Of a DNA stretch of 62,003 nucleotides, positions 1-62,003 are shown piece after piece. Source of the DNA: Oscillospiraceae bacterium. Lineage in GTDB: Bacteria; Bacillota; Clostridia; Oscillospirales; Ruminococcaceae. The position numbers were made by a program, and so were the translations under genes. A model generated the notes under the pieces. That model ran no database searches and was not told the DNA's origin. It saw only the letters and a program-made list of their open reading frames with translations. Positions within the stretch are counted from its first letter, which is position 1. Each line of letters begins with the position of its first letter. The stretch is taken from NCBI GenBank assembly GCA_017465665.1, contig JAFTVU010000018.1, positions 1-62,003 on the forward strand, read 5' to 3'.

Positions 1-1104
1 GTAAAGAAGCATGGCGGCAGCAGAGTACTGCTCCATTTCGGAGGCGGCTCAGCAGAGCGCTCGGGGCTGCTGGACAGAGTAAGAGCTTCTCTTAATGCGG
101 AGGGTGTATTCTTTACCGAGCTGGGCGGAGTTCAGCCCAACCCCCGTGACACTCTTGTATACAAGGGCATCGAGATATGCAAGAAAGAGAACATCGATTT
201 CATCCTCTCTGTAGGCGGTGGCTCCACGATAGATTCTGCAAAGGCTATCGCAGTCGGAGTTCCCTACGAGGGTGATTTCTGGGATTTCTACAGCGGTAAG
301 GCAGGCATACAGAAAGCCCTGCCCGTCGGCACAGTACTGACCATTGCCGCAGCAGGAAGCGAAGGCTCTCCCGATTCCGTTATAACACAGGAAGCAACAG
401 GCATGAAGCGTGGCGCAGGCTCCGATCATATAAGACCGAAGTTCTCCGTGCTGAACCCTGCTCTCACCTGCACACTTCCTGCATATCAGACAGCATGCGG
501 CGCTGCGGATATCATGGCTCACGTATTTGAAAGATATTTCACCAACACACCCGAAGTTGAGGTAACAGACCGCCTGTGCGAGGCTGTGCTGCTCACCATG
601 GTCAAGGAAACTCCCCGCGTCATCGCAGACCCCAACAATTATGATGCACGTGCAAATATCATGTGGGCAGGCATGGTAGCCCACAACAACATCGTAGGCG
701 TAGGCAGAAGCCAGGACTGGAACAGCCACGGCATCGAGCACGAGCTTTCAGGTCTGTATGATGTGGCTCACGGCGCAGGTCTTGCAGTCATCATGCCCGC
801 ATGGATGGAGTTTGTAATGAGCCACGATGTAATGCGCTTTGCTCAGATAGCTACAAGACTGTGGGGCTGCCAGATGAACTTCCAGAACCCTGAAGTAACA
901 GCGCTTGAGGGAATCCACCGCTTCAGACGTTTCCTGCATGATATCGGTCTGCCGATAAATCTCGCAGAGCTCGGAGCAAAGGAAGAGGATATCCCTGTTC
1001 TCGTTGCAAACCAGCGCGTAAAGGACAGAACATGGGGCTTTGTCAGACTCAGCTCTGAGGACATCACCATGATCTATAAGCTCGCAGCTAAGGCTACTGT
1101 ATAA
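1..1104 (+). CDS. Iron-containing alcohol dehydrogenase, 5' end outside window
   Basis: The open frame runs from the first base of the window, so the true start lies upstream. The visible 367 residues are most of a usual 385-390-residue group III (YqhD/BdhA-like) NAD(P)H-dependent alcohol dehydrogenase. The nucleotide-binding loop GGGSTIDSAKAI is near residue 67. The metal site is visible as Asp and His in ADIMAHVF, and as His residues in EHELSGLYDVAHGAG. The family reduces aldehydes to alcohols in the cytoplasm. It is the first visible gene of a five-gene operon with two SDR-like oxidoreductases, a mannanase and a Gfo/Idh protein, with gaps of 1-13 bp. The context suggests sugar or aldehyde metabolism rather than a fixed solventogenic role; the substrate cannot be read from sequence. 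Confidence 0.9.
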   Translation, partial: VKKHGGSRVLLHFGGGSAERSGLLDRVRASLNAEGVFFTELGGVQPNPRDTLVYKGIEICKKENIDFILSVGGGSTIDSAKAIAVGVPYEGDFWDFYSGKAGIQKALPVGTVLTIAAAGSEGSPDSVITQEATGMKRGAGSDHIRPKFSVLNPALTCTLPAYQTACGAADIMAHVFERYFTNTPEVEVTDRLCEAVLLTMVKETPRVIADPNNYDARANIMWAGMVAHNNIVGVGRSQDWNSHGIEHELSGLYDVAHGAGLAVIMPAWMEFVMSHDVMRFAQIATRLWGCQMNFQNPEVTALEGIHRFRRFLHDIGLPINLAELGAKEEDIPVLVANQRVKDRTWGFVRLSSEDITMIYKLAAKATV

Positions 1105-1117
1105 GAAAGGAACGATT

Positions 1118-2134
1118 ATGAAAGCATTATTCATCGGTGGAACAGGCACCATCAGCATGGCGATAACAAGGCAGCTTGCAAAGGATCCCGACTGGGAGCT
1201 GTATCTGCTCAACCGCGGCAGCCGCACTTCTCAGCTGCCCGAAAACATCAAGGTGATCAATGCGGATATCAACAATGAGCAGCAGGCAGCTGAGGCTCTC
1301 GGAGATATGACCTTTGACTGCGTTTGTGATTTCATCGGCTTCGTACCAGCACAGCTCGAAAGAGATTATCGTCTTTTCAACGGAAAGACAAAGCAGTTCA
1401 TGTATATCAGCTCCGCAAGTGCTTATCAGAAGCCGCTTTCGGACTACCGCATCAACGAGGGCACTCCCCTTGCAAATCCCTATTGGGAATACTCCCGCAA
1501 CAAGATCGCCTGTGAGGAATTCCTGATGAAGATGTACCGCGAGAACGGCTTCCCTGTAACTATCATCCGTCCCTCCCACACCTACGATGAGCGCAGCGTA
1601 CCGCTGGGCGTTCATGGTGACAAGGGCAGCTGGCAGGTAGTCAAGCGTATGCTTGAGGGCAAGCCCGTTATCATCCACGGTGACGGCACATCACTCTGGA
1701 CTATGACACACAACAGCGATTTTGCCAAGGGATTTATAGGCCTGATGGGCAATATCCATGCGATAGGTGAGGCGTTCCAGATAACCTCCGATGAATCCGT
1801 GACATGGAATCAGATATACAAGGCTATCGCAGATACACTGGGGGTGGAATTCAAGCCCTACTATGTACCCTCTGATTTCCTGCATGCAGTGAGCAATTAT
1901 GATTTCGAGGGCAGCCTTATCGGCGACAAGGCAAACTCAGTTGTATTCGATAACAGCAAGCTCAAAAAGGCTGTACCCGATTTTGTAGCTACCGTAAGAT
2001 ACGATCAGGGTATCCGCAGCACTATTGAATATGTTCTCGCTCACGAGGAATTTCAGATCCCCGACCCCGAATTTGATACATGGTGCGATAAGGTCATAAA
2101 CGCACTTGAAAATGCTAAAAAGGAGATAAACTAA
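1118..2134 (+). CDS. NAD-dependent epimerase/dehydratase family protein (extended SDR)
   Basis: 338 residues. The N-terminal Rossmann motif GGTGTIS spans residues 7-13. The catalytic Tyr-Lys pair is YSRNK, Tyr125 and Lys129, with the Ser-rich YISSASAY segment at 96-103. This is an extended short-chain dehydrogenase of the nucleotide-sugar epimerase / reductase type, acting in the cytoplasm on an unknown sugar or sugar nucleotide. The start follows AAAGGA at 13 bp after the alcohol dehydrogenase, and the stop is one base before the next ATG, so translation is probably coupled. Family is certain; the specific reaction is not. Confidence 0.85.
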   Translation: MKALFIGGTGTISMAITRQLAKDPDWELYLLNRGSRTSQLPENIKVINADINNEQQAAEALGDMTFDCVCDFIGFVPAQLERDYRLFNGKTKQFMYISSASAYQKPLSDYRINEGTPLANPYWEYSRNKIACEEFLMKMYRENGFPVTIIRPSHTYDERSVPLGVHGDKGSWQVVKRMLEGKPVIIHGDGTSLWTMTHNSDFAKGFIGLMGNIHAIGEAFQITSDESVTWNQIYKAIADTLGVEFKPYYVPSDFLHAVSNYDFEGSLIGDKANSVVFDNSKLKKAVPDFVATVRYDQGIRSTIEYVLAHEEFQIPDPEFDTWCDKVINALENAKKEIN

Positions 2135-2135
2135 C

Positions 2136-2888
2136 ATGGTAAACGTAAAAGGAAGATGGGCGCTCATCACAGGCGCAGCAAGAGGAATCGGCTATCTTAC
2201 AGCAAAGCTCATGGCAGAGCGCGGATGCAATCTCATCCTGCACAGCCGTGATATCACACACACCGAAAAGGTGCTGGCAGAGGTAAAGGCTCTGGGCGTT
2301 GAGGCTTATGCAGTATCCGCAGAGCTTTCCGATCTCACCGCAGTTCAGGCAATGCTTGCCGAGATCGACCGCCGCGGCACACAGGTGGATATCGTCCTCA
2401 ACAACGCAGGAATGCAGATCGCATACCGCACAGAATACTTCAAGACTCCCGTATCCGATTATACAGAGAGCTTCAAGATCAACACCATTGCCCCTGCTAT
2501 GATATGCTATCACTTCATGCCCAAGATGATCGAGCGTGGCTTCGGACGCATCCTGAACACCACCAGCGGCATCCGTCTTGAGCCTGAGCAGGCTGGCTAC
2601 TCCGCAAGTAAGGCTGCTCTGGACAAGATCACCATCGACCTCGGCTCCAAAGTAGAGGGCACTGATGTGATGATAAACCTCACCGATCCGGGCTGGTGCA
2701 GAACAGATCTTGGCGGACCTCACGCACCCAATGCTCCTGAGAGCGCTATCCCTGGTATCGTTGTCGGCGCATTCGTTGATGACAAGAAGTCCGGCAGATA
2801 CCTGAACGCGCCTTTCTTCACAGGCATGACCCTTGAGGACGCTGTTGCAAAGGCAGAAGCAGAATTTGACAGCCCCTATGGTAAATAA
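2136..2888 (+). CDS. Short-chain dehydrogenase/reductase (FabG-like)
   Basis: 250 residues, a classical SDR. TGAARGIG (12-19) binds NAD(P). NNAG (89-92), Ser144, and the YSASK motif with Tyr155 and Lys159 form the usual catalytic set. It starts one base after the preceding stop codon. FabG-like sequences include 3-oxoacyl-ACP reductases and many sugar or polyol dehydrogenases. No other fatty-acid synthesis gene is nearby, while a mannanase, an epimerase-like protein and a Gfo/Idh protein are, so a role in carbohydrate oxidation or reduction is more likely. That is inference from context. Confidence 0.85.
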   Translation: MVNVKGRWALITGAARGIGYLTAKLMAERGCNLILHSRDITHTEKVLAEVKALGVEAYAVSAELSDLTAVQAMLAEIDRRGTQVDIVLNNAGMQIAYRTEYFKTPVSDYTESFKINTIAPAMICYHFMPKMIERGFGRILNTTSGIRLEPEQAGYSASKAALDKITIDLGSKVEGTDVMINLTDPGWCRTDLGGPHAPNAPESAIPGIVVGAFVDDKKSGRYLNAPFFTGMTLEDAVAKAEAEFDSPYGK

Positions 2889-2900
2889 TAAGGAGACCAC

Positions 2901-3992
2901 ATGAAAAAAATACTCTCAGCAATAATTTCCGCAGCAGTACTGCTCAGCAGCACAGGCTGCTTTGCTCAAAGAGCAGCAAATGAGATCATTTCAGAGATCG
3001 AGCCCCATGTATCAAACGAGGAGATCATATCCTCCGTTACCCCCGAAACAGCCGAAGCTCCCGAAGATAACAGCGGCGAGGCACTCACAACAGCAGCTGG
3101 CTTCTCCGTACAGGGAACGAAGCTCATCGACGCAAAGGGCAACGAATTCATCATGCGTGGTCTTAATCATCCGCACTGCTGGTTCCTTGACACTGACGAT
3201 ACCGCGCTCCCTGCGATCGCAGAAGCAGGCTGCAATACTGTCAGAATCGTATGCGGCGCAGGCATCCAGTACAACAAGGACACTGCAGAAATGCTGACAG
3301 AAGTCATCAACAAGTGCAAGGAGCTGGATATGGTCTGCGTGCTTGAGGTGCATGACATCACAGGCAAGGATGATATCGGTATGCTTGAAAAGGTAACTGA
3401 TTACTGGATAGAGGTAAAGAACGCACTTATCGGCAACGAAGCATACGTTATCCTCAATATTGCAAATGAATGGGTAGGTCAGTGGAACAGCGAGATATGG
3501 CGCGATGGCTATACCGCATCTATTCCCCGTCTGCGCGAGGCAGGCATCAAGAACACCATCATGGTGGACGCAGGCGGCTGGGGTCAGTACGGCAGAAGCA
3601 TTGCCGATTACGGCATGGAGGTATTCAACTCCGACCCTGACAAGAACACCATGTTCTCCGTACATATGTACGGCTCTGCAGGCAAGAACGAGCGCACCAT
3701 CAAGCAGAATATCATAGGCGCTACACAGCAGGAGCTGTGCATTATCGTAGGTGAATTCGGCTACACCCACTCCGATGGTGATGTAAACGAAGCCTACATC
3801 ATGCAGTACTGTGAAGAGAACGATATCGGCTACCTCGGCTGGAGCTGGAAAGGCAACGGCGGCGGTGTCGAATATCTTGATATAGCACTGGAATGGGACG
3901 GCTCTGTGCTCTCCGAGGACTGGGGCGAAGTACTCATCAACGGCGAAAACGGAATAAAGGCTACTGCAAAGATATGCAGTATCTATGAATAA
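2901..3992 (+). CDS. Lipoprotein beta-1,4-mannanase, GH5 subfamily 8 type
   Basis: 363 residues. A lipoprotein-like signal peptide ends in SSTGC (Cys20), followed by an acidic linker to about residue 62. The rest is a GH5 barrel that closely resembles Bacillus-type GH5_8 endo-beta-1,4-mannanases: MRGLNH (85-90), VLEVHD, LNIANEW with acid/base Glu190, MVDAGGWGQ, FSVHMY and IVGEFGY with nucleophile Glu285, then LGWSWKGNG. It should hydrolyse mannan or glucomannan at the cell surface. No carbohydrate-binding module or dockerin is present. It is the fourth gene of an operon of oxidoreductases, an unusual place for a single secreted enzyme. Family call is strong; exact substrate preference is inferred. 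Confidence 0.9.
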   Translation: MKKILSAIISAAVLLSSTGCFAQRAANEIISEIEPHVSNEEIISSVTPETAEAPEDNSGEALTTAAGFSVQGTKLIDAKGNEFIMRGLNHPHCWFLDTDDTALPAIAEAGCNTVRIVCGAGIQYNKDTAEMLTEVINKCKELDMVCVLEVHDITGKDDIGMLEKVTDYWIEVKNALIGNEAYVILNIANEWVGQWNSEIWRDGYTASIPRLREAGIKNTIMVDAGGWGQYGRSIADYGMEVFNSDPDKNTMFSVHMYGSAGKNERTIKQNIIGATQQELCIIVGEFGYTHSDGDVNEAYIMQYCEENDIGYLGWSWKGNGGGVEYLDIALEWDGSVLSEDWGEVLINGENGIKATAKICSIYE

Positions 3993-4001
3993 GGAGCAGA
4001 T

Positions 4002-4967
4002 ATGAGGATAGGTATTCTCGGTGCGGGCGGAATCGCCCGTAAGATGGCGCACACCGTCAACAATATGGATAATATGACTCTCGCAGCGATCGGCTCAAGA
4101 AACATTGACAAGGCAAAGGAATTTGCACAGGAGTTTTCCATCCCCACTGCTTACGGCAGCTATGAGGAGCTTGCCGCTGACAGCTCGCTTGATCTCATCT
4201 ATGTTGCAACACCGCATTCCCGACACTACGAGGACGCTCTGCTCTGTCTGGATAACGGCAGAAATGTGCTGTGCGAAAAGCCTTTTACAGCTAACGCCAG
4301 ACAGGCTGAGGAGCTTATAGCTCTTGCCGAGAGCAAGGGTCTGTTCATAGGCGAAGCAATCTGGACCCGTTATCTCCCGATGCGCTTCACACTTGATGAG
4401 ATAATGACAAGCGGCGTTATAGGCACACCCTCATATCTGACAGCAGATCTCGGCTACCAGATAAGCCATGTAGAGCGACTGATAAAGCCTGAGCTTGCAG
4501 GTGGCGCTCTGCTGGATCTGGGCGTGTACACTATAAACTTTGCACTGATGGCGTTCGGAAATGACGTCAAGGAGATAATTTCCTCCTGCAACAAGAACGA
4601 ATACGGCGTGGATACAAACAACTCCATCATCATGAACTTTGCAGACGGAAAGACTGCCATGCTGCACAGTAATCTCAACGCACTCACCGATCTGCGCGGA
4701 ATGATCTATGGCGATAAGGGCCGCATCGAGTTCGAAAACATCAATAACTGCGAGGGAATAACAGTATACCTCAACGATGGCACTGTCACCCGATATGATA
4801 CTCCTCCTCAGATAACAGGATTTGAGTATCAGGTGCAGGCAGCAGCCGACGCTATCGCAGCAGGCAAGACTGAATGTCCGCAGATGCCGCACTCCGAGAT
4901 CCTGCGTGTGCAGCGTATCATGACAGACCTGCGTAGCGAATGGAGAATTCATTACCCGTTTGAATAA
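4002..4967 (+). CDS. Gfo/Idh/MocA family oxidoreductase
   Basis: 321 residues. The dinucleotide-binding motif GILGAGGIA begins at residue 4, and the family signature CEKPF has Glu92-Lys93-Pro94. The C-terminal alpha/beta domain is of normal length. These cytoplasmic enzymes oxidise or reduce sugars, inositols or dihydrodiols with NAD(P). It follows the mannanase by 9 bp and is the last gene before a strong terminator. The operon partners suggest a small oxidative sugar pathway, but the substrate is unknown. Confidence 0.88.
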   Translation: MRIGILGAGGIARKMAHTVNNMDNMTLAAIGSRNIDKAKEFAQEFSIPTAYGSYEELAADSSLDLIYVATPHSRHYEDALLCLDNGRNVLCEKPFTANARQAEELIALAESKGLFIGEAIWTRYLPMRFTLDEIMTSGVIGTPSYLTADLGYQISHVERLIKPELAGGALLDLGVYTINFALMAFGNDVKEIISSCNKNEYGVDTNNSIIMNFADGKTAMLHSNLNALTDLRGMIYGDKGRIEFENINNCEGITVYLNDGTVTRYDTPPQITGFEYQVQAAADAIAAGKTECPQMPHSEILRVQRIMTDLRSEWRIHYPFE

Positions 4968-4975
4968 ACACTAAA

Positions 4976-5017
4976 CGCTCCGTTAATCTTTTTATATAGA
5001 TGACGGAGCGAATTTAT
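4976..5017 (+). terminator. Rho-independent terminator after the mannanase operon
   Basis: The arms CGCTCCGT (4976-4983) and ACGGAGCG (5003-5010) pair, followed by AATTTATTT. It separates the operon from the symporter promoter that starts at 5018. Confidence 0.75.
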
Positions 5018-5046
5018 TTGACAACAGCTATTTTATCTGGTAAAAT
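5018..5046 (+). promoter_or_regulatory. Promoter of the alanine symporter gene
   Basis: A consensus -35 TTGACA (5018-5023), a 17-bp spacer and TAAAAT (5041-5046) lie 33 bp before the start codon. Confidence 0.75.
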
Positions 5047-5078
5047 AATAAGCAATTATTGTTATCAAGGAGATACCT

Positions 5079-6542
5079 ATGAACGAAACTATCGAGGCTA
5101 TAGAAACTGCAGAAGCAGACATTTTTGAAAAGGTAATGAACGGTGTCAGCACAGCAATATCAGCCACAAGCAACGCATTGTACAGCTATATCCTTATCAT
5201 CCTGCTCGTAGCCGCAGGGTTGTATTTTACCATACGCACAAAATTTGCTCCGTTCCGTCTTTTCGGCGCTCAGATAAAAGCTGTCATGGAAAAGCCGTCT
5301 GACGGAAAAAGCGTATCCTCGTTCCAGGCACTGATGGTATCCACTGCTTCGAGGGTGGGCACAGGAAACATCGTCGGAGTATCCACAGCGTTATGTCTGG
5401 GCGGCTTCGGCTCGGTATTCTGGATGTGGATGATCGCCATAATCGGCAGTGCTTCCGCTTTCATAGAAAGCACCCTTGCCCAGATATATAAACGCAGAGG
5501 TCCTGAGGGCAGCTACGGTGGTCCTGCATATTATATAGAAACTGCACTTAAATGCCGTCCGCTGGCTGTGATGTTCTCGGTATTTCTCATACTGACATAC
5601 GGCTTCGGCTTCAACATGCTTGCATCATACAATCTTCAGTCCACATTTTCAGCATATTCATTTTATGACCCAACCATAACCCCATGGATAATCGGTCTTA
5701 TCGTTGCTGCGGCTGTGTTCTATTGTCTGGTCGGCGGCGGCTCACGAGTTATCAAGGCTACAAGCTTCCTTGTGCCTGTTATGGGCGTTGCGTATATTCT
5801 GGTATCGCTCATCATAATCATCCTGAACATAACATCTCTGCCTGCAGTATTCGCACGAATATTCACAGAAGCATTCGATCTTCAGGCAATATTCGGAGGC
5901 TTTGGCGGCTCCTGCGTGATGTATGGTATCAAGCGCGGACTTTTCAGCAACGAAGCAGGCGTAGGCTCTGCGCCCAACGCGTCCGCCTCTGCCGAAGTAA
6001 GCCATCCCGCAAAGCAGGGACTTGTACAGGTGCTCTCCGTTTTCATAGATACGATACTTGTATGCAGCGCCACCGCTTTCATGTGTATGTGCTCAGGCGT
6101 TGAGCCAAGCGAGAAGCTTTCTGGCGCGCCCTATGTTCAGGCGGCACTCAGCGAAAACCTCGGCTCTTTCGGTCCGATATTCATCACTGTTGCAATGATA
6201 CTTTTCGCATTCACAACACTTCTCGGAAATCTGTTCTACGTTGATAAGTGCCTTATCCACATCAACAAAAAGCAACCCTCCAAAAAATTCATGCTGGGCT
6301 ATCGTATCGTTGCTTCGCTTGTTATATTGGTTGGCGCAGGCATGAGCGCCGGTCTGCTGTGGGATATTGCAGATGTGCTCATGGGCGGCATGACGCTTAT
6401 CAATATCCCTGTCATAATCATTCTCGGAAAATATTCATTGAGAGCGCTGAACGACTATGAAAAGCAGCGCAAAGAGGGCAAGGAGCCTGTGTTCCACGCC
6501 AAGGATATCGAGCTTCCTGACGAGGTAGATTACTGGCAATAA
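5079..6542 (+). CDS. Alanine/sodium symporter, AGCS family
   Basis: 487 residues with about eleven hydrophobic segments. Family landmarks include FQALMVSTASRVGTGNIVGV, the GGPAYYIE region and GIKRGLFSNEAGVGSAPNA, all typical of AGCS (DagA/AlsT-like) carriers that take up alanine or glycine with Na+ or H+. The start has a good AAGGAG site, and the gene is monocistronic with its own promoter and a shared terminator. The C-terminal tail of about 25 residues is charged and cytoplasmic. Substrate is inferred from the family. Confidence 0.9.
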   Translation: MNETIEAIETAEADIFEKVMNGVSTAISATSNALYSYILIILLVAAGLYFTIRTKFAPFRLFGAQIKAVMEKPSDGKSVSSFQALMVSTASRVGTGNIVGVSTALCLGGFGSVFWMWMIAIIGSASAFIESTLAQIYKRRGPEGSYGGPAYYIETALKCRPLAVMFSVFLILTYGFGFNMLASYNLQSTFSAYSFYDPTITPWIIGLIVAAAVFYCLVGGGSRVIKATSFLVPVMGVAYILVSLIIIILNITSLPAVFARIFTEAFDLQAIFGGFGGSCVMYGIKRGLFSNEAGVGSAPNASASAEVSHPAKQGLVQVLSVFIDTILVCSATAFMCMCSGVEPSEKLSGAPYVQAALSENLGSFGPIFITVAMILFAFTTLLGNLFYVDKCLIHINKKQPSKKFMLGYRIVASLVILVGAGMSAGLLWDIADVLMGGMTLINIPVIIILGKYSLRALNDYEKQRKEGKEPVFHAKDIELPDEVDYWQ

Positions 6543-6549
6543 ACACACA

Positions 6550-6573
6550 AAAGCGGCAGATAACTGCCGCTTT
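6550..6573. terminator. Bidirectional terminator between symporter gene and glgB
   Basis: AAAGCGGCAG (6550-6559), loop ATAA, CTGCCGCTTT (6564-6573). A-rich and T-rich flanks allow use from both strands. Confidence 0.8.
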
Positions 6574-6575
6574 AA

Positions 6576-8363
6576 TTATTTCTTCAAAGGATTATCACAC
6601 AGCTCGAAATAAGCCGCAGAGTATCTCGGTACGTTCAGCTTCACATTGCCATCCTTATCGGCACGCATCGTCTTTTTGTAATGCGGAGCGCAGCCGCCGA
6701 ACTCATCAGCAGTGCTGTCAAGCAGACAATTCAGCATCTTTCCCTTTCCGATATGAATAGTATAACGCTCCTGAGTGCTGTCGGAGAAATTCATCACAGC
6801 AACAACGGGCTTTTCGCCCTCGCAACGGCGCATAACAGAATAACAGCGGCGCAGTGCACTGTCACAATCCAGCCATGCAAAGCCATCGGGGGTGTCGTCC
6901 CATCGGGAAAGCGCCGGCTTTTTGAGATACAGTCTGCAAAGCTTCTTCATGAACTGCGAGAACGCATCGTGATTGGGATACTTCAGCACATCCCAGTCCT
7001 GCTCCCTTTTTTCATCCCATTCACGAAGCTGACCCAACTCGCTGCCCATAAAATTCAGCTTCTTGCCGGGGTGCGCGTACATATACATATACAGCGCCCT
7101 TGCCTGCGGGAACTTATCCTCATACAAGCCATGCATCTTCTGAAGTATAGTTGCCTTACCGTGTACGTTTTCATCGTGTGAAAGAGCCAGTATGTATCTC
7201 TCGCTGTAATAATACAGCATAGAGAACGTCAGCTTGTGATAATTCGGTACGCGCTCCTCAGGAGTCTTGCGGAAATAATCCAGCGTATCATTCATCCAGC
7301 CCATATCCCACTTGTAATCAAAGCCTAACCCACCCTGATCCACAGGCTTTGTTACACAGGCATAATCAGTGGAATCCTCTGCACACAGTATCGCTGATGG
7401 ATGTATCCATTTGAGTCCCGTATTCATGCTCTTCAGGAATTCCAGACCGTTTGTATTTACGCCTCGGCGTTCGTTGCCCATCCAGTATATTATGCGGCTG
7501 ATAGCATCCATCCTGAGTCCGTCAAAATGATATTCACTGAGCCAGTAATTTGCTGCAGATTTCAGAAAACTGCATACATGACCCTTGCTGTAATCAAAAT
7601 TCTTGCTGCCCCATTCACTGTTGGAGATATCGCCGTACTCCGATTCGTACAACGGCGTTCCATCAAAGTTCGCCAGACCGTAACCGTCCACCGCAAAATG
7701 AACAGGCACAAAATCCAGCAGCACAGCTATTCCGTTCCTATGGCAGGTATCCACCAGCTTTTTTAGCTCTGATGCTTCTCCGTAGCGCGCGGTAGGCGCA
7801 AAGAACCCAGTAGCCTGATACCCCCACGATTCATCACAGGGATATTCGTTCAGCGGCATAAGCTCTATGCAGTTATAGCCATGCTCCCTGCAGTATGACA
7901 CTATCGCAGGTGCAAGCGTTTCATAGGAAGCCGCCTCTGACTTCCACGAGCCTAAATGCAGCTCATAAATATTCAGCGCATCCCCATGCCATGTTCCACG
8001 GTCACTCATCCACTGAAAATCATCAAAATGATAGTTCATATTCCTGATGACTGAAGCATTCTCAGGACGAAGCTGCGCTCCGAAAGCATAAGGATCGCAA
8101 TGATCCACATAGCTGCCCTGTGAATATATACGGAACTTATACATATCCCCTGCCCTTGCCCCTGAGATATAAAGCCCCCAGAAATTATCATCACCGACAT
8201 GGATCATCTCGGCAGGCTGCCAGTCATTAAAGCTGCCTATTACCGCCACAGCTTCAGCATTAGGCGCAAACACTCTGAACATCGTGCCGCCGATATCGGT
8301 ATGTGCGCCCAGCCATTGATAGCTGTCAAAGCTGTTGCCGCTGTAAAACTCGTCTAATTTCAT
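6576..8363 (-). CDS. glgB: 1,4-alpha-glucan branching enzyme (GH13)
   Basis: 595 residues, shorter than the about 730 of enteric GlgB because the first N-terminal module is absent. A CBM48-like domain (about 15-100, FRVFAPNAEAVAVIGSFNDW) is followed by the GH13 barrel. Catalytic residues are visible: nucleophile Asp286 in GLRMDAIS, acid/base Glu329 in CAED, and Asp397 in SHDENVHGK. It makes alpha-1,6 branches in glycogen in the cytoplasm. No other glycogen gene is nearby. The start follows AAAGGATAAA. It is transcribed divergently from the TetR gene and shares its promoter region. Confidence 0.93.
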   Translation of the reverse strand: MKLDEFYSGNSFDSYQWLGAHTDIGGTMFRVFAPNAEAVAVIGSFNDWQPAEMIHVGDDNFWGLYISGARAGDMYKFRIYSQGSYVDHCDPYAFGAQLRPENASVIRNMNYHFDDFQWMSDRGTWHGDALNIYELHLGSWKSEAASYETLAPAIVSYCREHGYNCIELMPLNEYPCDESWGYQATGFFAPTARYGEASELKKLVDTCHRNGIAVLLDFVPVHFAVDGYGLANFDGTPLYESEYGDISNSEWGSKNFDYSKGHVCSFLKSAANYWLSEYHFDGLRMDAISRIIYWMGNERRGVNTNGLEFLKSMNTGLKWIHPSAILCAEDSTDYACVTKPVDQGGLGFDYKWDMGWMNDTLDYFRKTPEERVPNYHKLTFSMLYYYSERYILALSHDENVHGKATILQKMHGLYEDKFPQARALYMYMYAHPGKKLNFMGSELGQLREWDEKREQDWDVLKYPNHDAFSQFMKKLCRLYLKKPALSRWDDTPDGFAWLDCDSALRRCYSVMRRCEGEKPVVAVMNFSDSTQERYTIHIGKGKMLNCLLDSTADEFGGCAPHYKKTMRADKDGNVKLNVPRYSAAYFELCDNPLKK

Positions 8364-8392
8364 TCAAAATTTATCCTTTTTTCTGATTTTCT

Positions 8393-8444
8393 CAATTAAT
8401 TGGTTAAATTGATTATTGACAATTGTCTATTTTTGTACTATAAT
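8393..8444 (+). promoter_or_regulatory. TetR-gene promoter with overlapping palindromes in the glgB/TetR divergent region
   Basis: A perfect promoter, TTGACA (8416-8421), 17 bp, TATAAT (8439-8444), drives the TetR gene. Two perfect 10-bp palindromes lie here: CAATTAATTG (8393-8402) and GACAATTGTC (8418-8427), the second overlapping the -35 box. They are possible operators. A weak glgB promoter can be read on the minus strand (TTGTCA, 17 bp, TTAATT). Confidence 0.65.
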
Positions 8445-8532
8445 ACATTATAGTGAATAATATAGGTTTGTTCAATCATCATTTTCATAGAAATGTCATA
8501 TATGCGACATTTAAGGAACATTGTTTATCGTT

Positions 8533-8570
8533 TTGTATACTATCAAATGGAAACGTATACAATGCGTTTC
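8533..8570 (+). repeat. Inverted repeats in the TetR-gene leader
   Basis: TTGTATAC (8533-8540) is repeated inverted as GTATACAA (8555-8562). GAAACG (8550-8555) pairs with CGTTTC (8565-8570), just before the AGGAGG ribosome binding site. These could be operator half-sites or a leader hairpin that affects translation. The 140-nt leader is unusually long for such a gene. Confidence 0.45.
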
Positions 8571-8584
8571 AGGAGGTAATTATT

Positions 8585-9136
8585 ATGGATCTCAGAATAC
8601 AGCGCACAAAATCCGCAATCAAGGATTCTTTTCTGGAGCTCAGACGCAAAAAGCCTATCGAAAAAATAACCGTTACCGAGCTCACAAAGGCGGCAAATAT
8701 CAATAAGGCTACTTTCTATCTGCACTATTCCGATATATATGCTCTTTCGGATGAAATAGAGAATGCTATCATAGACGAGATACTCATCGATCTGCAGGTG
8801 CAGGATAAATTCTTTGACGCCCCCCAGCAGTATGCAAATGAGATATTCAAGGCGATAGTTGCCCACCGTGAACAGATAGACGTAGTGTTCTCGGGAAGCA
8901 GAAACGCCATCGCCGCCGATAAGATAGAAGCGCGTATCAAGAATATGCTCTTTGGCACATATCCCGATTTCTGCAATCTGCATAACGACGTTATACTTTC
9001 CTTTCTGATACAGGGTATCTTCCACACAGTAAAGACCAGCCGCATGACAGGCGATATGAAAGAAGAATATGAGGTTCTTGCGAAGCTGTGTTCTATGGTT
9101 ATCGGAGAGACCACACTTCTGAAAACCAAAAATTAA
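8585..9136 (+). CDS. TetR/AcrR family transcriptional regulator
   Basis: 183 residues from the ATG at 8585, chosen because AGGAGG sits 9 bp upstream; the frame is open further 5' but lacks a ribosome binding site there. The N-terminal HTH (about 10-55) contains ITVTELTKAANINKATFYLHY, a typical TetR recognition region. The C-terminal effector domain is divergent. It is probably an autorepressor and may also control glgB, with which it shares an intergenic region, or the downstream GH95 gene. Ligand unknown. Confidence 0.88.
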   Translation: MDLRIQRTKSAIKDSFLELRRKKPIEKITVTELTKAANINKATFYLHYSDIYALSDEIENAIIDEILIDLQVQDKFFDAPQQYANEIFKAIVAHREQIDVVFSGSRNAIAADKIEARIKNMLFGTYPDFCNLHNDVILSFLIQGIFHTVKTSRMTGDMKEEYEVLAKLCSMVIGETTLLKTKN

Positions 9137-9143
9137 AATACTT

Positions 9144-9171
9144 AAATGCCGCGGCTTCAGCTGCGGCATTT
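9144..9171 (+). terminator. Terminator after the TetR gene
   Basis: AAATGCCGC (9144-9152) pairs with GCGGCATTT (9163-9171). The T-tract is weak. Confidence 0.6.
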
Positions 9172-9186
9172 CTGATAGTATATCGA

Positions 9187-9215
9187 TTGACATTACAGGT
9201 TATTTGTGGTATACT
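9187..9215 (+). promoter_or_regulatory. Promoter of the GH95 gene
   Basis: TTGACA (9187-9192), 17 bp, TATACT (9210-9215), about 70 bp before the start codon. Confidence 0.75.
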
Positions 9216-9286
9216 TATTTTGAATTATTGTATATTAAAGCAGAGCTGTGCTCCGCTTCCCATACCAACGGAAGGAACTTTATAAA

Positions 9287-11575
9287 ATGAGCAACGGAAA
9301 TGTGATCTACTTCGACCACGAGGGCGATCAGGCTCTCTGGGAACAGCATTGTCTCCCGATAGGTAACGGATATCTCGGCGCAAGTATGTTCGGCGGCATA
9401 CGCAGCGAGCGTATCGTGATCAACGAAAAAACACTATGGGCAGGCGGTCCGTGTGAAAATCGCCCCAACTACTACGGCGGCAACAACCGCGACCGCTACA
9501 AATACGTAAAACAGGTACAGGAGGAGCTGAAAAACGGCAGCTACGAAAAAGTACTGGAGCTTCTTCCGCAGCTAACCGGTGACGGCGATTTCGGATCGTA
9601 TCTGCTTCTGTGCGATATGGTGCTTGATTTCAATGTACCCAACGGAGAAGTTAAAAACTACCGCCGCTCGCTTGATCTGGACAGATCGCTCTACAGCTGC
9701 GAGTTTGACATCGGCGGCGTGAAGTACACCCGTCAGGCGTTTGCAAGCTACCCTGCAAGAGTGCTCGCATTCAGATTTACAGCTTCAGAAAAGGGAAAGC
9801 TTGCATTCAGTGCGCGCCTTGAAAAAACACATTCGGATAACATCAACTCCGAAGACGGAATAATGCTGTACAGCGGTCTGGTGCAGGATAACGGTATGCG
9901 CTTCGACATGAGAGGTGTATTCAAGACTGACGGTGATATCCTCATAAACGGAGGCAAGCTGACCATCACAAACGCTTCCGAAGCAGTGGTCTACATAACT
10001 GCAGCAACTGACTATGAGATGAAATATCCCACCTACCGCAGCAATACAGATCCTGCGACCATCACTATTCCGCTGGTAGAGGCTGCATCGCGCTTGGGCT
10101 GGGATGAGCTTTACAAGGAGCATCTTGCGGATTACTCCGCTATCTATAACAGAGTATCGCTGGAGCTTGGCAATGATTACGCCGATATGCCCTCCGACAA
10201 GCTGCTGGAGGCTTACCGCAACGGCGACCGCACTGCTATGAACAGCCTTGAGACATTGTACTTCCAGTATGGCAGATATCTGCTGATATCCTCCTCCAGA
10301 GAAGGCTCTCTGCCTGCAAATCTTCAGGGCGTGTGGAACGAAAGCAATACTCCGCCATGGTGCTGCGATTATCATATCAATGTCAATCTGCAGATGAACT
10401 ACTGGGGTGCATATAACACCAACATGGCAGAAACTGTTCCTCCACTGGTTGATTTCCTTGATTCCCTGAGAGCACCGGGAAGAGTGACCGCAAAGGAATA
10501 CTACAATATAGTTTCCGATGAAGCCGACCCCGAAAACGGCTGGACAGCGCATACCCAGTGCTCGCCTTTCGGCTGGACAGCGCCCGGCTGGGATTTCTAC
10601 TGGGGCTGGTCTACCGCAGCCGTTGCATGGCTGATGCAGAACATCTGGGAGCATTACGAGTTCACAGGCGATAAAAAGTACCTTGCCGAAAAGATATATC
10701 CCATCATGCGTGAAAGCGTGAAATTCTACACTCAATGGCTGATATTCGATGAGAAACAGAACAGACTGGTATCCTCACCCACCTACAGCCCCGAACACGG
10801 ACCTGCCACTATAGGAAACACCTATGAGCAGAGCCTTATCGAGCAGCTGTTCATCGATTTCCTAAAGGCTGCCGAAGCACTCAACACCGATCCTGAGCTT
10901 TGTACAAAGGTACGCGATATGCTGCCTAAGCTGGATCCCTACCACGTTGGCAAAACAGGTCTGCTGAAAGAATGGTTTGAAGAGGACGAGCCCGATTTCG
11001 ACAGCTCCAAGGTCCAGAAGAACCACCGTCATATCTCACATCTGATGGGTCTGTATCCGGGTAAGCAGATAAACAACAGCCGCCCCGAGCTGATGGATGC
11101 CGCTATTGCAACAATGAACGACCGCGGCGATGAATCCACAGGCTGGGCAAGAGCGTACAAAATTAATCTCTGGGCGCGCACAGGCGATGGCGAGCGCACC
11201 TACAAGCTCCTCCGCGGTCTGCTGGAAAGCTGTACTTTCGTAAACCTGTGGGATTTCCACCACCCGTTCCAGATCGACGGTAACTTCGGCGCTTCCGCTG
11301 GTATAGCTGAAATGCTGCTGCAGAGCCACGAGGAATATATCAGACTGCTCCCCGCCCTACCTGAGGCATGGAAAAACGGCAGCTTTAAGGGCTTATGTGC
11401 CCGCGGCGGATTTGTCATCAACGCTATCTGGGAAAACGGCGAGATAGTCTCCGCCGAGGTATTCTCCAAAAACGGCGGCGAGCTGAAGATAGAGCTTCCC
11501 GCAAACGGCACTGTAAAGCGCATTATCATTAACACCTTCAAGGGTGAGAATGCGGTGCTGCTTCCTACTGAATAA
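9287..11575 (+). CDS. GH95 alpha-L-fucosidase (or alpha-L-galactosidase)
   Basis: 762 residues from the ATG at 9287, supported by GGAAGGAAC upstream; a longer in-frame start at 9248 has no ribosome binding site. The order is N-terminal beta domain, helical linker, (alpha/alpha)6 barrel and C-terminal beta domain. GH95 active-site landmarks are present: Asn365-x-Asn367 just before LQMNYW, Glu503 in SPTYSPEHG and Asp664 in FQIDGNFG. There is no signal peptide, so it acts in the cytoplasm on imported fucosylated (for example xyloglucan-derived) oligosaccharides. The family also holds alpha-L-galactosidases, so the sugar is not certain. Confidence 0.9.
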   Translation: MSNGNVIYFDHEGDQALWEQHCLPIGNGYLGASMFGGIRSERIVINEKTLWAGGPCENRPNYYGGNNRDRYKYVKQVQEELKNGSYEKVLELLPQLTGDGDFGSYLLLCDMVLDFNVPNGEVKNYRRSLDLDRSLYSCEFDIGGVKYTRQAFASYPARVLAFRFTASEKGKLAFSARLEKTHSDNINSEDGIMLYSGLVQDNGMRFDMRGVFKTDGDILINGGKLTITNASEAVVYITAATDYEMKYPTYRSNTDPATITIPLVEAASRLGWDELYKEHLADYSAIYNRVSLELGNDYADMPSDKLLEAYRNGDRTAMNSLETLYFQYGRYLLISSSREGSLPANLQGVWNESNTPPWCCDYHINVNLQMNYWGAYNTNMAETVPPLVDFLDSLRAPGRVTAKEYYNIVSDEADPENGWTAHTQCSPFGWTAPGWDFYWGWSTAAVAWLMQNIWEHYEFTGDKKYLAEKIYPIMRESVKFYTQWLIFDEKQNRLVSSPTYSPEHGPATIGNTYEQSLIEQLFIDFLKAAEALNTDPELCTKVRDMLPKLDPYHVGKTGLLKEWFEEDEPDFDSSKVQKNHRHISHLMGLYPGKQINNSRPELMDAAIATMNDRGDESTGWARAYKINLWARTGDGERTYKLLRGLLESCTFVNLWDFHHPFQIDGNFGASAGIAEMLLQSHEEYIRLLPALPEAWKNGSFKGLCARGGFVINAIWENGEIVSAEVFSKNGGELKIELPANGTVKRIIINTFKGENAVLLPTE

Positions 11576-11580
11576 CACAA

Positions 11581-11616
11581 AACACCTGAGAGCGTTACAG
11601 ACTCTCAGGTGTTCTT
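11581..11616. terminator. Bidirectional terminator between GH95 and response regulator genes
   Basis: A 12-bp stem, AACACCTGAGAG (11581-11592) with CTCTCAGGTGTT (11602-11613), is followed by CTTTTA. Confidence 0.85.
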
Positions 11617-12300
11617 TTATTCACTTATTCGCTCGGTGATCTTATAGCCTACACCGCGTACGGACGTAATATATGCAGCGTATCCGCCCAGCTTGCTTTT
11701 GATTCGATTGATGTGTACTGCTATGGTGCGGTTATCAGAAAGTATCCTGCCCCACACACGGGATGATATCTCGCTGCGGCTGAATGTTTTTTCGGGTCTG
11801 GATACCAGCAGAAACAGCAGTTCTATCTCCTTGGGAGAAAGCTCCACGGGCTGACCGTCGATCATTACACTGTATTCCTTGAGATCTACTGTGATGCCCT
11901 TAAAGCTTGCACTTGTTTCCTTATAATAATTTGTATCCTCGCAGCGGCGCAGCAGCGCTTTGACTCTCAATGAAAGCTCAGCGATATTGAACGGCTTTTG
12001 TACTACCTGATCGGCTCCTATCCTGAAATAAAGCATAGCATCCGTCTGTGCGCCGGTAGCGGTAAGTATGATGACAGGAGTGTTCAGTTCACCTCTAAGA
12101 CGTGCAATGCTACTTCCTGCATCACCTGCTATGGCACTGCTGCTGAGAAGTATTACAGAAGCTCTTTCCGCAGCGCTCAGAGCATAGTCATCTATCCTGG
12201 ACGCAAGCGCGACCTCCATACCCTTTGATTCAAGATGATCTGCTACAAGCCGCCTCAGCTGAACATCCTCATCAATCATAAGTATTTTTCCGTATGGCAT
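11617..12300 (-). CDS. OmpR/PhoB-type response regulator lacking the phospho-acceptor Asp
   Basis: 227 residues from the ATG at 12300, chosen because AAGGCG lies just upstream; a longer frame to 12354 has no such site. The receiver domain (1-120) keeps the acidic pair (Asp10, Asp12), Thr in ILTAT and Lys in QKPF. The strand-3 end reads VILLSSS, with Ser53 where the phosphorylated Asp should be. The C-terminal winged helix (about 128-224) is typical, with SPKEIELL, RTIAVHINRIKSKL and VRGVGYKI. No histidine kinase gene is adjacent. It probably binds DNA without classical phosphorylation. It lies between two intracellular glycosidase genes, so a link to carbohydrate use is possible but unproven. 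Confidence 0.88.
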   Translation of the reverse strand: MPYGKILMIDEDVQLRRLVADHLESKGMEVALASRIDDYALSAAERASVILLSSSAIAGDAGSSIARLRGELNTPVIILTATGAQTDAMLYFRIGADQVVQKPFNIAELSLRVKALLRRCEDTNYYKETSASFKGITVDLKEYSVMIDGQPVELSPKEIELLFLLVSRPEKTFSRSEISSRVWGRILSDNRTIAVHINRIKSKLGGYAAYITSVRGVGYKITERISE

Positions 12301-12395
12301 TATTTCGCCTTCTTTTCTTTTCACAGAACTCATATAATTTGCGCACCTAATCAATACGCTAACACGCTACTGCGCTAAATCGAGTTCCGTATAAT

Positions 12396-12423
12396 TCAAG
12401 GGCGATATTTCTACCGCCCTTGA
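12396..12423 (-). terminator. Terminator of the cellobiose phosphorylase gene
   Basis: TCAAGGGCG (12396-12404) pairs with CGCCCTTGA (12415-12423). The downstream T-tract on the minus strand is short. Confidence 0.6.
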
Positions 12424-12441
12424 TAGATAAATTACGGGCAA

Positions 12442-14964
12442 TTAACCGAGAACTACCTCTACCTCGTGCTCGCCGCCGTCAAATACGGGGATAACATTTC
12501 CATCAACAGCCTTGCCGTCAACAGTCATGCTCTTAACGCCTGCACAAACGTGATCGGGGTTCTTAACAGTGATGTTATATACAGCGCCTCTGAACAGTCT
12601 GGAAGCCTTGAAGCCGTCCCATGCAGCAGGAATGGAGGGGCTGATCTCAAGACCGTTGTACTGGGGCTTAACACCGAGGATGTACTGGGAAACAGCAACG
12701 AAGTTCCATGCTGCTGTACCTGTCAGCCAGGAGTTCTTAGCCTCACCGTGACGTCTTGCGTCCTTACCTGCGATCATCTGAGCGTATACATAAGGCTCTG
12801 TTCTGTGCAGATCGGACTTATCCTCACGGAATGCGGGAGCGATCTTGCTGTAGTACTCATAAGCCTTGTCGCCGTGGCCAACAAATGCCTCAGCGCAGAT
12901 TATCCATGCGTTGTTGTGGCAGAATACGCCTGCGTTCTCCTTGTAACCGCCTGGATATGTAGAGATCTCGCCGTACTCGTACTTGTATGTTGTGAATGCA
13001 GGATTGTTGAGCACCATACCGTGATCGGAATTGAGGTACTTATCAATGCTCTCGAGAGTCTTGATATCGCAGCCCTGCTCCTTGCCGAGACCCGCGAGTA
13101 CGCACCAGCCCTGAGGCTCGATGAAGATCTTGCCCTCTTCGCACTCCTTGGAACCAACCTTGTTTCCGTTGTGGTCGTAAGCACGGAGGAACCACTCGCC
13201 ATCATAGCCGTACTTGAGAGTAAGCTCTCTCATCTTCTCGATCTCAGCCTCAGCTCTCTTAGCCTCTTCCTCGTCACCCTTCAGGCGGCACATAGCAGCG
13301 TACTCAGGTGCGATGAAGCAGAACATACCTGCGATCATTACAGATTCAGCTACCTGGCTGTAGAAAGGAGGCTCTGTGAACATTTCCTTGTTGTTGTATG
13401 TCTGGAAGCTCTCACCGGGCTTGTTGGAGAAGCAGGAGAGGTTCAGGCAGTCATTCCAGTCAGCACGGCCGCTGAGAGGCAGACCGTGAGGACCAACCTT
13501 CTTAACAACGTGGTAGAATGCTCTCTTAACGTGGTCGAGCATTGTATCAGCAAGCTCGGTCTTATTCTCATAAGGTACCATCTCATCAAGGATGGTGAGA
13601 TCTCCTGTTTCCTTGATATAAGCGGAAACTGCGAGGATCATCCACAGCGGGTCATCATTGAAGTTGGAGCCCAGCTCGTGGTTACCCATCTTAGTAAGAG
13701 GCTGATACTGGTGGTAAGCACCGCCGTCCTCAAGCATGGTAGCTGCGAGGTCGATAAGTCTCTCACGCGCTCTTTCGGGGATCTGGTGAACGAAGCCCAA
13801 CAGGTCCTGGTTGGAATCGCGGAAGCCCATACCTCTGCCGATACCGCTCTCGAAGTAGGATGCGGAACGGGACATGTTGAATGTAACCATGCACTGGTAC
13901 TGGTTCCAGATGTTTACCATTCTGTTCAGCTTCTCATCAGGAGAATCTACGCTGTACTGAGTAAGCAGCTTGTCCCAGTAGTTCTTCAGGCTCTCGAACA
14001 GCTTATCAGCCTTTTCGGGAGTATCGCACATAGCGATCATCTCGTTAGCCTTTACCTTGTTGATAACATTCGCAAGAGGCTTCTTGTTGCCGTGACCGTC
14101 AACAGTGTAGCTTGCAAGGATGCCATCGTAGTTGCCGCTCTTGTCGAACTTGTCCTCAAGAGGCATCTCAACATAACCGAGGCAGAATACCAGCTCCTTG
14201 GTCTCGCCGGGGTTCAGCTCAAGCTCAATGTAGTGAGAAGCGATGGGAGACCAGCCGTCAGCAACGGAATTGTGAGCCTTGCCCTCAAATACTGCATCAG
14301 GCTTATCAAAGCCGTTGTACAGACCGAGGAAGCTCTCTCTGTCAGTATCAAATCCCTGTACGGGTACGTTTACTGTATAGAACGCATAGTGATCACGGCG
14401 CTCCTTGTACTCTGTCTTGTGGAAGATGGTAGAGCCAACGATCTCAACTTCGCCTGTGTTGAAGTTTCTCTGGAAGTTTGTTGTATCATCGTTAGCGTCC
14501 CACAGACACCACTCGAGGAAGCTGAACAGCTTCAGGCTCTTCTTTTCGGAGCCTTCGTTGGTGATGGATACCTTCTGGATCTCACCGTTGAAGTCCTGAG
14601 GAACGAAGAACTTAACTGTAGCCTTAACGTTGTTCTTTGTACCGCTGATGATGGTATAGCCCATACCATGGCGGCACTCATAAGCATCCAGCTCTGTCTT
14701 TACGGGAGACCAGCCGGGGTTCCAGACGGTATCGCCGTCCTTGAGGTAGAAATATCTGCCGCCCATATCAACGGGAACGTTGTTGTAGCGGTAACGGGTA
14801 ATACGGCGCAGACGAGCATCCTTATAAAAGCTGTATCCGCCTGCAGTATTGGATATCAGAGAAAAGAAGCCCTGTGTTCCGAGGTAGTTTATCCAGGGAT
14901 AAGGGGTGCGGGGAGAGGTAATGACGTATTCGCGGTTGACGTCATCAAAATGTCCGAATTTCAT
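12442..14964 (-). CDS. cbpA: Cellobiose phosphorylase (GH94)
   Basis: 840 residues, close to the about 810-820 of cellobiose phosphorylases and clearly shorter than cellodextrin phosphorylases. The N-terminus (MKFGHFDD, then [17 protein letters not shown]) and [11 protein letters not shown] are hallmarks of CepA/CbpA. The catalytic acid is Asp505 in [10 protein letters not shown]. The enzyme splits cellobiose with phosphate to glucose 1-phosphate and glucose in the cytoplasm, saving ATP. It has no signal peptide. The gene is preceded by its own promoter and sits back to back with a secreted GH5 endoglucanase, which would supply its substrate. Confidence 0.93.
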
Positions 14965-15050
14965 TGTAGACCTTCTTTCTTTGTGGTAACTTCATGTGCC
15001 TAAGTTACTTCACAAAATGTAATAAGGGCATAGTGATGCCACTAAGAAAT

Positions 15051-15079
15051 AGTATACTATAAAACCGAATTAATTACAA
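15051..15079 (-). promoter_or_regulatory. Promoter of the cellobiose phosphorylase gene
   Basis: On the minus strand TTGTAA (plus positions 15074-15079), 17 bp and TATACT (15051-15056). Confidence 0.6.
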
Positions 15080-15188
15080 GTACTGAAAACGATATCACAG
15101 CATTTTCTCTTGTGTTTTTGACTTTAAAAACGAAATTACCAGTGCTAATATAGTGATTTTCACCAAAATCAATTATACGTTTTTACAC

Positions 15189-15217
15189 TTGACGAACAGT
15201 CCGTTCTCCTATATAAT
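15189..15217 (+). promoter_or_regulatory. Promoter of the GH5_4 endoglucanase gene
   Basis: TTGACG (15189-15194), 17 bp, TATAAT (15212-15217). The spacer carries GAAC-N5-GTTC (15194-15206), a possible operator. Confidence 0.7.
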
Positions 15218-15251
15218 AGAAGTTGACGATATTTAACAAGGAGATATTGCT

Positions 15252-16478
15252 ATGAACATAAAAAGACTGGCTTCCCTGCTGCTTGCAGCGGTCATGGGAA
15301 TGACACTTATAACAGGCTGTGGCGACAATACTTCCGCAGATGAAAGCACATCAGAAGCACCTGCAATTACAGATGCCGTTACTGTGGAAATGGATCCGAT
15401 CGATACTACAATGACATCACTGGAGTTCACTGCTCAGATAAGAGCAGGCTGGAATCTCGGAAACACTCTCGACGCTACAGGCGAGGGCCTTTCAAGCGAG
15501 AGAAGCTGGGGCAATCCCACTACCACTCCCGAAATGATACAGGCGATCAAGGACGGCGGATTCAATGCTATCCGTATTCCCACGACATGGGAAAAGCACA
15601 TGGATGAAAATTATATCATCCATGCCGACTGGATGGCCCGTGTAAAGGAAGTTGTTGATTATGCGTATGAGCGTGATATGTACATCATCCTCAATATGCA
15701 CCACGAGGAATGGCATTATCCCACTTATGATAATCTTGAGACTACATCCACACGTCTTGCGGCCTGCTGGAAGCAGATAGCAGAGACCTTTATCGGCTAT
15801 GATGAACACCTCATCTTCGAGGGCATGAACGAGCCACGCTGGAAGAACACCGAATGGGAATGGAACGGCGGTAACGACGAGGGTCGTGATGTGGTAAATC
15901 AGCTCAACAAGGTTTTCGTTGATACCGTAAGAGCTACAGGCGGCAACAACGCACACCGCTTCCTCATGATATGCCCCTACGCAGCAAACTGCGGCGAAGC
16001 TGCACTTTCCGCGCTGGAGATACCCGACGATCCCCGTATCATAGTTTCAGTACATGCATATATCCCCTACGGCTTTGCGCTGGCGGATTCGGGCACAAGC
16101 AGATGGGTAAGCGACAGACCCGGCTGCACAGCCGAGATAGACACTCTTGCAGAGGTTCTTGACAGGCTCTTCATCAGCAAGGGAATAGCAGTTATCATCG
16201 GTGAAACAGGCGCACGCATTCGTCACATCAACGTAGACAGCACCGCCGAGACCGAGGGCACAGCAGAGCCTGAGCAGATACGCATACGCAATGATGAATT
16301 CCGCTGCTACTGGGCTGAATATTTCTTCGGCAAGTTCAGCGAAACAGGTATTCCCTGCTTCTGGTGGGATAACGGTGCATTCTTCAGCGGCGAGACTTTC
16401 GGTCTGCTGAACAGATATTCCTGCGAATGGGATTCCCCCGAAGTAGTTGAAGCTATCATGCGCGGCGCAGATAAATAA
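15252..16478 (+). CDS. Lipoprotein endo-beta-1,4-glucanase, GH5 subfamily 4 type
   Basis: 408 residues. The signal peptide ends in a lipobox LITGC (Cys23), then a Ser/Thr/Glu-rich linker to about residue 58. The GH5 barrel starts with AGWNLGNTLDA (65-75) and SWGNPTTT, and shows FEGMNEPR with acid/base Glu194, VSVHAY and VIIGETGA with nucleophile Glu318, and CFWWDNG near the end. GH5_4 enzymes cut cellulose, beta-glucan and xyloglucan. No CBM or dockerin is attached, so it is a membrane-anchored surface enzyme. It is divergent from cellobiose phosphorylase, a natural functional pair. Confidence 0.9.
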   Translation: MNIKRLASLLLAAVMGMTLITGCGDNTSADESTSEAPAITDAVTVEMDPIDTTMTSLEFTAQIRAGWNLGNTLDATGEGLSSERSWGNPTTTPEMIQAIKDGGFNAIRIPTTWEKHMDENYIIHADWMARVKEVVDYAYERDMYIILNMHHEEWHYPTYDNLETTSTRLAACWKQIAETFIGYDEHLIFEGMNEPRWKNTEWEWNGGNDEGRDVVNQLNKVFVDTVRATGGNNAHRFLMICPYAANCGEAALSALEIPDDPRIIVSVHAYIPYGFALADSGTSRWVSDRPGCTAEIDTLAEVLDRLFISKGIAVIIGETGARIRHINVDSTAETEGTAEPEQIRIRNDEFRCYWAEYFFGKFSETGIPCFWWDNGAFFSGETFGLLNRYSCEWDSPEVVEAIMRGADK

Positions 16479-16488
16479 AAACACTCCG

Positions 16489-16520
16489 TATCGCAGCGAT
16501 AACAGTCGCTGCGATATGTT
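16489..16520 (+). terminator. Terminator after the endoglucanase gene
   Basis: TATCGCAGCGA (16489-16499) pairs with TCGCTGCGATA (16506-16516), then TGTTTT. Confidence 0.8.
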
Positions 16521-16546
16521 TTACAGCAAAACAAAGGTGGTAAGCA

Positions 16547-17647
16547 ATGAGATTTTTTCACATCGCCGATCTTCACATCGGCAAGCAGTTAGGCGGAATA
16601 GATCTTACAGAGGATCTGCGGCATGTGCTGTTCGGACAGGTGCTGGGCAGCGCTTATGAAAAGTTCCGCCCCGATGGGCTTATAATAGCAGGCGATATAT
16701 ACGACCGCTCGAACCCCTCAGCGGAAGCAATTGAGCTGTTTGATGAGTTGCTTTCAAAGTCCGCTGAGCTGTCTCTGCCCGTTTATGCCATAAGCGGAAA
16801 TCACGATAATCCTCAGCGTATATCATATGGTAGAAAGCTTTTCAGCTCCCGTAACATATTCATGTGCGAGCCGTTCAGTGCCGAAGCGCCTGTGACCATC
16901 GTTCCATGCGGTGATATCAATATCGTGCTGCTGCCGTACATCTCGGCCGAAATGGCAGCACAATGCTACCCCGACGAGGATATAACCGATATAACTTCCG
17001 CCCTGAAAACAGTGCTCAGGCATGCGGATATCCCTCGCAGCAAGCCTTGTCTGCTGGTGGCTCATCAGGCAGTAGCAAAGGATGGAGTTTCACCCATCGG
17101 CAGCCTCGAAGCCGCCGACCACCACGTTTTTGAAGACTTCTCCTACACCGCACTGGGGCACTTCCATACCCCGCGCTGCGTCGGCACAGAAAATATACGT
17201 TATTGCGGCTCTCCGCTATGCTACTCCGCAAAGGATGCCAATCGTCCGCAGAAATACATCGATGTGATAGATATAGCAGAAGATGACATCACAGTGACCC
17301 ATCACCCTATAATTCCCCTGCGCCCTGTACGGATATTATCAGGCAGCTTTGACGAGCTTATCTCAGACAAATATGCCTCCTCTGATGACCTGCTGTATAT
17401 AACTGTCTGCGGCGAAAACGCAGAAAGCGATGCCGCAAGACGTATCATGGCAAAGTTCCCGAACTGTATCAGCATAAAATACGAGAACATATCCGCTTCT
17501 TCTGAGGAGGACGAGCGTTCTTTCTCTGAAATGGAATTCAGCGAATTATTCAGTGGATTTTTCAGGCTAGCAATGGGTCAGGATATAGACCCTGAACTAT
17601 TGAAAACGGCAGAGGATCTGTTCAGAAGATCGGAGGTTAAGGAATGA
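16547..17647 (+). CDS. sbcD: Exonuclease SbcCD subunit D
   Basis: 366 residues. All calcineurin-like phosphoesterase (Mre11) motifs are present in order: ADLHIG (7-12), GDIYDRSNPS, SGNHDNPQR, AHQAV and GHFHTPR. SbcD is the Mn-dependent nuclease of the SbcCD complex, which opens hairpins and processes double-strand ends during repair. Its stop overlaps the start of sbcC by 4 bp (ATGA), so the two are translationally coupled. Confidence 0.95.
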   Translation: MRFFHIADLHIGKQLGGIDLTEDLRHVLFGQVLGSAYEKFRPDGLIIAGDIYDRSNPSAEAIELFDELLSKSAELSLPVYAISGNHDNPQRISYGRKLFSSRNIFMCEPFSAEAPVTIVPCGDINIVLLPYISAEMAAQCYPDEDITDITSALKTVLRHADIPRSKPCLLVAHQAVAKDGVSPIGSLEAADHHVFEDFSYTALGHFHTPRCVGTENIRYCGSPLCYSAKDANRPQKYIDVIDIAEDDITVTHHPIIPLRPVRILSGSFDELISDKYASSDDLLYITVCGENAESDAARRIMAKFPNCISIKYENISASSEEDERSFSEMEFSELFSGFFRLAMGQDIDPELLKTAEDLFRRSEVKE

Positions 17648-20600
17648 AGATAAAAAAGCTTACGCTTTCCGCATTCGGTCCTTATGCCGGCACAGAAACA
17701 GCGGATCTCACCCCGTTTGACGGCAAGGTGTTTCTGATAACAGGCGATACAGGCGCAGGAAAGACCAGTATATTTGATGGAATCACCTTTGCACTTTTCG
17801 GTGAGACCAGCGGCTCTGTACGCGGCAAAAAGACTCTGCGCAGTCAACACGCTGAGCCTAATGCAAAAAGCTATGCCGAGCTTGTATTTGAGGACAGCGG
17901 AAATGAATACACCGTCTACCGTGCCACCGAAAACAAGAAAAAATCCGATTGCAGGCTCAGCTGCTCCGATGGTGGCTACTGGGAGGGCGATCGCGAGGTA
18001 TCTCCGAAGATCGCGGAGATAATAGGCTTTGACCACGAAGCGTTCTGCCGTATCTCCATGCTGGCGCAGGGAGAGTTCGACCAGTTCCTGCGGCTGAGAT
18101 CCTCTGAGCGCGAAGCAACGCTCAGAAAGCTGTTCCGTACAGAACGTTACGAAGCCTTTGAAAAGCTGCTGAAAGCGGAAAATGACCGCTGCTCAAACGA
18201 AGTAAAGGATATCGAAAAGCTGTTCCTTGCCGAGCTCAGCGGTGAGACAATGGACAATATATCCGAGCAGGAATACTGCATCGCCGAAGAAACACGCATC
18301 ACTGCTGCGCTCGATGAAAAAAGACTTGCCGCAAAGAGCTCTCAGGAAGAAGCCGAGACTCAGATCAGGAAGCTCGATGCGGATATCAGCCGCATCTCAG
18401 GCGAAATAACTGCCGCAGAAAGCTGCAACCGCGCCATCACAGCCTATGAAAGAGCAGCAGAACAGCTAAGCTCGCTCGAACAGCAGACAGAGCATTTCAT
18501 GGAGCTTTCAGACAGGCTTGCCGCACTTCAGCTGGCAGCAGAGATAAAACCATTGTATGATAAAAAGGCTGATATAACATCACAGCTCACAGGCGCCGAA
18601 AACGCTCTCGATACGGCCAATGAAGCATACAGCTCCGCAAAGGGAAAGCAGGAGCAGGCCGCCGAAGAAAAGAGTACAGGCGAAAAGCTGCTGCCGCTTC
18701 TCAGCGAAAAAGAACGTTCAATCGCTGTACTCAGCGAGCTGCTCCCGAAATTCGAGGAAGCGGAGAAAGCACAGCAGGAAACAGAGGAACTCCGCCCCGA
18801 ACTGGATAAGATCAGAACGGAGCAGGAAAATAACAGTGCTGAAATGCTTGCGCTCACCGAAGAACACAAAGCTCTGACAGCAAAACTGGCTGCCGAGGAG
18901 AAAAATGCTGCACGTACCGAGCTGCTTGAAGCCCAGGAGACAGCAATTTTGAAGAACATAACAGCAGCAGACGATCTGAAAAAAGCGCTACAGACCTGCA
19001 ACGAATGCAAAGGATCGTTCGCTGTTGCAGAAAGCGCACAGAAAACCGCTGCACTCAGTTGTGCGGAAGCAGAAAAGAGCTATCATAGCACAGCCGCCGC
19101 ATATCATCTGAATGCCGCTGCCGCTCTGGCTGACAAGCTAAGAGAACAGCCAGATCTCCCCTGCCCTGTCTGCGGCTCAGCAGAGCACCCAAAGCTCGCT
19201 ATACGCTGTGCCGCAGCACCTACAGAGGATGAACTCAAAGCAGCGGAAACGCTGTGGAAGAACAAGCAGGATATCCTCACTACTGCGGACAAGGCATTAA
19301 ACAAGGCGGAAGCAGAGCTCAACTCCGCCACAAAAGCAGCGATGGATAAATATTCTGCACTGTTTGACGAGCCATTTGACGAAAGCGCATCAAAGCGACG
19401 TATAGCAGATATGACTTCGCAGCTTTCGAAACAGCTTTCGGATATTCAGAGTGAGCTAATGCAGGCACGTCACAGCGCGCAGATCATTCCTGATATCAAA
19501 ACACAGATCGATACTGCGGAAGACCGCAAAAATGAGCTGCTGAAAATATCAGATCAGCTTTCGGAAAGATCTGCCCAGCTGGCAGAGTTGCTCGCAGCAA
19601 AAACGGCGGTTGCACAGGAAAAGACCGCCGCGCTTCAAGGCCGAACACGAGCAGAGACCGAAAGCAGCATATCCCATCTTGAGCAGGAGTGCTCCGAGAT
19701 ACGCCGCGTGAACGAGCAGGCCGAAACAGCTCTTGCGGAAGCAGAACGGGCTCTCAATGATGCTCTGTCCGATATAAGACACTGTACCGAGCGGATCGCT
19801 CAGCTCAAGACAGAGCATGGCACAGCTGCAAACGAGCTTGCAGCAGCATTATCACAGAGCGGTATTGCAGGCGAAGAACAGCTTTGCGCTATGTTCAGCG
19901 AAAAAACGGAACGTGACAGGCTCTCAACAGAGACAGAGCGTTTTAATGAGCAGCTTACCGCCGCAAAAGCAGCGCTGGAGGTATGCCGCGAAAACCTCCC
20001 CGAAAGCACTGAAAAGCAGGATACCGCCGAGCTCCACGAACAGGCAGAAGCATTGGCTTCCCAGCGCGACGAGGCACGCAGTACAGCCGCCGAAGCTCTT
20101 GCCGAGGCACAGCGTCTTTCTGCAAAGATATCCCGCATAAAGGCGCTTTGTGAAAGCAGCAGAGACAAGGCGAAGCTTGCTGCGGATATGAATCTTCTCT
20201 ACAAGTCAGTTGCGGGTCAGGGAAATGAAAAGATAAGCCTTGAACGTTATATTCAGGGACAGCTTTTTGACCGCGTTCTGGAAAAGGCAAACGAGCGCCT
20301 ATCTCACATGAGCGGCGGCAGATATCGGTTCAAGCGCCGACTCACAAACGACAACGGACGCTCCACGGCAGGTCTTGATATAAACATCATCGACAACAAT
20401 GCAGGCTCTAAGAGCGTGCGTGATGTATCTACCCTTTCGGGCGGTGAAAGGTTTTTCGCATCCTTTGCTCTTGCTATCGGATTATCTGACTTCACGCTGG
20501 AACAGGAGGGCGGACGGCGCTCGGATATGCTGTTCGTGGACGAGGGCTTCAGCTCCCTTGATTCAAACACCTTTGAGCTGGCGCTGGAGGTCATCAATAT

Positions 20601-20718
20601 GATATCCGCACAGAACCGCACAGTGGGCCTTGTATCCCATGTAAAGGAGATACAGCAGCACTTCCCCGACAGACGTATCTATATCCAAAAAGGACGGAAC
20701 GGAAGCCATATCTGTTGA
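17644..20718 (+). CDS. sbcC: Exonuclease SbcCD subunit C (Rad50-like ATPase)
   Basis: 1024 residues, normal length for SbcC. The N-terminal ATPase half has Walker A GDTGAGKT (34-41). Two long coiled coils flank a zinc hook CPVC (Cys507, Cys510). The C-terminal half has the ABC signature LSGGERFFASFALA and Walker B MLFVDEGFSSLD. It tethers and unwinds DNA ends for SbcD. The start ATG overlaps the sbcD stop. Ala, Glu and Lys dominate the coiled coils, as expected. Confidence 0.95.
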   Translation: MKIKKLTLSAFGPYAGTETADLTPFDGKVFLITGDTGAGKTSIFDGITFALFGETSGSVRGKKTLRSQHAEPNAKSYAELVFEDSGNEYTVYRATENKKKSDCRLSCSDGGYWEGDREVSPKIAEIIGFDHEAFCRISMLAQGEFDQFLRLRSSEREATLRKLFRTERYEAFEKLLKAENDRCSNEVKDIEKLFLAELSGETMDNISEQEYCIAEETRITAALDEKRLAAKSSQEEAETQIRKLDADISRISGEITAAESCNRAITAYERAAEQLSSLEQQTEHFMELSDRLAALQLAAEIKPLYDKKADITSQLTGAENALDTANEAYSSAKGKQEQAAEEKSTGEKLLPLLSEKERSIAVLSELLPKFEEAEKAQQETEELRPELDKIRTEQENNSAEMLALTEEHKALTAKLAAEEKNAARTELLEAQETAILKNITAADDLKKALQTCNECKGSFAVAESAQKTAALSCAEAEKSYHSTAAAYHLNAAAALADKLREQPDLPCPVCGSAEHPKLAIRCAAAPTEDELKAAETLWKNKQDILTTADKALNKAEAELNSATKAAMDKYSALFDEPFDESASKRRIADMTSQLSKQLSDIQSELMQARHSAQIIPDIKTQIDTAEDRKNELLKISDQLSERSAQLAELLAAKTAVAQEKTAALQGRTRAETESSISHLEQECSEIRRVNEQAETALAEAERALNDALSDIRHCTERIAQLKTEHGTAANELAAALSQSGIAGEEQLCAMFSEKTERDRLSTETERFNEQLTAAKAALEVCRENLPESTEKQDTAELHEQAEALASQRDEARSTAAEALAEAQRLSAKISRIKALCESSRDKAKLAADMNLLYKSVAGQGNEKISLERYIQGQLFDRVLEKANERLSHMSGGRYRFKRRLTNDNGRSTAGLDINIIDNNAGSKSVRDVSTLSGGERFFASFALAIGLSDFTLEQEGGRRSDMLFVDEGFSSLDSNTFELALEVINMISAQNRTVGLVSHVKEIQQHFPDRRIYIQKGRNGSHIC

Positions 20719-20746
20719 TGTATCATATTATATTTACCCTCTGTGC

Positions 20747-20802
20747 TTGACAAAATAAGACTATCGGGATATAATTATATCATATATGTTAGTCTAAACT
20801 AA
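20747..20802 (+). promoter_or_regulatory. copA promoter and candidate operator
   Basis: A perfect TTGACA (20747-20752), 17 bp, TATAAT (20770-20775) is followed by an inverted repeat TTAGT-CTAA-ACTAA (20789-20802) at about +7 to +20. The position suits a repressor site. The TTAG...CTAA halves resemble metal-regulator boxes of the DtxR type; the binding protein is unknown. Confidence 0.7.
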
Positions 20803-20815
20803 TCACAGGTGAAGA

Positions 20816-23350
20816 ATGAAAGAAAAATTTAATGTAACAGGCATGAGCTGTGCCGCATGCACCGCTCATGTAGAAAAAGCTGTGAGGAAGCTCACAGGTG
20901 TAACGAATGTGGAAGTCAGCCTGATGACAAACAGCATGACCGCTGAATTTGAGGGTCTGACCGCACAGGATATCGTCAACGCAGTTACCGAAGCAGGCTA
21001 CGGCTGCTCTGTCAAAGGAGAAACCACGCCAAAAGCTGCGCCCGCGAACGAAAAGAAAAAAGAAGCAAAGCAGATGAAGCTGCGGCTGTTCTTCTCGGTG
21101 GGATTTCTGCTTGTTCTGATGTATGTATCCATGGGAAGCATGCTGGGCGCTCCGCTGCCACCGCTGCTTGAAGAAAGTGCTGTTGCATTCGCATTCACGC
21201 AGTTTCTGCTGACGCTGCCGATAATGTATCTCAACCGTGCGTATTATATCAAGGGCTTCACAGCTCTGATACGCCGCTCACCTAATATGGATTCGCTGAT
21301 AGCTGTTGGCTCGGCTGCGTCCGTCATCTATGGCATTTTTGCAATATACATGATGTGCCACGGAATAAATATCGGTGACGCAGAGCTTGTACACCGCTAC
21401 CACATGGATCTTTATTTCGAGGGCGCAGGCATGATACTCACGCTGATAACCGTGGGCAAGTATCTGGAGAGCCGCTCCAAAGCAAAGACCGCCGAGGCGC
21501 TCACAAAGCTCATAGAGCTTGCACCCGATACAGCGACTGTGGAGCGTGACGGCAAAGAGCTGACTATCCCTACCTCTGAGATAATGCAGGGCGATATCTG
21601 CGTGGTGCGCCCCGGGCAGAGAATACCAGCAGATGGTGTTATAATCGACGGCAGCGGTGCTGTGGATGAATCCGCACTTACAGGCGAAAGCGTACCCGTC
21701 GAAAAAACGGTCGGTGATGCGGTGCTTGCCGCTTCCGTCAACAGCAGCGGATTTATCAGATTCCGTGCTGATAAAGTCGGCGAGCAGACAACGCTTTCCC
21801 AGATAATCACACTGGTAAGCGATGCAGGCGCTTCAAAAGCCCCGATAGCCCGCATTGCAGATAAAATAAGCGGTATATTCGTGCCCGTTGTTATGAGCAT
21901 AGCAGCACTGACTTTCATAGTGTGGCTGATACTCGGTTACGAGTTCACCCATGCGCTCTCCTGTGGTATTTCGGTGCTGGTCATCTCCTGTCCGTGTGCA
22001 CTGGGACTTGCTACTCCTGTAGCTATCATGGCAGGTACAGGCAAGGGTGCCGAAAACGGAATACTGATAAAATCTGCCTCTGCACTTGAAACGCTTCACA
22101 GCATAGATACTGTGGTACTTGATAAGACAGGCACCATCACTGAGGGCAGACCCTCCTGCACCGATATCATCGAGTATGAAAGCGGCGCTTTTGCGGCTGC
22201 TTATGCCATAGAAAAATTATCCGAGCATCCCGTATCCGCTGCCATCACTGAACAAGCTGAAAAGATGGGGATATCCGCTCCGTCTGCCACAGGCTTTGAG
22301 GCACTGTTCGGCAGAGGCGTTACGGGAATCGTGAACGGCAGGCGCTATTACGTCGGCAACACACGCCTTATGACGGAAAACAGCATCGATATATCTGCGG
22401 CAGAAGCTGATTTCACACAGCTTTCCGATGAGGGTAAAACGGTGATGTATATTGCCGATGACAAGCATGTAACAGGAATCGTTGCAGCAGCCGATGTCAT
22501 CAAGCCCAGCAGCCCCGAAGCTATAAATCGGCTTAAAGCTATGGGTATAGACGTAGTAATGCTGACGGGTGACAACAGGCGCACTGCAGAGGTCATCCGT
22601 GAACAGGCAGGCGTTGATGAAGTCATTGCAGAGGTGCTCCCCACAGGCAAGGCTGAACATATCGATAAGATTAAAGCCGAGGGAAAACGTGTTGCAATGA
22701 TAGGCGATGGCATAAACGATGCTCCTGCATTGGCAGGTGCGGATGTCGGAATAGCCATCGGCGCAGGTACTGATATTGCAATAGAATCAGCAGATATAGT
22801 GCTGATGAAAAGTGATCTGTGCGATGCTGCGGCGGCAGTTTCACTGGGCAGGGCAACTATCCGCAACATCAAGCAGAATCTGTTCTGGGCATTCTTCTAC
22901 AATGCTGTCGGAATTCCACTGGCTGCAGGGGTGCTGTTCATTCCGCTTGAGCTTAAGCTCAATCCCATGATAGCGGCGGCAGCAATGAGCCTCAGCTCAC
23001 TGTTCGTTGTAACAAATGCGCTCAGGCTGAGATTCTTCAAGGTAAGGGGCGTGGAAGAAAAACGTGAACCGGCCCCAATACAGGAATGCAATGCGGTGAT
23101 GAAGACCGCTGAAACATCATATACAACAACGGAGGAAAACACAATGACAAAGACAATGATAATCGAGGGCATGATGTGCAAGATGTGCAAGGCGCACGTT
23201 GAAAAGGCTCTGAACGCTCTTGACGGCGCAAGCGCAGAGGTAATACTTGAGGAAAAGAAAGCAGTGGTGACTCTCACTGCAGATATCTCTGACGAGGTGC
23301 TGACAAATGCCGTGACAGAGGCAGGCTACGAAGTTATCTCCATAAGCTGA
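20816..23350 (+). CDS. copA: Copper-translocating P1B-type ATPase with C-terminal HMA domain
   Basis: 844 residues. An N-terminal heavy-metal-associated domain carries GMSCAAC (Cys12, Cys15). The P-type core has TGES, the Cu(I)-type transmembrane motif CPC (Cys392, Cys394), the phosphorylated Asp436 in DKTGTITEG, and GDGINDAPAL. Unusually, a second HMA domain (about 777-844, GMMCKMC, Cys788 and Cys791) lies at the C-terminus after a Thr-rich linker. That domain begins at an ATG with its own GGAGG site, see the entry at 23144. The protein should export Cu(I) across the membrane. The gene has its own promoter and terminator. Confidence 0.93.
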   Translation: MKEKFNVTGMSCAACTAHVEKAVRKLTGVTNVEVSLMTNSMTAEFEGLTAQDIVNAVTEAGYGCSVKGETTPKAAPANEKKKEAKQMKLRLFFSVGFLLVLMYVSMGSMLGAPLPPLLEESAVAFAFTQFLLTLPIMYLNRAYYIKGFTALIRRSPNMDSLIAVGSAASVIYGIFAIYMMCHGINIGDAELVHRYHMDLYFEGAGMILTLITVGKYLESRSKAKTAEALTKLIELAPDTATVERDGKELTIPTSEIMQGDICVVRPGQRIPADGVIIDGSGAVDESALTGESVPVEKTVGDAVLAASVNSSGFIRFRADKVGEQTTLSQIITLVSDAGASKAPIARIADKISGIFVPVVMSIAALTFIVWLILGYEFTHALSCGISVLVISCPCALGLATPVAIMAGTGKGAENGILIKSASALETLHSIDTVVLDKTGTITEGRPSCTDIIEYESGAFAAAYAIEKLSEHPVSAAITEQAEKMGISAPSATGFEALFGRGVTGIVNGRRYYVGNTRLMTENSIDISAAEADFTQLSDEGKTVMYIADDKHVTGIVAAADVIKPSSPEAINRLKAMGIDVVMLTGDNRRTAEVIREQAGVDEVIAEVLPTGKAEHIDKIKAEGKRVAMIGDGINDAPALAGADVGIAIGAGTDIAIESADIVLMKSDLCDAAAAVSLGRATIRNIKQNLFWAFFYNAVGIPLAAGVLFIPLELKLNPMIAAAAMSLSSLFVVTNALRLRFFKVRGVEEKREPAPIQECNAVMKTAETSYTTTEENTMTKTMIIEGMMCKMCKAHVEKALNALDGASAEVILEEKKAVVTLTADISDEVLTNAVTEAGYEVISIS
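23144..23350 (+). CDS. Internal in-frame start for a CopZ-like copper chaperone within copA
   Basis: An ATG at 23144 in the copA frame is preceded by GGAGG (23131-23135) at the ideal 8-nt spacing. It would give a 68-residue protein that is exactly one HMA domain, with MIIEGMMCKMCKAHVEK. Free proteins of this size are CopZ copper chaperones. The preceding copA codons (EEN, reading through the ribosome binding site) look like a translated former intergenic region. Either copA and copZ fused and kept the old start, or both products are made on purpose. That the site is used is inference. Confidence 0.55.
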   Translation: MTKTMIIEGMMCKMCKAHVEKALNALDGASAEVILEEKKAVVTLTADISDEVLTNAVTEAGYEVISIS

Positions 23351-23354
23351 TATA

Positions 23355-23383
23355 TTGACTTTTAACGCAGATTATGGTAAGAT
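23355..23383 (+). promoter_or_regulatory. Promoter-like element between copA and trmB
   Basis: TTGACT (23355-23360), 17 bp, TAAGAT (23378-23383). A dyad GGTAA-GATA-TTACC overlaps the -10 box. Transcription from here would meet the terminator at 23401 within about 40 nt. Confidence 0.5.
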
Positions 23384-23400
23384 ATTACCGTAAAAAACAG

Positions 23401-23429
23401 AAAGTCCTGCTTTTTTGCAGGACTTTTTT
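23401..23429 (+). terminator. Strong terminator between copA and trmB
   Basis: AAAGTCCTGC (23401-23410), T6 loop, GCAGGACTTT (23417-23426) and a T-tract. It lies downstream of the promoter-like element, so it may end copA transcripts or act as an attenuator for trmB. Confidence 0.85.
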
Positions 23430-23453
23430 AATTCATGATATGAGGTAACAAAC

Positions 23454-24125
23454 ATGAGAATGAGAAAGAAGAAGCACCTTGAGGACAGGCTTGCCGCCTG
23501 CAAAGAGGTGATGATCTATATGCAGAATCAGAACGAATTCGCAGATGATCCGCTGAATGAGGAGCTGTTCTTTGACAGCATGAATGTATTCGGCAACGAC
23601 AATCCTCTGCATGTAGAGATAGGCTGCGGAAAGGGTCAGTTCATAATCGAGCTTGCAAAGCGCAATCCCGACATCAACTACATAGCCATTGAAAAGACAC
23701 CCAACGTTATTGTCGCAGGTATGGAAAAGCTCATGGAGAGCGATATGAAAAATGTTCGCTTCTGCCTTGGTCAGGCGGAGTATCTCCATCATCTGTTCCG
23801 TCCGCACACTATTGAAAGGCTGTATCTCAATTTCTCCTGCCCGTTCCCGAAAGAGAGCTATGCAAAGCACCGCCTTACCCATACGAGATTTCTTGAGATA
23901 TACAAGGAAGTGCTGGTCCATGGTGCAGAGATACATCAGAAGACAGACAACCAGCGTCTGTTTGAATTCTCCATTGAGCATTTCTCCGCTAACGGCTTTG
24001 CAATGCGCAATGTCTCGCTAGACCTGCATAAAAGCGGCTTTGAGGGGAATATTATGACAGAATACGAGACCCGCTTCACGGAAATGGGTCTTCCGATATA
24101 CAGATTAGAAGCAATCAATCCCTGA
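23454..24125 (+). CDS. trmB: tRNA (guanine-N7-)-methyltransferase
   Basis: 223 residues. The SAM-binding motif is VEIGCGKGQFI (about 54-64), and the C-terminal IHQKTDN matches the family's K-T-D motif. TrmB methylates G46 of tRNA. The usual conserved DPWPK reads SCPFPK here, with Cys in place of the Asp that is important in characterised TrmB enzymes. The rest of the sequence is well kept, including AKHRLTHTRFLE. It may be a lineage variant rather than loss of function. Start is supported by GAGGTAAC. Confidence 0.88.
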   Translation: MRMRKKKHLEDRLAACKEVMIYMQNQNEFADDPLNEELFFDSMNVFGNDNPLHVEIGCGKGQFIIELAKRNPDINYIAIEKTPNVIVAGMEKLMESDMKNVRFCLGQAEYLHHLFRPHTIERLYLNFSCPFPKESYAKHRLTHTRFLEIYKEVLVHGAEIHQKTDNQRLFEFSIEHFSANGFAMRNVSLDLHKSGFEGNIMTEYETRFTEMGLPIYRLEAINP

Positions 24126-24141
24126 CTTTGCTGGAGGTAAA

Positions 24142-25062
24142 ATGCAGAAATTCCACGGCACATTCAGAAGCTCATCCAGGCTCTGCAACATACACTATTA
24201 CATCTATACCCCCGAACTGCCGAAGGCTGTCATCATGCTGTCCCACGGCATGTGTGAATATATAGAGCGCTACACCGAGTTCGCACATTTTCTGTGCGAC
24301 AGCGATATTGCTCTCATAGGCTGCGATCATCTGGGCCACGGTAACTCTATAGAAAACGATGATATGCTGGGCTACTTCGGACACAGCCGCGGTCACATCC
24401 ATATGGCGCAGGATCTGCACCGCATGAAGATGATCACCGAACAGCGCTTCCCCGATATCCCGCATTTTCTTATCGGTCACAGCATGGGCAGCTTTATAGC
24501 ACGCATATATTTTGCACGTTATCCGGGAGACCAGTGGAACGGTGCTGTATTCATGGGCACGGCAGGACCAGTCCCGTGGCTTGACGCGCTGCGCGCTCAT
24601 CTCATCGCTATGGTGAAGCTTCAGGGGGAGATGTGGCGCTATGACTGGGGCATGGATCTTGCACTGGGCATCTTCAACATGCGTACCGAAAATTACCGCA
24701 CACCATCTGACTGGCTCAGCCGTGACGATAAGAACGTGGATAAATTCCGTGCAGATCCCAAATGCAACTTTGCCTTTACAGTTGCAGGCTACCGCGATCT
24801 CATCAGTGCCCTCATGCTCTGCAACCGCAGACGTGTGCTCGAGGATACACGCACAGATGTTCCCGTGCTGCTGCTTTCAGGCGGCATGGATCCTATAGGA
24901 GAATACGGTCACGGAGTCCGCAAAGTCCGCAGGATGTTCGAGCTTATCGGCTGTGACGTCACGCTACGCATCTACCGTGAAGCACGCCATGAGCTGCTGT
25001 TCGAGCTGAACAGGGATGAAGTAATGAGCGATATTCTGGAATTCATCATAAACCGCGTGTAA
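24142..25062 (+). CDS. Alpha/beta hydrolase, monoacylglycerol lipase-like (S33 family)
   Basis: 306 residues. The nucleophile elbow GHSMGS has Ser114, the acid is probably Asp in SGGMDPIG, and the base His is in REARHELLFE. The early MLSHGMCEY forms the oxyanion region. There is no signal peptide, so it is probably cytoplasmic. It starts 16 bp after trmB with GGAGG and may be co-transcribed with it. Substrate (lipid ester, lysophospholipid or another ester) is unknown. Confidence 0.88.
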   Translation: MQKFHGTFRSSSRLCNIHYYIYTPELPKAVIMLSHGMCEYIERYTEFAHFLCDSDIALIGCDHLGHGNSIENDDMLGYFGHSRGHIHMAQDLHRMKMITEQRFPDIPHFLIGHSMGSFIARIYFARYPGDQWNGAVFMGTAGPVPWLDALRAHLIAMVKLQGEMWRYDWGMDLALGIFNMRTENYRTPSDWLSRDDKNVDKFRADPKCNFAFTVAGYRDLISALMLCNRRRVLEDTRTDVPVLLLSGGMDPIGEYGHGVRKVRRMFELIGCDVTLRIYREARHELLFELNRDEVMSDILEFIINRV

Positions 25063-25064
25063 GG

Positions 25065-25093
25065 TTGACAAACCTCCGCGCATGGTGTACAAT
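25065..25093 (+). promoter_or_regulatory. Promoter of the 41-residue membrane protein gene
   Basis: TTGACA (25065-25070), 17 bp, TACAAT (25088-25093), 30 bp before the ATG. Confidence 0.7.
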
Positions 25094-25123
25094 ATAAGTA
25101 CAAAAAACTGTGAGGTGACATTT

Positions 25124-25249
25124 ATGGCAAAACGCGACGACAAAAGACGCAGTGATGATAAGCTGGAACTCACCATCCGCCGCAACTGGCTGATCTGTGC
25201 GGCATCAGGGATCGCCATAGTTGCACTCATTTTGTTTTCAAAAGGATAA
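25124..25249 (+). CDS. 41-residue single-span membrane microprotein
   Basis: The frame MAKRDDKRRSDDKLEL... has a GAGGTG ribosome binding site, its own consensus promoter and its own terminator, so it is very likely a real gene. The first 21 residues are highly charged (Lys, Arg, Asp), followed by one hydrophobic span from about Trp22 to Phe38 and the short end SKG. This predicts an N-in membrane peptide with a cytoplasmic charged head. No family is recognised. It lies between an alpha/beta hydrolase and a DUF4003 gene. Confidence 0.7.
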   Translation: MAKRDDKRRSDDKLELTIRRNWLICAASGIAIVALILFSKG

Positions 25250-25286
25250 ATATCTACAGGCAACGATAAACGCATCAATGACCTGT

Positions 25287-25308
25287 GCCCGCTCAGGCGG
25301 GCTTTTTT
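25287..25308 (+). terminator. Terminator after the microprotein gene
   Basis: GCCCGC-TCAG-GCGGGC (25287-25302) followed by six T. Confidence 0.85.
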
Positions 25309-25309
25309 A

Positions 25310-25338
25310 TTGACTTTATCTGGCTGTTGTGATATACT
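25310..25338 (+). promoter_or_regulatory. Promoter of the DUF4003-nifS operon
   Basis: TTGACT (25310-25315), 17 bp, TATACT (25333-25338). Confidence 0.75.
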
Positions 25339-25368
25339 TAAATCAATTAAATTACGGAGGTAAGACCA

Positions 25369-26328
25369 ATGGTAGAACAGCTTCAGATGTTATGTGAAAA
25401 CTTCATCCGCAACCGCGATATCATTAAGGATGAATTCAAGTGGGATAACCAGTATATCATTCCTGTGTGCGCCTGCACCTTTACCGAAAAAGGCGTAATT
25501 ATAAATGCAGAACGACTTAAGCAGTGTCAGAAACTGCTCAAGGAAAATACTGGCGTATTTTCTGATTTCAGAAGCTCTGTCGAGCTCCCTATGATAACTA
25601 TGCTTGCAGCTGACGCAGATCCCGCAAAGCGCCTTTCCGACACTCTTGCCATATATGACATAATAAAAAGATATTTCAGAGGCGGAAGCTATACCGCGCT
25701 TATTTCTGCAATGGTCTCAGGAATGACCACAGTGCAGAACGCTGAACAGATAGCAGCGCGCGGCAAGGCTATCCATGGGATGATGAAGCAGGCACATCCG
25801 TTCCTCACAGACGGAGAGGACAGCGTTTTTGCAGTACTGATGGCATTCTCACCGAAGAACGATCAGCAGCTTTTTGAGGACATGGAAGCCTGCTATTCCC
25901 TGCTGAGAAAAATCGCAGGCGATAGCAATTCCGCACAGAGGATATCTCATGTACTGGCTCTGTACGAGGGTGCTCCCGAGGAAAAGTGTGCGCGTGTAAA
26001 GGCTTTGTATGATATGCTGGCAAGATCTAGGCGCAAGTATGGCAAGTATTATGAGCTGAGCGTACTTGCTTGTCTGGCGATGACTGCACCCGATCTGAAT
26101 GAAGCTGCGGCACAGGTTGCTCATGCTGATAATTTCCTTGACAGACAGAAAGGCTATTCAGGACTCGGCATAGACAAGAAGACAAGAACCATGCACGCTG
26201 CAATGCTCACCTCCTGCCTGTATCAGCCCAATCGCGCAACAGAAGCTGCTCTCGCAGGCGCTATCGCAAGACTTGCCGCTCAGCAGACCGCTATGTGTGC
26301 TCTTATCGCAACAAACGCAGCGACATGA
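25369..26328 (+). CDS. DUF4003 family protein
   Basis: 319 residues, all-helical in appearance, resembling the DUF4003 family of Firmicutes, which has no known function to my knowledge. There is no signal peptide and no transmembrane span. The start has GGAGG. Its last codon overlaps the cysteine desulfurase start (ATGA at 26325-26328), so the two are translated together and may be functionally linked. No catalytic motif is evident. Confidence 0.75.
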   Translation: MVEQLQMLCENFIRNRDIIKDEFKWDNQYIIPVCACTFTEKGVIINAERLKQCQKLLKENTGVFSDFRSSVELPMITMLAADADPAKRLSDTLAIYDIIKRYFRGGSYTALISAMVSGMTTVQNAEQIAARGKAIHGMMKQAHPFLTDGEDSVFAVLMAFSPKNDQQLFEDMEACYSLLRKIAGDSNSAQRISHVLALYEGAPEEKCARVKALYDMLARSRRKYGKYYELSVLACLAMTAPDLNEAAAQVAHADNFLDRQKGYSGLGIDKKTRTMHAAMLTSCLYQPNRATEAALAGAIARLAAQQTAMCALIATNAAT

Positions 26329-27455
26329 TATATCTCGACAACGCCGCAACAACAAAGCTCTGTGACGAAGCGCTGGAAGCTATGCTGCCTCTGCTGAAAG
26401 ATAACTATGGCAACCCATCCTCATCACATGAGATGGGACAGCAGGCAGCGGCAGTTCTGTTTTCCGCACGAAAGGATATGGCTAAGCTGCTCGGCAGCGA
26501 GCCTTATGAGCTGTTCTTCACCTCGGGAGGAAGCGAGGCTGACAGCATGGCGATATTCTCTGCCGCAAGGCTGGGAGAAAAGCAGGGCAAGCGCCACATC
26601 ATCTCCCAGAAAACGGAGCACCATGCTGTTCTGAATGCGCTTTCCGAGCTTTCACATCATGGATTTGAAATAACGCTGCTTGATGTGGATAAAGACGGCA
26701 GAGTATCGCCCGAAGCACTGGCTCGCTCGTTACGTTCAGACACCGCACTGGTATCCATAATGACTGCCAACAATGAGATAGGCACCATCCAGCCCATAAA
26801 AGAGCTTGCATATATCTGCCATGAGCACGGAGCACTGTTCCATACAGATGCAGTTCAGGCTACGGGACATCTTCCTATAGATGTAAAAGAGCTCGGCTGT
26901 GATACGCTTTCGCTCTCTGCTCATAAGTTCCATGGTCCTAAGGGCGCAGGCGCATTGTACATCCGCGGCGGAATAGAAGTATTCCCGCTCATCCATGGCG
27001 GAGGACAGGAACGCGGTAAGCGCGGCGGCACGGAAAACATCACCGCTATCGCCGGAATGTCCGCAGCGCTGAAGCATGCAGTGGCTGATATGCCGCGCCG
27101 CACTGAGCACATCACATATCTGCGTGATATGCTCATCCATGAGCTTTCACAGCTGCCCTGTGCATCCCTTAACGGCAGCCGCACAGACAGGCTGTGCACA
27201 AATGTCAGCTTCTGCTTTGACGGTGCTGTCGGAGAGAGGCTTGTGTATCAGCTCAGCCGCAGAGGAATATGTGTTTCCGCAGGCTCTGCCTGCTCCTCAG
27301 GCACAGGTGCAAGCCATGTGCTGCTGGCACTGGGACTTGATACAAAACAAGCAGGAAGCGCAGTTCGTTTTTCGCTTTCGGAATACAGTACCGAAGACGA
27401 AATAAACACTGCGGTATCTATACTGAAAGAGCTGCTTGACAGCAGCATGACATAA
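26325..27455 (+). CDS. Cysteine desulfurase (NifS/IscS-like)
   Basis: 376 residues from the ATG at 26325, which overlaps the previous stop as ATGA and gives the family start MIYLDNAATT. The PLP Lys is Lys201 in SAHKFHGPKG, and the sulfur-carrying Cys323 is in the loop SAGSACSSGT. The enzyme takes sulfur from cysteine as enzyme-bound persulfide for Fe-S clusters or thiolation of tRNA. No IscU/NifU gene or ThiI gene is next to it, so the acceptor is unknown. A longer upstream frame exists but lacks a start site. Confidence 0.92.
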   Translation: MIYLDNAATTKLCDEALEAMLPLLKDNYGNPSSSHEMGQQAAAVLFSARKDMAKLLGSEPYELFFTSGGSEADSMAIFSAARLGEKQGKRHIISQKTEHHAVLNALSELSHHGFEITLLDVDKDGRVSPEALARSLRSDTALVSIMTANNEIGTIQPIKELAYICHEHGALFHTDAVQATGHLPIDVKELGCDTLSLSAHKFHGPKGAGALYIRGGIEVFPLIHGGGQERGKRGGTENITAIAGMSAALKHAVADMPRRTEHITYLRDMLIHELSQLPCASLNGSRTDRLCTNVSFCFDGAVGERLVYQLSRRGICVSAGSACSSGTGASHVLLALGLDTKQAGSAVRFSLSEYSTEDEINTAVSILKELLDSSMT

Positions 27456-27476
27456 CAAAATCCGGAGGAAACTATT

Positions 27477-29222
27477 TTGCTGAAACTCGCAAGATATCTG
27501 AAGCATTTCAAGCTGCATGTATCGCTCGGACCTGCCTGCAAGCTGGTCGAAGCGGTATTTGAGCTGTTTGTGCCGCTGGTAATGGCGGACATCATAGATA
27601 AAGGCATTGCCGCAGGCGATAAGGAGCTTATCCTCAAAAACGGCGGTATCCTTATCATTCTTGCCGTGTGCGGACTTTCGTTCACGCTGGTATGTCAGTA
27701 CCTTGCTTCGGTCGCGTCACAGGGTGTAGGAACACTGCTGCGCCGCGATCTGTACGCATATGTAAACACGCTCTCATATAAGGAGATAGATAAGATAGGC
27801 ACATCCGCACTGGTGACCCGTATCGCAAACGACGTTAATCAGGTGCAGACTGCTGTTGCAATGCTGATTCGTCTTGTTATCAGAGCGCCGTTCCTTGTTG
27901 TCGGCGCAACTGTTATGGCATTCTCCATCAACCCTAAGCTGTCACTGATATTCTTTGGCTGCATGATAGCCATCGTGCTTATCATGTACCCCATCATGCA
28001 GGTGACAGTAAAGCTGTTCAAGCGCCAGCAGAAGAGCCTTGACGGCATCTCCCGCATAACACGCGAAAACCTTTCAGGTGTGAGAGTGGTACGCGCCTTT
28101 GCCCGTCAGGAATACGAAAAGGAACGCTTTGAAAAGAATGCAGAGGAATACCGTGTGTTCGCACTTAAAGCAGGACGTATCAATGCGCTGCTGAACCCTG
28201 CCATCTTTATCGTGGTAAATGTAGCGTACCTGCTCATAGTTTATTTCGGCGGTGGAATGGTATCCGTTGACGGACTTACACAGGGCGAGGTCATCGCTCT
28301 TGTAAACTATATGACCCAGATATCTCTTGCACTGGTGGTAGTAGCTAATCTCGTGACCATCTTCACAAAGGCAGCTGCTTCCTCACAGCGTATCAATGAG
28401 ATCTTTGATATGCAGCCCTCCGTTGTGGGAGCCGAAAGCTCCCCCGAAACAGACTCCAACGCTCCTGCAATTGAGTTCAGGGATGTCAGCTTCTCTTATC
28501 TTGACGGCGAGGGTGCTGAAAGATCACTGGAGCATATCAGCTTTGAGCTGAACAAGGGTGATGTGCTGGGTATCATCGGCGGTACAGGCTCAGGCAAGAC
28601 TACCCTTGTAAATCTGCTTGCACGCTTCTACGATGCCACTGAGGGCGCTGTGCTTATAAACGGTGCAGATGTCCGCAGCTACCCCGATAAGGAGCTGAGA
28701 AACATCATCGGACTGGTACCGCAGAAAACAGAATTGCTCAGCGGCACTATCCGCGATAACATGACCATGGGCAGAGAGGATATCTCTGACGAGCGCATCC
28801 TCGCAGCGCTGGAAACAGCACAGGCAAAGGAATTCACCGATGCGCTCACCGAGGGGCTGGATTCCCGTATACTTCAGGGCGGAAAGAACTTTTCAGGCGG
28901 TCAGAAGCAACGCCTTTCCATTGCACGTGCTATTGCAAGAGATCCTCAGATACTCATACTGGACGACAGCTCCAGTGCTCTAGACTATGCTACTGATGCG
29001 AAGCTCAGAAAAGCACTCAAGGAGCTGGATATGACCTGCGTTATCGTATCCCAGAGAGCCAACAGTATCCGCCATGCCGATAAGATAATCGTGCTTGATG
29101 ACGGTGAGGCCGCAGGAATGGGCACGCACGCTCAGCTTCTGCGCGAATGTGAGGTCTACCGCGAGATCTGCCTGACCCAGTACACGGAGCAGAAACTGAA
29201 AGAACAGGAAACGGAGGGATAA
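27477..29222 (+). CDS. ABC exporter subunit with degenerate ATP site (heterodimer partner 1)
   Basis: 581 residues, beginning at a TTG codon 8 nt after GGAGG. A six-span membrane domain (about 1-310) is fused to a nucleotide-binding domain with Walker A GGTGSGKT, signature SGGQKQR and Walker B LILDDSSSALD. The catalytic Glu after Walker B is Asp, and the switch His is Gln (VSQR). These are the normal marks of the non-catalytic half of a heterodimeric type IV exporter (TM287/288, BmrCD group). The partner gene follows after 3 bp. The transported compound is unknown, possibly drugs or lipids. Confidence 0.92.
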   Translation: MLKLARYLKHFKLHVSLGPACKLVEAVFELFVPLVMADIIDKGIAAGDKELILKNGGILIILAVCGLSFTLVCQYLASVASQGVGTLLRRDLYAYVNTLSYKEIDKIGTSALVTRIANDVNQVQTAVAMLIRLVIRAPFLVVGATVMAFSINPKLSLIFFGCMIAIVLIMYPIMQVTVKLFKRQQKSLDGISRITRENLSGVRVVRAFARQEYEKERFEKNAEEYRVFALKAGRINALLNPAIFIVVNVAYLLIVYFGGGMVSVDGLTQGEVIALVNYMTQISLALVVVANLVTIFTKAAASSQRINEIFDMQPSVVGAESSPETDSNAPAIEFRDVSFSYLDGEGAERSLEHISFELNKGDVLGIIGGTGSGKTTLVNLLARFYDATEGAVLINGADVRSYPDKELRNIIGLVPQKTELLSGTIRDNMTMGREDISDERILAALETAQAKEFTDALTEGLDSRILQGGKNFSGGQKQRLSIARAIARDPQILILDDSSSALDYATDAKLRKALKELDMTCVIVSQRANSIRHADKIIVLDDGEAAGMGTHAQLLRECEVYREICLTQYTEQKLKEQETEG

Positions 29223-29225
29223 GCA

Positions 29226-30971
29226 GTGGCAAAAAAGGACAAAAAGGGCGCGCTGCTGCGTATCCTCAGATATGTAAAGCCGCAGTTGTGGCTCGTTATC
29301 GTAGCGCTGATATGCGCTGCGGCAAGCGTACTGCTTTCGCTGTATACGACAGTGCTTGTGGGTGACGCTGTGGATTGCATCGGCATAAACGGCTCTGATT
29401 TTACAAAGATGTCTCCTATACTTATCCGTATGGCGATCATCATTCCGTTGGTGGCAGGCTTTCAGTGGCTGATGTACTTCTGCACCAACGCCATAACTCA
29501 CCGCACAGTAAAAGCACTCAGAACAGACGCTTTTGCACGTGTTCAGAAGATACCGCTCTCCTACATCGATGTCAACGCGCACGGAGATATAATCAGCCGC
29601 GTTGTAAATGATGTTGATGCGGTTTCAGACGGACTTTTACAGGGCTTCCAGCAGCTTTTCACAGGCGTTGTAACGATAGTAGGAACACTGTGCTTCATGC
29701 TTTCGCTGAGCCTGAAGATCACTCTTGTGGTGGTGCTGATAACACCTGTTTCCTTTGCGGTGGCAGCGATCATATCAAAGCTCTGCTTCAATAAATTCAG
29801 CGAGCAGTCAAAGCTCAAGGGCGAGCTTACAGGCTTTATAGATGAACACATCGGCGGTCAGAAGCTGGTCAAGGCTTTCGGCTATGAGGATGACGCCAAG
29901 GAACGCTTCAACGAAATAAACGAGCGCCTGAACGTATGCGGCAGAAGAGCACAGTTCTACTCCGCATTGACAAATCCCTGCACTCGCTTTGTAAACTCAC
30001 TGGTTTACGCAGGTGTAGGAGTTTTCGGTGCACTGAGCGTTGTTGCTTCAGGCGGCACATTCTCTGTGGGCGCGCTGTCCTGCTTCTTGCAGTACGCAAA
30101 TCAGTACACCAAGCCGTTCAACGAGATCTCAGGCGTTATCACCGAGCTTCAGAACGCTATCGCATCTGCGGGACGTATATTTGAGCTCATTGACGAGCCA
30201 GCGGAGACTCCCGATGACGATAACAAGGTGCTTGAAAACTGCGACGGCAACGTAACACTCGATGATGTGAGCTTCTCTTATGTTCCCGAAAAGCCTCTTA
30301 TCGAGAATCTTAACCTCGCAGTGAAAAGCGGCCAGCATATCGCCATCGTCGGACCTACGGGCTGCGGCAAGACCACGCTCATCAATCTGCTCATGCGTTT
30401 CTATGACGTGGTGGGCGGTGAGATACGAGTAAGCGGCGAGCCGATAAAGGATATCACCCGAAACAGCTTACGCAGCAGCTTTGGAATCGTGCTTCAGGAA
30501 ACATGGCTGTTCAAGGGAACTGTACGCGAAAACATCGCCTACGGCAGACCCGACGCTCCGCTTGAGGAAGTAATTGCCGCTGCCAAGGCAGCCCATGCAC
30601 ACAGCTTCATCCGCAGACTTCCGCAGGGCTATGATACCGTGATAAGCGACGGCGGCGACCTTTCACAGGGACAGAAGCAGCTGCTCAGCATAGCACGAGT
30701 AATGCTTACACTTCCGCCGATGCTGATACTGGACGAGGCTACCTCCTCCATCGATACCCGTACAGAAATGCGTATCCAGAGCGCCTTTGACAGGATGATG
30801 AAAGGCAGAACGAGCTTCGTAGTAGCTCACCGACTGTCTACCATCCGTGAGGCTGACTGCATACTCGTCATGAAAGCCGGTCACATCGTTGAGCAGGGCA
30901 ATCATAACGAGCTCATGGCAAACCGCGGCTTCTATTATGAGCTGATAAACTCCAGACAGGAGAACGCATAA
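29226..30971 (+). CDS. ABC exporter subunit with catalytic ATP site (heterodimer partner 2)
   Basis: 581 residues from a GTG start with GGAGGG inside the end of the previous gene. Membrane domain, then NBD with Walker A GPTGCGKT, Walker B LILDEATSSID with the catalytic Glu, and the switch His in VAHRLST. The signature is LSQGQKQ instead of LSGGQ, the known degenerate form in this partner. Together with the upstream subunit it makes one consensus and one degenerate ATP site. Both subunits have the same length. A strong terminator follows. Confidence 0.92.
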   Translation: MAKKDKKGALLRILRYVKPQLWLVIVALICAAASVLLSLYTTVLVGDAVDCIGINGSDFTKMSPILIRMAIIIPLVAGFQWLMYFCTNAITHRTVKALRTDAFARVQKIPLSYIDVNAHGDIISRVVNDVDAVSDGLLQGFQQLFTGVVTIVGTLCFMLSLSLKITLVVVLITPVSFAVAAIISKLCFNKFSEQSKLKGELTGFIDEHIGGQKLVKAFGYEDDAKERFNEINERLNVCGRRAQFYSALTNPCTRFVNSLVYAGVGVFGALSVVASGGTFSVGALSCFLQYANQYTKPFNEISGVITELQNAIASAGRIFELIDEPAETPDDDNKVLENCDGNVTLDDVSFSYVPEKPLIENLNLAVKSGQHIAIVGPTGCGKTTLINLLMRFYDVVGGEIRVSGEPIKDITRNSLRSSFGIVLQETWLFKGTVRENIAYGRPDAPLEEVIAAAKAAHAHSFIRRLPQGYDTVISDGGDLSQGQKQLLSIARVMLTLPPMLILDEATSSIDTRTEMRIQSAFDRMMKGRTSFVVAHRLSTIREADCILVMKAGHIVEQGNHNELMANRGFYYELINSRQENA

Positions 30972-30996
30972 TTCTATATAGCGCTCATAAAATATT

Positions 30997-31028
30997 ACCC
31001 GTGAAGAAATCTTCACGGGTTACTTTTT
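30997..31028 (+). terminator. Terminator after the ABC exporter operon
   Basis: ACCCGTGAAG (30997-31006) pairs with CTTCACGGGT (31011-31020), then TACTTTTTT. Confidence 0.85.
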
Positions 31029-31052
31029 TCTCATAGATAGATCGAATTTGGT

Positions 31053-31835
31053 TTATTTCTTTTTTAATATATCCAATGTATGATTTGACGCACCGATGAT
31101 ATCCTGCCTTTCGCAGATTGCAAGATGATATTCGACCCACTTAGAAAAAGTATATTCATCCATCTGGTCAATGCATTCACGAATATAGTGCGTTGCGCCA
31201 TCGGTAGCAATAAGCTTTATACGTTCAACATCCACGCAACTGTCCAGTGCCGCGATTTCTTCCGTGCGTATCAGTTCAAAAAGCTCTTTCGGCTCACTTT
31301 TACAATGCCAGTCCTCACTTATCATATCGTTTTCCAGTACCTTTTTTAAATTGTTGTGAAGAAATACATGCTGTATTATCGTGGATTCATTCATACAATA
31401 TGCAACCATGATGATACCACCTTGTTTTGTCACTCTCACTGCTTCAGACAACGCCCTGATCTTATCCTCATTTGAATACAAATGATACATAGGACCAAGA
31501 ACAAGTGTCATATCAAAAGTATTATCGGAAAGCATAGATAGTTCAAGTGCATTGCCTTCTATCACCTCAATAGATTCATTACCGATAAGCTTGCTCTTCA
31601 ATATATCGATGTTGTGTTTTACTAGTTCAACAGCGGTTACAGCATATCCTTCCTGAGCTAAAGATACGCTGTATCGTCCTGTACCTGCACCGACTTCAAG
31701 AATTTTTGGATGTTTGACCTTGCACAAAAAATCGTGTACATACTTTTGCGTTGTAATATACTCAACCTGACCGTGCTGAGATAACAAGCGTTTGTCCTCA
31801 TTTATACTGTTGTAAAAATCATTGATATAATCCAC
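31053..31835 (-). CDS. Class I SAM-dependent methyltransferase
   Basis: 260 residues, starting at a GTG (31835) with AAGGTGG upstream. Motif I is ILEVGAGTGRYSVSLA (44-59), the acidic end of strand 2 is AVELV, and motif IV is LVLGPMYHL. This last form is typical of small-molecule methyltransferases annotated only to superfamily. The gene is richer in A+T than its neighbours, which hints at horizontal acquisition. It is not clearly in an operon. Substrate unknown. Confidence 0.85.
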   Translation of the reverse strand: MDYINDFYNSINEDKRLLSQHGQVEYITTQKYVHDFLCKVKHPKILEVGAGTGRYSVSLAQEGYAVTAVELVKHNIDILKSKLIGNESIEVIEGNALELSMLSDNTFDMTLVLGPMYHLYSNEDKIRALSEAVRVTKQGGIIMVAYCMNESTIIQHVFLHNNLKKVLENDMISEDWHCKSEPKELFELIRTEEIAALDSCVDVERIKLIATDGATHYIRECIDQMDEYTFSKWVEYHLAICERQDIIGASNHTLDILKKK

Positions 31836-31898
31836 CTTATCACCACCTTGATATCAAATTATAATTGATTAAGCCATAACAAGAATGACAGTAGCAAT

Positions 31899-31933
31899 GC
31901 AAAGCCGCTTATATACATTATAAGCGGCTTTGC
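31899..31933. terminator. Hairpin downstream of trpB
   Basis: A perfect 15-bp stem, GCAAAGCCGCTTATA (31899-31913) with TATAAGCGGCTTTGC (31919-31933). It follows trpB on the minus strand but lacks a good T-tract. Confidence 0.6.
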
Positions 31934-31940
31934 AGATTTA

Positions 31941-33158
31941 TCATCTGATACCGTAGTGCTCAATGATATAATCCATATCCTTATCACCTCTGCCCGAGAG
32001 ATTGATGAGGATAGAGCCATGCTTCATCTGCTTTGCAAGCTTTATTCCATACGCTACCGCATGGGAGCTCTCGATCGCGGGAATTATTCCCTCCATACGG
32101 GAAAGCGTGAAGAATGCGTCGATAGTCTCATCATCGTTGATGACATCGTATTTTACTCTGCCGATATCGCGCAGGAATGCGTGCTCAGGTCCTGAGGATG
32201 GGTAATCCAGACCGCTTGCAACGGAGTACACGGGCGCAGGCTCGCCGTTTTCATCCTTAAGCATGATGCTGTTGAAGCCATGCATCACACCCTCCTCTCC
32301 GTATTGTAGGCTGGCAGCGTGATCGCCCAGCCTTTCACCTCTGCCAAGAGGTTCAATGCCGTAGATATCCACCGGATCGTTCAGGAAGCCCGAAAACATT
32401 CCCATCGCATTCGAACCGCCGCCAACACACGCAACCACCGCATCGGGAAGCTCGCCCGTCATTTCAAGGAACTGCTCGCGTGCCTCTATTCCGACTACGC
32501 TCTGGAAATCGCGCACCATCATAGGGAACGGATGAGGACCTACCACCGAGCCTATACAATAGATGCAATCCTTGTATTCTCTGCAGTATGCTTCAAATGC
32601 AGCGTCTACCGCCTCTTTGAGTGTTGCAAGTCCATGAGTTACTTCAACAACATTTGCTCCGAGTATCTTCATTCTCGCAACATTGGGAGCCTGCTTCTTG
32701 ATATCCACACTGCCCATATAGATATCGCACTCAAGTCCGAAATATGCCGCTGCAGTAGCCAGCGCTACGCCATGCTGACCTGCGCCAGTCTCTGCAATGA
32801 CTTTCTTCTTGCCCATATATTTTGCAAGCAGCGCTTCGCCCATACAGTGATTGAGCTTATGCGCGCCTGTGTGGTTGAGATCCTCGCGCTTTACATAAAG
32901 CTGTACATCGCCAAGGCTGTTGGAGAGCCTCTCAAGATAGGATATGGGAGTGGGTCTGCCCTGGAACTCCTTGCGTATCTTTCTCAGCTCACCGATAAAT
33001 TTTGAGGATTTGCATATCGTATAATATGCCTCTGTTATCTCCGCCATAGCTTTTTTCAGATCATCGGGAATGAACGCTCCGCCGTATCTGCCATAAAAGC
33101 CGTTGTTATCGGGGTAGTTCTTGAAGTAGTTAGTGAATTCAAAGTTATTGTGTGTCAT
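31941..33158 (-). CDS. trpB: Tryptophan synthase beta subunit
   Basis: 405 residues, usual for TrpB1. PLP Lys101 is in HTGAHKLN, catalytic Glu124 in AETGAGQHG, and the phosphate-binding GGGSNAMG is present. It condenses indole with serine to tryptophan. No trpA or other trp gene is near; a lone trpB behind a tryptophan T-box suggests indole use or an otherwise scattered pathway. The start has GGAGG (9 nt) and lies inside the end of a 33-codon upstream frame. Confidence 0.94.
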
Positions 33159-33246
33159 GATCAGATTCCTCCGTTAAATAAAAAATATAGTTATAGTCAG
33201 TTTTGAAGTCATCCGAGCCACGCCATCGTTTTACCAGCAGAAACAT
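33145..33246 (-). CDS. 33-residue ORF between the T-box and trpB, overlapping the trpB start
   Basis: The minus-strand ATG at 33246 has an excellent AGGAGG site. The frame ([15 protein letters not shown]...) contains one Trp codon and is rich in Asp and Tyr. It ends 14 nt inside trpB in another frame. Such overlap usually couples translation of the second gene to the first. No family is recognised. It may be a true small protein, a translational-coupling leader, or a relic of a truncated gene. Confidence 0.5.
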
Positions 33247-33283
33247 ATTATCTCCTCCTAATATCGTATTTTTCTGCCGAAAA

Positions 33284-33587
33284 CAAAAACGCCCCCGACA
33301 GAAGTATACTCTTCTGTCAAGGACGAATAAATACTTATCCGCGGTGCCACCTTGATTCACAGCAATGACGCTGTGCGCTTGCGGGATACCTGCATATCCC
33401 CGGCAACTGACGTATGCCCCACGTCGCAGAATACTCTGTGCGCCTACAGTTGGCTTACACATTTGACTGCGCCCTCAGCGGTCCATTTGACAACTTGTTT
33501 CTTACCTGACTCTCAGCACCACAGGTTCTCTGTAAAGGCATCATTGCCGTTATCTCCGCATCAACGGTTTAGGTTATTCACTTGTTT
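33284..33587 (-). promoter_or_regulatory. T-box riboswitch, tryptophan-specific (UGG specifier)
   Basis: On the minus strand, Stem I has the distal AGAGAACC...GGTGCTGAGAG region and a specifier loop reading CAAA-UGG-A-CCGCU-GAG. This matches the glyQS layout (GAAA-codon-A-stem-GAG), so the codon is UGG (plus 33483-33485). The T-box core AAGGTGGCACCGCGG is at 33339-33353. Its UGGC pairs with the GCCA end expected of tRNA-Trp (G73). A 14-bp terminator (GTCCTTGACAGAAG arm, 33291-33324) and a T-run follow. Uncharged tRNA-Trp should prevent termination and raise trpB expression. Confidence 0.93.
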
Positions 33588-33592
33588 AGTAC

Positions 33593-33621
33593 AGTATATC
33601 ACCGCACTTTGATTTTGTCAA
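33593..33621 (-). promoter_or_regulatory. Promoter of the T-box-trpB transcript
   Basis: On the minus strand TTGACA (33616-33621), 17 bp, TATACT (33593-33598), 20 bp after the histidine kinase stop codon. Confidence 0.8.
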
Positions 33622-33640
33622 CACTTTTTTTAAAAAAATT

Positions 33641-35971
33641 TTATGGCGCTTCGATATTGAGCAGCTCCTCGATATTGAAATCAAGTATCAGCGATCGCAC
33701 ATACTCTATCTTTTCCGCCTTATCTGCACTGAAACGAAATGTCCCCAGCTTTGCCGAAAGCTCGTCCAGCCTGTCCACATCCATATCCTCGGCGGCTGCG
33801 CGTATACCTGCGAATATCTCCTCCACCTCAGCCTGATCATCCTCGGAATCTTTAGCAGCAGTGTTTGCTGCAGACGGAAGCAGATCATAATAACTGAGCC
33901 AGCGCTCTATAAAAAGCGGATGCAGCGTGTTGATAACGAATGTGTTGCTGCCCTTTGCGGCATTCTCAAGCTCCAGTGCCATACCTGCAAGAGGGGTTAT
34001 ACCGACCAGCGCCGCGCTGCTCTTCATGCTATGCACCTTGATGCGGTAGCTGTCAAGACAGTTATCCAGATCTCTGAAATAACGCTCCAGCTCAGATGCG
34101 TCTTTTTTCAGAGAGCCTCTGAGCATACTTACTGTTTCCAGCAGCTTTTCATCATCGCCGAAATGAGAGCGTGCGTTGTTCCAGTCAACGCCGTCTATCT
34201 GAGGCAATCGAACCTCTTTTCTTTCATCCATAGCAGGCTCTGCAGCATAAGTGCCTATATCCAGCAATGAAGCTATCAGCTTTTCAAGTCTGCGCGGCTC
34301 AACAGGCTTTGAAAGGAAAGCGTTAAAGCCGTTGCTGAGATAAAACTCCTCTGCTCCTGCTATAGCATTTGCAGTCAGTGCAACAACAGGCGCTTCAGCG
34401 CTCAGATTATCCTCATGCATATTGCGAAGCGCTTCAAGCGTCTGCACGCCATCCATCTCTGGCATCATGTGATCCATAAAGATGATATCGTATTTATTCT
34501 GCTTTACAAGCTCAAGACACTCCGCACCGCTTGCTGCTTCAGTTATCTGCATTCCTGTCTTTTTAAGCAGCAACGAGAACACCTTACGGTTCATCTCGTT
34601 ATCATCCACCACAAGGACCCTTGCCCAATCAGCGGCGAACTGTGCCGAATACTCCTTATGCTCATGCTCACGCTGGAGACCCAGCTTTCCTATAGGCGCA
34701 GAGTCCTCCACTTTCTGCTTTAAAACAAATGAAAAATCCGAGCCCTCGCCGTAAACGCTCGCAACTGCAAGCTCCGAACCCATCAGCTTCAGCAGCTCAT
34801 TTGTGATAGCGAGTCCGAGACCGGTTCCCTCGATACTGCGGTTGCGGCTCTCATCTATTCTGTTGAACGCGCCGAACAGATCTCCGACATCCTCCTGTTT
34901 AATTCCTATACCCGTATCCTTTACACTGAAATGCAGTCTGCCATCGCCCAGATACTTTATCTCAAGCGTAACACTGCCTGCATGAGTATATTTTATGGCA
35001 TTACTGAGCAGATTTGTGAGTATCTCCTTGATACGCACATCATCACCCACAAGCACGGACGGCAGGTCTTCATCGGCTATGATATTCAGCTTAAGACCTT
35101 TTCCCTGCGCCCTGAAGCGAAACAGGCTGTATATATCATTTATCAGAGAAGCTGTGCTGTACCGAACGGAAAGGATAGTCAGCTTGCCCTCCTCTATCTT
35201 TGTAATATCAAGTATATCGTTGACTATACCTAGCAGGGACTCTGCCGCGATCTTCGCCTCCGAAGCGTAATTCAGCACGTCATCTTCCTTGCTTTCACGC
35301 AGTATCATCTCATTCATACCCATGATCGCATTGATTGGTGTGCGGATCTCATGCGACATATTCGCAAGGAACAGCGATTTGGTCTTGGTTGCCTCCTGCG
35401 CCTGATCGCACTTTGCCTCTACTACCTTGAGCAGATCGTCAAGGCTTCGCTCCTGCTCGTAATTCTGACGCTGCTGGAACGTGATGATGTTCGTCATACT
35501 TACGATGACCCAATTCGTTACCAACGTTACGATAGTACCGAATGTGTATTCCAGCATAGTCTGGCGTGAGCCTGTATAGATACTTACGAATGCCGCCACC
35601 AGCACCACAACGATAACCGATGCTATCATATGGAAACGCGAAATCTTTGGATCAAGGAACACAAAGATCGTTATCGCACTGAAAAAGACCGCATAAATAA
35701 ACACCTGTGCAGAATCAAACGCTACCGAAATAAACGCGCCCACGACGAAAAAGGTGATGCTCTGAATATATTTATGCGCTTTCTCACTCAGAAAATGCTT
35801 GTGTATATTTACGCCGAGCATCACATCCAGAGCGACCGCAGGCACTACAAACCCGATCATTGCATACAGAGGCATACGATGATATACGATACTCATGATC
35901 AATACCACTAACTGCTCAAAAATACTGAAATACAAATTGCAGCGGGCACCCGACTTGAATGAGCCTATCAT
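33641..35971 (-). CDS. Hybrid histidine kinase with receiver and HPt domains
   Basis: 776 residues. About five or six membrane spans lie in residues 18-162, with hardly any extracellular loop, so it likely senses a membrane or intracellular signal. Next come a short coiled coil, HisKA with His207 (ANMSHEIRTP), an ATPase domain with N box LLSNAIKY, GTGLGL and DTGIGI, a receiver (about 451-570) with Asp500 in FMDHMMP, and a C-terminal HPt domain with His647 in VHSMKSS. This is a complete phosphorelay up to HPt. The final acceptor may be the single-domain regulator two genes upstream. The start overlaps the kinase-like gene before it by 4 bp. Confidence 0.92.
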   Translation of the reverse strand: MIGSFKSGARCNLYFSIFEQLVVLIMSIVYHRMPLYAMIGFVVPAVALDVMLGVNIHKHFLSEKAHKYIQSITFFVVGAFISVAFDSAQVFIYAVFFSAITIFVFLDPKISRFHMIASVIVVVLVAAFVSIYTGSRQTMLEYTFGTIVTLVTNWVIVSMTNIITFQQRQNYEQERSLDDLLKVVEAKCDQAQEATKTKSLFLANMSHEIRTPINAIMGMNEMILRESKEDDVLNYASEAKIAAESLLGIVNDILDITKIEEGKLTILSVRYSTASLINDIYSLFRFRAQGKGLKLNIIADEDLPSVLVGDDVRIKEILTNLLSNAIKYTHAGSVTLEIKYLGDGRLHFSVKDTGIGIKQEDVGDLFGAFNRIDESRNRSIEGTGLGLAITNELLKLMGSELAVASVYGEGSDFSFVLKQKVEDSAPIGKLGLQREHEHKEYSAQFAADWARVLVVDDNEMNRKVFSLLLKKTGMQITEAASGAECLELVKQNKYDIIFMDHMMPEMDGVQTLEALRNMHEDNLSAEAPVVALTANAIAGAEEFYLSNGFNAFLSKPVEPRRLEKLIASLLDIGTYAAEPAMDERKEVRLPQIDGVDWNNARSHFGDDEKLLETVSMLRGSLKKDASELERYFRDLDNCLDSYRIKVHSMKSSAALVGITPLAGMALELENAAKGSNTFVINTLHPLFIERWLSYYDLLPSAANTAAKDSEDDQAEVEEIFAGIRAAAEDMDVDRLDELSAKLGTFRFSADKAEKIEYVRSLILDFNIEELLNIEAP

Positions 35972-36879
35972 ACCCTCACCCCTTTCGGAACAACAAAGCT
36001 TAACCCCTTATGCACTATCTCAGCATTGCACTCGGTTATATTCTTGATAAGATCGCCGTCCAGATTTACGGTAAACGGCGAGCCGTCTGTACGGCGTATT
36101 TTTATACGCGAACACTCTCCGTGCCGCATGAGCTTCTTCACCTTATCGTATTTCTTTCCTGTAAGAGCCGTCAACGTGGGCAGCAGCGGAATACCGCGCT
36201 TGTTGCCGGAAAGCCTGTATATCGCTTTTCCATCGTCTACACAGGTATGCTCCGCAAAAAACATATTACCTCCGAAAACACAGCCGTTTCCGATAAATAT
36301 CTCCGCAAACCTGCCGGTAAATATCTCATCGTCAAGCGTCACTTCATAGTCCAGCGTCTTGGAAACGAATATGGAATAGATAGTTGAAACAAAATAAGGT
36401 ACTTCCTCACCGATAAAACGTAGTATACGATAATCGTTCATCTTGTCAACGCAGTTGCTGTCAAGACCTGTAGAAAGCGTATTGAGCGATACACCGTGAT
36501 CTGTGCGTATGTAATCCACCTTGATAACATCGCCGTTTATCAGCTCCTCTATCTGATGGAAACGCTGCTCATCCTCCCCGAACATCTTCAGAAAATCGTT
36601 GGTAAGTCCGCAGGGAAAGAATGCGACCTCCGCCTTGGAAAGATCATCGAAGCCCGCAAGCATATTACGCATAGTACCCGAACCTCCACAGCAGTAAAAG
36701 CGCAGCTCATCCCCCTGAAATATATGCTGTATCTTCTTTACAAGCTCTGTTTCATAGCCTGCATATCTTGTATTGAACACAAAATAATTAAGATCTGATA
36801 TCGCAGAGAGCTTAGTACGAAGATCATCCGCAAAGGTCTTGTTTCCCGCAAAGGGATTTATGATGAAAATATGTATCAT
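35968..36879 (-). CDS. Diacylglycerol kinase-like protein (DAGK catalytic family)
   Basis: 303 residues with the two-domain DAGK/YegS/sphingosine-kinase fold: N-terminal INPFAG (7-12) and the nucleotide loop CGGSGTMRNMLAG (64-76). The usual GGDGT reads GGSGT, with Ser67 for Asp. Later motifs such as STGLDSN and FIGNGCVFGG are kept. It may be a lipid kinase with altered activity or a lipid-binding relative. It sits between a receiver protein and a hybrid histidine kinase in one operon, an unusual partner for a phosphorelay. Confidence 0.83.
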   Translation of the reverse strand: MIHIFIINPFAGNKTFADDLRTKLSAISDLNYFVFNTRYAGYETELVKKIQHIFQGDELRFYCCGGSGTMRNMLAGFDDLSKAEVAFFPCGLTNDFLKMFGEDEQRFHQIEELINGDVIKVDYIRTDHGVSLNTLSTGLDSNCVDKMNDYRILRFIGEEVPYFVSTIYSIFVSKTLDYEVTLDDEIFTGRFAEIFIGNGCVFGGNMFFAEHTCVDDGKAIYRLSGNKRGIPLLPTLTALTGKKYDKVKKLMRHGECSRIKIRRTDGSPFTVNLDGDLIKNITECNAEIVHKGLSFVVPKGVRV

Positions 36880-36905
36880 AGTATCCTCCGCCGCAAAAAT
36901 GCAAA

Positions 36906-36952
36906 AACGGCAACCTCGGCGTACTGTTGCTTGTACTCCGCGCTGCCGCCGT
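36906..36952 (-). terminator. Imperfect hairpin between response regulator and kinase-like genes
   Basis: Arms around AACGGC...GCCGTT with inner GTAC pairs precede GTTTTTGCATTTTT on the minus strand. It may lower expression of the downstream two genes relative to the regulator. Confidence 0.45.
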
Positions 36953-36956
36953 TATG

Positions 36957-37358
36957 TTACTTTTTCTTCAGAACACCCGCTATCATCTCAAGGAGCTTGT
37001 CCTTTTTCGGGGGTTTGAGCATATATCCTGCAGGATTGAGACTGATAAGCTTAGTCACCACTTCTCTGTCTGCAGAAGCGGTAAGAAAGATCACAGGAAT
37101 ATCGTTAGCCTTGGGATCGTCACGCAGGAGCTGGAACACCTCCGCACCGTCAACTATAGGCATCTCATAATCAAGGAGTATGAGGTCTGGCTTGTGCTTT
37201 TCTATAGACATGAACGCCTGCGCGCCCGAAACAGCGATAGCAACGCTGTAATCCTCAGCCAGCATATCCTTAACAGTTCTCAGCAGAATGGCATTATCAT
37301 CCACCACAAGAACATGCGCTTTATTAACAACTTCATTGCTTACGACCACACCAGTCAT
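36957..37358 (-). CDS. Single-domain response regulator (CheY-like)
   Basis: 133 residues, a receiver only, with the full active site: Asp20-Asp21, phospho-acceptor Asp63 in LLDYEMP, Thr in FLTAS and Lys in MLKPP. There is no output domain. The start has GGAGG. It is the first gene of an operon with the DAGK-like protein and the hybrid kinase, so it is a natural final acceptor of that phosphorelay or a diffusible signal protein. Confidence 0.9.
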   Translation of the reverse strand: MTGVVVSNEVVNKAHVLVVDDNAILLRTVKDMLAEDYSVAIAVSGAQAFMSIEKHKPDLILLDYEMPIVDGAEVFQLLRDDPKANDIPVIFLTASADREVVTKLISLNPAGYMLKPPKKDKLLEMIAGVLKKK

Positions 37359-37385
37359 AGCTGTTATCCCTCCAGATATATCTAT

Positions 37386-37469
37386 CGGACAAATGTCCGT
37401 ATATGTAACTTTTTTTAAGCAAATTAATCAATATGTTAATAGTATAACATATTTCTCCCAAAAATGCAA
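37386..37469 (-). promoter_or_regulatory. Promoter and leader palindrome of the phosphorelay operon
   Basis: On the minus strand TTGCAT (37464-37469), 17 bp, TATACT (37441-37446). A perfect inverted repeat CGGACA-AA-TGTCCG (37386-37399) lies in the leader just before the ribosome binding site and may be an operator or a translational hairpin. Confidence 0.6.
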
Positions 37470-37516
37470 TAGTTTTGACAAACACAAAATCATGTTTTTC
37501 GTCAGCGTTTTTATAG

Positions 37517-37545
37517 TTGCAATTCCGATAAAAATATGGTAAACT
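37517..37545 (+). promoter_or_regulatory. Promoter of the DUF4236 gene
   Basis: TTGCAA (37517-37522), 17 bp, TAAACT (37540-37545). Confidence 0.55.
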
Positions 37546-37586
37546 GTGTGTATAACCTAAGTTCTCTAATGAAAGGACGATATATT

Positions 37587-38696
37587 ATGGGTCTGCAATT
37601 CAGAAAAAGAATAAAGATATGCAAGGGTGTTAATCTCAACATCTCAAAGACAGGTGTGGGAGTAAGCGTCGGCGCAAAGGGCGCACGATATTCCATGCAC
37701 AGCAGCGGACGCCGCACCGCAACGGTAGGCATACCGGGAACAGGTCTTTATTATACCAAGAACCTCAGCAACAGCAAGAAAAAGACCTCCACCAAGAAAG
37801 GTGCTTCCGCAAAAAAGAGCACAAAGGAGATCGAAGCTCAGCAGGCTCAGGCAGAGCAGCAGCTCCAGGCAGCTCAGGAGGAGCTTGAGCAGTTCGAAAG
37901 ATACATAGAGGTCATAACAAACGTGCACCGCAACTGTGATCTTGCAATGAACTGGCAGGTCATCGCAAACCGTGAGGATAACGGGACATCAGGCGGCAAA
38001 GGTCCGCGTGAGCTGAAAGCTCAGCAGGAATACGATAACTATCGTCCAACGCTTGCAGAGCAGATAATGAAGAAGCTGGAGCAGGAGCGCAGACAGGAGC
38101 TGCTTGCCGCCATAGAGGAAGCAAAAAGACTGGACGCCGAAGAATGCGGCGGCATGAACGCAAGCAAGGAATTCGCAAAGCGAATGCTGGCAGGCGATAT
38201 CGAAGCATATTACGAAGCTATCGAGAACTCCGATATGCTGACAGAGCTTGCGGAACTGGGAAGCGATTTCGAATTCGGCACTGACGATCCCGCTCGCATG
38301 GAGATAGAATTCACAATCAAAGCGGCAGAGGTGATCCCCGAAAAGCAGCTTACTCTGACTAAAGCAGGCAAGCTCAGCGAAAAGGACTTCACCAAAACAG
38401 CATATTTCGATATCCTGCAGGACTATGTATGCAGCTGCTCCATAAGGCTTGCAAGGGAGCTGTTCGCGGTGCTGCCTGTGGATACCGTAGTAGTTCATGC
38501 AACAGATATCATGCTGGATACCGCAACAGGTCACGACGAGGAAACGACCATTCTTTCCGTGGAGTTTGACCGCAACCGTTTCCTTGATATCAACTTTGAC
38601 AGGATAGACGCTTCGGATTTCGTATCATCGTTCCCGCATAATATGAAATTCGCAAAGACCACAGGCTTCAAGCCCGTTGAGCGTATCGGAGAATAA
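37587..38696 (+). CDS. DUF4236 domain protein
   Basis: 369 residues from the ATG at 37587 with GAAAGGA upstream. The N-terminal 60 residues (RKRIKICKGVNLNISKTG, then TVGIPGTGLYY) are a DUF4236 domain, a short beta-rich module. A Lys-rich stretch and a Gln/Glu-rich coiled coil (about 80-130) follow, then a mixed C-terminal domain of unknown type. No signal or membrane span. The gene is monocistronic with its own promoter and terminator. Function unknown. Confidence 0.8.
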   Translation: MGLQFRKRIKICKGVNLNISKTGVGVSVGAKGARYSMHSSGRRTATVGIPGTGLYYTKNLSNSKKKTSTKKGASAKKSTKEIEAQQAQAEQQLQAAQEELEQFERYIEVITNVHRNCDLAMNWQVIANREDNGTSGGKGPRELKAQQEYDNYRPTLAEQIMKKLEQERRQELLAAIEEAKRLDAEECGGMNASKEFAKRMLAGDIEAYYEAIENSDMLTELAELGSDFEFGTDDPARMEIEFTIKAAEVIPEKQLTLTKAGKLSEKDFTKTAYFDILQDYVCSCSIRLARELFAVLPVDTVVVHATDIMLDTATGHDEETTILSVEFDRNRFLDINFDRIDASDFVSSFPHNMKFAKTTGFKPVERIGE

Positions 38697-38702
38697 TATT
38701 AC

Positions 38703-38728
38703 AGCCCCGCCATTGTGACGGGGCTTTC
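38703..38728 (+). terminator. Terminator after the DUF4236 gene
   Basis: AGCCCCG (38703-38709) pairs with CGGGGCT (38719-38725), then TTCATT. Confidence 0.7.
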
Positions 38729-38779
38729 ATTCGGCAAAAAAGCGCTTTTCGAACAGAATTTGTTTGTGAAATTTCAATA

Positions 38780-38808
38780 TTGACTGTTTTGCGAAACAGG
38801 CGTATACT
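38780..38808 (+). promoter_or_regulatory. MATE gene promoter with an inverted repeat in the spacer
   Basis: TTGACT (38780-38785), 17 bp, TATACT (38803-38808). CTGTTT-TGCG-AAACAG (38784-38799) is a perfect dyad between the boxes, an ideal repressor site. Confidence 0.75.
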
Positions 38809-38840
38809 TGTAATTAGATATTAAGAAAAGAGGCGATATA

Positions 38841-40211
38841 ATGGCTGCTAAAAAGTACGAGATAGATATGTGCAGCGGCCCTATACTTCCGAAGCTTCTG
38901 AAGCTCACGCTGCCGCTCATGCTTTCAAGCGTGCTGCAGCTGCTGTTCAATGCGGCGGATATAATCGTAGTGGGTAACTTTGCCAGCGACAATTCACTGG
39001 CGGCTGTAGGTTCGACTTCATCGCTCGTCAATCTGGTGACAAATCTGTTTCTGGGACTTTCCACAGGCGCAAACGTAATGACATCACGCTACATGGGTGC
39101 AAAAGACGATGTGCGCGTCAGCAAAACGGTACATACCTCCATATTCCTCAGCATCGTCAGCGGCGCGATACTTACAGTGATAGGTGTTCTGTTTGCAGAT
39201 AAGATGCTGCTTCTCATGAAGACTCCCACAGAGGTGCTTGACCTTTCCACCCTGTATCTTCGCATATACTTCTGCGGCATGATAGCAATGATGATATATA
39301 ACTTCGGCAGCTCGATACTCCGCTCAAAGGGCGATACCAAAAGACCTCTCTATTACCTCACCTTTGCAGGTATAGTCAATGTGGGGCTGAATCTGATATT
39401 TGTAATATTCCTGAAGATGGACGTGGCCGGCGTCGCATTGGCAACAGTGATCTCCCAGTGCGTTTCAGCATTACTCATCATACGCTGTCTCATGAAAGAG
39501 ACCGACGCTTTTCGCTTCAGCTTTAAAAAGCTGCTGCCTGACCGCGTCATCACGGGCAAGATACTCGGCATCGGCTTCCCTGCAGGCTTTCAGGGAGTGG
39601 TATTTTCCCTCTCCAATGTCGTTATCCAGTCCTCCATCAACAGCTTTGGCCCGATAGTAATGGCAGGTAGTGCTGCTGCAGCCAGCATAGAGGGCTTTGT
39701 CTGGGTATCCATGAATGCATTCTCTCAGGGTGCGCTGACATTCACCAGTCAGAACATCGGTGCAGCAAAATACAGCCGCATCAACCGCATAGCGCTGATA
39801 TCCTGCTCCTGTGCGGCTGCAGCAGGTCTTATACTCGGCAACCTTGCATATCTTTTCGGTGATGTTCTGTTAGGCATCTATGACCCTCGTCCCGAAATAA
39901 TACCGCCGGGTCTGACAAGAATGAGCCTTGTTTGCGTATTCTATTTCACCTGCGGTCTTATGGATTGTATAGTAGGCTCCATACGCGGCATGGGCTATGC
40001 GGTAACTCCCACGATAGTATCGCTCCTCGGCGCATGCGGACTCAGGATACTGTGGATATTCACAATATTCACCATTCCCGAATACCATACGGAATTCATG
40101 CTGTTCCTGTCCTACCCCATCTCCTGGACGATAACCTTTGCAGCGCATTTTATCTGCTACCTGTTCATGCGAAGAAGATTTCCGAAGCACGATCTGCCCA
40201 CAGGAAGCTGA
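38841..40211 (+). CDS. MATE family multidrug efflux transporter
   Basis: 456 residues with twelve hydrophobic spans, in the DinF/NorM-like MATE superfamily. The beginning (PKLLKLTLPLMLSSVLQLLF) and the repeated half around residue 230 (KILGIGFPAGFQGVVFSLSN) show the internal duplication of the family. It should export drugs or metabolites using an Na+ or H+ gradient. It is transcribed alone from a promoter with a spacer operator, so it is probably inducible by a ligand-binding repressor encoded elsewhere. Confidence 0.92.
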   Translation: MAAKKYEIDMCSGPILPKLLKLTLPLMLSSVLQLLFNAADIIVVGNFASDNSLAAVGSTSSLVNLVTNLFLGLSTGANVMTSRYMGAKDDVRVSKTVHTSIFLSIVSGAILTVIGVLFADKMLLLMKTPTEVLDLSTLYLRIYFCGMIAMMIYNFGSSILRSKGDTKRPLYYLTFAGIVNVGLNLIFVIFLKMDVAGVALATVISQCVSALLIIRCLMKETDAFRFSFKKLLPDRVITGKILGIGFPAGFQGVVFSLSNVVIQSSINSFGPIVMAGSAAAASIEGFVWVSMNAFSQGALTFTSQNIGAAKYSRINRIALISCSCAAAAGLILGNLAYLFGDVLLGIYDPRPEIIPPGLTRMSLVCVFYFTCGLMDCIVGSIRGMGYAVTPTIVSLLGACGLRILWIFTIFTIPEYHTEFMLFLSYPISWTITFAAHFICYLFMRRRFPKHDLPTGS

Positions 40212-40218
40212 CCTTTTC

Positions 40219-40244
40219 ACCTCCCCATTACGGGGAGGTTTTTT
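40219..40244 (+). terminator. Terminator after the MATE gene
   Basis: ACCTCCCC (40219-40226), loop, GGGGAGGT (40232-40239), then a T-tract. Confidence 0.85.
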
Positions 40245-40275
40245 GATCTATATGGGTCAAGATAAAAAATAATAA

Positions 40276-40313
40276 TGTCAACAATTGACATTTGCTGCTT
40301 TTTAATGTATAAT
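40276..40313 (+). promoter_or_regulatory. Promoter of the LacI-like/GGDEF gene with -35 dyad
   Basis: TTGACA (40285-40290), 17 bp, TATAAT (40308-40313). TGTCAA-CAA-TTGACA (40276-40290) is a perfect inverted repeat whose right arm is the -35 box. Confidence 0.75.
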
Positions 40314-40353
40314 CAATATATCCCTCACGGCTGATAATTTATGGAGATATATC

Positions 40354-42234
40354 ATGATCGGAACTTACAGGATCATAGCAATGTGCACCAGCAGAATACA
40401 GGACAGGGAATGCTATGAGCTGATAACAGAGCTGCAGCAACAGCTCCGCGGAACAGATATGCGCCTTTTTGTACTCAATACCGATGTCAAGGACGGAAAC
40501 GGAAACTTCCGCAGCAGCGGCAGCACAGGCATATTCGATCTGCTGCAGCATCCATGCATAGATATCGTACTTGTTGACGAGGAGCGCATCAAAAGTCCTG
40601 TGATATCTGACGCACTCATAAAAGATGCTCTGGCAATTGGCAGACCTGTGATGGTCATAGGTGAAGCGCATGAGGGCTGTGTCAATATAAAGTTCAACGA
40701 TAACGGTTTTGGTGATGTTATTCGTCACATGATAGATGTACACGGTCTCAGAAAGCTGCATATGATGGCAGGAATAAAAGGAAATCCCTTTTCTGACGGA
40801 CGTATAGCAATGTTCAGAAACGTCCTCGACGAATACGGGCTTCCTTTTGACGAAAGCATGGTAAGCTATGGCGGCTTCTGGACTACACCCGCTACAGAAG
40901 CGACCGAGCAGCTGCTACAGCGCGGCGATCTTCCTCAGGCTATACTCTGCGCCAACGACAGCATGGCGATAGCCGCCATAGGAACACTGAAAAAGCACGG
41001 CTACCGCGTACCTCAGGATATCGCTGTAACCGGCTATGACAACGAGGATGAAGCATATTTCTGTGAGCCTCAGCTCACCACAGTAGCCCACGGAAACAGC
41101 GCACTGTGCCAGGAGCTTGTGAAGCTGCTCCAAAGCGCTGAAAAAGGCAGAACGGAAACGGTATATGTAAACACCCGTATGCTTACACATTGCTCCTGCG
41201 GCTGCGAAACATCCACAGAAACCAGCGCAGTGGAGCATATCATAGAACAGGGCAACCGTTTCTTCCGATATCAGGACGAGGGGATCACTTTATCCGAAAT
41301 AAGCGCTCAGATACAGCTTTGCAAGGATTTTGAAGAAATGTGCCACCTCATGCATGCAGATGATAAGATGTATGCCGTTGCGTGTATGCTCAAAAAGGAA
41401 TATATAGATTTTACTATCGATCCCGAAAAACAGCACGAAAAGGGATTCGGCGATGAGCTTCTCCTCCTGTTTGACGGAGACTGCATCAATTACGAAAAGC
41501 AGCAAGGAAGACGCTTTGTTCCGCACATGATGAAAAGCTCCGATATACTGCCATCACTGCAGTACTACCTTGATGACAGCAGATGCATCATTTTCAATCT
41601 GCTGTGTTATCATGGCGTACCGCTTGGATATCTGGCTTTCCACTACAGCGAATACGGGGTAGGAAACTTCCTCAAGATACCGCAGACTGTCACGGCGCTC
41701 AACAATGCACTTGGCAGCTTCCGAAACAGTCGCTATCAGGAATACCTTATCCGCCGTATCGATGAGATGTACCGCACTGACGCGCTTACAGGTCTGCTCA
41801 ACCGCCACGGCTTTATGACAGAATATGCCGAGCTGCTATCGCATATCGGGGATCAGCCTCTCACTGCTGTTCTGCTTGATCTTGACGGATTGAAGCAGAT
41901 CAACGATACTTTCGGCCACGAAGAGGGCGATCATGCTATACGCACAGCTGCCGCCGCACTCAGGAGCGTCTGCCCCGAAAGTGCAGTTTGTACGCGCTTT
42001 GGCGGAGATGAGATGCTTGCGGTGTTCCCTGCCTGTGGATATGATGTGCGCGAAAGCTTTGATAAGGAGCTTGACCGTATTAACAGTGCCTCAGACAAGC
42101 CTTATTCCGTAATGGGAAGCTTAGGAGTACTTACACTTGCTGTGGGCGAACATCCTGCATTTGAAGAGATCGTAAAGCGCACAGACTTGCTCATGTACGA
42201 GGAAAAGCGCCGCCGCAAGGCTGAACGCGTATAA
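40354..42234 (+). CDS. Diguanylate cyclase with LacI-type ligand-binding sensor domain
   Basis: 626 residues, no signal peptide or membrane span. Residues about 5-275 are a periplasmic-binding-protein-like effector domain as in LacI/GalR regulators (AILCANDSMAIAAIGTLKKHGYRVPQDIAVTGYD), but no DNA-binding helix-turn-helix precedes it. A central region of about 170 residues is unassigned. The C-terminal GGDEF domain (about 475-626) has DALTGLLNRHGF, DLDGLKQINDTFGHEEGD and the active loop RFGGDEM (550-554). Glu is kept, so it is probably active; no RxxD inhibition site is seen. It should make c-di-GMP in response to a small cytoplasmic ligand, perhaps a sugar. It is convergent with araBD. Confidence 0.88.
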   Translation: MIGTYRIIAMCTSRIQDRECYELITELQQQLRGTDMRLFVLNTDVKDGNGNFRSSGSTGIFDLLQHPCIDIVLVDEERIKSPVISDALIKDALAIGRPVMVIGEAHEGCVNIKFNDNGFGDVIRHMIDVHGLRKLHMMAGIKGNPFSDGRIAMFRNVLDEYGLPFDESMVSYGGFWTTPATEATEQLLQRGDLPQAILCANDSMAIAAIGTLKKHGYRVPQDIAVTGYDNEDEAYFCEPQLTTVAHGNSALCQELVKLLQSAEKGRTETVYVNTRMLTHCSCGCETSTETSAVEHIIEQGNRFFRYQDEGITLSEISAQIQLCKDFEEMCHLMHADDKMYAVACMLKKEYIDFTIDPEKQHEKGFGDELLLLFDGDCINYEKQQGRRFVPHMMKSSDILPSLQYYLDDSRCIIFNLLCYHGVPLGYLAFHYSEYGVGNFLKIPQTVTALNNALGSFRNSRYQEYLIRRIDEMYRTDALTGLLNRHGFMTEYAELLSHIGDQPLTAVLLDLDGLKQINDTFGHEEGDHAIRTAAAALRSVCPESAVCTRFGGDEMLAVFPACGYDVRESFDKELDRINSASDKPYSVMGSLGVLTLAVGEHPAFEEIVKRTDLLMYEEKRRRKAERV

Positions 42235-42239
42235 AGACA

Positions 42240-42264
42240 GACCCTCTGTCCAAAGCAGAGGGTC
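42240..42264. terminator. Bidirectional terminator between the GGDEF gene and araD
   Basis: GACCCTCTG (42240-42248) pairs with CAGAGGGTC (42256-42264). Confidence 0.7.
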
Positions 42265-42275
42265 GATCTGTTATA

Positions 42276-42962
42276 TCACTTTTGTCCGTAATATGCATTT
42301 GCTCCATGCTTGCGGAGATAATGCTTATCCAGCAGCTCTCTGCTCATGTTCTGAGCAGCAGGGTCAAGCGAAAGAGTCAGCCATGCCATTGCGGAAAGCT
42401 CCTCCAGCACAACGGAATTGTGCACCGCATCCATGCCGTCCTTACCCCAGACAAAGGGCGCATGATTTCTTACAAGCGCCGCAGGGATGTGGGCATATTC
42501 CTTACAGCACTCCACTATCACCTTGCCCGTTTCCAGTTCGTATTCGCCTGCTATCTCCTCGGGAGTCATGCTGCGTGTACAGGGAATATCACCGTAAAAG
42601 TAATCGCCGTGTGTCGTGCCAAGTGCAGGAATATCCTTTCCTGCCTGTGCAAAAGCAGTTGCATATCTGCTGTGCGTATGCACGATACCACCGATACCCT
42701 CAAAGCTGCGGTACAGCTCAAGATGTGTAGGCGCATCGCTGGATGGTCTCAGCCTGCCATCAACGATATTGCCCTGAAGATCAAGCACTACGATATCGTC
42801 AGCGGTCATGGTATCGTACTCCACGCCGCTGGGCTTGATAGCCACAAGACCCGTTTCACGATCGTATTCGCTTACATTGCCCCATGTGAATGTTACAAGA
42901 CCATACTTCGGCAGCATCAGATTTGCCGCCAGAACACGCTGTTTCAGTTCTTTTATATCCAT
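42276..42962 (-). CDS. araD: L-ribulose-5-phosphate 4-epimerase
   Basis: 228 residues, normal length. The class II aldolase-like metal site is present: His95 and His97 in VHTHSRYA and His167 in [21 protein letters not shown] is typical of AraD. It converts L-ribulose 5-phosphate to D-xylulose 5-phosphate. It is 16 bp downstream of the kinase gene with a GGAGG site. No araA isomerase is next to them. Confidence 0.94.
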
Positions 42963-42978
42963 TATCCGTTTCCTCCGT

Positions 42979-44568
42979 TTATTGCGCTTCTACAGCTGCC
43001 TGCTCAGCCGCAAGACCTGCTCTGTACAGCTTCATATACTCCGCAAAGCCTGCTGCATCTTCTGCGTGCGGAGCCATGGTGTTTCCTGCCGCACCTGCAA
43101 AAACACGCTTGCTCAGATAATCCGCAAGCTTCTCTTCCCTGTTTTCACGAGCCTGATATGCCGCCAGCAGCGCAATGCCCCATGCGCCGCCCTCGCCTGC
43201 GGAAGTCATCAGCGTCACAGGCACTCCGAGTGCAGATGCAAGGAAGCGCTGACCTGTCACAGGGGACTTGAAAAGTCCGCCGTGGGCATAGATGTTATCA
43301 AGCGTCACCTTTTCTTCGTCAAACAGGATATCCATACCTATCTTCAGCGTGGACATACAGGAATAGATAAGGCTTCTCATAACATTCGGAATATTGAACT
43401 TCGACTCAGGAGAGCGCATCAGCATAGGTCTGCCCTCAGTAAAGCCCGTAACATGCTCACCCGAATGATAATTGTAATTGATTATTCCGCTGCAATCAGA
43501 GTCACCATCCAGCGCAGCCGCAAACAGCTTGGTATAAAGCTCAGTCTTTGTCATTTCACAGCCGCAGCTTCTGAGAAGCTCGTCAAACAGCTCCACCCAG
43601 CCGTTGAGCTCGGTAGTGCAGTTATTGCAGTGCACCATAGCAACGGGGTCACCGCAGGGAGTGGTAACTATATCTATCTGCCTGTGAAGACGGGAAAGCT
43701 CGCGCTCAAGCACCACCATTGCAAAAATGGATGTACCTGCGGATACGTTGCCTGTACGCGGAGCTATGCTGTTTGTAGCGACCATGCCTGTCTGCGCGTC
43801 ACCCTCGGCAGGACAGAACGGCACGCCTGCACCGAATACGCCTGTAGGGTCAAGCAGCTTTGCACCGTTTTCCGTCAGCCTGCCAGCGCATTCTCCAACG
43901 GGAACGATAGCGGGAAGTATATCGATAAGCTGCTGAGAGAATGCAGTATTCTCTGTAAGCTGTGCAAACTTCGCCAGCATATTTTTATTATAAGAACCTG
44001 TTTCGGGATCTATCGGGAACATACCCGAAGCGTCCCCGATACCGATATTCTTTTCACCCGTAAGCAGGAAATGAACATAGCCTGCAAGCGTTGTGATAAA
44101 GCGCACCTGAGGGATATGCTCCTCCTTTTTCAGTATAGCCTGATAAAGATGGGCAATGCTCCAGCGCTGAGGTATATTGAAAGCAAAGCTTTCTGAAAGG
44201 ATATCCGCAGCCTCACCTGTCATCGTATTGCGCCAAGTACGGAAAGGCACCAGCAGCCTGTCATTCTCATCGAATGCAAGATAACCATGCATCATAGCCG
44301 AGATACCTATCGAAGCCGCAGTGGCGAGCTGAACACCGTACTTCTCCTTTACATCAGCCATAAGCGATGCAAAGCAGGACTGAAGTCCCTTTATGATATC
44401 CTCCTCGGAGTATGTCCACACGCCGTTCTCCAGGCTGTTCTGCCAGTCATGCGCACCCGAAGCCACAGGCTCCGGCTTATCGCCCACCAGTATCGCCTTT
44501 ATTCTTGTTGAACCGAACTCGATTCCTATCGAGGCTTTTCCGCTTGTTATCTGTTCTCGTATATCCAT
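42979..44568 (-). CDS. FGGY-family carbohydrate kinase, probable ribulokinase
   Basis: 529 residues from the ATG at 44568 with AAAGGCG upstream; a longer frame to 44643 would run across the promoter. FGGY motifs include [14 protein letters not shown] near the N-terminus, [12 protein letters not shown] in the middle and [11 protein letters not shown] late. It resembles the non-enteric ribulokinases that pair with araD in Firmicutes and Bacteroidetes, not E. coli AraB. It would phosphorylate L-ribulose using ATP. The operon partner supports this, though xylulose is an alternative substrate. Confidence 0.85.
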
Positions 44569-44614
44569 TTTTTCGCCTTTCTGTGATGCATGACCACGTC
44601 TACTGTATAACGAT

Positions 44615-44649
44615 ATTTTATCACATTGAATGTTCGTTGTCAATAATTG
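44615..44649 (-). promoter_or_regulatory. Promoter of the ribulokinase-araD operon
   Basis: On the minus strand TTGACA (plus 44638-44643), 17 bp, TAAAAT (44615-44620). The palindrome CAATAATTG (44641-44649) overlaps the -35 box. Confidence 0.75.
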
Positions 44650-44729
44650 GCGCTGATATTACCACTTACTTTCCCAAAGCAGTGGAGAACTGACGTTTGT
44701 ATCATTTTATGCATATTTTGTGCTATCAA

Positions 44730-44763
44730 GTCTATAGACATTACCGCATTGTTATGCTACAAT
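44730..44763 (+). promoter_or_regulatory. Promoter of lacZ with overlapping palindrome
   Basis: TAGACA (44735-44740), 17 bp, TACAAT (44758-44763). GTCTATAGAC (44730-44739) is a perfect 10-bp palindrome over the -35 box. Confidence 0.65.
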
Positions 44764-44795
44764 ACAAACAGAAACAGTTATATCCAGATATATAA

Positions 44796-47768
<2,973 letters not shown>

Positions 47769-47770
47769 TC

Positions 47771-47803
47771 ATCGCACCCTCTGCCGTCAACGGAGGGTGC
47801 GAT
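47771..47803 (+). terminator. Terminator after lacZ
   Basis: ATCGCACCCTC (47771-47781) pairs with GAGGGTGCGAT (47793-47803). Confidence 0.75.
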
Positions 47804-47850
47804 CTATATAAATTAAAGTATATCTTGTCCATAAAATGCTTGTTTTTTTA

Positions 47851-47879
47851 TTGACAAAGCAATACCGATATGATATACT
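47851..47879 (+). promoter_or_regulatory. Promoter of the surface adhesin gene
   Basis: TTGACA (47851-47856), 17 bp, TATACT (47874-47879). A roughly 100-nt leader follows; I see no known riboswitch in it. Confidence 0.75.
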
Positions 47880-47981
47880 TAAATTAATTAAAAATATACC
47901 ATTGTCTAAAAAGTGGGATTTAAAACAGGGAATGGAATAAAAGCCATTTTCTTCAATATCCCGAACTATATGGAGGTACTT

Positions 47982-50900
47982 ATGAAAAAGAAGATCTTTG
48001 CAGTACTCACTGCAACTCTGATCGCTTTTCAATGCTTCACAGGACTGCCTTTCGGCAGCTTAGGCTCTGTGCAGACTGTGGCAAGCGCTGAATTTGAAGA
48101 CGCGATATCTGCAGACACTGCAGGAATGACCTATGAGGCGGGGATCCTCATCAACGGTCAGCCCCTTACAGAAAACATGGTAGTCAAGACAGGTGACACC
48201 CTCTCCATGGATTTCAAATGGAAGCTCCCGTCTGACTTCGTTCATGTAAACGGAACATTCTGTATTGATCTGAGCGAAAAGCTATATGGCATCTCGCTGA
48301 ATAACATTTCCATTCCTGTAAGCACTATTGCAAAATATACAGTACAGGATGATAAGCTGTATATCCAGCTGCTGACAGGATCCAGCGGACGCGAGGGCGG
48401 ATGTAACCTCAAGGGCGTTATCAGTCTTGATGGGGTGGATGACGCTGACGACGGCACATTTGAACTGAAGTACTTTGGCAACTCCGTGCCTGTTCGTATC
48501 CCCGAAAAAGTTTCAGGTCTATGGATGAACAAGGATAAGAACGGCAGCGTATATGATGGCGGCGACGGATACTACTATCAGGATTTCAGAATTTATGTCG
48601 GCAGCAACGGCGCAGCCTCCACCAATGTACATATCACCGATATATTCGATACCGCAGCTTACTCAGACGTCACATCGATCGTGATAGACGGCTCTCCTGC
48701 CACATACACTCCTGTAAGCGATGACGCTTCCACAACGGATGTAACAGAAAGCGGCTTCAGCATTATCATTCCCAACCTTGAAGCAAACAAGACCAGTACC
48801 ATTTCCTATACGCTCAGGCTTGATAAGGACAAGGTGCTTGCCAATACGCTTACCGACAGCCAGAAGCGCAATACCGCAACGGTTTACGGAAATAACGACA
48901 CTTCCAAGACCTATTCCGACTACGACAGCTACTGGGCTGACCTGCCTACAATATACAAAACAGGCAGCTATGCAGATGGCAAGATCACTTGGACTATCAC
49001 AGTAAGACCTAACCTTGTAGCAGATGCAGATTTCACTGTTACCGATACACCTGACGCGCTGATAAGCGATGCTGTCATGGCTAAGCTCGGCGCTGATCTT
49101 CAGATAACAAAGGCAGAAATGACCTACGACAGCGTAAACAAGTGCTATACATACTCGTACACTATCGATGCGCCTGCCGCTGGTATTACTCCCACCAATA
49201 TCAACAATAAGGCTGCTACCGAATTCCCTGCATACCCTAATCTTGGCACAGAAAGCACCTCCGGAGTAACTATCCCCGGTACTCTTACCGATTTTGTAAA
49301 GAAGACATATACAGATCCTGCAGGCGGTCTTCTGTACTGGCATGTCAATGTAGATCTCCCAAAGGATCAGAACATATCAAGCGTTGTTATTGAAGACAGA
49401 CTGTATGACAGCGATTACGCAAACAGCCAGAAATACCACGGCGATGGCAAGCCTGTAAACCTCGATCACTCCACACTGGACTTTACTGTGTATATAAACG
49501 GCAGTGAGGTAACCGATTATGTGCTGTTCAAGAACAACGGCACAGGCAGATGGTTCATCGGAAAGCTCAATGCCGATGGCACTGTAAATGAGATAATCGG
49601 TCAGGTAAACAATCAGTACAATGGTTATTTCAGCATCACTATTCAGGATGCTCAGTACAGCTATGTTGAGCCGGGCCTGTATGGCGATGAATGGAAGAGC
49701 TACACCTCCACTTTTCTCAGCAATAACAAGAGCAATGAGGTGGACTTTAAAGTAGACATAGCTTCTACCTACAGTGATACCGTACTCAACTGCTCCAATA
49801 CCGCTTATGCCAATATCACGATTGACGGCTCTACAGTTAGCGAGGGTTCAAGAGCAAGATATGTAAAGGATTATGACAGCTCCAAGTATTCGTATCCCCC
49901 TTACCAGAATCACTTTACTCACAGCATGCCGGCCATGACCAATCCACTTGGCTGGATGATAGCAGTATCCTCCGCGACATACGAGCTTGGTGATACCATC
50001 ACTGTTACCGACACATTGCCGACAGGTCTTGAATACGTTGACAACAGCGCTATGCTTTACATTGCATCTATGGACGGAGATATCTGGAACGGCAATGCTT
50101 ATCAGACACCTCTCACAGTTACAGAGCTCGGCAACCAGCTCACATTCACTGTAACTGTAAATGATGCTATTCTTCAGAAACTTACTGAGCAGAATGAAAG
50201 CACCATTAAGATCAACTATCTGACCGAGATGAGCTCTGCGGAATATGAAAGCTTCATCGTTGGTGCAACTGAAAAGAGCTACACAAACAGCGCTGAAATC
50301 AAGCTGCTGGATGCAAGCACCTCCACCAATCATGATCTCGGCACTGTAACAAACACACAGACTCTTACACCTGATATCACCAAGATAATCAGAAAAGAGA
50401 TAACAAATCAGCCTATTAAGGAAAATGACAAGTTCTATGCTGAATACAAGATCACACTTAATGAAGCCGAGGTAAATCTGTTCAACGGCAACGTTTATGA
50501 CGCCTATGACACACTCGGCACCAATCTGAAGCTTGACGGCAATCCCGTTATCACTCCCAATGCAAACAGTGAGACATTTACTTACGGCGCAGATAATAAG
50601 ATCAGATTCAGCAATCTGCAGGATAACACAACTTATGTTATCACCTACAGGGTTCTTGTTGACCAGATACTTGCCAATGAAGAACCTCTTGATTCTGATA
50701 CCGCAGCTATAGAGCAGATGTTCGGAAACTCTGTATCACTGACTCTGTCAGGCGGAACGAATGCAAAGCAGTCAATGGTTCTTCAGAAGGGCACATACCG
50801 CTCCGAGGCTTATTATGTGTTTGATGAGCATACCGGTAACGTTACCATCTCCGGCACAAAGAGCTGGATCAACGACAGCAAGCACCCCGGTGCACGTCCC

Positions 50901-52520
50901 GAATACATCACAGTTAAGCTGAAGATCACAAAGCAGTCTGTAGGTGGTGCTGAAACTGTTTACTATGACACCCACAGCATTCCTGCTCCTGCAACAGATG
51001 AAAGCGGAAACTGGTCCTACACCATCTCCAACCTCATCACCAAGGAAGCTGACGGCACACAATACATCTATGATGTTGATGAAGTAACGGTAGACGGTTA
51101 CGAAGTAGCTTACTCCTCTACAACAAACAGCACAAACCCCAATACAGGCATTGCAAACAACACTTCTGACAAGGTCGGTTATAATCTGGATATCAAGAAC
51201 ACATTTACCGCTGCCGAAAACGAAGAAGGCAGCCTTAAGGTGACAAAGATCTGGGCAAATGATACAGCTGCAGATCGTCCCGACAGCATCATAATCGAAC
51301 TTGAGGACCTGTATACGGGAGATTTCTATACCGAACTCCTTACAAACGGACAGGATAGCGTTACATTCACAGATCTTCCTCTGTATGTCTACACACGTAA
51401 TCCTGACAACACACTGAAGAGAGAGCTCAGAGAATACAAGCTTATCGAGAGCTGGGATACTGCTTACGATGAGCAGATGTCCAGATATGTAACCACATAT
51501 TCCTCTGAAAAATTCACTCTGGCAGATGCAGTACTTGCACCCTATACTTCAACAACTGCACCTGCACAGCAGACAATAACCAACACAAGACTGACCGTTG
51601 CTCCTGCTGTAATAAACAAGACCTATGAAAATGCGGAAGCATCCGAGCTTTCTTCACTTGCAGCTGCAACCGAGTTTACTCTTTACAGCGACGCTGCATG
51701 TACAGCAGCCATCAAGACAGGTGTTCCTGTTGTAAGCGGAACTAATGTTTCCGTAAGCTTCAGCGGTCTTGATTTCAACACCACCTACTATGTAAAGGAA
51801 ACTAAAGCACCTGCGGGTTATACTCTCAGCGCAGATATCTACGAGTGTAAAATAGACAACCTCGGCGGTGTATACTACAAGCTGTACGATAGCACCGACG
51901 CATTCAGCACAACTGCACCTACTTGCATAAACGCTGAATCTACCGCAACTCCTCCTAGTGGTGATGATGATACTCCCACTACTCCTCCCAGCGGCGGAAC
52001 TGATACTCCCACTACTCCTCCCAGCGGCGGAACGGATACTCCTACAACTCCTCCCAGCGGCGGAACGGATACTCCTACAACTCCTCCCAGTGGCGGAACC
52101 GATACTCCTACAACTCCTCCCAGTGGCGGAACGGATACTCCTACAACTCCTCCCAGCGGCGGAACTGATACTCCTACAACTCCTCCCAGCGGCGGAACGG
52201 ATACTCCTACAACTCCTCCCAGTGGCAGCGATGAAACTCCTGTAGTTCCTCCCGCGGAAAGCGATGAGGCTCCTGTTGCTCCTCCTGAGGAAAGCGATAA
52301 AGCTCCTGAAGCAACCGAAGAGCCTGACGATCCCACTGATCCCACCGAAGATGATTCTATCGGTGTAACACCCGATTCCTCCGTTGAGGGCGATCAGGTC
52401 AACCCCGAAACAATGACGGGCAGACTTCCTTTTGGTATCGCAGCAGTTGCCGCTGCCGCAACATTTACCACTGCATTTATCTCATTCAAGGATAAGAAAC
52501 GCAGAAACGGTAAAAAGTAA
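47982..52520 (+). CDS. Large cell-surface protein with Cna-B domains and proline-rich repeat stalk
   Basis: 1512 residues from the ATG at 47982 (GGAGG upstream); the frame is open to 47913 without a ribosome binding site. A signal peptide ends near ASA-EF (about 33). A long beta-rich region of adhesin type spans about 35-950. Two Cna-B-like domains start near 954 (GTKSWINDS) and 1083 (LKVTKIWAND). A SpaA/prealbumin-like domain is near 1209-1315 (YYVKETKAPAGYTL). Eleven-residue repeats (1331-1418) form a stalk, then an acidic stretch, a hydrophobic span and a KDKKRRNGKK tail. No LPXTG is present; NPETMTG just before the span may be an NPxTG-like sorting signal. Likely an adhesin or pilin-like wall protein. 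Confidence 0.88.
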   Translation: MKKKIFAVLTATLIAFQCFTGLPFGSLGSVQTVASAEFEDAISADTAGMTYEAGILINGQPLTENMVVKTGDTLSMDFKWKLPSDFVHVNGTFCIDLSEKLYGISLNNISIPVSTIAKYTVQDDKLYIQLLTGSSGREGGCNLKGVISLDGVDDADDGTFELKYFGNSVPVRIPEKVSGLWMNKDKNGSVYDGGDGYYYQDFRIYVGSNGAASTNVHITDIFDTAAYSDVTSIVIDGSPATYTPVSDDASTTDVTESGFSIIIPNLEANKTSTISYTLRLDKDKVLANTLTDSQKRNTATVYGNNDTSKTYSDYDSYWADLPTIYKTGSYADGKITWTITVRPNLVADADFTVTDTPDALISDAVMAKLGADLQITKAEMTYDSVNKCYTYSYTIDAPAAGITPTNINNKAATEFPAYPNLGTESTSGVTIPGTLTDFVKKTYTDPAGGLLYWHVNVDLPKDQNISSVVIEDRLYDSDYANSQKYHGDGKPVNLDHSTLDFTVYINGSEVTDYVLFKNNGTGRWFIGKLNADGTVNEIIGQVNNQYNGYFSITIQDAQYSYVEPGLYGDEWKSYTSTFLSNNKSNEVDFKVDIASTYSDTVLNCSNTAYANITIDGSTVSEGSRARYVKDYDSSKYSYPPYQNHFTHSMPAMTNPLGWMIAVSSATYELGDTITVTDTLPTGLEYVDNSAMLYIASMDGDIWNGNAYQTPLTVTELGNQLTFTVTVNDAILQKLTEQNESTIKINYLTEMSSAEYESFIVGATEKSYTNSAEIKLLDASTSTNHDLGTVTNTQTLTPDITKIIRKEITNQPIKENDKFYAEYKITLNEAEVNLFNGNVYDAYDTLGTNLKLDGNPVITPNANSETFTYGADNKIRFSNLQDNTTYVITYRVLVDQILANEEPLDSDTAAIEQMFGNSVSLTLSGGTNAKQSMVLQKGTYRSEAYYVFDEHTGNVTISGTKSWINDSKHPGARPEYITVKLKITKQSVGGAETVYYDTHSIPAPATDESGNWSYTISNLITKEADGTQYIYDVDEVTVDGYEVAYSSTTNSTNPNTGIANNTSDKVGYNLDIKNTFTAAENEEGSLKVTKIWANDTAADRPDSIIIELEDLYTGDFYTELLTNGQDSVTFTDLPLYVYTRNPDNTLKRELREYKLIESWDTAYDEQMSRYVTTYSSEKFTLADAVLAPYTSTTAPAQQTITNTRLTVAPAVINKTYENAEASELSSLAAATEFTLYSDAACTAAIKTGVPVVSGTNVSVSFSGLDFNTTYYVKETKAPAGYTLSADIYECKIDNLGGVYYKLYDSTDAFSTTAPTCINAESTATPPSGDDDTPTTPPSGGTDTPTTPPSGGTDTPTTPPSGGTDTPTTPPSGGTDTPTTPPSGGTDTPTTPPSGGTDTPTTPPSGGTDTPTTPPSGSDETPVVPPAESDEAPVAPPEESDKAPEATEEPDDPTDPTEDDSIGVTPDSSVEGDQVNPETMTGRLPFGIAAVAAAATFTTAFISFKDKKRRNGKK
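51972..52235 (+). repeat. 33-bp tandem coding repeats (TPTTPPSGGTD)
   Basis: Seven near-identical 33-bp units (51972-52202) are followed by one diverged unit. Differences between units are mostly silent third-position changes, so copy number probably varies by slippage or recombination. They encode a rigid Pro/Thr stalk that lifts the adhesin head from the wall. Confidence 0.93.
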
Positions 52521-52530
52521 ACACATAAGT

Positions 52531-52560
52531 AACAGCCCCATGAAAAATGGGGCTGTTTTT
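52531..52560. terminator. Bidirectional terminator between adhesin gene and rsuA
   Basis: AACAGCCCCAT (52531-52541) pairs with ATGGGGCTGTT (52547-52557), then TTT. Confidence 0.85.
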
Positions 52561-52584
52561 ATATTAAGATCGATCCGCCGGATA

Positions 52585-53295
52585 TTACATCTGTTTATCC
52601 AAAAGATGTGAAAGCTCATCCTGCGTTATTTCTCTGGATTCACCCGATGCAAGCGTATTGTCAAGCTCTATTCCACCCATGCGCACCCTCCTCAGATGTG
52701 TCACTCTGTTACCTACCGCTTCCATCATACGCTTCACCTGATGATATTTGCCCTCATGTAGTATCAGGCGGACTACATAAGGTTCATCTGTAAGTATGAG
52801 CTGCGCAGGAAGACATTTCTCATCACCGTCGATGATCATGCCTGCAGCGAAAATATCGATATATTTCTCCTCGGCAGGCGCTTCAAGAGTTACCACATAC
52901 TCCTTTTCAACGTGATTTTTCGGAGAGAGCATCTTATGTGCAAGCTCACCGTCATCGGTTATGAACACGAAGCCCTCTGTATCCTTATCCAGCCTGCCCG
53001 CGGGGAAAAGACCCTTTCTTCTGAACTCCTCAGGGAGCAGCTCAAGCACGGTAGAGCTCAGACCGTCACGGGTAGCGCACACAACTCCGTCAGGCTTGTT
53101 CAGCATGATATACATGAATTTTCTGTATGTTATCGGCTTGCCGCCGACTGCGACCACGTCCCTCTGCGGATCTATCTTGAGATCGGCAGCCTTGACTACT
53201 GTGCCGTTTACAGTTATCTCGGCTCTTTTTATCATAGCCTTTGTATCCGAACGGGATATTCCTTTCTGCTCGGAAATAAATTTATCTATACGCAT
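52585..53295 (-). CDS. rsuA: 16S rRNA pseudouridine(516) synthase family protein
   Basis: 236 residues. An N-terminal S4 RNA-binding domain (1-50) is followed by the RsuA/RluB/E/F catalytic domain with Asp103 in GRLDKDTEG and the late motif EGKYHQVKRM. It makes pseudouridine in rRNA. RsuA is the best fit by length and N-terminus; RluB-like is possible. AAAGGTGA precedes the start. A minus-strand promoter TTGATT (53355-53360), 17 bp, TATAAT (53332-53337) is visible. Confidence 0.9.
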   Translation of the reverse strand: MRIDKFISEQKGISRSDTKAMIKRAEITVNGTVVKAADLKIDPQRDVVAVGGKPITYRKFMYIMLNKPDGVVCATRDGLSSTVLELLPEEFRRKGLFPAGRLDKDTEGFVFITDDGELAHKMLSPKNHVEKEYVVTLEAPAEEKYIDIFAAGMIIDGDEKCLPAQLILTDEPYVVRLILHEGKYHQVKRMMEAVGNRVTHLRRVRMGGIELDNTLASGESREITQDELSHLLDKQM

Positions 53296-53331
53296 AAATC
53301 GTCACCTTTCATAGATCAGCATTACATATTA

Positions 53332-53360
53332 ATTATACATCATCAGCGCATATAAATCAA
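53332..53360 (-). promoter_or_regulatory. Promoter of rsuA
   Basis: On the minus strand TTGATT (53355-53360), 17 bp, TATAAT (53332-53337). Confidence 0.65.
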
Positions 53361-53423
53361 GCACAAGGCTCTGCGCCTGTACAGCATACCGCAAGAAAAA
53401 ATTCAGTTTTTTTCAAAAACCTA

Positions 53424-53452
53424 TTGACTTTTGGGATTTAACGTGCTATAAT
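53424..53452 (+). promoter_or_regulatory. Promoter of the isoleucine T-box transcript
   Basis: TTGACT (53424-53429), 17 bp, TATAAT (53447-53452). Confidence 0.8.
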
Positions 53453-53458
53453 GACATC

Positions 53459-53732
53459 ACAAAAACAATGACGAAGACACGTTCGTTATCTGCAACGTTT
53501 TCAGAGAGCCGTCGGCAGGTGTGAGACGGTAACGCCGGATAGTGAACATCCCTTCTGAGTTGGAGTGCTGAAATATCAGTAAGTGCTCTCGTGAGGCTGC
53601 GTTAATGCATAGGGCTTATCCCTGAAAAAGGAGAGTCTGAAGGTGGCGGGCAGAATAAAGCTGTTCCGCAATTTGAGTGGTACCGCGGGTTTGATACTCG
53701 TCTCAAAGTGAATGCTTTGGGGCGAGTTTTTT
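53459..53732 (+). promoter_or_regulatory. T-box riboswitch, probably isoleucine-specific (AUC specifier)
   Basis: Stem I has the distal CAGAGAGCCGTCGG...GTGTGAGACGG region. The specifier side reads GAAC-AUC-C-CUUCU-GAG, in register with the glyQS pattern GAAA-codon-A-stem-GAG, so the codon is AUC (53548-53550). The base after the codon is C instead of the usual purine. The T-box core GAGTGGTACCGCG is at 53675-53687; its UGGU pairs with ACCA, matching the A73 of tRNA-Ile. A 13-bp terminator (53696-53708 with 53715-53727) and T6 follow. Uncharged tRNA-Ile should turn on the acyl-CoA synthetase gene. Confidence 0.88.
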
Positions 53733-53775
53733 GTTTTATACGCTATGCCCCTACAACAGTGAAAGGAGAAACACC

Positions 53776-56100
53776 ATGCCGCACAATCAGAACACAACAG
53801 AACAGAAGATCCATGAGGTCGCACAGCGAATCCGTACCCTGCGCGAGGATATGGGTATATCAGCAGAGACTATGGCTGCAAAGACAGGCTTTTCAGCAGA
53901 GAATTACAGAAAGATGGAGAACGGTGAGATAGACTTCAGCTTTACTTTCATCCACAAATGCGCGAGCATTTTCGGCGTAGATATCGCAGAGCTGATGGAG
54001 GGCGATACACCTGAGCTCACAGGCTACACTGTTACCCGTAAGGGACAGGGCAAGCCCATCGTACGCAGAGCAGGCTTTGAATACAACCGTCTTGCACATA
54101 AGTTCAAGGATAAGATCGCAGAGCCTTTCCATGTTGTCATTCCTTTTTCCGAGGAGGCACTCAGCGGAGACAGACATCTTGCAAGCCATGCAGGTCAGGA
54201 AATGGATATCGTTATCAAGGGCACACTGAGAATGATAATCGGTACACATATCGAGACTCTTCACGAGGGTGACTGTATCTATTATGACAGCTCCATCCCC
54301 CACGATGAGATAGCTCTGGGAGGCGAGGACTGCGAGATCTACGCATTCGTTATGGCTCCGCAGGACGGCGAGCAGGATACAGGATACCACGAGCATATCC
54401 GCTCCTATACTCATTCCAACTTCTACAAGGCAGGTATCTCCCACCCTGTTGCAGATAAATTTGTATCCTGCGAAACTGACGAGCATGGTATGCTTTCCGC
54501 AGTTAACTTCCACAACGAGGAGAGCTTCAACTTTGCTTATGATATCGTAGACGCTCTTGCAGAAAAGTGCCCCGATAAGACAGCAATGATCTACGTTGCT
54601 GATGATAAATCCGAGCGCCGCTTCACTTTCAAGGATATCATGAAGTACTCCTGCCAGACTGCGAATTACTTCAAATCGCTCGGCATCAAAAAGGGCGATA
54701 AGGTAATGCTGGTGCTAAAGAGACATTATCAGTTCTGGTTCTCTATCCTTGCACTGCATCGTCTGGGCGCGGTAGTGATCCCCGCTTCCAATCAGCTTGT
54801 AAAGCATGATTTTGAATATCGCTTTGACTCAGCTGAAATATCCGCAGTAGTATGTACAGCAGACGGAAATGTTGCAGATGAGATCGATCTTGCAGCGCCC
54901 AACTGTCCCTCCCTCAAAACAAAGATCATGGTAGGCGCAAAGCGCGAGGGCTGGAACGACTTCAACGAGGAGCTTTCCGCTTACAGCACAAAGTTCCCCA
55001 GAAATGACGATACCGCCTGCGGCAGCGATCCTATGCTGATGTTCTTCACATCAGGTACAACAGGATACCCCAAGATCGCTATGCATGACTACAAATATCC
55101 TCTCGGCCACTACACCACAGCCCGTTACTGGCATAATGTAGACCCCAACGGCATCCACTTCACCATCTCCGATACAGGCTGGGGCAAGGCACTGTGGGGC
55201 AAGCTGTACGGACAGTGGATGTGTGAGACCGCCGTTTTCGTATACGATTTCGAGCGCTTCCATGCAGAGGATATCCTCCCCATGTTTGCTAAGTATAACA
55301 TCACTACTTTCTGTGCACCTCCCACCATGTACCGCTTCTTCATCAAGGAGGATCTTTCCAAGTATGATCTCTCCAGCCTGAAATATGCCACCATCGCAGG
55401 CGAGGATCTCAACCCCGAGGTGTTCTATCAGTTCAAGAAAGCAACAGGAATCTCCCTCATGGAGGGCTTCGGTCAGACAGAGACTACTCTTTCCATCGCA
55501 AACTTCGTTGGCATGACTCCCAAGCCAGGCTCAATGGGCAAGCCCAATCCGCTGTATAATGTTCACATCATGAACGCAGACGGAACTGAGGCAGGAGTTG
55601 GTGAGACAGGTGAGATCTGCATAAAGACAGGCGACAGCAAGCCCTGCGGCCTGTTCATGAGCTACTACAACAACGAGGAAAGCACTCACGATGCATGGCA
55701 TGACGGCTACTACCACACAGGCGATACTGCCCGTATGGACGAGGATGGCTACTACTGGTATGTCGGCAGAGTGGACGATCTTATCAAGTCCTCCGGCTAC
55801 CGTATCGGCCCGTTCGAGATCGAAAGCGTAATCATGGAGCTTCCTTATGTTCTGGAGTGCGCTGTTACAGGCGTTCCTGATGAGATCAGAGGTCAGGTAG
55901 TAAAGGCTACCATCGTTCTTACAAACGGCACTCAGCCCTCTGACGAACTGAAAAAGGAGATCCAGACCTACGTAAAGAACCAGACCGCTCCCTATAAGTA
56001 CCCCAGAGTTATTGAATTCCGCGACAGCCTGCCAAAGACTGTAGGCAGCGGAAAGATCCGCCGCAGCGAGATCCGCGAGCAGGACGCAGCCAAAAAGTAA
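53776..56100 (+). CDS. HTH-cupin-acyl-CoA synthetase fusion under T-box control
   Basis: 774 residues from the ATG at 53776 with GAAAGGAG. Residues 10-75 are an XRE-type helix-turn-helix (RIRTLREDMGISAETMAAKT). Residues about 138-193 are a cupin (SHAGQEMDIVIKG, DSSIPHDEIAL). Residues about 250-770 are an AMP-forming acyl-CoA synthetase with the P-loop TSGTTGYPK (425-433), GFGQTE, YHTGD and catalytic Lys760 in GSGKIRR. All enzymatic motifs are intact. It should activate a carboxylic acid to its CoA ester. With an isoleucine T-box upstream, 2-methylbutyrate (a ruminococcal growth factor and isoleucine precursor by reductive carboxylation) is the attractive substrate; this is inference. The HTH suggests it may also bind DNA. 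Confidence 0.9.
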   Translation: MPHNQNTTEQKIHEVAQRIRTLREDMGISAETMAAKTGFSAENYRKMENGEIDFSFTFIHKCASIFGVDIAELMEGDTPELTGYTVTRKGQGKPIVRRAGFEYNRLAHKFKDKIAEPFHVVIPFSEEALSGDRHLASHAGQEMDIVIKGTLRMIIGTHIETLHEGDCIYYDSSIPHDEIALGGEDCEIYAFVMAPQDGEQDTGYHEHIRSYTHSNFYKAGISHPVADKFVSCETDEHGMLSAVNFHNEESFNFAYDIVDALAEKCPDKTAMIYVADDKSERRFTFKDIMKYSCQTANYFKSLGIKKGDKVMLVLKRHYQFWFSILALHRLGAVVIPASNQLVKHDFEYRFDSAEISAVVCTADGNVADEIDLAAPNCPSLKTKIMVGAKREGWNDFNEELSAYSTKFPRNDDTACGSDPMLMFFTSGTTGYPKIAMHDYKYPLGHYTTARYWHNVDPNGIHFTISDTGWGKALWGKLYGQWMCETAVFVYDFERFHAEDILPMFAKYNITTFCAPPTMYRFFIKEDLSKYDLSSLKYATIAGEDLNPEVFYQFKKATGISLMEGFGQTETTLSIANFVGMTPKPGSMGKPNPLYNVHIMNADGTEAGVGETGEICIKTGDSKPCGLFMSYYNNEESTHDAWHDGYYHTGDTARMDEDGYYWYVGRVDDLIKSSGYRIGPFEIESVIMELPYVLECAVTGVPDEIRGQVVKATIVLTNGTQPSDELKKEIQTYVKNQTAPYKYPRVIEFRDSLPKTVGSGKIRRSEIREQDAAKK

Positions 56101-56105
56101 TAAAC

Positions 56106-56144
56106 CAAGCAAAAAACCGCACAGGATGTGCGGTTTTTTGCTTG
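56106..56144 (+). terminator. Terminator after the acyl-CoA synthetase gene
   Basis: An 18-bp stem, left arm 56106-56123 and right arm 56127-56144, has a GC core ACCGCACA and an internal T6 run. Confidence 0.85.
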
Positions 56145-56194
56145 CACTATCATAATATCTCTGATGTCAAAAGACATTAATAATGTGTTTTCTC

Positions 56195-56223
56195 TTGAAT
56201 CTTGAAAAATAATGTGTTATAAT
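56195..56223 (+). promoter_or_regulatory. Promoter of the LtaS-like gene
   Basis: TTGAAT (56195-56200), 17 bp, TATAAT (56218-56223). Confidence 0.65.
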
Positions 56224-56281
56224 CATACAGGTATGATATATAATTCATAGTTAACATATGTAACTATAAAGGAGAAATAAG

Positions 56282-58444
56282 ATGACATACATTTTAACAA
56301 TATGCATACTTGTTATTTTTATTCTTATGCTAGTACGCTCGATAGTATTTTGTAAATCTTCATTTAAAAATGAAATAAAGAAAACAAAATGGCATACCAC
56401 CAAGTTTGCGGGGATGATCACTCTGTTATCGGCTATTCTGTCGTTATGCAAGTATCTTTATGACAAAGACTTAAGATTTGTCATGCAACATGGCAAAATA
56501 GATATTTATATAGCAATCAATGTGCTATGCTTTTTTACAAATATAGTTATACTCTTACAAGAGATAATTCTGGATATATATTACTATAAATTATATAAAT
56601 CCGGAAAATCCACAATTGAGATAACCACTAATGACAAGCCTAAATTTTTGGCTTTTCTGACCACTTTTTCATTTGATAAGACAAAAAAAGATGAACGTAC
56701 GTTCTTTAAAAAGGTAACTGTATGCTTTTTCCCTATCATGTTACCCATTTATATGCTGTTTATTTTTGGTGTGATAGATCTGTATTTTGCGAATTTATCA
56801 GAGTGGAAATTCAACTTCTGGGATCTTTTCCCCTTTACTCTTTTAGCATTTCTGGCAGGCATCCTGCTGGTATGTGCCACAGCATTATTTGTAAAAGGCA
56901 AGATATTCGATCTCTTGGTAATTACAATTTCAATGCTTTCCATAATGTCTTATATACATGCATATTTTATGCCGCAAGAAATGATCTACGGCGAATCTCT
57001 GAATATACCTGAAGCAGATATAATGATCAATGTACTTGTATGGAGCGCAATAGTCATCGTACCATTATACATATACAAAGCACATAGCAAAGCAATGATT
57101 AAAGCTGCTATGTATTTCTCGACTTTTTTATTTCTTATACAATTAGCTCCCTTGCCCATACTAATTACAAACGGAATCGATGATATACAGGAAAAAGAGT
57201 ATGTAAGTTATACACTCAGTGGCAAAGAACAATACGAAGTATCCTCAAAAAATAATGTTATTGTTTTTGTAATGGATACCTTTTATTCTGGATACTTTAC
57301 AGAACTGCTGGAAAACAATCCCGAATATTATGACACGCTTCGAGATTTTATATACTATGATAATGTTTCAAGCTAAACATGCCATACCCCATTATCCATG
57401 CCTGTTATGCTCACAGGTTGTGATAATGATTATACCATTAAGTTCACTGAGTCAAATAAAGCAAGCTGGGAAAGCTCTCAAGCCAATTACTTCTACGATA
57501 ACATGGCACAGAACGGTTATAAAGTAAGGCTGTACACGAATAATGACTTGTATTGCGGTGGTGCAACTAACATGGTTGGAAAGATAGATAACGTTGCTCT
57601 TACCACTTCAGAACTTGTTACACAAAAATGGCCGACATATCTGAAAATGGCAGAATTGTCGTTGTATAGATACTCACCGCTTTTCATGAAGAATATATTC
57701 TTTATCAATCATTCTGTTGAAATCAACATGTACACTTCTGATATCGATCCCGATCATTTGGCAAATCCAGCTGACAGCCCTACGACTTCGACCTCTGCTA
57801 TGGAACGTGGAATAGCATTTTACAACTCTGATTTTTATAATAAAACAACAAGTGGACTCACCGTTAATGAGGATAGTAATTTATGTGTATTCTATCACAT
57901 TTCGGGAATGCATGAGCCGTTTAACATACTAAGTTCTTTTATATATAACGAAGATAAAGAAGAAGAAATTGCAATCAACAGTTGTATGACACTATTTGTT
58001 GAGTATATAGATCAACTAAGAAAACTTGAGCTATATGATAACAGCACAATCATTCTCACTGCTGATCATGGTATTCACAACAAAGAAGAAAGTTCGGTAG
58101 TAATGCTTATAAAGCCTGCTGGATACACCGCAGAACGTATGATAGTAAATTCATCGCCTGGTGTGTTACAATATGATCTGCTTCCGACAATACTGGATTG
58201 TATAGGCTCTGAGCATGAAGAATTAGGTTACTCGCTGTTCGATCTTACAGAGGATTTTAAAAGGACTCGTATCGTCCGCGAATTCGAATTATCACGTGAT
58301 TTCAAACCTGCACAAAAATGTACAGCTTTAGGCAATTCTATATACAATTGTTACAGCGAATACGAATATACAGGCAGAATAGAAGATGTCGATTTCAACA
58401 CCGCCAAGAAAACAGTCCATCCCATTGTAGATTTTTGGTGGTAA
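56282..58444 (+). pseudogene. Membrane LtaS/sulfatase-like protein interrupted by an in-frame stop
   Basis: Two parts in the same frame (56282-57376, 364 residues; 57398-58444, 348 residues) are separated only by one TAA at 57374 and seven more codons. The first part has about seven membrane spans and the start of an alkaline-phosphatase-superfamily domain, with the metal Asp and nucleophile Thr in FVMDTFYSGYF. The second continues with SMPVMLTG and has the metal site LTADHGIHN. Together they make one normal membrane-anchored phospho- or sulfo-transferase, as in lipoteichoic acid synthases. No ribosome binding site precedes the second ATG, so it is probably inactive unless the stop is read through. 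The gene is much more A+T-rich than its surroundings, suggesting transfer. Confidence 0.8.
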
Positions 58445-58487
58445 ACAAGATAATAGAGAAAAATAAATATTACGATCCTAAGTAATT

Positions 58488-58516
58488 CTGCCCTCCTGAA
58501 AAGGAGGGCAGTTTTT
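58488..58516. terminator. Bidirectional terminator between the broken LtaS-like gene and the GH113 operon
   Basis: CTGCCCTCCT (58488-58497), GAAA loop, AGGAGGGCAG (58502-58511), then T5. Confidence 0.9.
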
Positions 58517-58546
58517 ATATGGTTTCTATTATACCAGATCAGACTA

Positions 58547-59500
58547 TCACTTTGCATACCATTTCTTTACTATCTGTTCCGTTTTTTTGCCGACTATCGA
58601 AAAGCCCATCTCAGGATCTCTGGTCAGGAGCTTTGTGTACCAGTCCCACCAGAAAAAGCCTGCAAACCACGGCTCATCCCACATGGAAAGCATACTGGAT
58701 TCATAGAAATTCGCCTGCTCATCCTCATCGTAAGGGAACTCTCTGTGGCTGAAATCATAAGGCATCATCGCACAGCCTCTTGCGCTGCGGCATCCGATCT
58801 CCATAAAAATGATCTGTTTACCGCCGTTTATGCGGGAAAGCTCTGCAAGCCGTTCTTTCTGCTCGTTCCAAACGGCAGTCATATTTTCAAGGCTGTCACC
58901 AGGAACCTTACCTACTCCGTAATAAGCAGAAGTACCAATGTAATCCACGGCATCCCACCATTTAACTCCGAACTCCTTGCCATGGTTTGTGTTATAGGTG
59001 ATAGAGCCGTGATATATCTTTCTGACCTCCTCGATAGCCTTGCGCCAGTAATCCTCCTTGTGCTCTGTGCCCAGCATCTCACAGCCAACGCAGAACATCT
59101 CACAGCCTGTTTCTTCAGCTATCTCCGCATAGTGGCACAAAAAAGCGGTATAGGATGAGAACCATTCTTTCCAGTAGCTTTTATCGCCTATCTCCACCTC
59201 AGGGAAACGGATATGCGCTCTCCATACGCCATCGGCACAGTTGACCATCGGCTTCATGCAGACCTTAAGACCCAGAGAATGCAGCTTATCTACTGCGGCA
59301 GCCACGTCCTTGTCAGTGACAGTGTAGCGGTAATCGGGACGGATAACAGTTGAACTGAAGCTGTCCTGTCTCACAACGAATGCAAGCGCTGCCCAGTCGC
59401 CGCCGAGGGCTGCAAGCCGCTCCATAGATGCAGCTGCTTCCTCAGTACGATAATCACCGCGTTTTCCGTCAAAGCCATAAGTAAATCCTTTTATAAACAT
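58547..59500 (-). CDS. GH113-like intracellular beta-mannanase/mannosidase
   Basis: 317 residues, a single TIM barrel without signal peptide. The start MFIKGFTYGFDG and the Glu positions Glu141 (CVGCEM) and Glu234 (FMEIGCRS) fit the acid/base and nucleophile of GH113 mannanases. FFWWDWYTK closes the barrel. The family acts on beta-1,4-mannan or short manno-oligosaccharides. It is the last gene of a three-gene minus-strand operon with a sugar isomerase-like protein and an FMN protein. It may process oligosaccharides released by the secreted GH5_8 mannanase. Similar barrels are often annotated simply as glycosidases. Confidence 0.78.
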   Translation of the reverse strand: MFIKGFTYGFDGKRGDYRTEEAAASMERLAALGGDWAALAFVVRQDSFSSTVIRPDYRYTVTDKDVAAAVDKLHSLGLKVCMKPMVNCADGVWRAHIRFPEVEIGDKSYWKEWFSSYTAFLCHYAEIAEETGCEMFCVGCEMLGTEHKEDYWRKAIEEVRKIYHGSITYNTNHGKEFGVKWWDAVDYIGTSAYYGVGKVPGDSLENMTAVWNEQKERLAELSRINGGKQIIFMEIGCRSARGCAMMPYDFSHREFPYDEDEQANFYESSMLSMWDEPWFAGFFWWDWYTKLLTRDPEMGFSIVGKKTEQIVKKWYAK

Positions 59501-59523
59501 ATATTCCTCCGCAAACCATGTTG

Positions 59524-60342
59524 TTATTTCAGAAGCTCTTTCGTATAGTTCATGCTTCTTATATATTCCTCATCTGTGCTCAGGTGCTCTATTATCATCG
59601 GCATATCCGCATCTTCAGCAGTTGCAAGCTCTGCGTACAGCCTGATATCAAGTGTGCCATCGCCAACAGCGCATTCCTGAAGCTGGAATGTAAACTCCTC
59701 CTTTAAACGGATATCCTTGAGATGGCAGCTGCATATGTGCCCCTTAAGAACATCAAAGCACTCCTTTATGAATTCATCATTGAAAAAATATCTTCGTGGA
59801 GAAGTGATCATATTCACAAGATCAAGATGCGCCGCAAAACGGGGATGATCCACACGTTGGATAAGCTCAAGGTATTCCTGAGGGCCTGACGGTATCATCC
59901 ACGGCATAGATTCTATACTGAAGCTGGTCTTCTTTACGTCAGCCTGTTTTAAGATATATTGTATTGTTTCTACTGTCATATCAAAGGTCTCAGGAGAATA
60001 ATTCTCACGGTATCCTCCATCCCAGCGCGGACCATGTGGCGTACCTGCGATATTCACAGCGCATACTGCGCCTATCTCATCTGCAAGAATGAGCTGACGG
60101 ATGTTATAATCGATATTCGCCTTGCGCTTTTCGGAGTCGGCATCCAGCATATTGTTCCAGATACCCACCTCTGCGATAACAAGATCGTTTTCCCGTGCCG
60201 CTTCGGCATAGGCGTTTATCCTTTCCCTGCTGTCATTACAGTTAAGAGGGAACACTACGCTCCTGCAGCCGAGCTCCTTATGCCGCTCTGCCCACTGCTG
60301 CGGCGATTCGTGATGTAAAGCCGATGCAATTCCTAAACGCAT
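59524..60342 (-). CDS. Sugar phosphate isomerase/epimerase (xylose isomerase-like TIM barrel)
   Basis: 272 residues from the ATG at 60342, which lies one base after the previous stop and has AGGAGGG upstream; a longer frame to 60369 would overlap that gene. The fold is the AP-endonuclease-2/xylose isomerase barrel. Metal ligands are likely Glu in FSIESMPW, Asp in AAHLDLVNM, His in ICSCHLKD and Glu in MPMIIEHLS. The family interconverts sugars or cleaves sugar-derived acids; the substrate here is unknown. It is translated with its neighbours. Confidence 0.82.
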   Translation of the reverse strand: MRLGIASALHHESPQQWAERHKELGCRSVVFPLNCNDSRERINAYAEAARENDLVIAEVGIWNNMLDADSEKRKANIDYNIRQLILADEIGAVCAVNIAGTPHGPRWDGGYRENYSPETFDMTVETIQYILKQADVKKTSFSIESMPWMIPSGPQEYLELIQRVDHPRFAAHLDLVNMITSPRRYFFNDEFIKECFDVLKGHICSCHLKDIRLKEEFTFQLQECAVGDGTLDIRLYAELATAEDADMPMIIEHLSTDEEYIRSMNYTKELLK

Positions 60343-60343
60343 A

Positions 60344-61222
60344 TCATGCCCTCCTATAATGAATAACACTGGAGTCTATTTCGCTGAGCTTCTTGAAGCC
60401 TGTCCTTGCCATAACGGTGGAAAGCTCGGTATTGAGCTGGTTTATGCGGTCTGTAACGCCTGCCGCACCGTCTTTCAGCGGATCCATAAGATTCCGTCCT
60501 ACGCAAACGCAGTCCGCACCGAGAGCCAGCGCCTTGAAAACATCCATGCCACTTTCTATTCCGCAGTCCACAATAATTTTCATTCGTCCATCCACTGCCT
60601 TGACGATATCAGGAAGTATCTGCAGCGGAGGTATCGCATAGTTCATGATCCCGTGATGGTGCGATACCACTATTCCCGAAACGCCTGCCTCAACGCATTT
60701 GAGAGCATCGCTCACGCTAAGCACACCCTTGATGACAAAGGGCACCTTTGCCGCCTTTACAAACATCTTTATCTCATCCAGAGTTTTAGGCTTCATAGGC
60801 AGCCCAAGAACATTATCATAGCCGCCGTTCCACGCAAAAGCATGATCGATATCTATGCCCACTGCAAATGCGCCGTGTGATACAGCGTGCTCGATGCGCC
60901 ACAGAACATCGTTATTATCTGCGTGCGGTTTTATAATGCGAATGGTTCGTGCGCCTGTGGCAAAAATAGCCTCCATCTCCTCAGGCTCACCCATGCCGAC
61001 CCAATGAACAGCGCCTGCATTTTTTGCGCCTACTGCGATCTCTGTCATGGCGTTATCGCATATCTTATGCAGATGGGAAAGCGCGGCGGTCATGATAGGC
61101 GTGCTGAAGCGCTCACCGAAAAGCTCAAAGGAGATATCGGGAAGATCTGCATCTATATATCTGCTTTCCAGCAGGATAGAATCGAAATAATCACGAGTGA
61201 TGATATTTGAATCGGCAGTCAT
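60344..61222 (-). CDS. FMN-dependent alpha-hydroxy-acid dehydrogenase-like protein
   Basis: 292 residues from the ATG at 61222 with GGAGG 7 nt upstream; the frame is open to 61456 but crosses the promoter. It has the FMN barrel of lactate oxidase, glycolate oxidase and type 2 isopentenyl-PP isomerase. FVIKGVLSVSDALKC holds the flavin Lys, and IIVDCGIESGMDVFKALALG the phosphate loop. The usual active-site SNHGGRQ reads SHHHGIMN, so the catalytic Arg is missing. Substrate and reaction are therefore uncertain. First gene of the GH113 operon. Confidence 0.8.
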   Translation of the reverse strand: MTADSNIITRDYFDSILLESRYIDADLPDISFELFGERFSTPIMTAALSHLHKICDNAMTEIAVGAKNAGAVHWVGMGEPEEMEAIFATGARTIRIIKPHADNNDVLWRIEHAVSHGAFAVGIDIDHAFAWNGGYDNVLGLPMKPKTLDEIKMFVKAAKVPFVIKGVLSVSDALKCVEAGVSGIVVSHHHGIMNYAIPPLQILPDIVKAVDGRMKIIVDCGIESGMDVFKALALGADCVCVGRNLMDPLKDGAAGVTDRINQLNTELSTVMARTGFKKLSEIDSSVIHYRRA

Positions 61223-61256
61223 GGCATTTCCTCCAATAAACAATTTTTGTAAATCC

Positions 61257-61285
61257 AGTATAACACATTTATCGACACTTTGCAA
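61257..61285 (-). promoter_or_regulatory. Promoter of the GH113 operon
   Basis: On the minus strand TTGCAA (61280-61285), 17 bp, TATACT (61257-61262). Confidence 0.65.
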
Positions 61286-61385
61286 TGGGCTGTACAAAAA
61301 ATATCGGTTTATGAAAATATGTAAAGAAGTATTCCTAAAACGAAATGTCTTAGAGCATTTCATGCTGAGCGCTTGCAAAAAAAGT

Positions 61386-61697
61386 CCAGCGAAAGTAAAA
61401 TAGGTTTTCCTTAAGGGAAAACCGAACAAAAAAGTATTCGCATAATAATCGGACATCTACCCGCGAACGTGAGCGGTTTTCGCAAAGCGAAAATGAAATT
61501 CCTTAAGGGCATTTCCAAGCCGAGCGTTTGCTAGTTGAAAAGGCATCCCAAATGGGACGCCTTTTCAAACTCTGTCTATACTTTACAAAATAGATTTCTG
61601 CTACAACACAATCGTGGAGCCACACGCGAAAGCGGAACGGTTTTCACCAAAGTGAAAACGGATTCCCTTAAGGGCAATCCGAGAGTAGCTTTTGCAA
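61386..61697. repeat. Family of composite palindromic repeats upstream of the rRNA/tRNA cluster
   Basis: This 500-bp gene-free stretch holds two clearly related units, 61462-61534 and 61625-61697. Each has GCGAA, CGGTTTTC with its inverted GAAAA, a TTAAGGGC block and a final GAG...GC-TTTGC. A third shorter relative (61386-61427) has GGTTTTCC-TTAA-GGGAAAACC. They contain nested hairpins and no open frame worth calling. They could be mobile palindromic elements or processing sites of an RNA. Confidence 0.6.
61535..61568. terminator. Long hairpin in the gene-free region
   Basis: TTGAAAAGGC and TCCCA pair with TGGGA and GCCTTTTCAA around one mismatch (61535-61568). It may end minus-strand readthrough from the rRNA operon. 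Confidence 0.55.
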
Positions 61698-61702
61698 TAA
61701 AA

Positions 61703-61723
61703 AAACCGTCCAGTGGACGGTTT
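61703..61723 (-). terminator. Terminator of the rRNA/tRNA-Asn transcript
   Basis: AAACCGTCC (61703-61711) pairs with GGACGGTTT (61715-61723). On the minus strand a T7 run follows, 8 bp after the tRNA. Confidence 0.8.
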
Positions 61724-61730
61724 CTTTATA

Positions 61731-61807
61731 TGGCTCCCCCGACTGGACTTGAACCAGTGACACCCTGATTAACAGTCAGGTGCTACTACCGACTGAGCTA
61801 CGGAGGA
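61731..61807 (-). tRNA. tRNA-Asn (anticodon GTT)
   Basis: The 77-nt minus-strand cloverleaf starts TCCTCCGTAGCTCAG. It has anticodon GTT (plus 61771-61773) in CTGACTGTTAATCAG, a GGTTCAAGTCC T-arm, discriminator G and an encoded CCA. The acceptor stem pairs over seven positions with one G-U. It lies just after 5S rRNA in the same transcript. Confidence 0.96.
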
Positions 61808-61852
61808 ATAGATAGGCTCAGCGAAAGAAATATTCACTGAGCCTTATGAAGT
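61808..61852 (-). other. 5S-tRNA spacer with processing hairpin
   Basis: GGCTCAG and CTGAGCC (61814-61842) pair around an AT-rich loop, probably a nuclease processing site between 5S rRNA and tRNA-Asn. Confidence 0.5.
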
Positions 61853-61969
61853 GTCGGCGCCTATCTATCTTCCCGGGCAGTTGCCCGCCAAGTATTGTCG
61901 ACGCAAGTGAGCTTAACTACTGTGTTCGGAATGGGAACAGGTGGACCATCACCGCCATCGTCACCGACT
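61853..61969 (-). rRNA. rrf: 5S ribosomal RNA
   Basis: About 117 nt on the minus strand. The conserved segment CCCATTCCGAACACAG and AGTTAAGC are plain, and the ends GTCGGTG and CGCCGAC form helix I. The 23S gene should lie just beyond the right edge; the spacer 61970-62003 has the AGTTTTGAGAG-type sequence common between 23S and 5S in clostridia. Confidence 0.95.
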
Positions 61970-62003
61970 ATGCTGAGAGAAAACTCTCAAAACTGAATAA
62001 CGA

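Follow-up and report, generated by a model that had tools for sequence, protein, structure and literature searches.

The window, that is, the whole stretch of 62,003 nucleotides analyzed here from the genome of an Oscillospiraceae bacterium, contains a T-box leader followed by a gene whose product joins a helix-turn-helix (HTH) domain and a cupin domain to an acyl-CoA synthetase (Table 1). In a search with the Rfam covariance model RF00230, the leader scored 113.4 bits against a gathering cut-off of 93 (E 2.6e-24), and the match spanned the full length of the model (positions 1-219). AUC was the only codon placed on the specifier columns in the covariance-model alignment, in which the antiterminator UGGU was also present, in agreement with the original prediction of both elements. 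The specifier columns of other leaders in this genome carried CUC ahead of LeuA, CCC ahead of ProRS (prolyl-tRNA synthetase), and UGG ahead of TrpE, the genes being named from their translations. Since the codon fits the gene in each of these three leaders, AUC in the window leader was read as isoleucine. In total, 10 matches to RF00230 were obtained in this genome at E 0.001, 6 of them above the cut-off, and a second T-box in the window, with the specifier UGG, was located upstream of a TrpB-like protein. No tRNA-Ile was found among the 30 of 36 tRNA matches examined in the draft assembly. In its full-length match, specifier, UGGU antiterminator, and terminator, the leader resembles the T-boxes of amino acid biosynthesis (RF00230), but it controls an acyl-CoA synthetase.

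An alignment of the upstream regions of seven sequences (the window and six relatives) indicated that the promoter-like hexamers and the leader were conserved, the hexamers being similar in all six relatives; the number of promoter-like sites in the region was at the level of shuffled sequence (4 versus 4.0). The initiation codon of the fusion gene, an ATG at 53776, is preceded by AAAGGAG. When read on the + strand, the hairpin behind the stop codon consisted of CCGCACA-GGA-TGTGCGG followed by six T residues, and it lay inside a longer stem.

Table 1. Features of the predicted T-box-controlled locus, in positions of the window
Feature	Position	Strand	Basis
Promoter-like site TTGACT-17-TATAAT, with TG ahead of the second hexamer	53424..53452	+	Consensus scan, 11/12
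T-box leader, specifier AUC (Ile), antiterminator UGGU	53459..53708	+	Rfam RF00230
Specifier codon AUC	53548..53550	+	Covariance-model alignment, read GAA-C-AUC-C
Intrinsic terminator, 14 pairs followed by a T-run; overlaps the antiterminator on its 3' side	53696..53727	+	Fold z -5.2
Gene for a 774-aa fusion of XRE HTH (15-73), cupin (137-190), and AMP-forming acyl-CoA synthetase (~230-773); predicted 2-methylbutyryl-CoA synthetase	53776..56100	+	Pfam
Gly470 codon (= MacsMa Gly255); Ala in the Val-controlled sisters	55183..55185	+	3etc alignment, homologue survey
Hairpin behind the stop codon, likely transcription end	56106..56144	+	18 pairs; the scan gave it for the - strand only

The fusion protein and its acyl pocket

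The Pfam models HTH_31, HTH_3, and Cupin_2 exceeded their cut-offs in the 774-aa protein, with the HTH preceding the cupin, and the synthetase part was covered by AMP-binding (262-619) and AMP-binding_C (681-755). These domains, together with the RF00230 match, confirm the arrangement that had been proposed from the open reading frames, in which a T-box precedes an AMP-forming acyl-CoA synthetase carrying an XRE-type HTH and a cupin on the same polypeptide. An AlphaFold model of the fusion (41 sequences) had a mean pLDDT of 83 and a pTM of 0.64 and showed five helices at the N terminus, then a domain rich in beta structure, and the synthetase. Foldseek with this model placed two chains of 3etc at ranks 1 and 2. 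The same structure, that of MacsMa from Methanosarcina acetivorans, was ranked first by phmmer against the PDB (679 bits, E 7.4e-203), and the structure alignment gave 53% identity over the catalytic part.

The residues of the MacsMa acyl pocket, which we take to be W237, W254, K256, W259, C298, and G351 as given in the 2010 MacsMa paper, were mapped onto the window protein through the 3etc alignment. All six were identical (W452, W469, K471, W474, C513, and G542), and the glycine neighboring the pocket (Gly255 in MacsMa) was also retained as Gly470. On the other hand, the solved chain of MacsMa (580 aa) is without the HTH and cupin domains and corresponds in the alignment to residues 225-771 of the fusion, the A10 motif is longer by one residue in the clade of the window protein (8 of 8 members), and no T-box of MacsMa is known to us. 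The leader, specifier, terminator, enzyme family, and pocket residues are computed, as is the VorB-type protein of this genome described below. The preferred substrate of MacsMa is 2-methylbutyrate, as stated in the part of its report drawn on here (PMC10455477).

The best NCBIfam model for the window protein was that of MbcS (NF047394), which covered the synthetase part only (249-773); the score of 449.1 bits was below the curated cut-off of this equivalog (850). According to excerpts of the report on MbcS of Staphylococcus aureus (PMC10026030), this enzyme acts on 2-methylbutyrate and isobutyrate and poorly on isovalerate, and it feeds fatty acid synthesis. The window protein thus resembles MbcS in its best model and in the acids concerned, but its score lies under the curated cut-off and the role described for MbcS in those excerpts is fatty acid synthesis.

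Specifiers and pocket residue 470 among the relatives

Matches to the synthetase, irrespective of the presence of a T-box, were obtained at E 1e-150 or better in 192 of 295 sampled genomes of the order, and matches at E 1e-60 or better were obtained in 131 of 197 sampled genomes of the family, the window's genome being included in both counts. The loci for which names were retrieved, the best 80 of at least 593, came mostly from gut and rumen metagenome-assembled genomes (MAGs) and were mostly labeled Ruminococcus, Oscillospiraceae, or Clostridia; among these 80, R. flavefaciens SAb67 was the only strain-titled record. The 217 unique homologues comprised 170 fused proteins, 35 with a separate HTH-cupin gene directly upstream, and 12 for which no such domain was found; they were merged only when the proteins were identical, and therefore near-copies from the same species are counted more than once.

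A leader could be read for 157 of the 217 homologues, and some of the others were situated at contig ends. The specifier was an isoleucine codon (AUC) in 128 leaders and a valine codon (GUA or GUC) in 29. A pattern script was used to read the leaders, with spot checks against the covariance model, and 15 of the 157 specifiers were assigned by hand, nine through model alignments and six through pattern readings (L115, L184, L145, L212, L207, and L208); no UGGNAC match was present in the stretch read for L145, L207, or L208. The machine readings CCT, GAC, and GGC were judged to be misparses, so that L039 and L141 took the model readings and L136 was counted as unread. In a group of 11 fused homologues, no T-box was detected by the pattern (L031 has fewer than 210 bases upstream), and for L032 of this group none was detected by the covariance model either. 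These 11 genes have a promoter-like site and come mostly from ruminant guts, with the name Ruminococcus where one is given.

The residue at position 470 followed the specifier closely. It was Gly in 127 of the 128 Ile-read enzymes and Ala in the remaining one, whereas all 29 Val-read enzymes had Ala. The exception, L167, is an unfused gene whose T-box (99.7 bits) reads AUC. Of the 60 homologues for which no leader could be read, 34 had Gly, 25 had Ala, and one (L203) had Met. A perfect code at this position was rejected because of L167, the Ala in 25 of these 60, and the Met in L203; since so many proteins without a readable T-box carry Ala, this residue alone does not mean isobutyrate. In a tree from which the pocket columns were excluded (173 rows: 90 Ile, 26 Val, and 57 none; L167 was not labeled Ile, and the fourth set of loci was left out), the specifier and the pocket each changed four times among the rows with a T-box. 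Three independent specifier/pocket pairs lay on supported branches, and all three were in step (sign test, p = 0.25). The association is a consistent pattern based on few (approximately four) events, not a statistical proof. The change from Gly to Ala should shrink the pocket, as would be expected for isobutyrate, which has one carbon less.

Gene clusters and a proposed route from branched acids to isoleucine

Many relatives have two tandem synthetase genes, the first preceded by an Ile T-box and the second by a Val T-box. Behind the second synthetase, many of them continue with a CbiA-like ATPase of approximately 215 aa, VorB, VorA, VorC, and often IlvE, which sometimes precedes the ATPase. 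VorA and VorC were labeled from gene order and similarity, and in the one cluster tested against curated cut-offs VorB scored 555.6 (cut-off 399) and IlvE 502.3 (cut-off 307). VorB was present in 10 and IlvE in 6 of the 11 clusters examined for neighbors, many of these stretches being cut, and by eye VorB was counted in 26 of the best 80 named loci within flanks of up to 5 kb, in one of them (L139) on the opposite strand. A LeuA-like gene stood beside several clusters, in some cases with a Leu T-box (CUC or CUG) ahead of it.

Pathway genes were then compared in 45 genomes picked for high completeness rather than at random, without correction for kinship. VorB exceeded its cut-off in all 30 genomes with the synthetase compared with 1 of the 15 genomes without it, and in 3 of 14 well-known control genomes. 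Absence of the synthetase was judged at E 1e-150 for nine of the 15 and at E 1e-60 for six, so that weaker homologues may exist in them. In 19 of the 30 genomes, VorB lay within 3 kb of the synthetase on the same strand (by eye from coordinates). Ketol-acid reductoisomerase (KARI) was found in 1 of the 16 genomes in which two synthetase matches were adjacent by coordinates, compared with 8 of the 14 genomes with other arrangements, 10 of the 15 without the synthetase, and all 14 control genomes. Tandem leaders were read in seven of these 16 (G154, G105, G237, G281, G459, G431, and G238), and the order Ile then Val was seen in six; the second leader of G459 was unread. Because KARI was present in only 1 of 16, the pair-bearing genomes are mostly without an enzyme of the usual valine/isoleucine route, and they carry an acid-to-amino-acid gene set in its place.

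In the rumen, 2-methylbutyrate is a precursor of isoleucine and isobutyrate is a precursor of valine (Robinson and Allison 1969 and Allison and Peel 1971, as cited in the portion of PMC7356843 used here). The clusters hold the gene set expected for this classical rumen conversion of branched volatile acids into isoleucine and valine. The acid-to-amino-acid pairs are the same, but the early reports, as cited there, cover the conversion; what is proposed here is a set of genes for it and how they are regulated. The Val-specific sister genes and the Vor/IlvE clusters of the relatives are computed, and they lend the strongest support to the explanation below.

The genome of the window contains one fused gene and one unfused HTH-cupin/synthetase pair; the synthetase of the latter is 56% identical to the fused one and lies behind an odd T-box-like leader. 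In a search for a wider family of the odd leaders (L009/L010), with at most three candidates per genome scored, none emerged; the matches outside this genome were mostly short and chiefly to stem I. A VorB-type protein was encoded in the window's genome (L175, 4268-5338; 545.7 bits against a cut-off of 399). It lay with its neighbors on contig C76 beside a CbiA-like ATPase, as in the relatives, and the two subunits after it gave matches to the beta and gamma models of 2-oxoacid oxidoreductase that stayed under the cut-offs. The synthetase and Vor are on different contigs. The genes for de novo synthesis IlvA (threonine dehydratase), IlvD, and KARI were also found, which rules out that this genome needs the route for want of them. 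Accordingly, the route is an alternative here and a requirement is not implied; most likely it saves on de novo synthesis or serves as its backup.

T-boxes turn their gene on when the cognate amino acid is lacking. In the explanation that we consider highly probable as a whole, uncharged tRNA-Ile would be sensed by the transcription-attenuating T-box, and isoleucine shortage would allow readthrough into the gene, the C-terminal two thirds of which encode the MacsMa-type acyl-CoA synthetase. This enzyme would couple 2-methylbutyrate from the environment, a short branched acid supplied by neighboring microbes, to CoA by using ATP. The Vor-type 2-oxoacid:ferredoxin oxidoreductase would then reductively carboxylate 2-methylbutyryl-CoA to 3-methyl-2-oxopentanoate, and transamination would yield isoleucine. 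The gene is thus probably switched on by a lack of isoleucine, and the enzyme very probably captures 2-methylbutyrate for rebuilding into this amino acid. Here, we infer the substrate, the direction of Vor, and the response to tRNA. The central idea of the original prediction, that isoleucine shortage leads to activation of 2-methylbutyrate, is supported by the likeness to MacsMa, the Ile specifiers, the Val-read sisters with their changed pocket, and the VorBAC/IlvE clusters.

The 2-methylbutyryl-CoA could instead be destined for branched-chain (anteiso) fatty acids, with the Ile T-box acting as a proxy for the missing Ile-derived precursor. The best NCBIfam model, MbcS, belongs to an enzyme serving fatty acid synthesis in the excerpts of PMC10026030, and no pathway gene adjoined the synthetase in the open reading frame list of the window. 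However, the genes of the relatives adjoin VorBAC and IlvE, which fits amino acid synthesis, and the Val-read sisters and the lack of KARI in 15 of 16 tandem genomes also point to amino acids, making this use of the CoA ester unlikely. Activation of propionate or another short acid, followed by carboxylation of propionyl-CoA to 2-oxobutyrate and the normal isoleucine pathway, would agree with the IlvD and KARI of the window's genome and with the adenylation of propionate by MacsMa noted in excerpts of PMC10455477. The same excerpts describe the MacsMa adenylates of many such acids as ill-suited to the thioester step; moreover, the gene is kept in genomes without KARI, and the Val-read sister fits isobutyrate and no propionate route. 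We regard propionate as a very improbable substrate. Vor enzymes perform oxidative decarboxylation in peptide fermenters and acyl-CoA synthetases can run in reverse, so the set might serve in degradation to clear 2-methylbutyryl-CoA derived from isoleucine. AMP-forming synthetases, however, run towards acyl-CoA, and a T-box that is on when isoleucine is lacking has the wrong sign for degradation, which renders this direction scarcely credible.

In the open-licence literature searched, no T-box was found to have been described ahead of a synthetase of this kind. The terms acyl-CoA, acetyl-CoA (synthetase), AMP-binding, and CoA ligase are absent from the main texts of PMC3766115 and PMC2494555, and the consulted part of PMC12452182 reports no such T-box. 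What is new, as far as this search extends, is the combination of a known riboswitch class with a known enzyme class; a conserved, tRNA-controlled gene set is thereby proposed for the known conversion of branched acids in gut bacteria. The T-box codon offers an independent reading of the acid expected for each synthetase, and the one-residue difference in the pocket provides a direct test. Genomes could then be read for dependence on isoacids, which have been tried as rumen feed supplements (titles of PMC10311502 and PMC13029022).

The HTH-cupin part

The cupin residues H138, E142, and H176 and the HTH residues R18, R23, and F58 were invariant in 127 aligned fused proteins. These results suggest that this part has a retained function, and the cupin likely binds a metal. 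At positions 61, 98, 118, and 470, the 111 Ile-type and the 28 Val-type fused proteins had no residue in common, a separation explained in part by shared descent because the Val-type proteins are mostly one clade. Only position 470 belongs to the enzyme; position 61 is in the HTH, and positions 98 and 118 fall within the predicted cupin fold or on its border.

The sequence is consistent with the original suggestion that the HTH-cupin part may serve as a DNA-binding sensor. Our likeliest guess is that this part is a regulatory domain sensing a metabolite of the same branch, for which the acid, its CoA ester, and the amino acid are candidates. A working sensor-repressor, in which one polypeptide would make the CoA ester and, by means of a cupin adapted to the Ile or Val branch, also regulate how its own gene or cluster is transcribed, is a tentative and somewhat doubtful extension of this guess; if true, it would add a second layer of control over the tRNA-sensing leader. 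The PDB entry 1y9q (192 aa), which presumably represents the XRE-cupin family of transcription regulators, matched the window protein in the HTH only (E 0.069). The window protein resembles these regulators in having HTH_3/HTH_31 followed by Cupin_2, but they stand alone, whereas in its family this part is either fused to the enzyme or encoded by a separate gene directly ahead of it.

Motif variants of the synthetase

The A10 motif of the window's fusion synthetase, TVGSGKIRR, contains one extra residue ahead of the catalytic lysine compared with the common form TISGKIRR. The TVG(S/N)GKIRR form was found in all eight members of the clade to which this fusion belongs, and in at least 8 of the 217 homologues surveyed, as counted among the 15 commonest A10 forms, which cover 205 of the 217. 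In an unfused homologue (locus L203), which is without a readable leader, the pocket motif GWGK or GWAK is replaced by GWMK.

T-box-like leaders in the same genome

Two T-box-like leaders at the own-genome loci L009 and L010 share 86% identity with each other. AUC was found close to the specifier place in both leaders, and the UGGN antiterminator motif was absent at its expected place in both. The gene downstream of one leader encodes the threonine dehydratase IlvA, and an unfused HTH-cupin and a synthetase are encoded downstream of the other.

Within the window itself, a second T-box carries the specifier UGG (Trp) and precedes a TrpB-like ORF. On the own-genome contig C66, TrpE is preceded by a leader similar to this Trp T-box.

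Genes associated with the proposed acid-activating route, and a surface-type protein

In many clusters, a CbiA-like ATPase gene sits between the synthetase gene and vorB; in the own genome, it still adjoins vorB. In seven loci (L052, L114, L120, L132, L138, L145, and L268), a Leu T-box (CUC or CUG) is followed by a gene for a LeuA-like protein of approximately 460 aa, and these genes adjoin Ile/Val synthetase genes. The LeuA-like protein has HMGL and LeuA_dimer domains; the one protein scored, that of L268, fell under the LeuA cut-offs. The IorA/IorB/PaaK/ACT-type genes of the own-genome locus L174 are the arylacetate counterpart of the proposed branched-acid route. The surface-type protein of the window has a PPSGGTDTPTT repeat run close to its C-terminus, and its end resembles a membrane anchor.

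Positions of the features in the window and in other loci
Feature	Location	Positions	Strand	Remarks
CbiA-like ATPase	L276	6185-6841		~215 aa
CbiA-like ATPase	L175 (own genome)	3347-3994		~215 aa
A10 motif TVGSGKIRR	window	56038-56064		fusion synthetase
T-box-like leader	L010	1501-1721	+	L010/L009 pair: 45.1 and 47.6 bits
T-box-like leader	L009	1501-1721	-	L010/L009 pair: 45.1 and 47.6 bits
Surface-type protein	window	47913-52520	+	1535 aa
IorA, then IorB-, PaaK- and ACT-domain-like proteins	L174	~4760-8894	-	IorA over cut-off; others by eye
Trp T-box	window	33316-33573	-	86.4 bits, under gathering score
TrpB-like ORF	window	31941-33158		405 aa; named by eye
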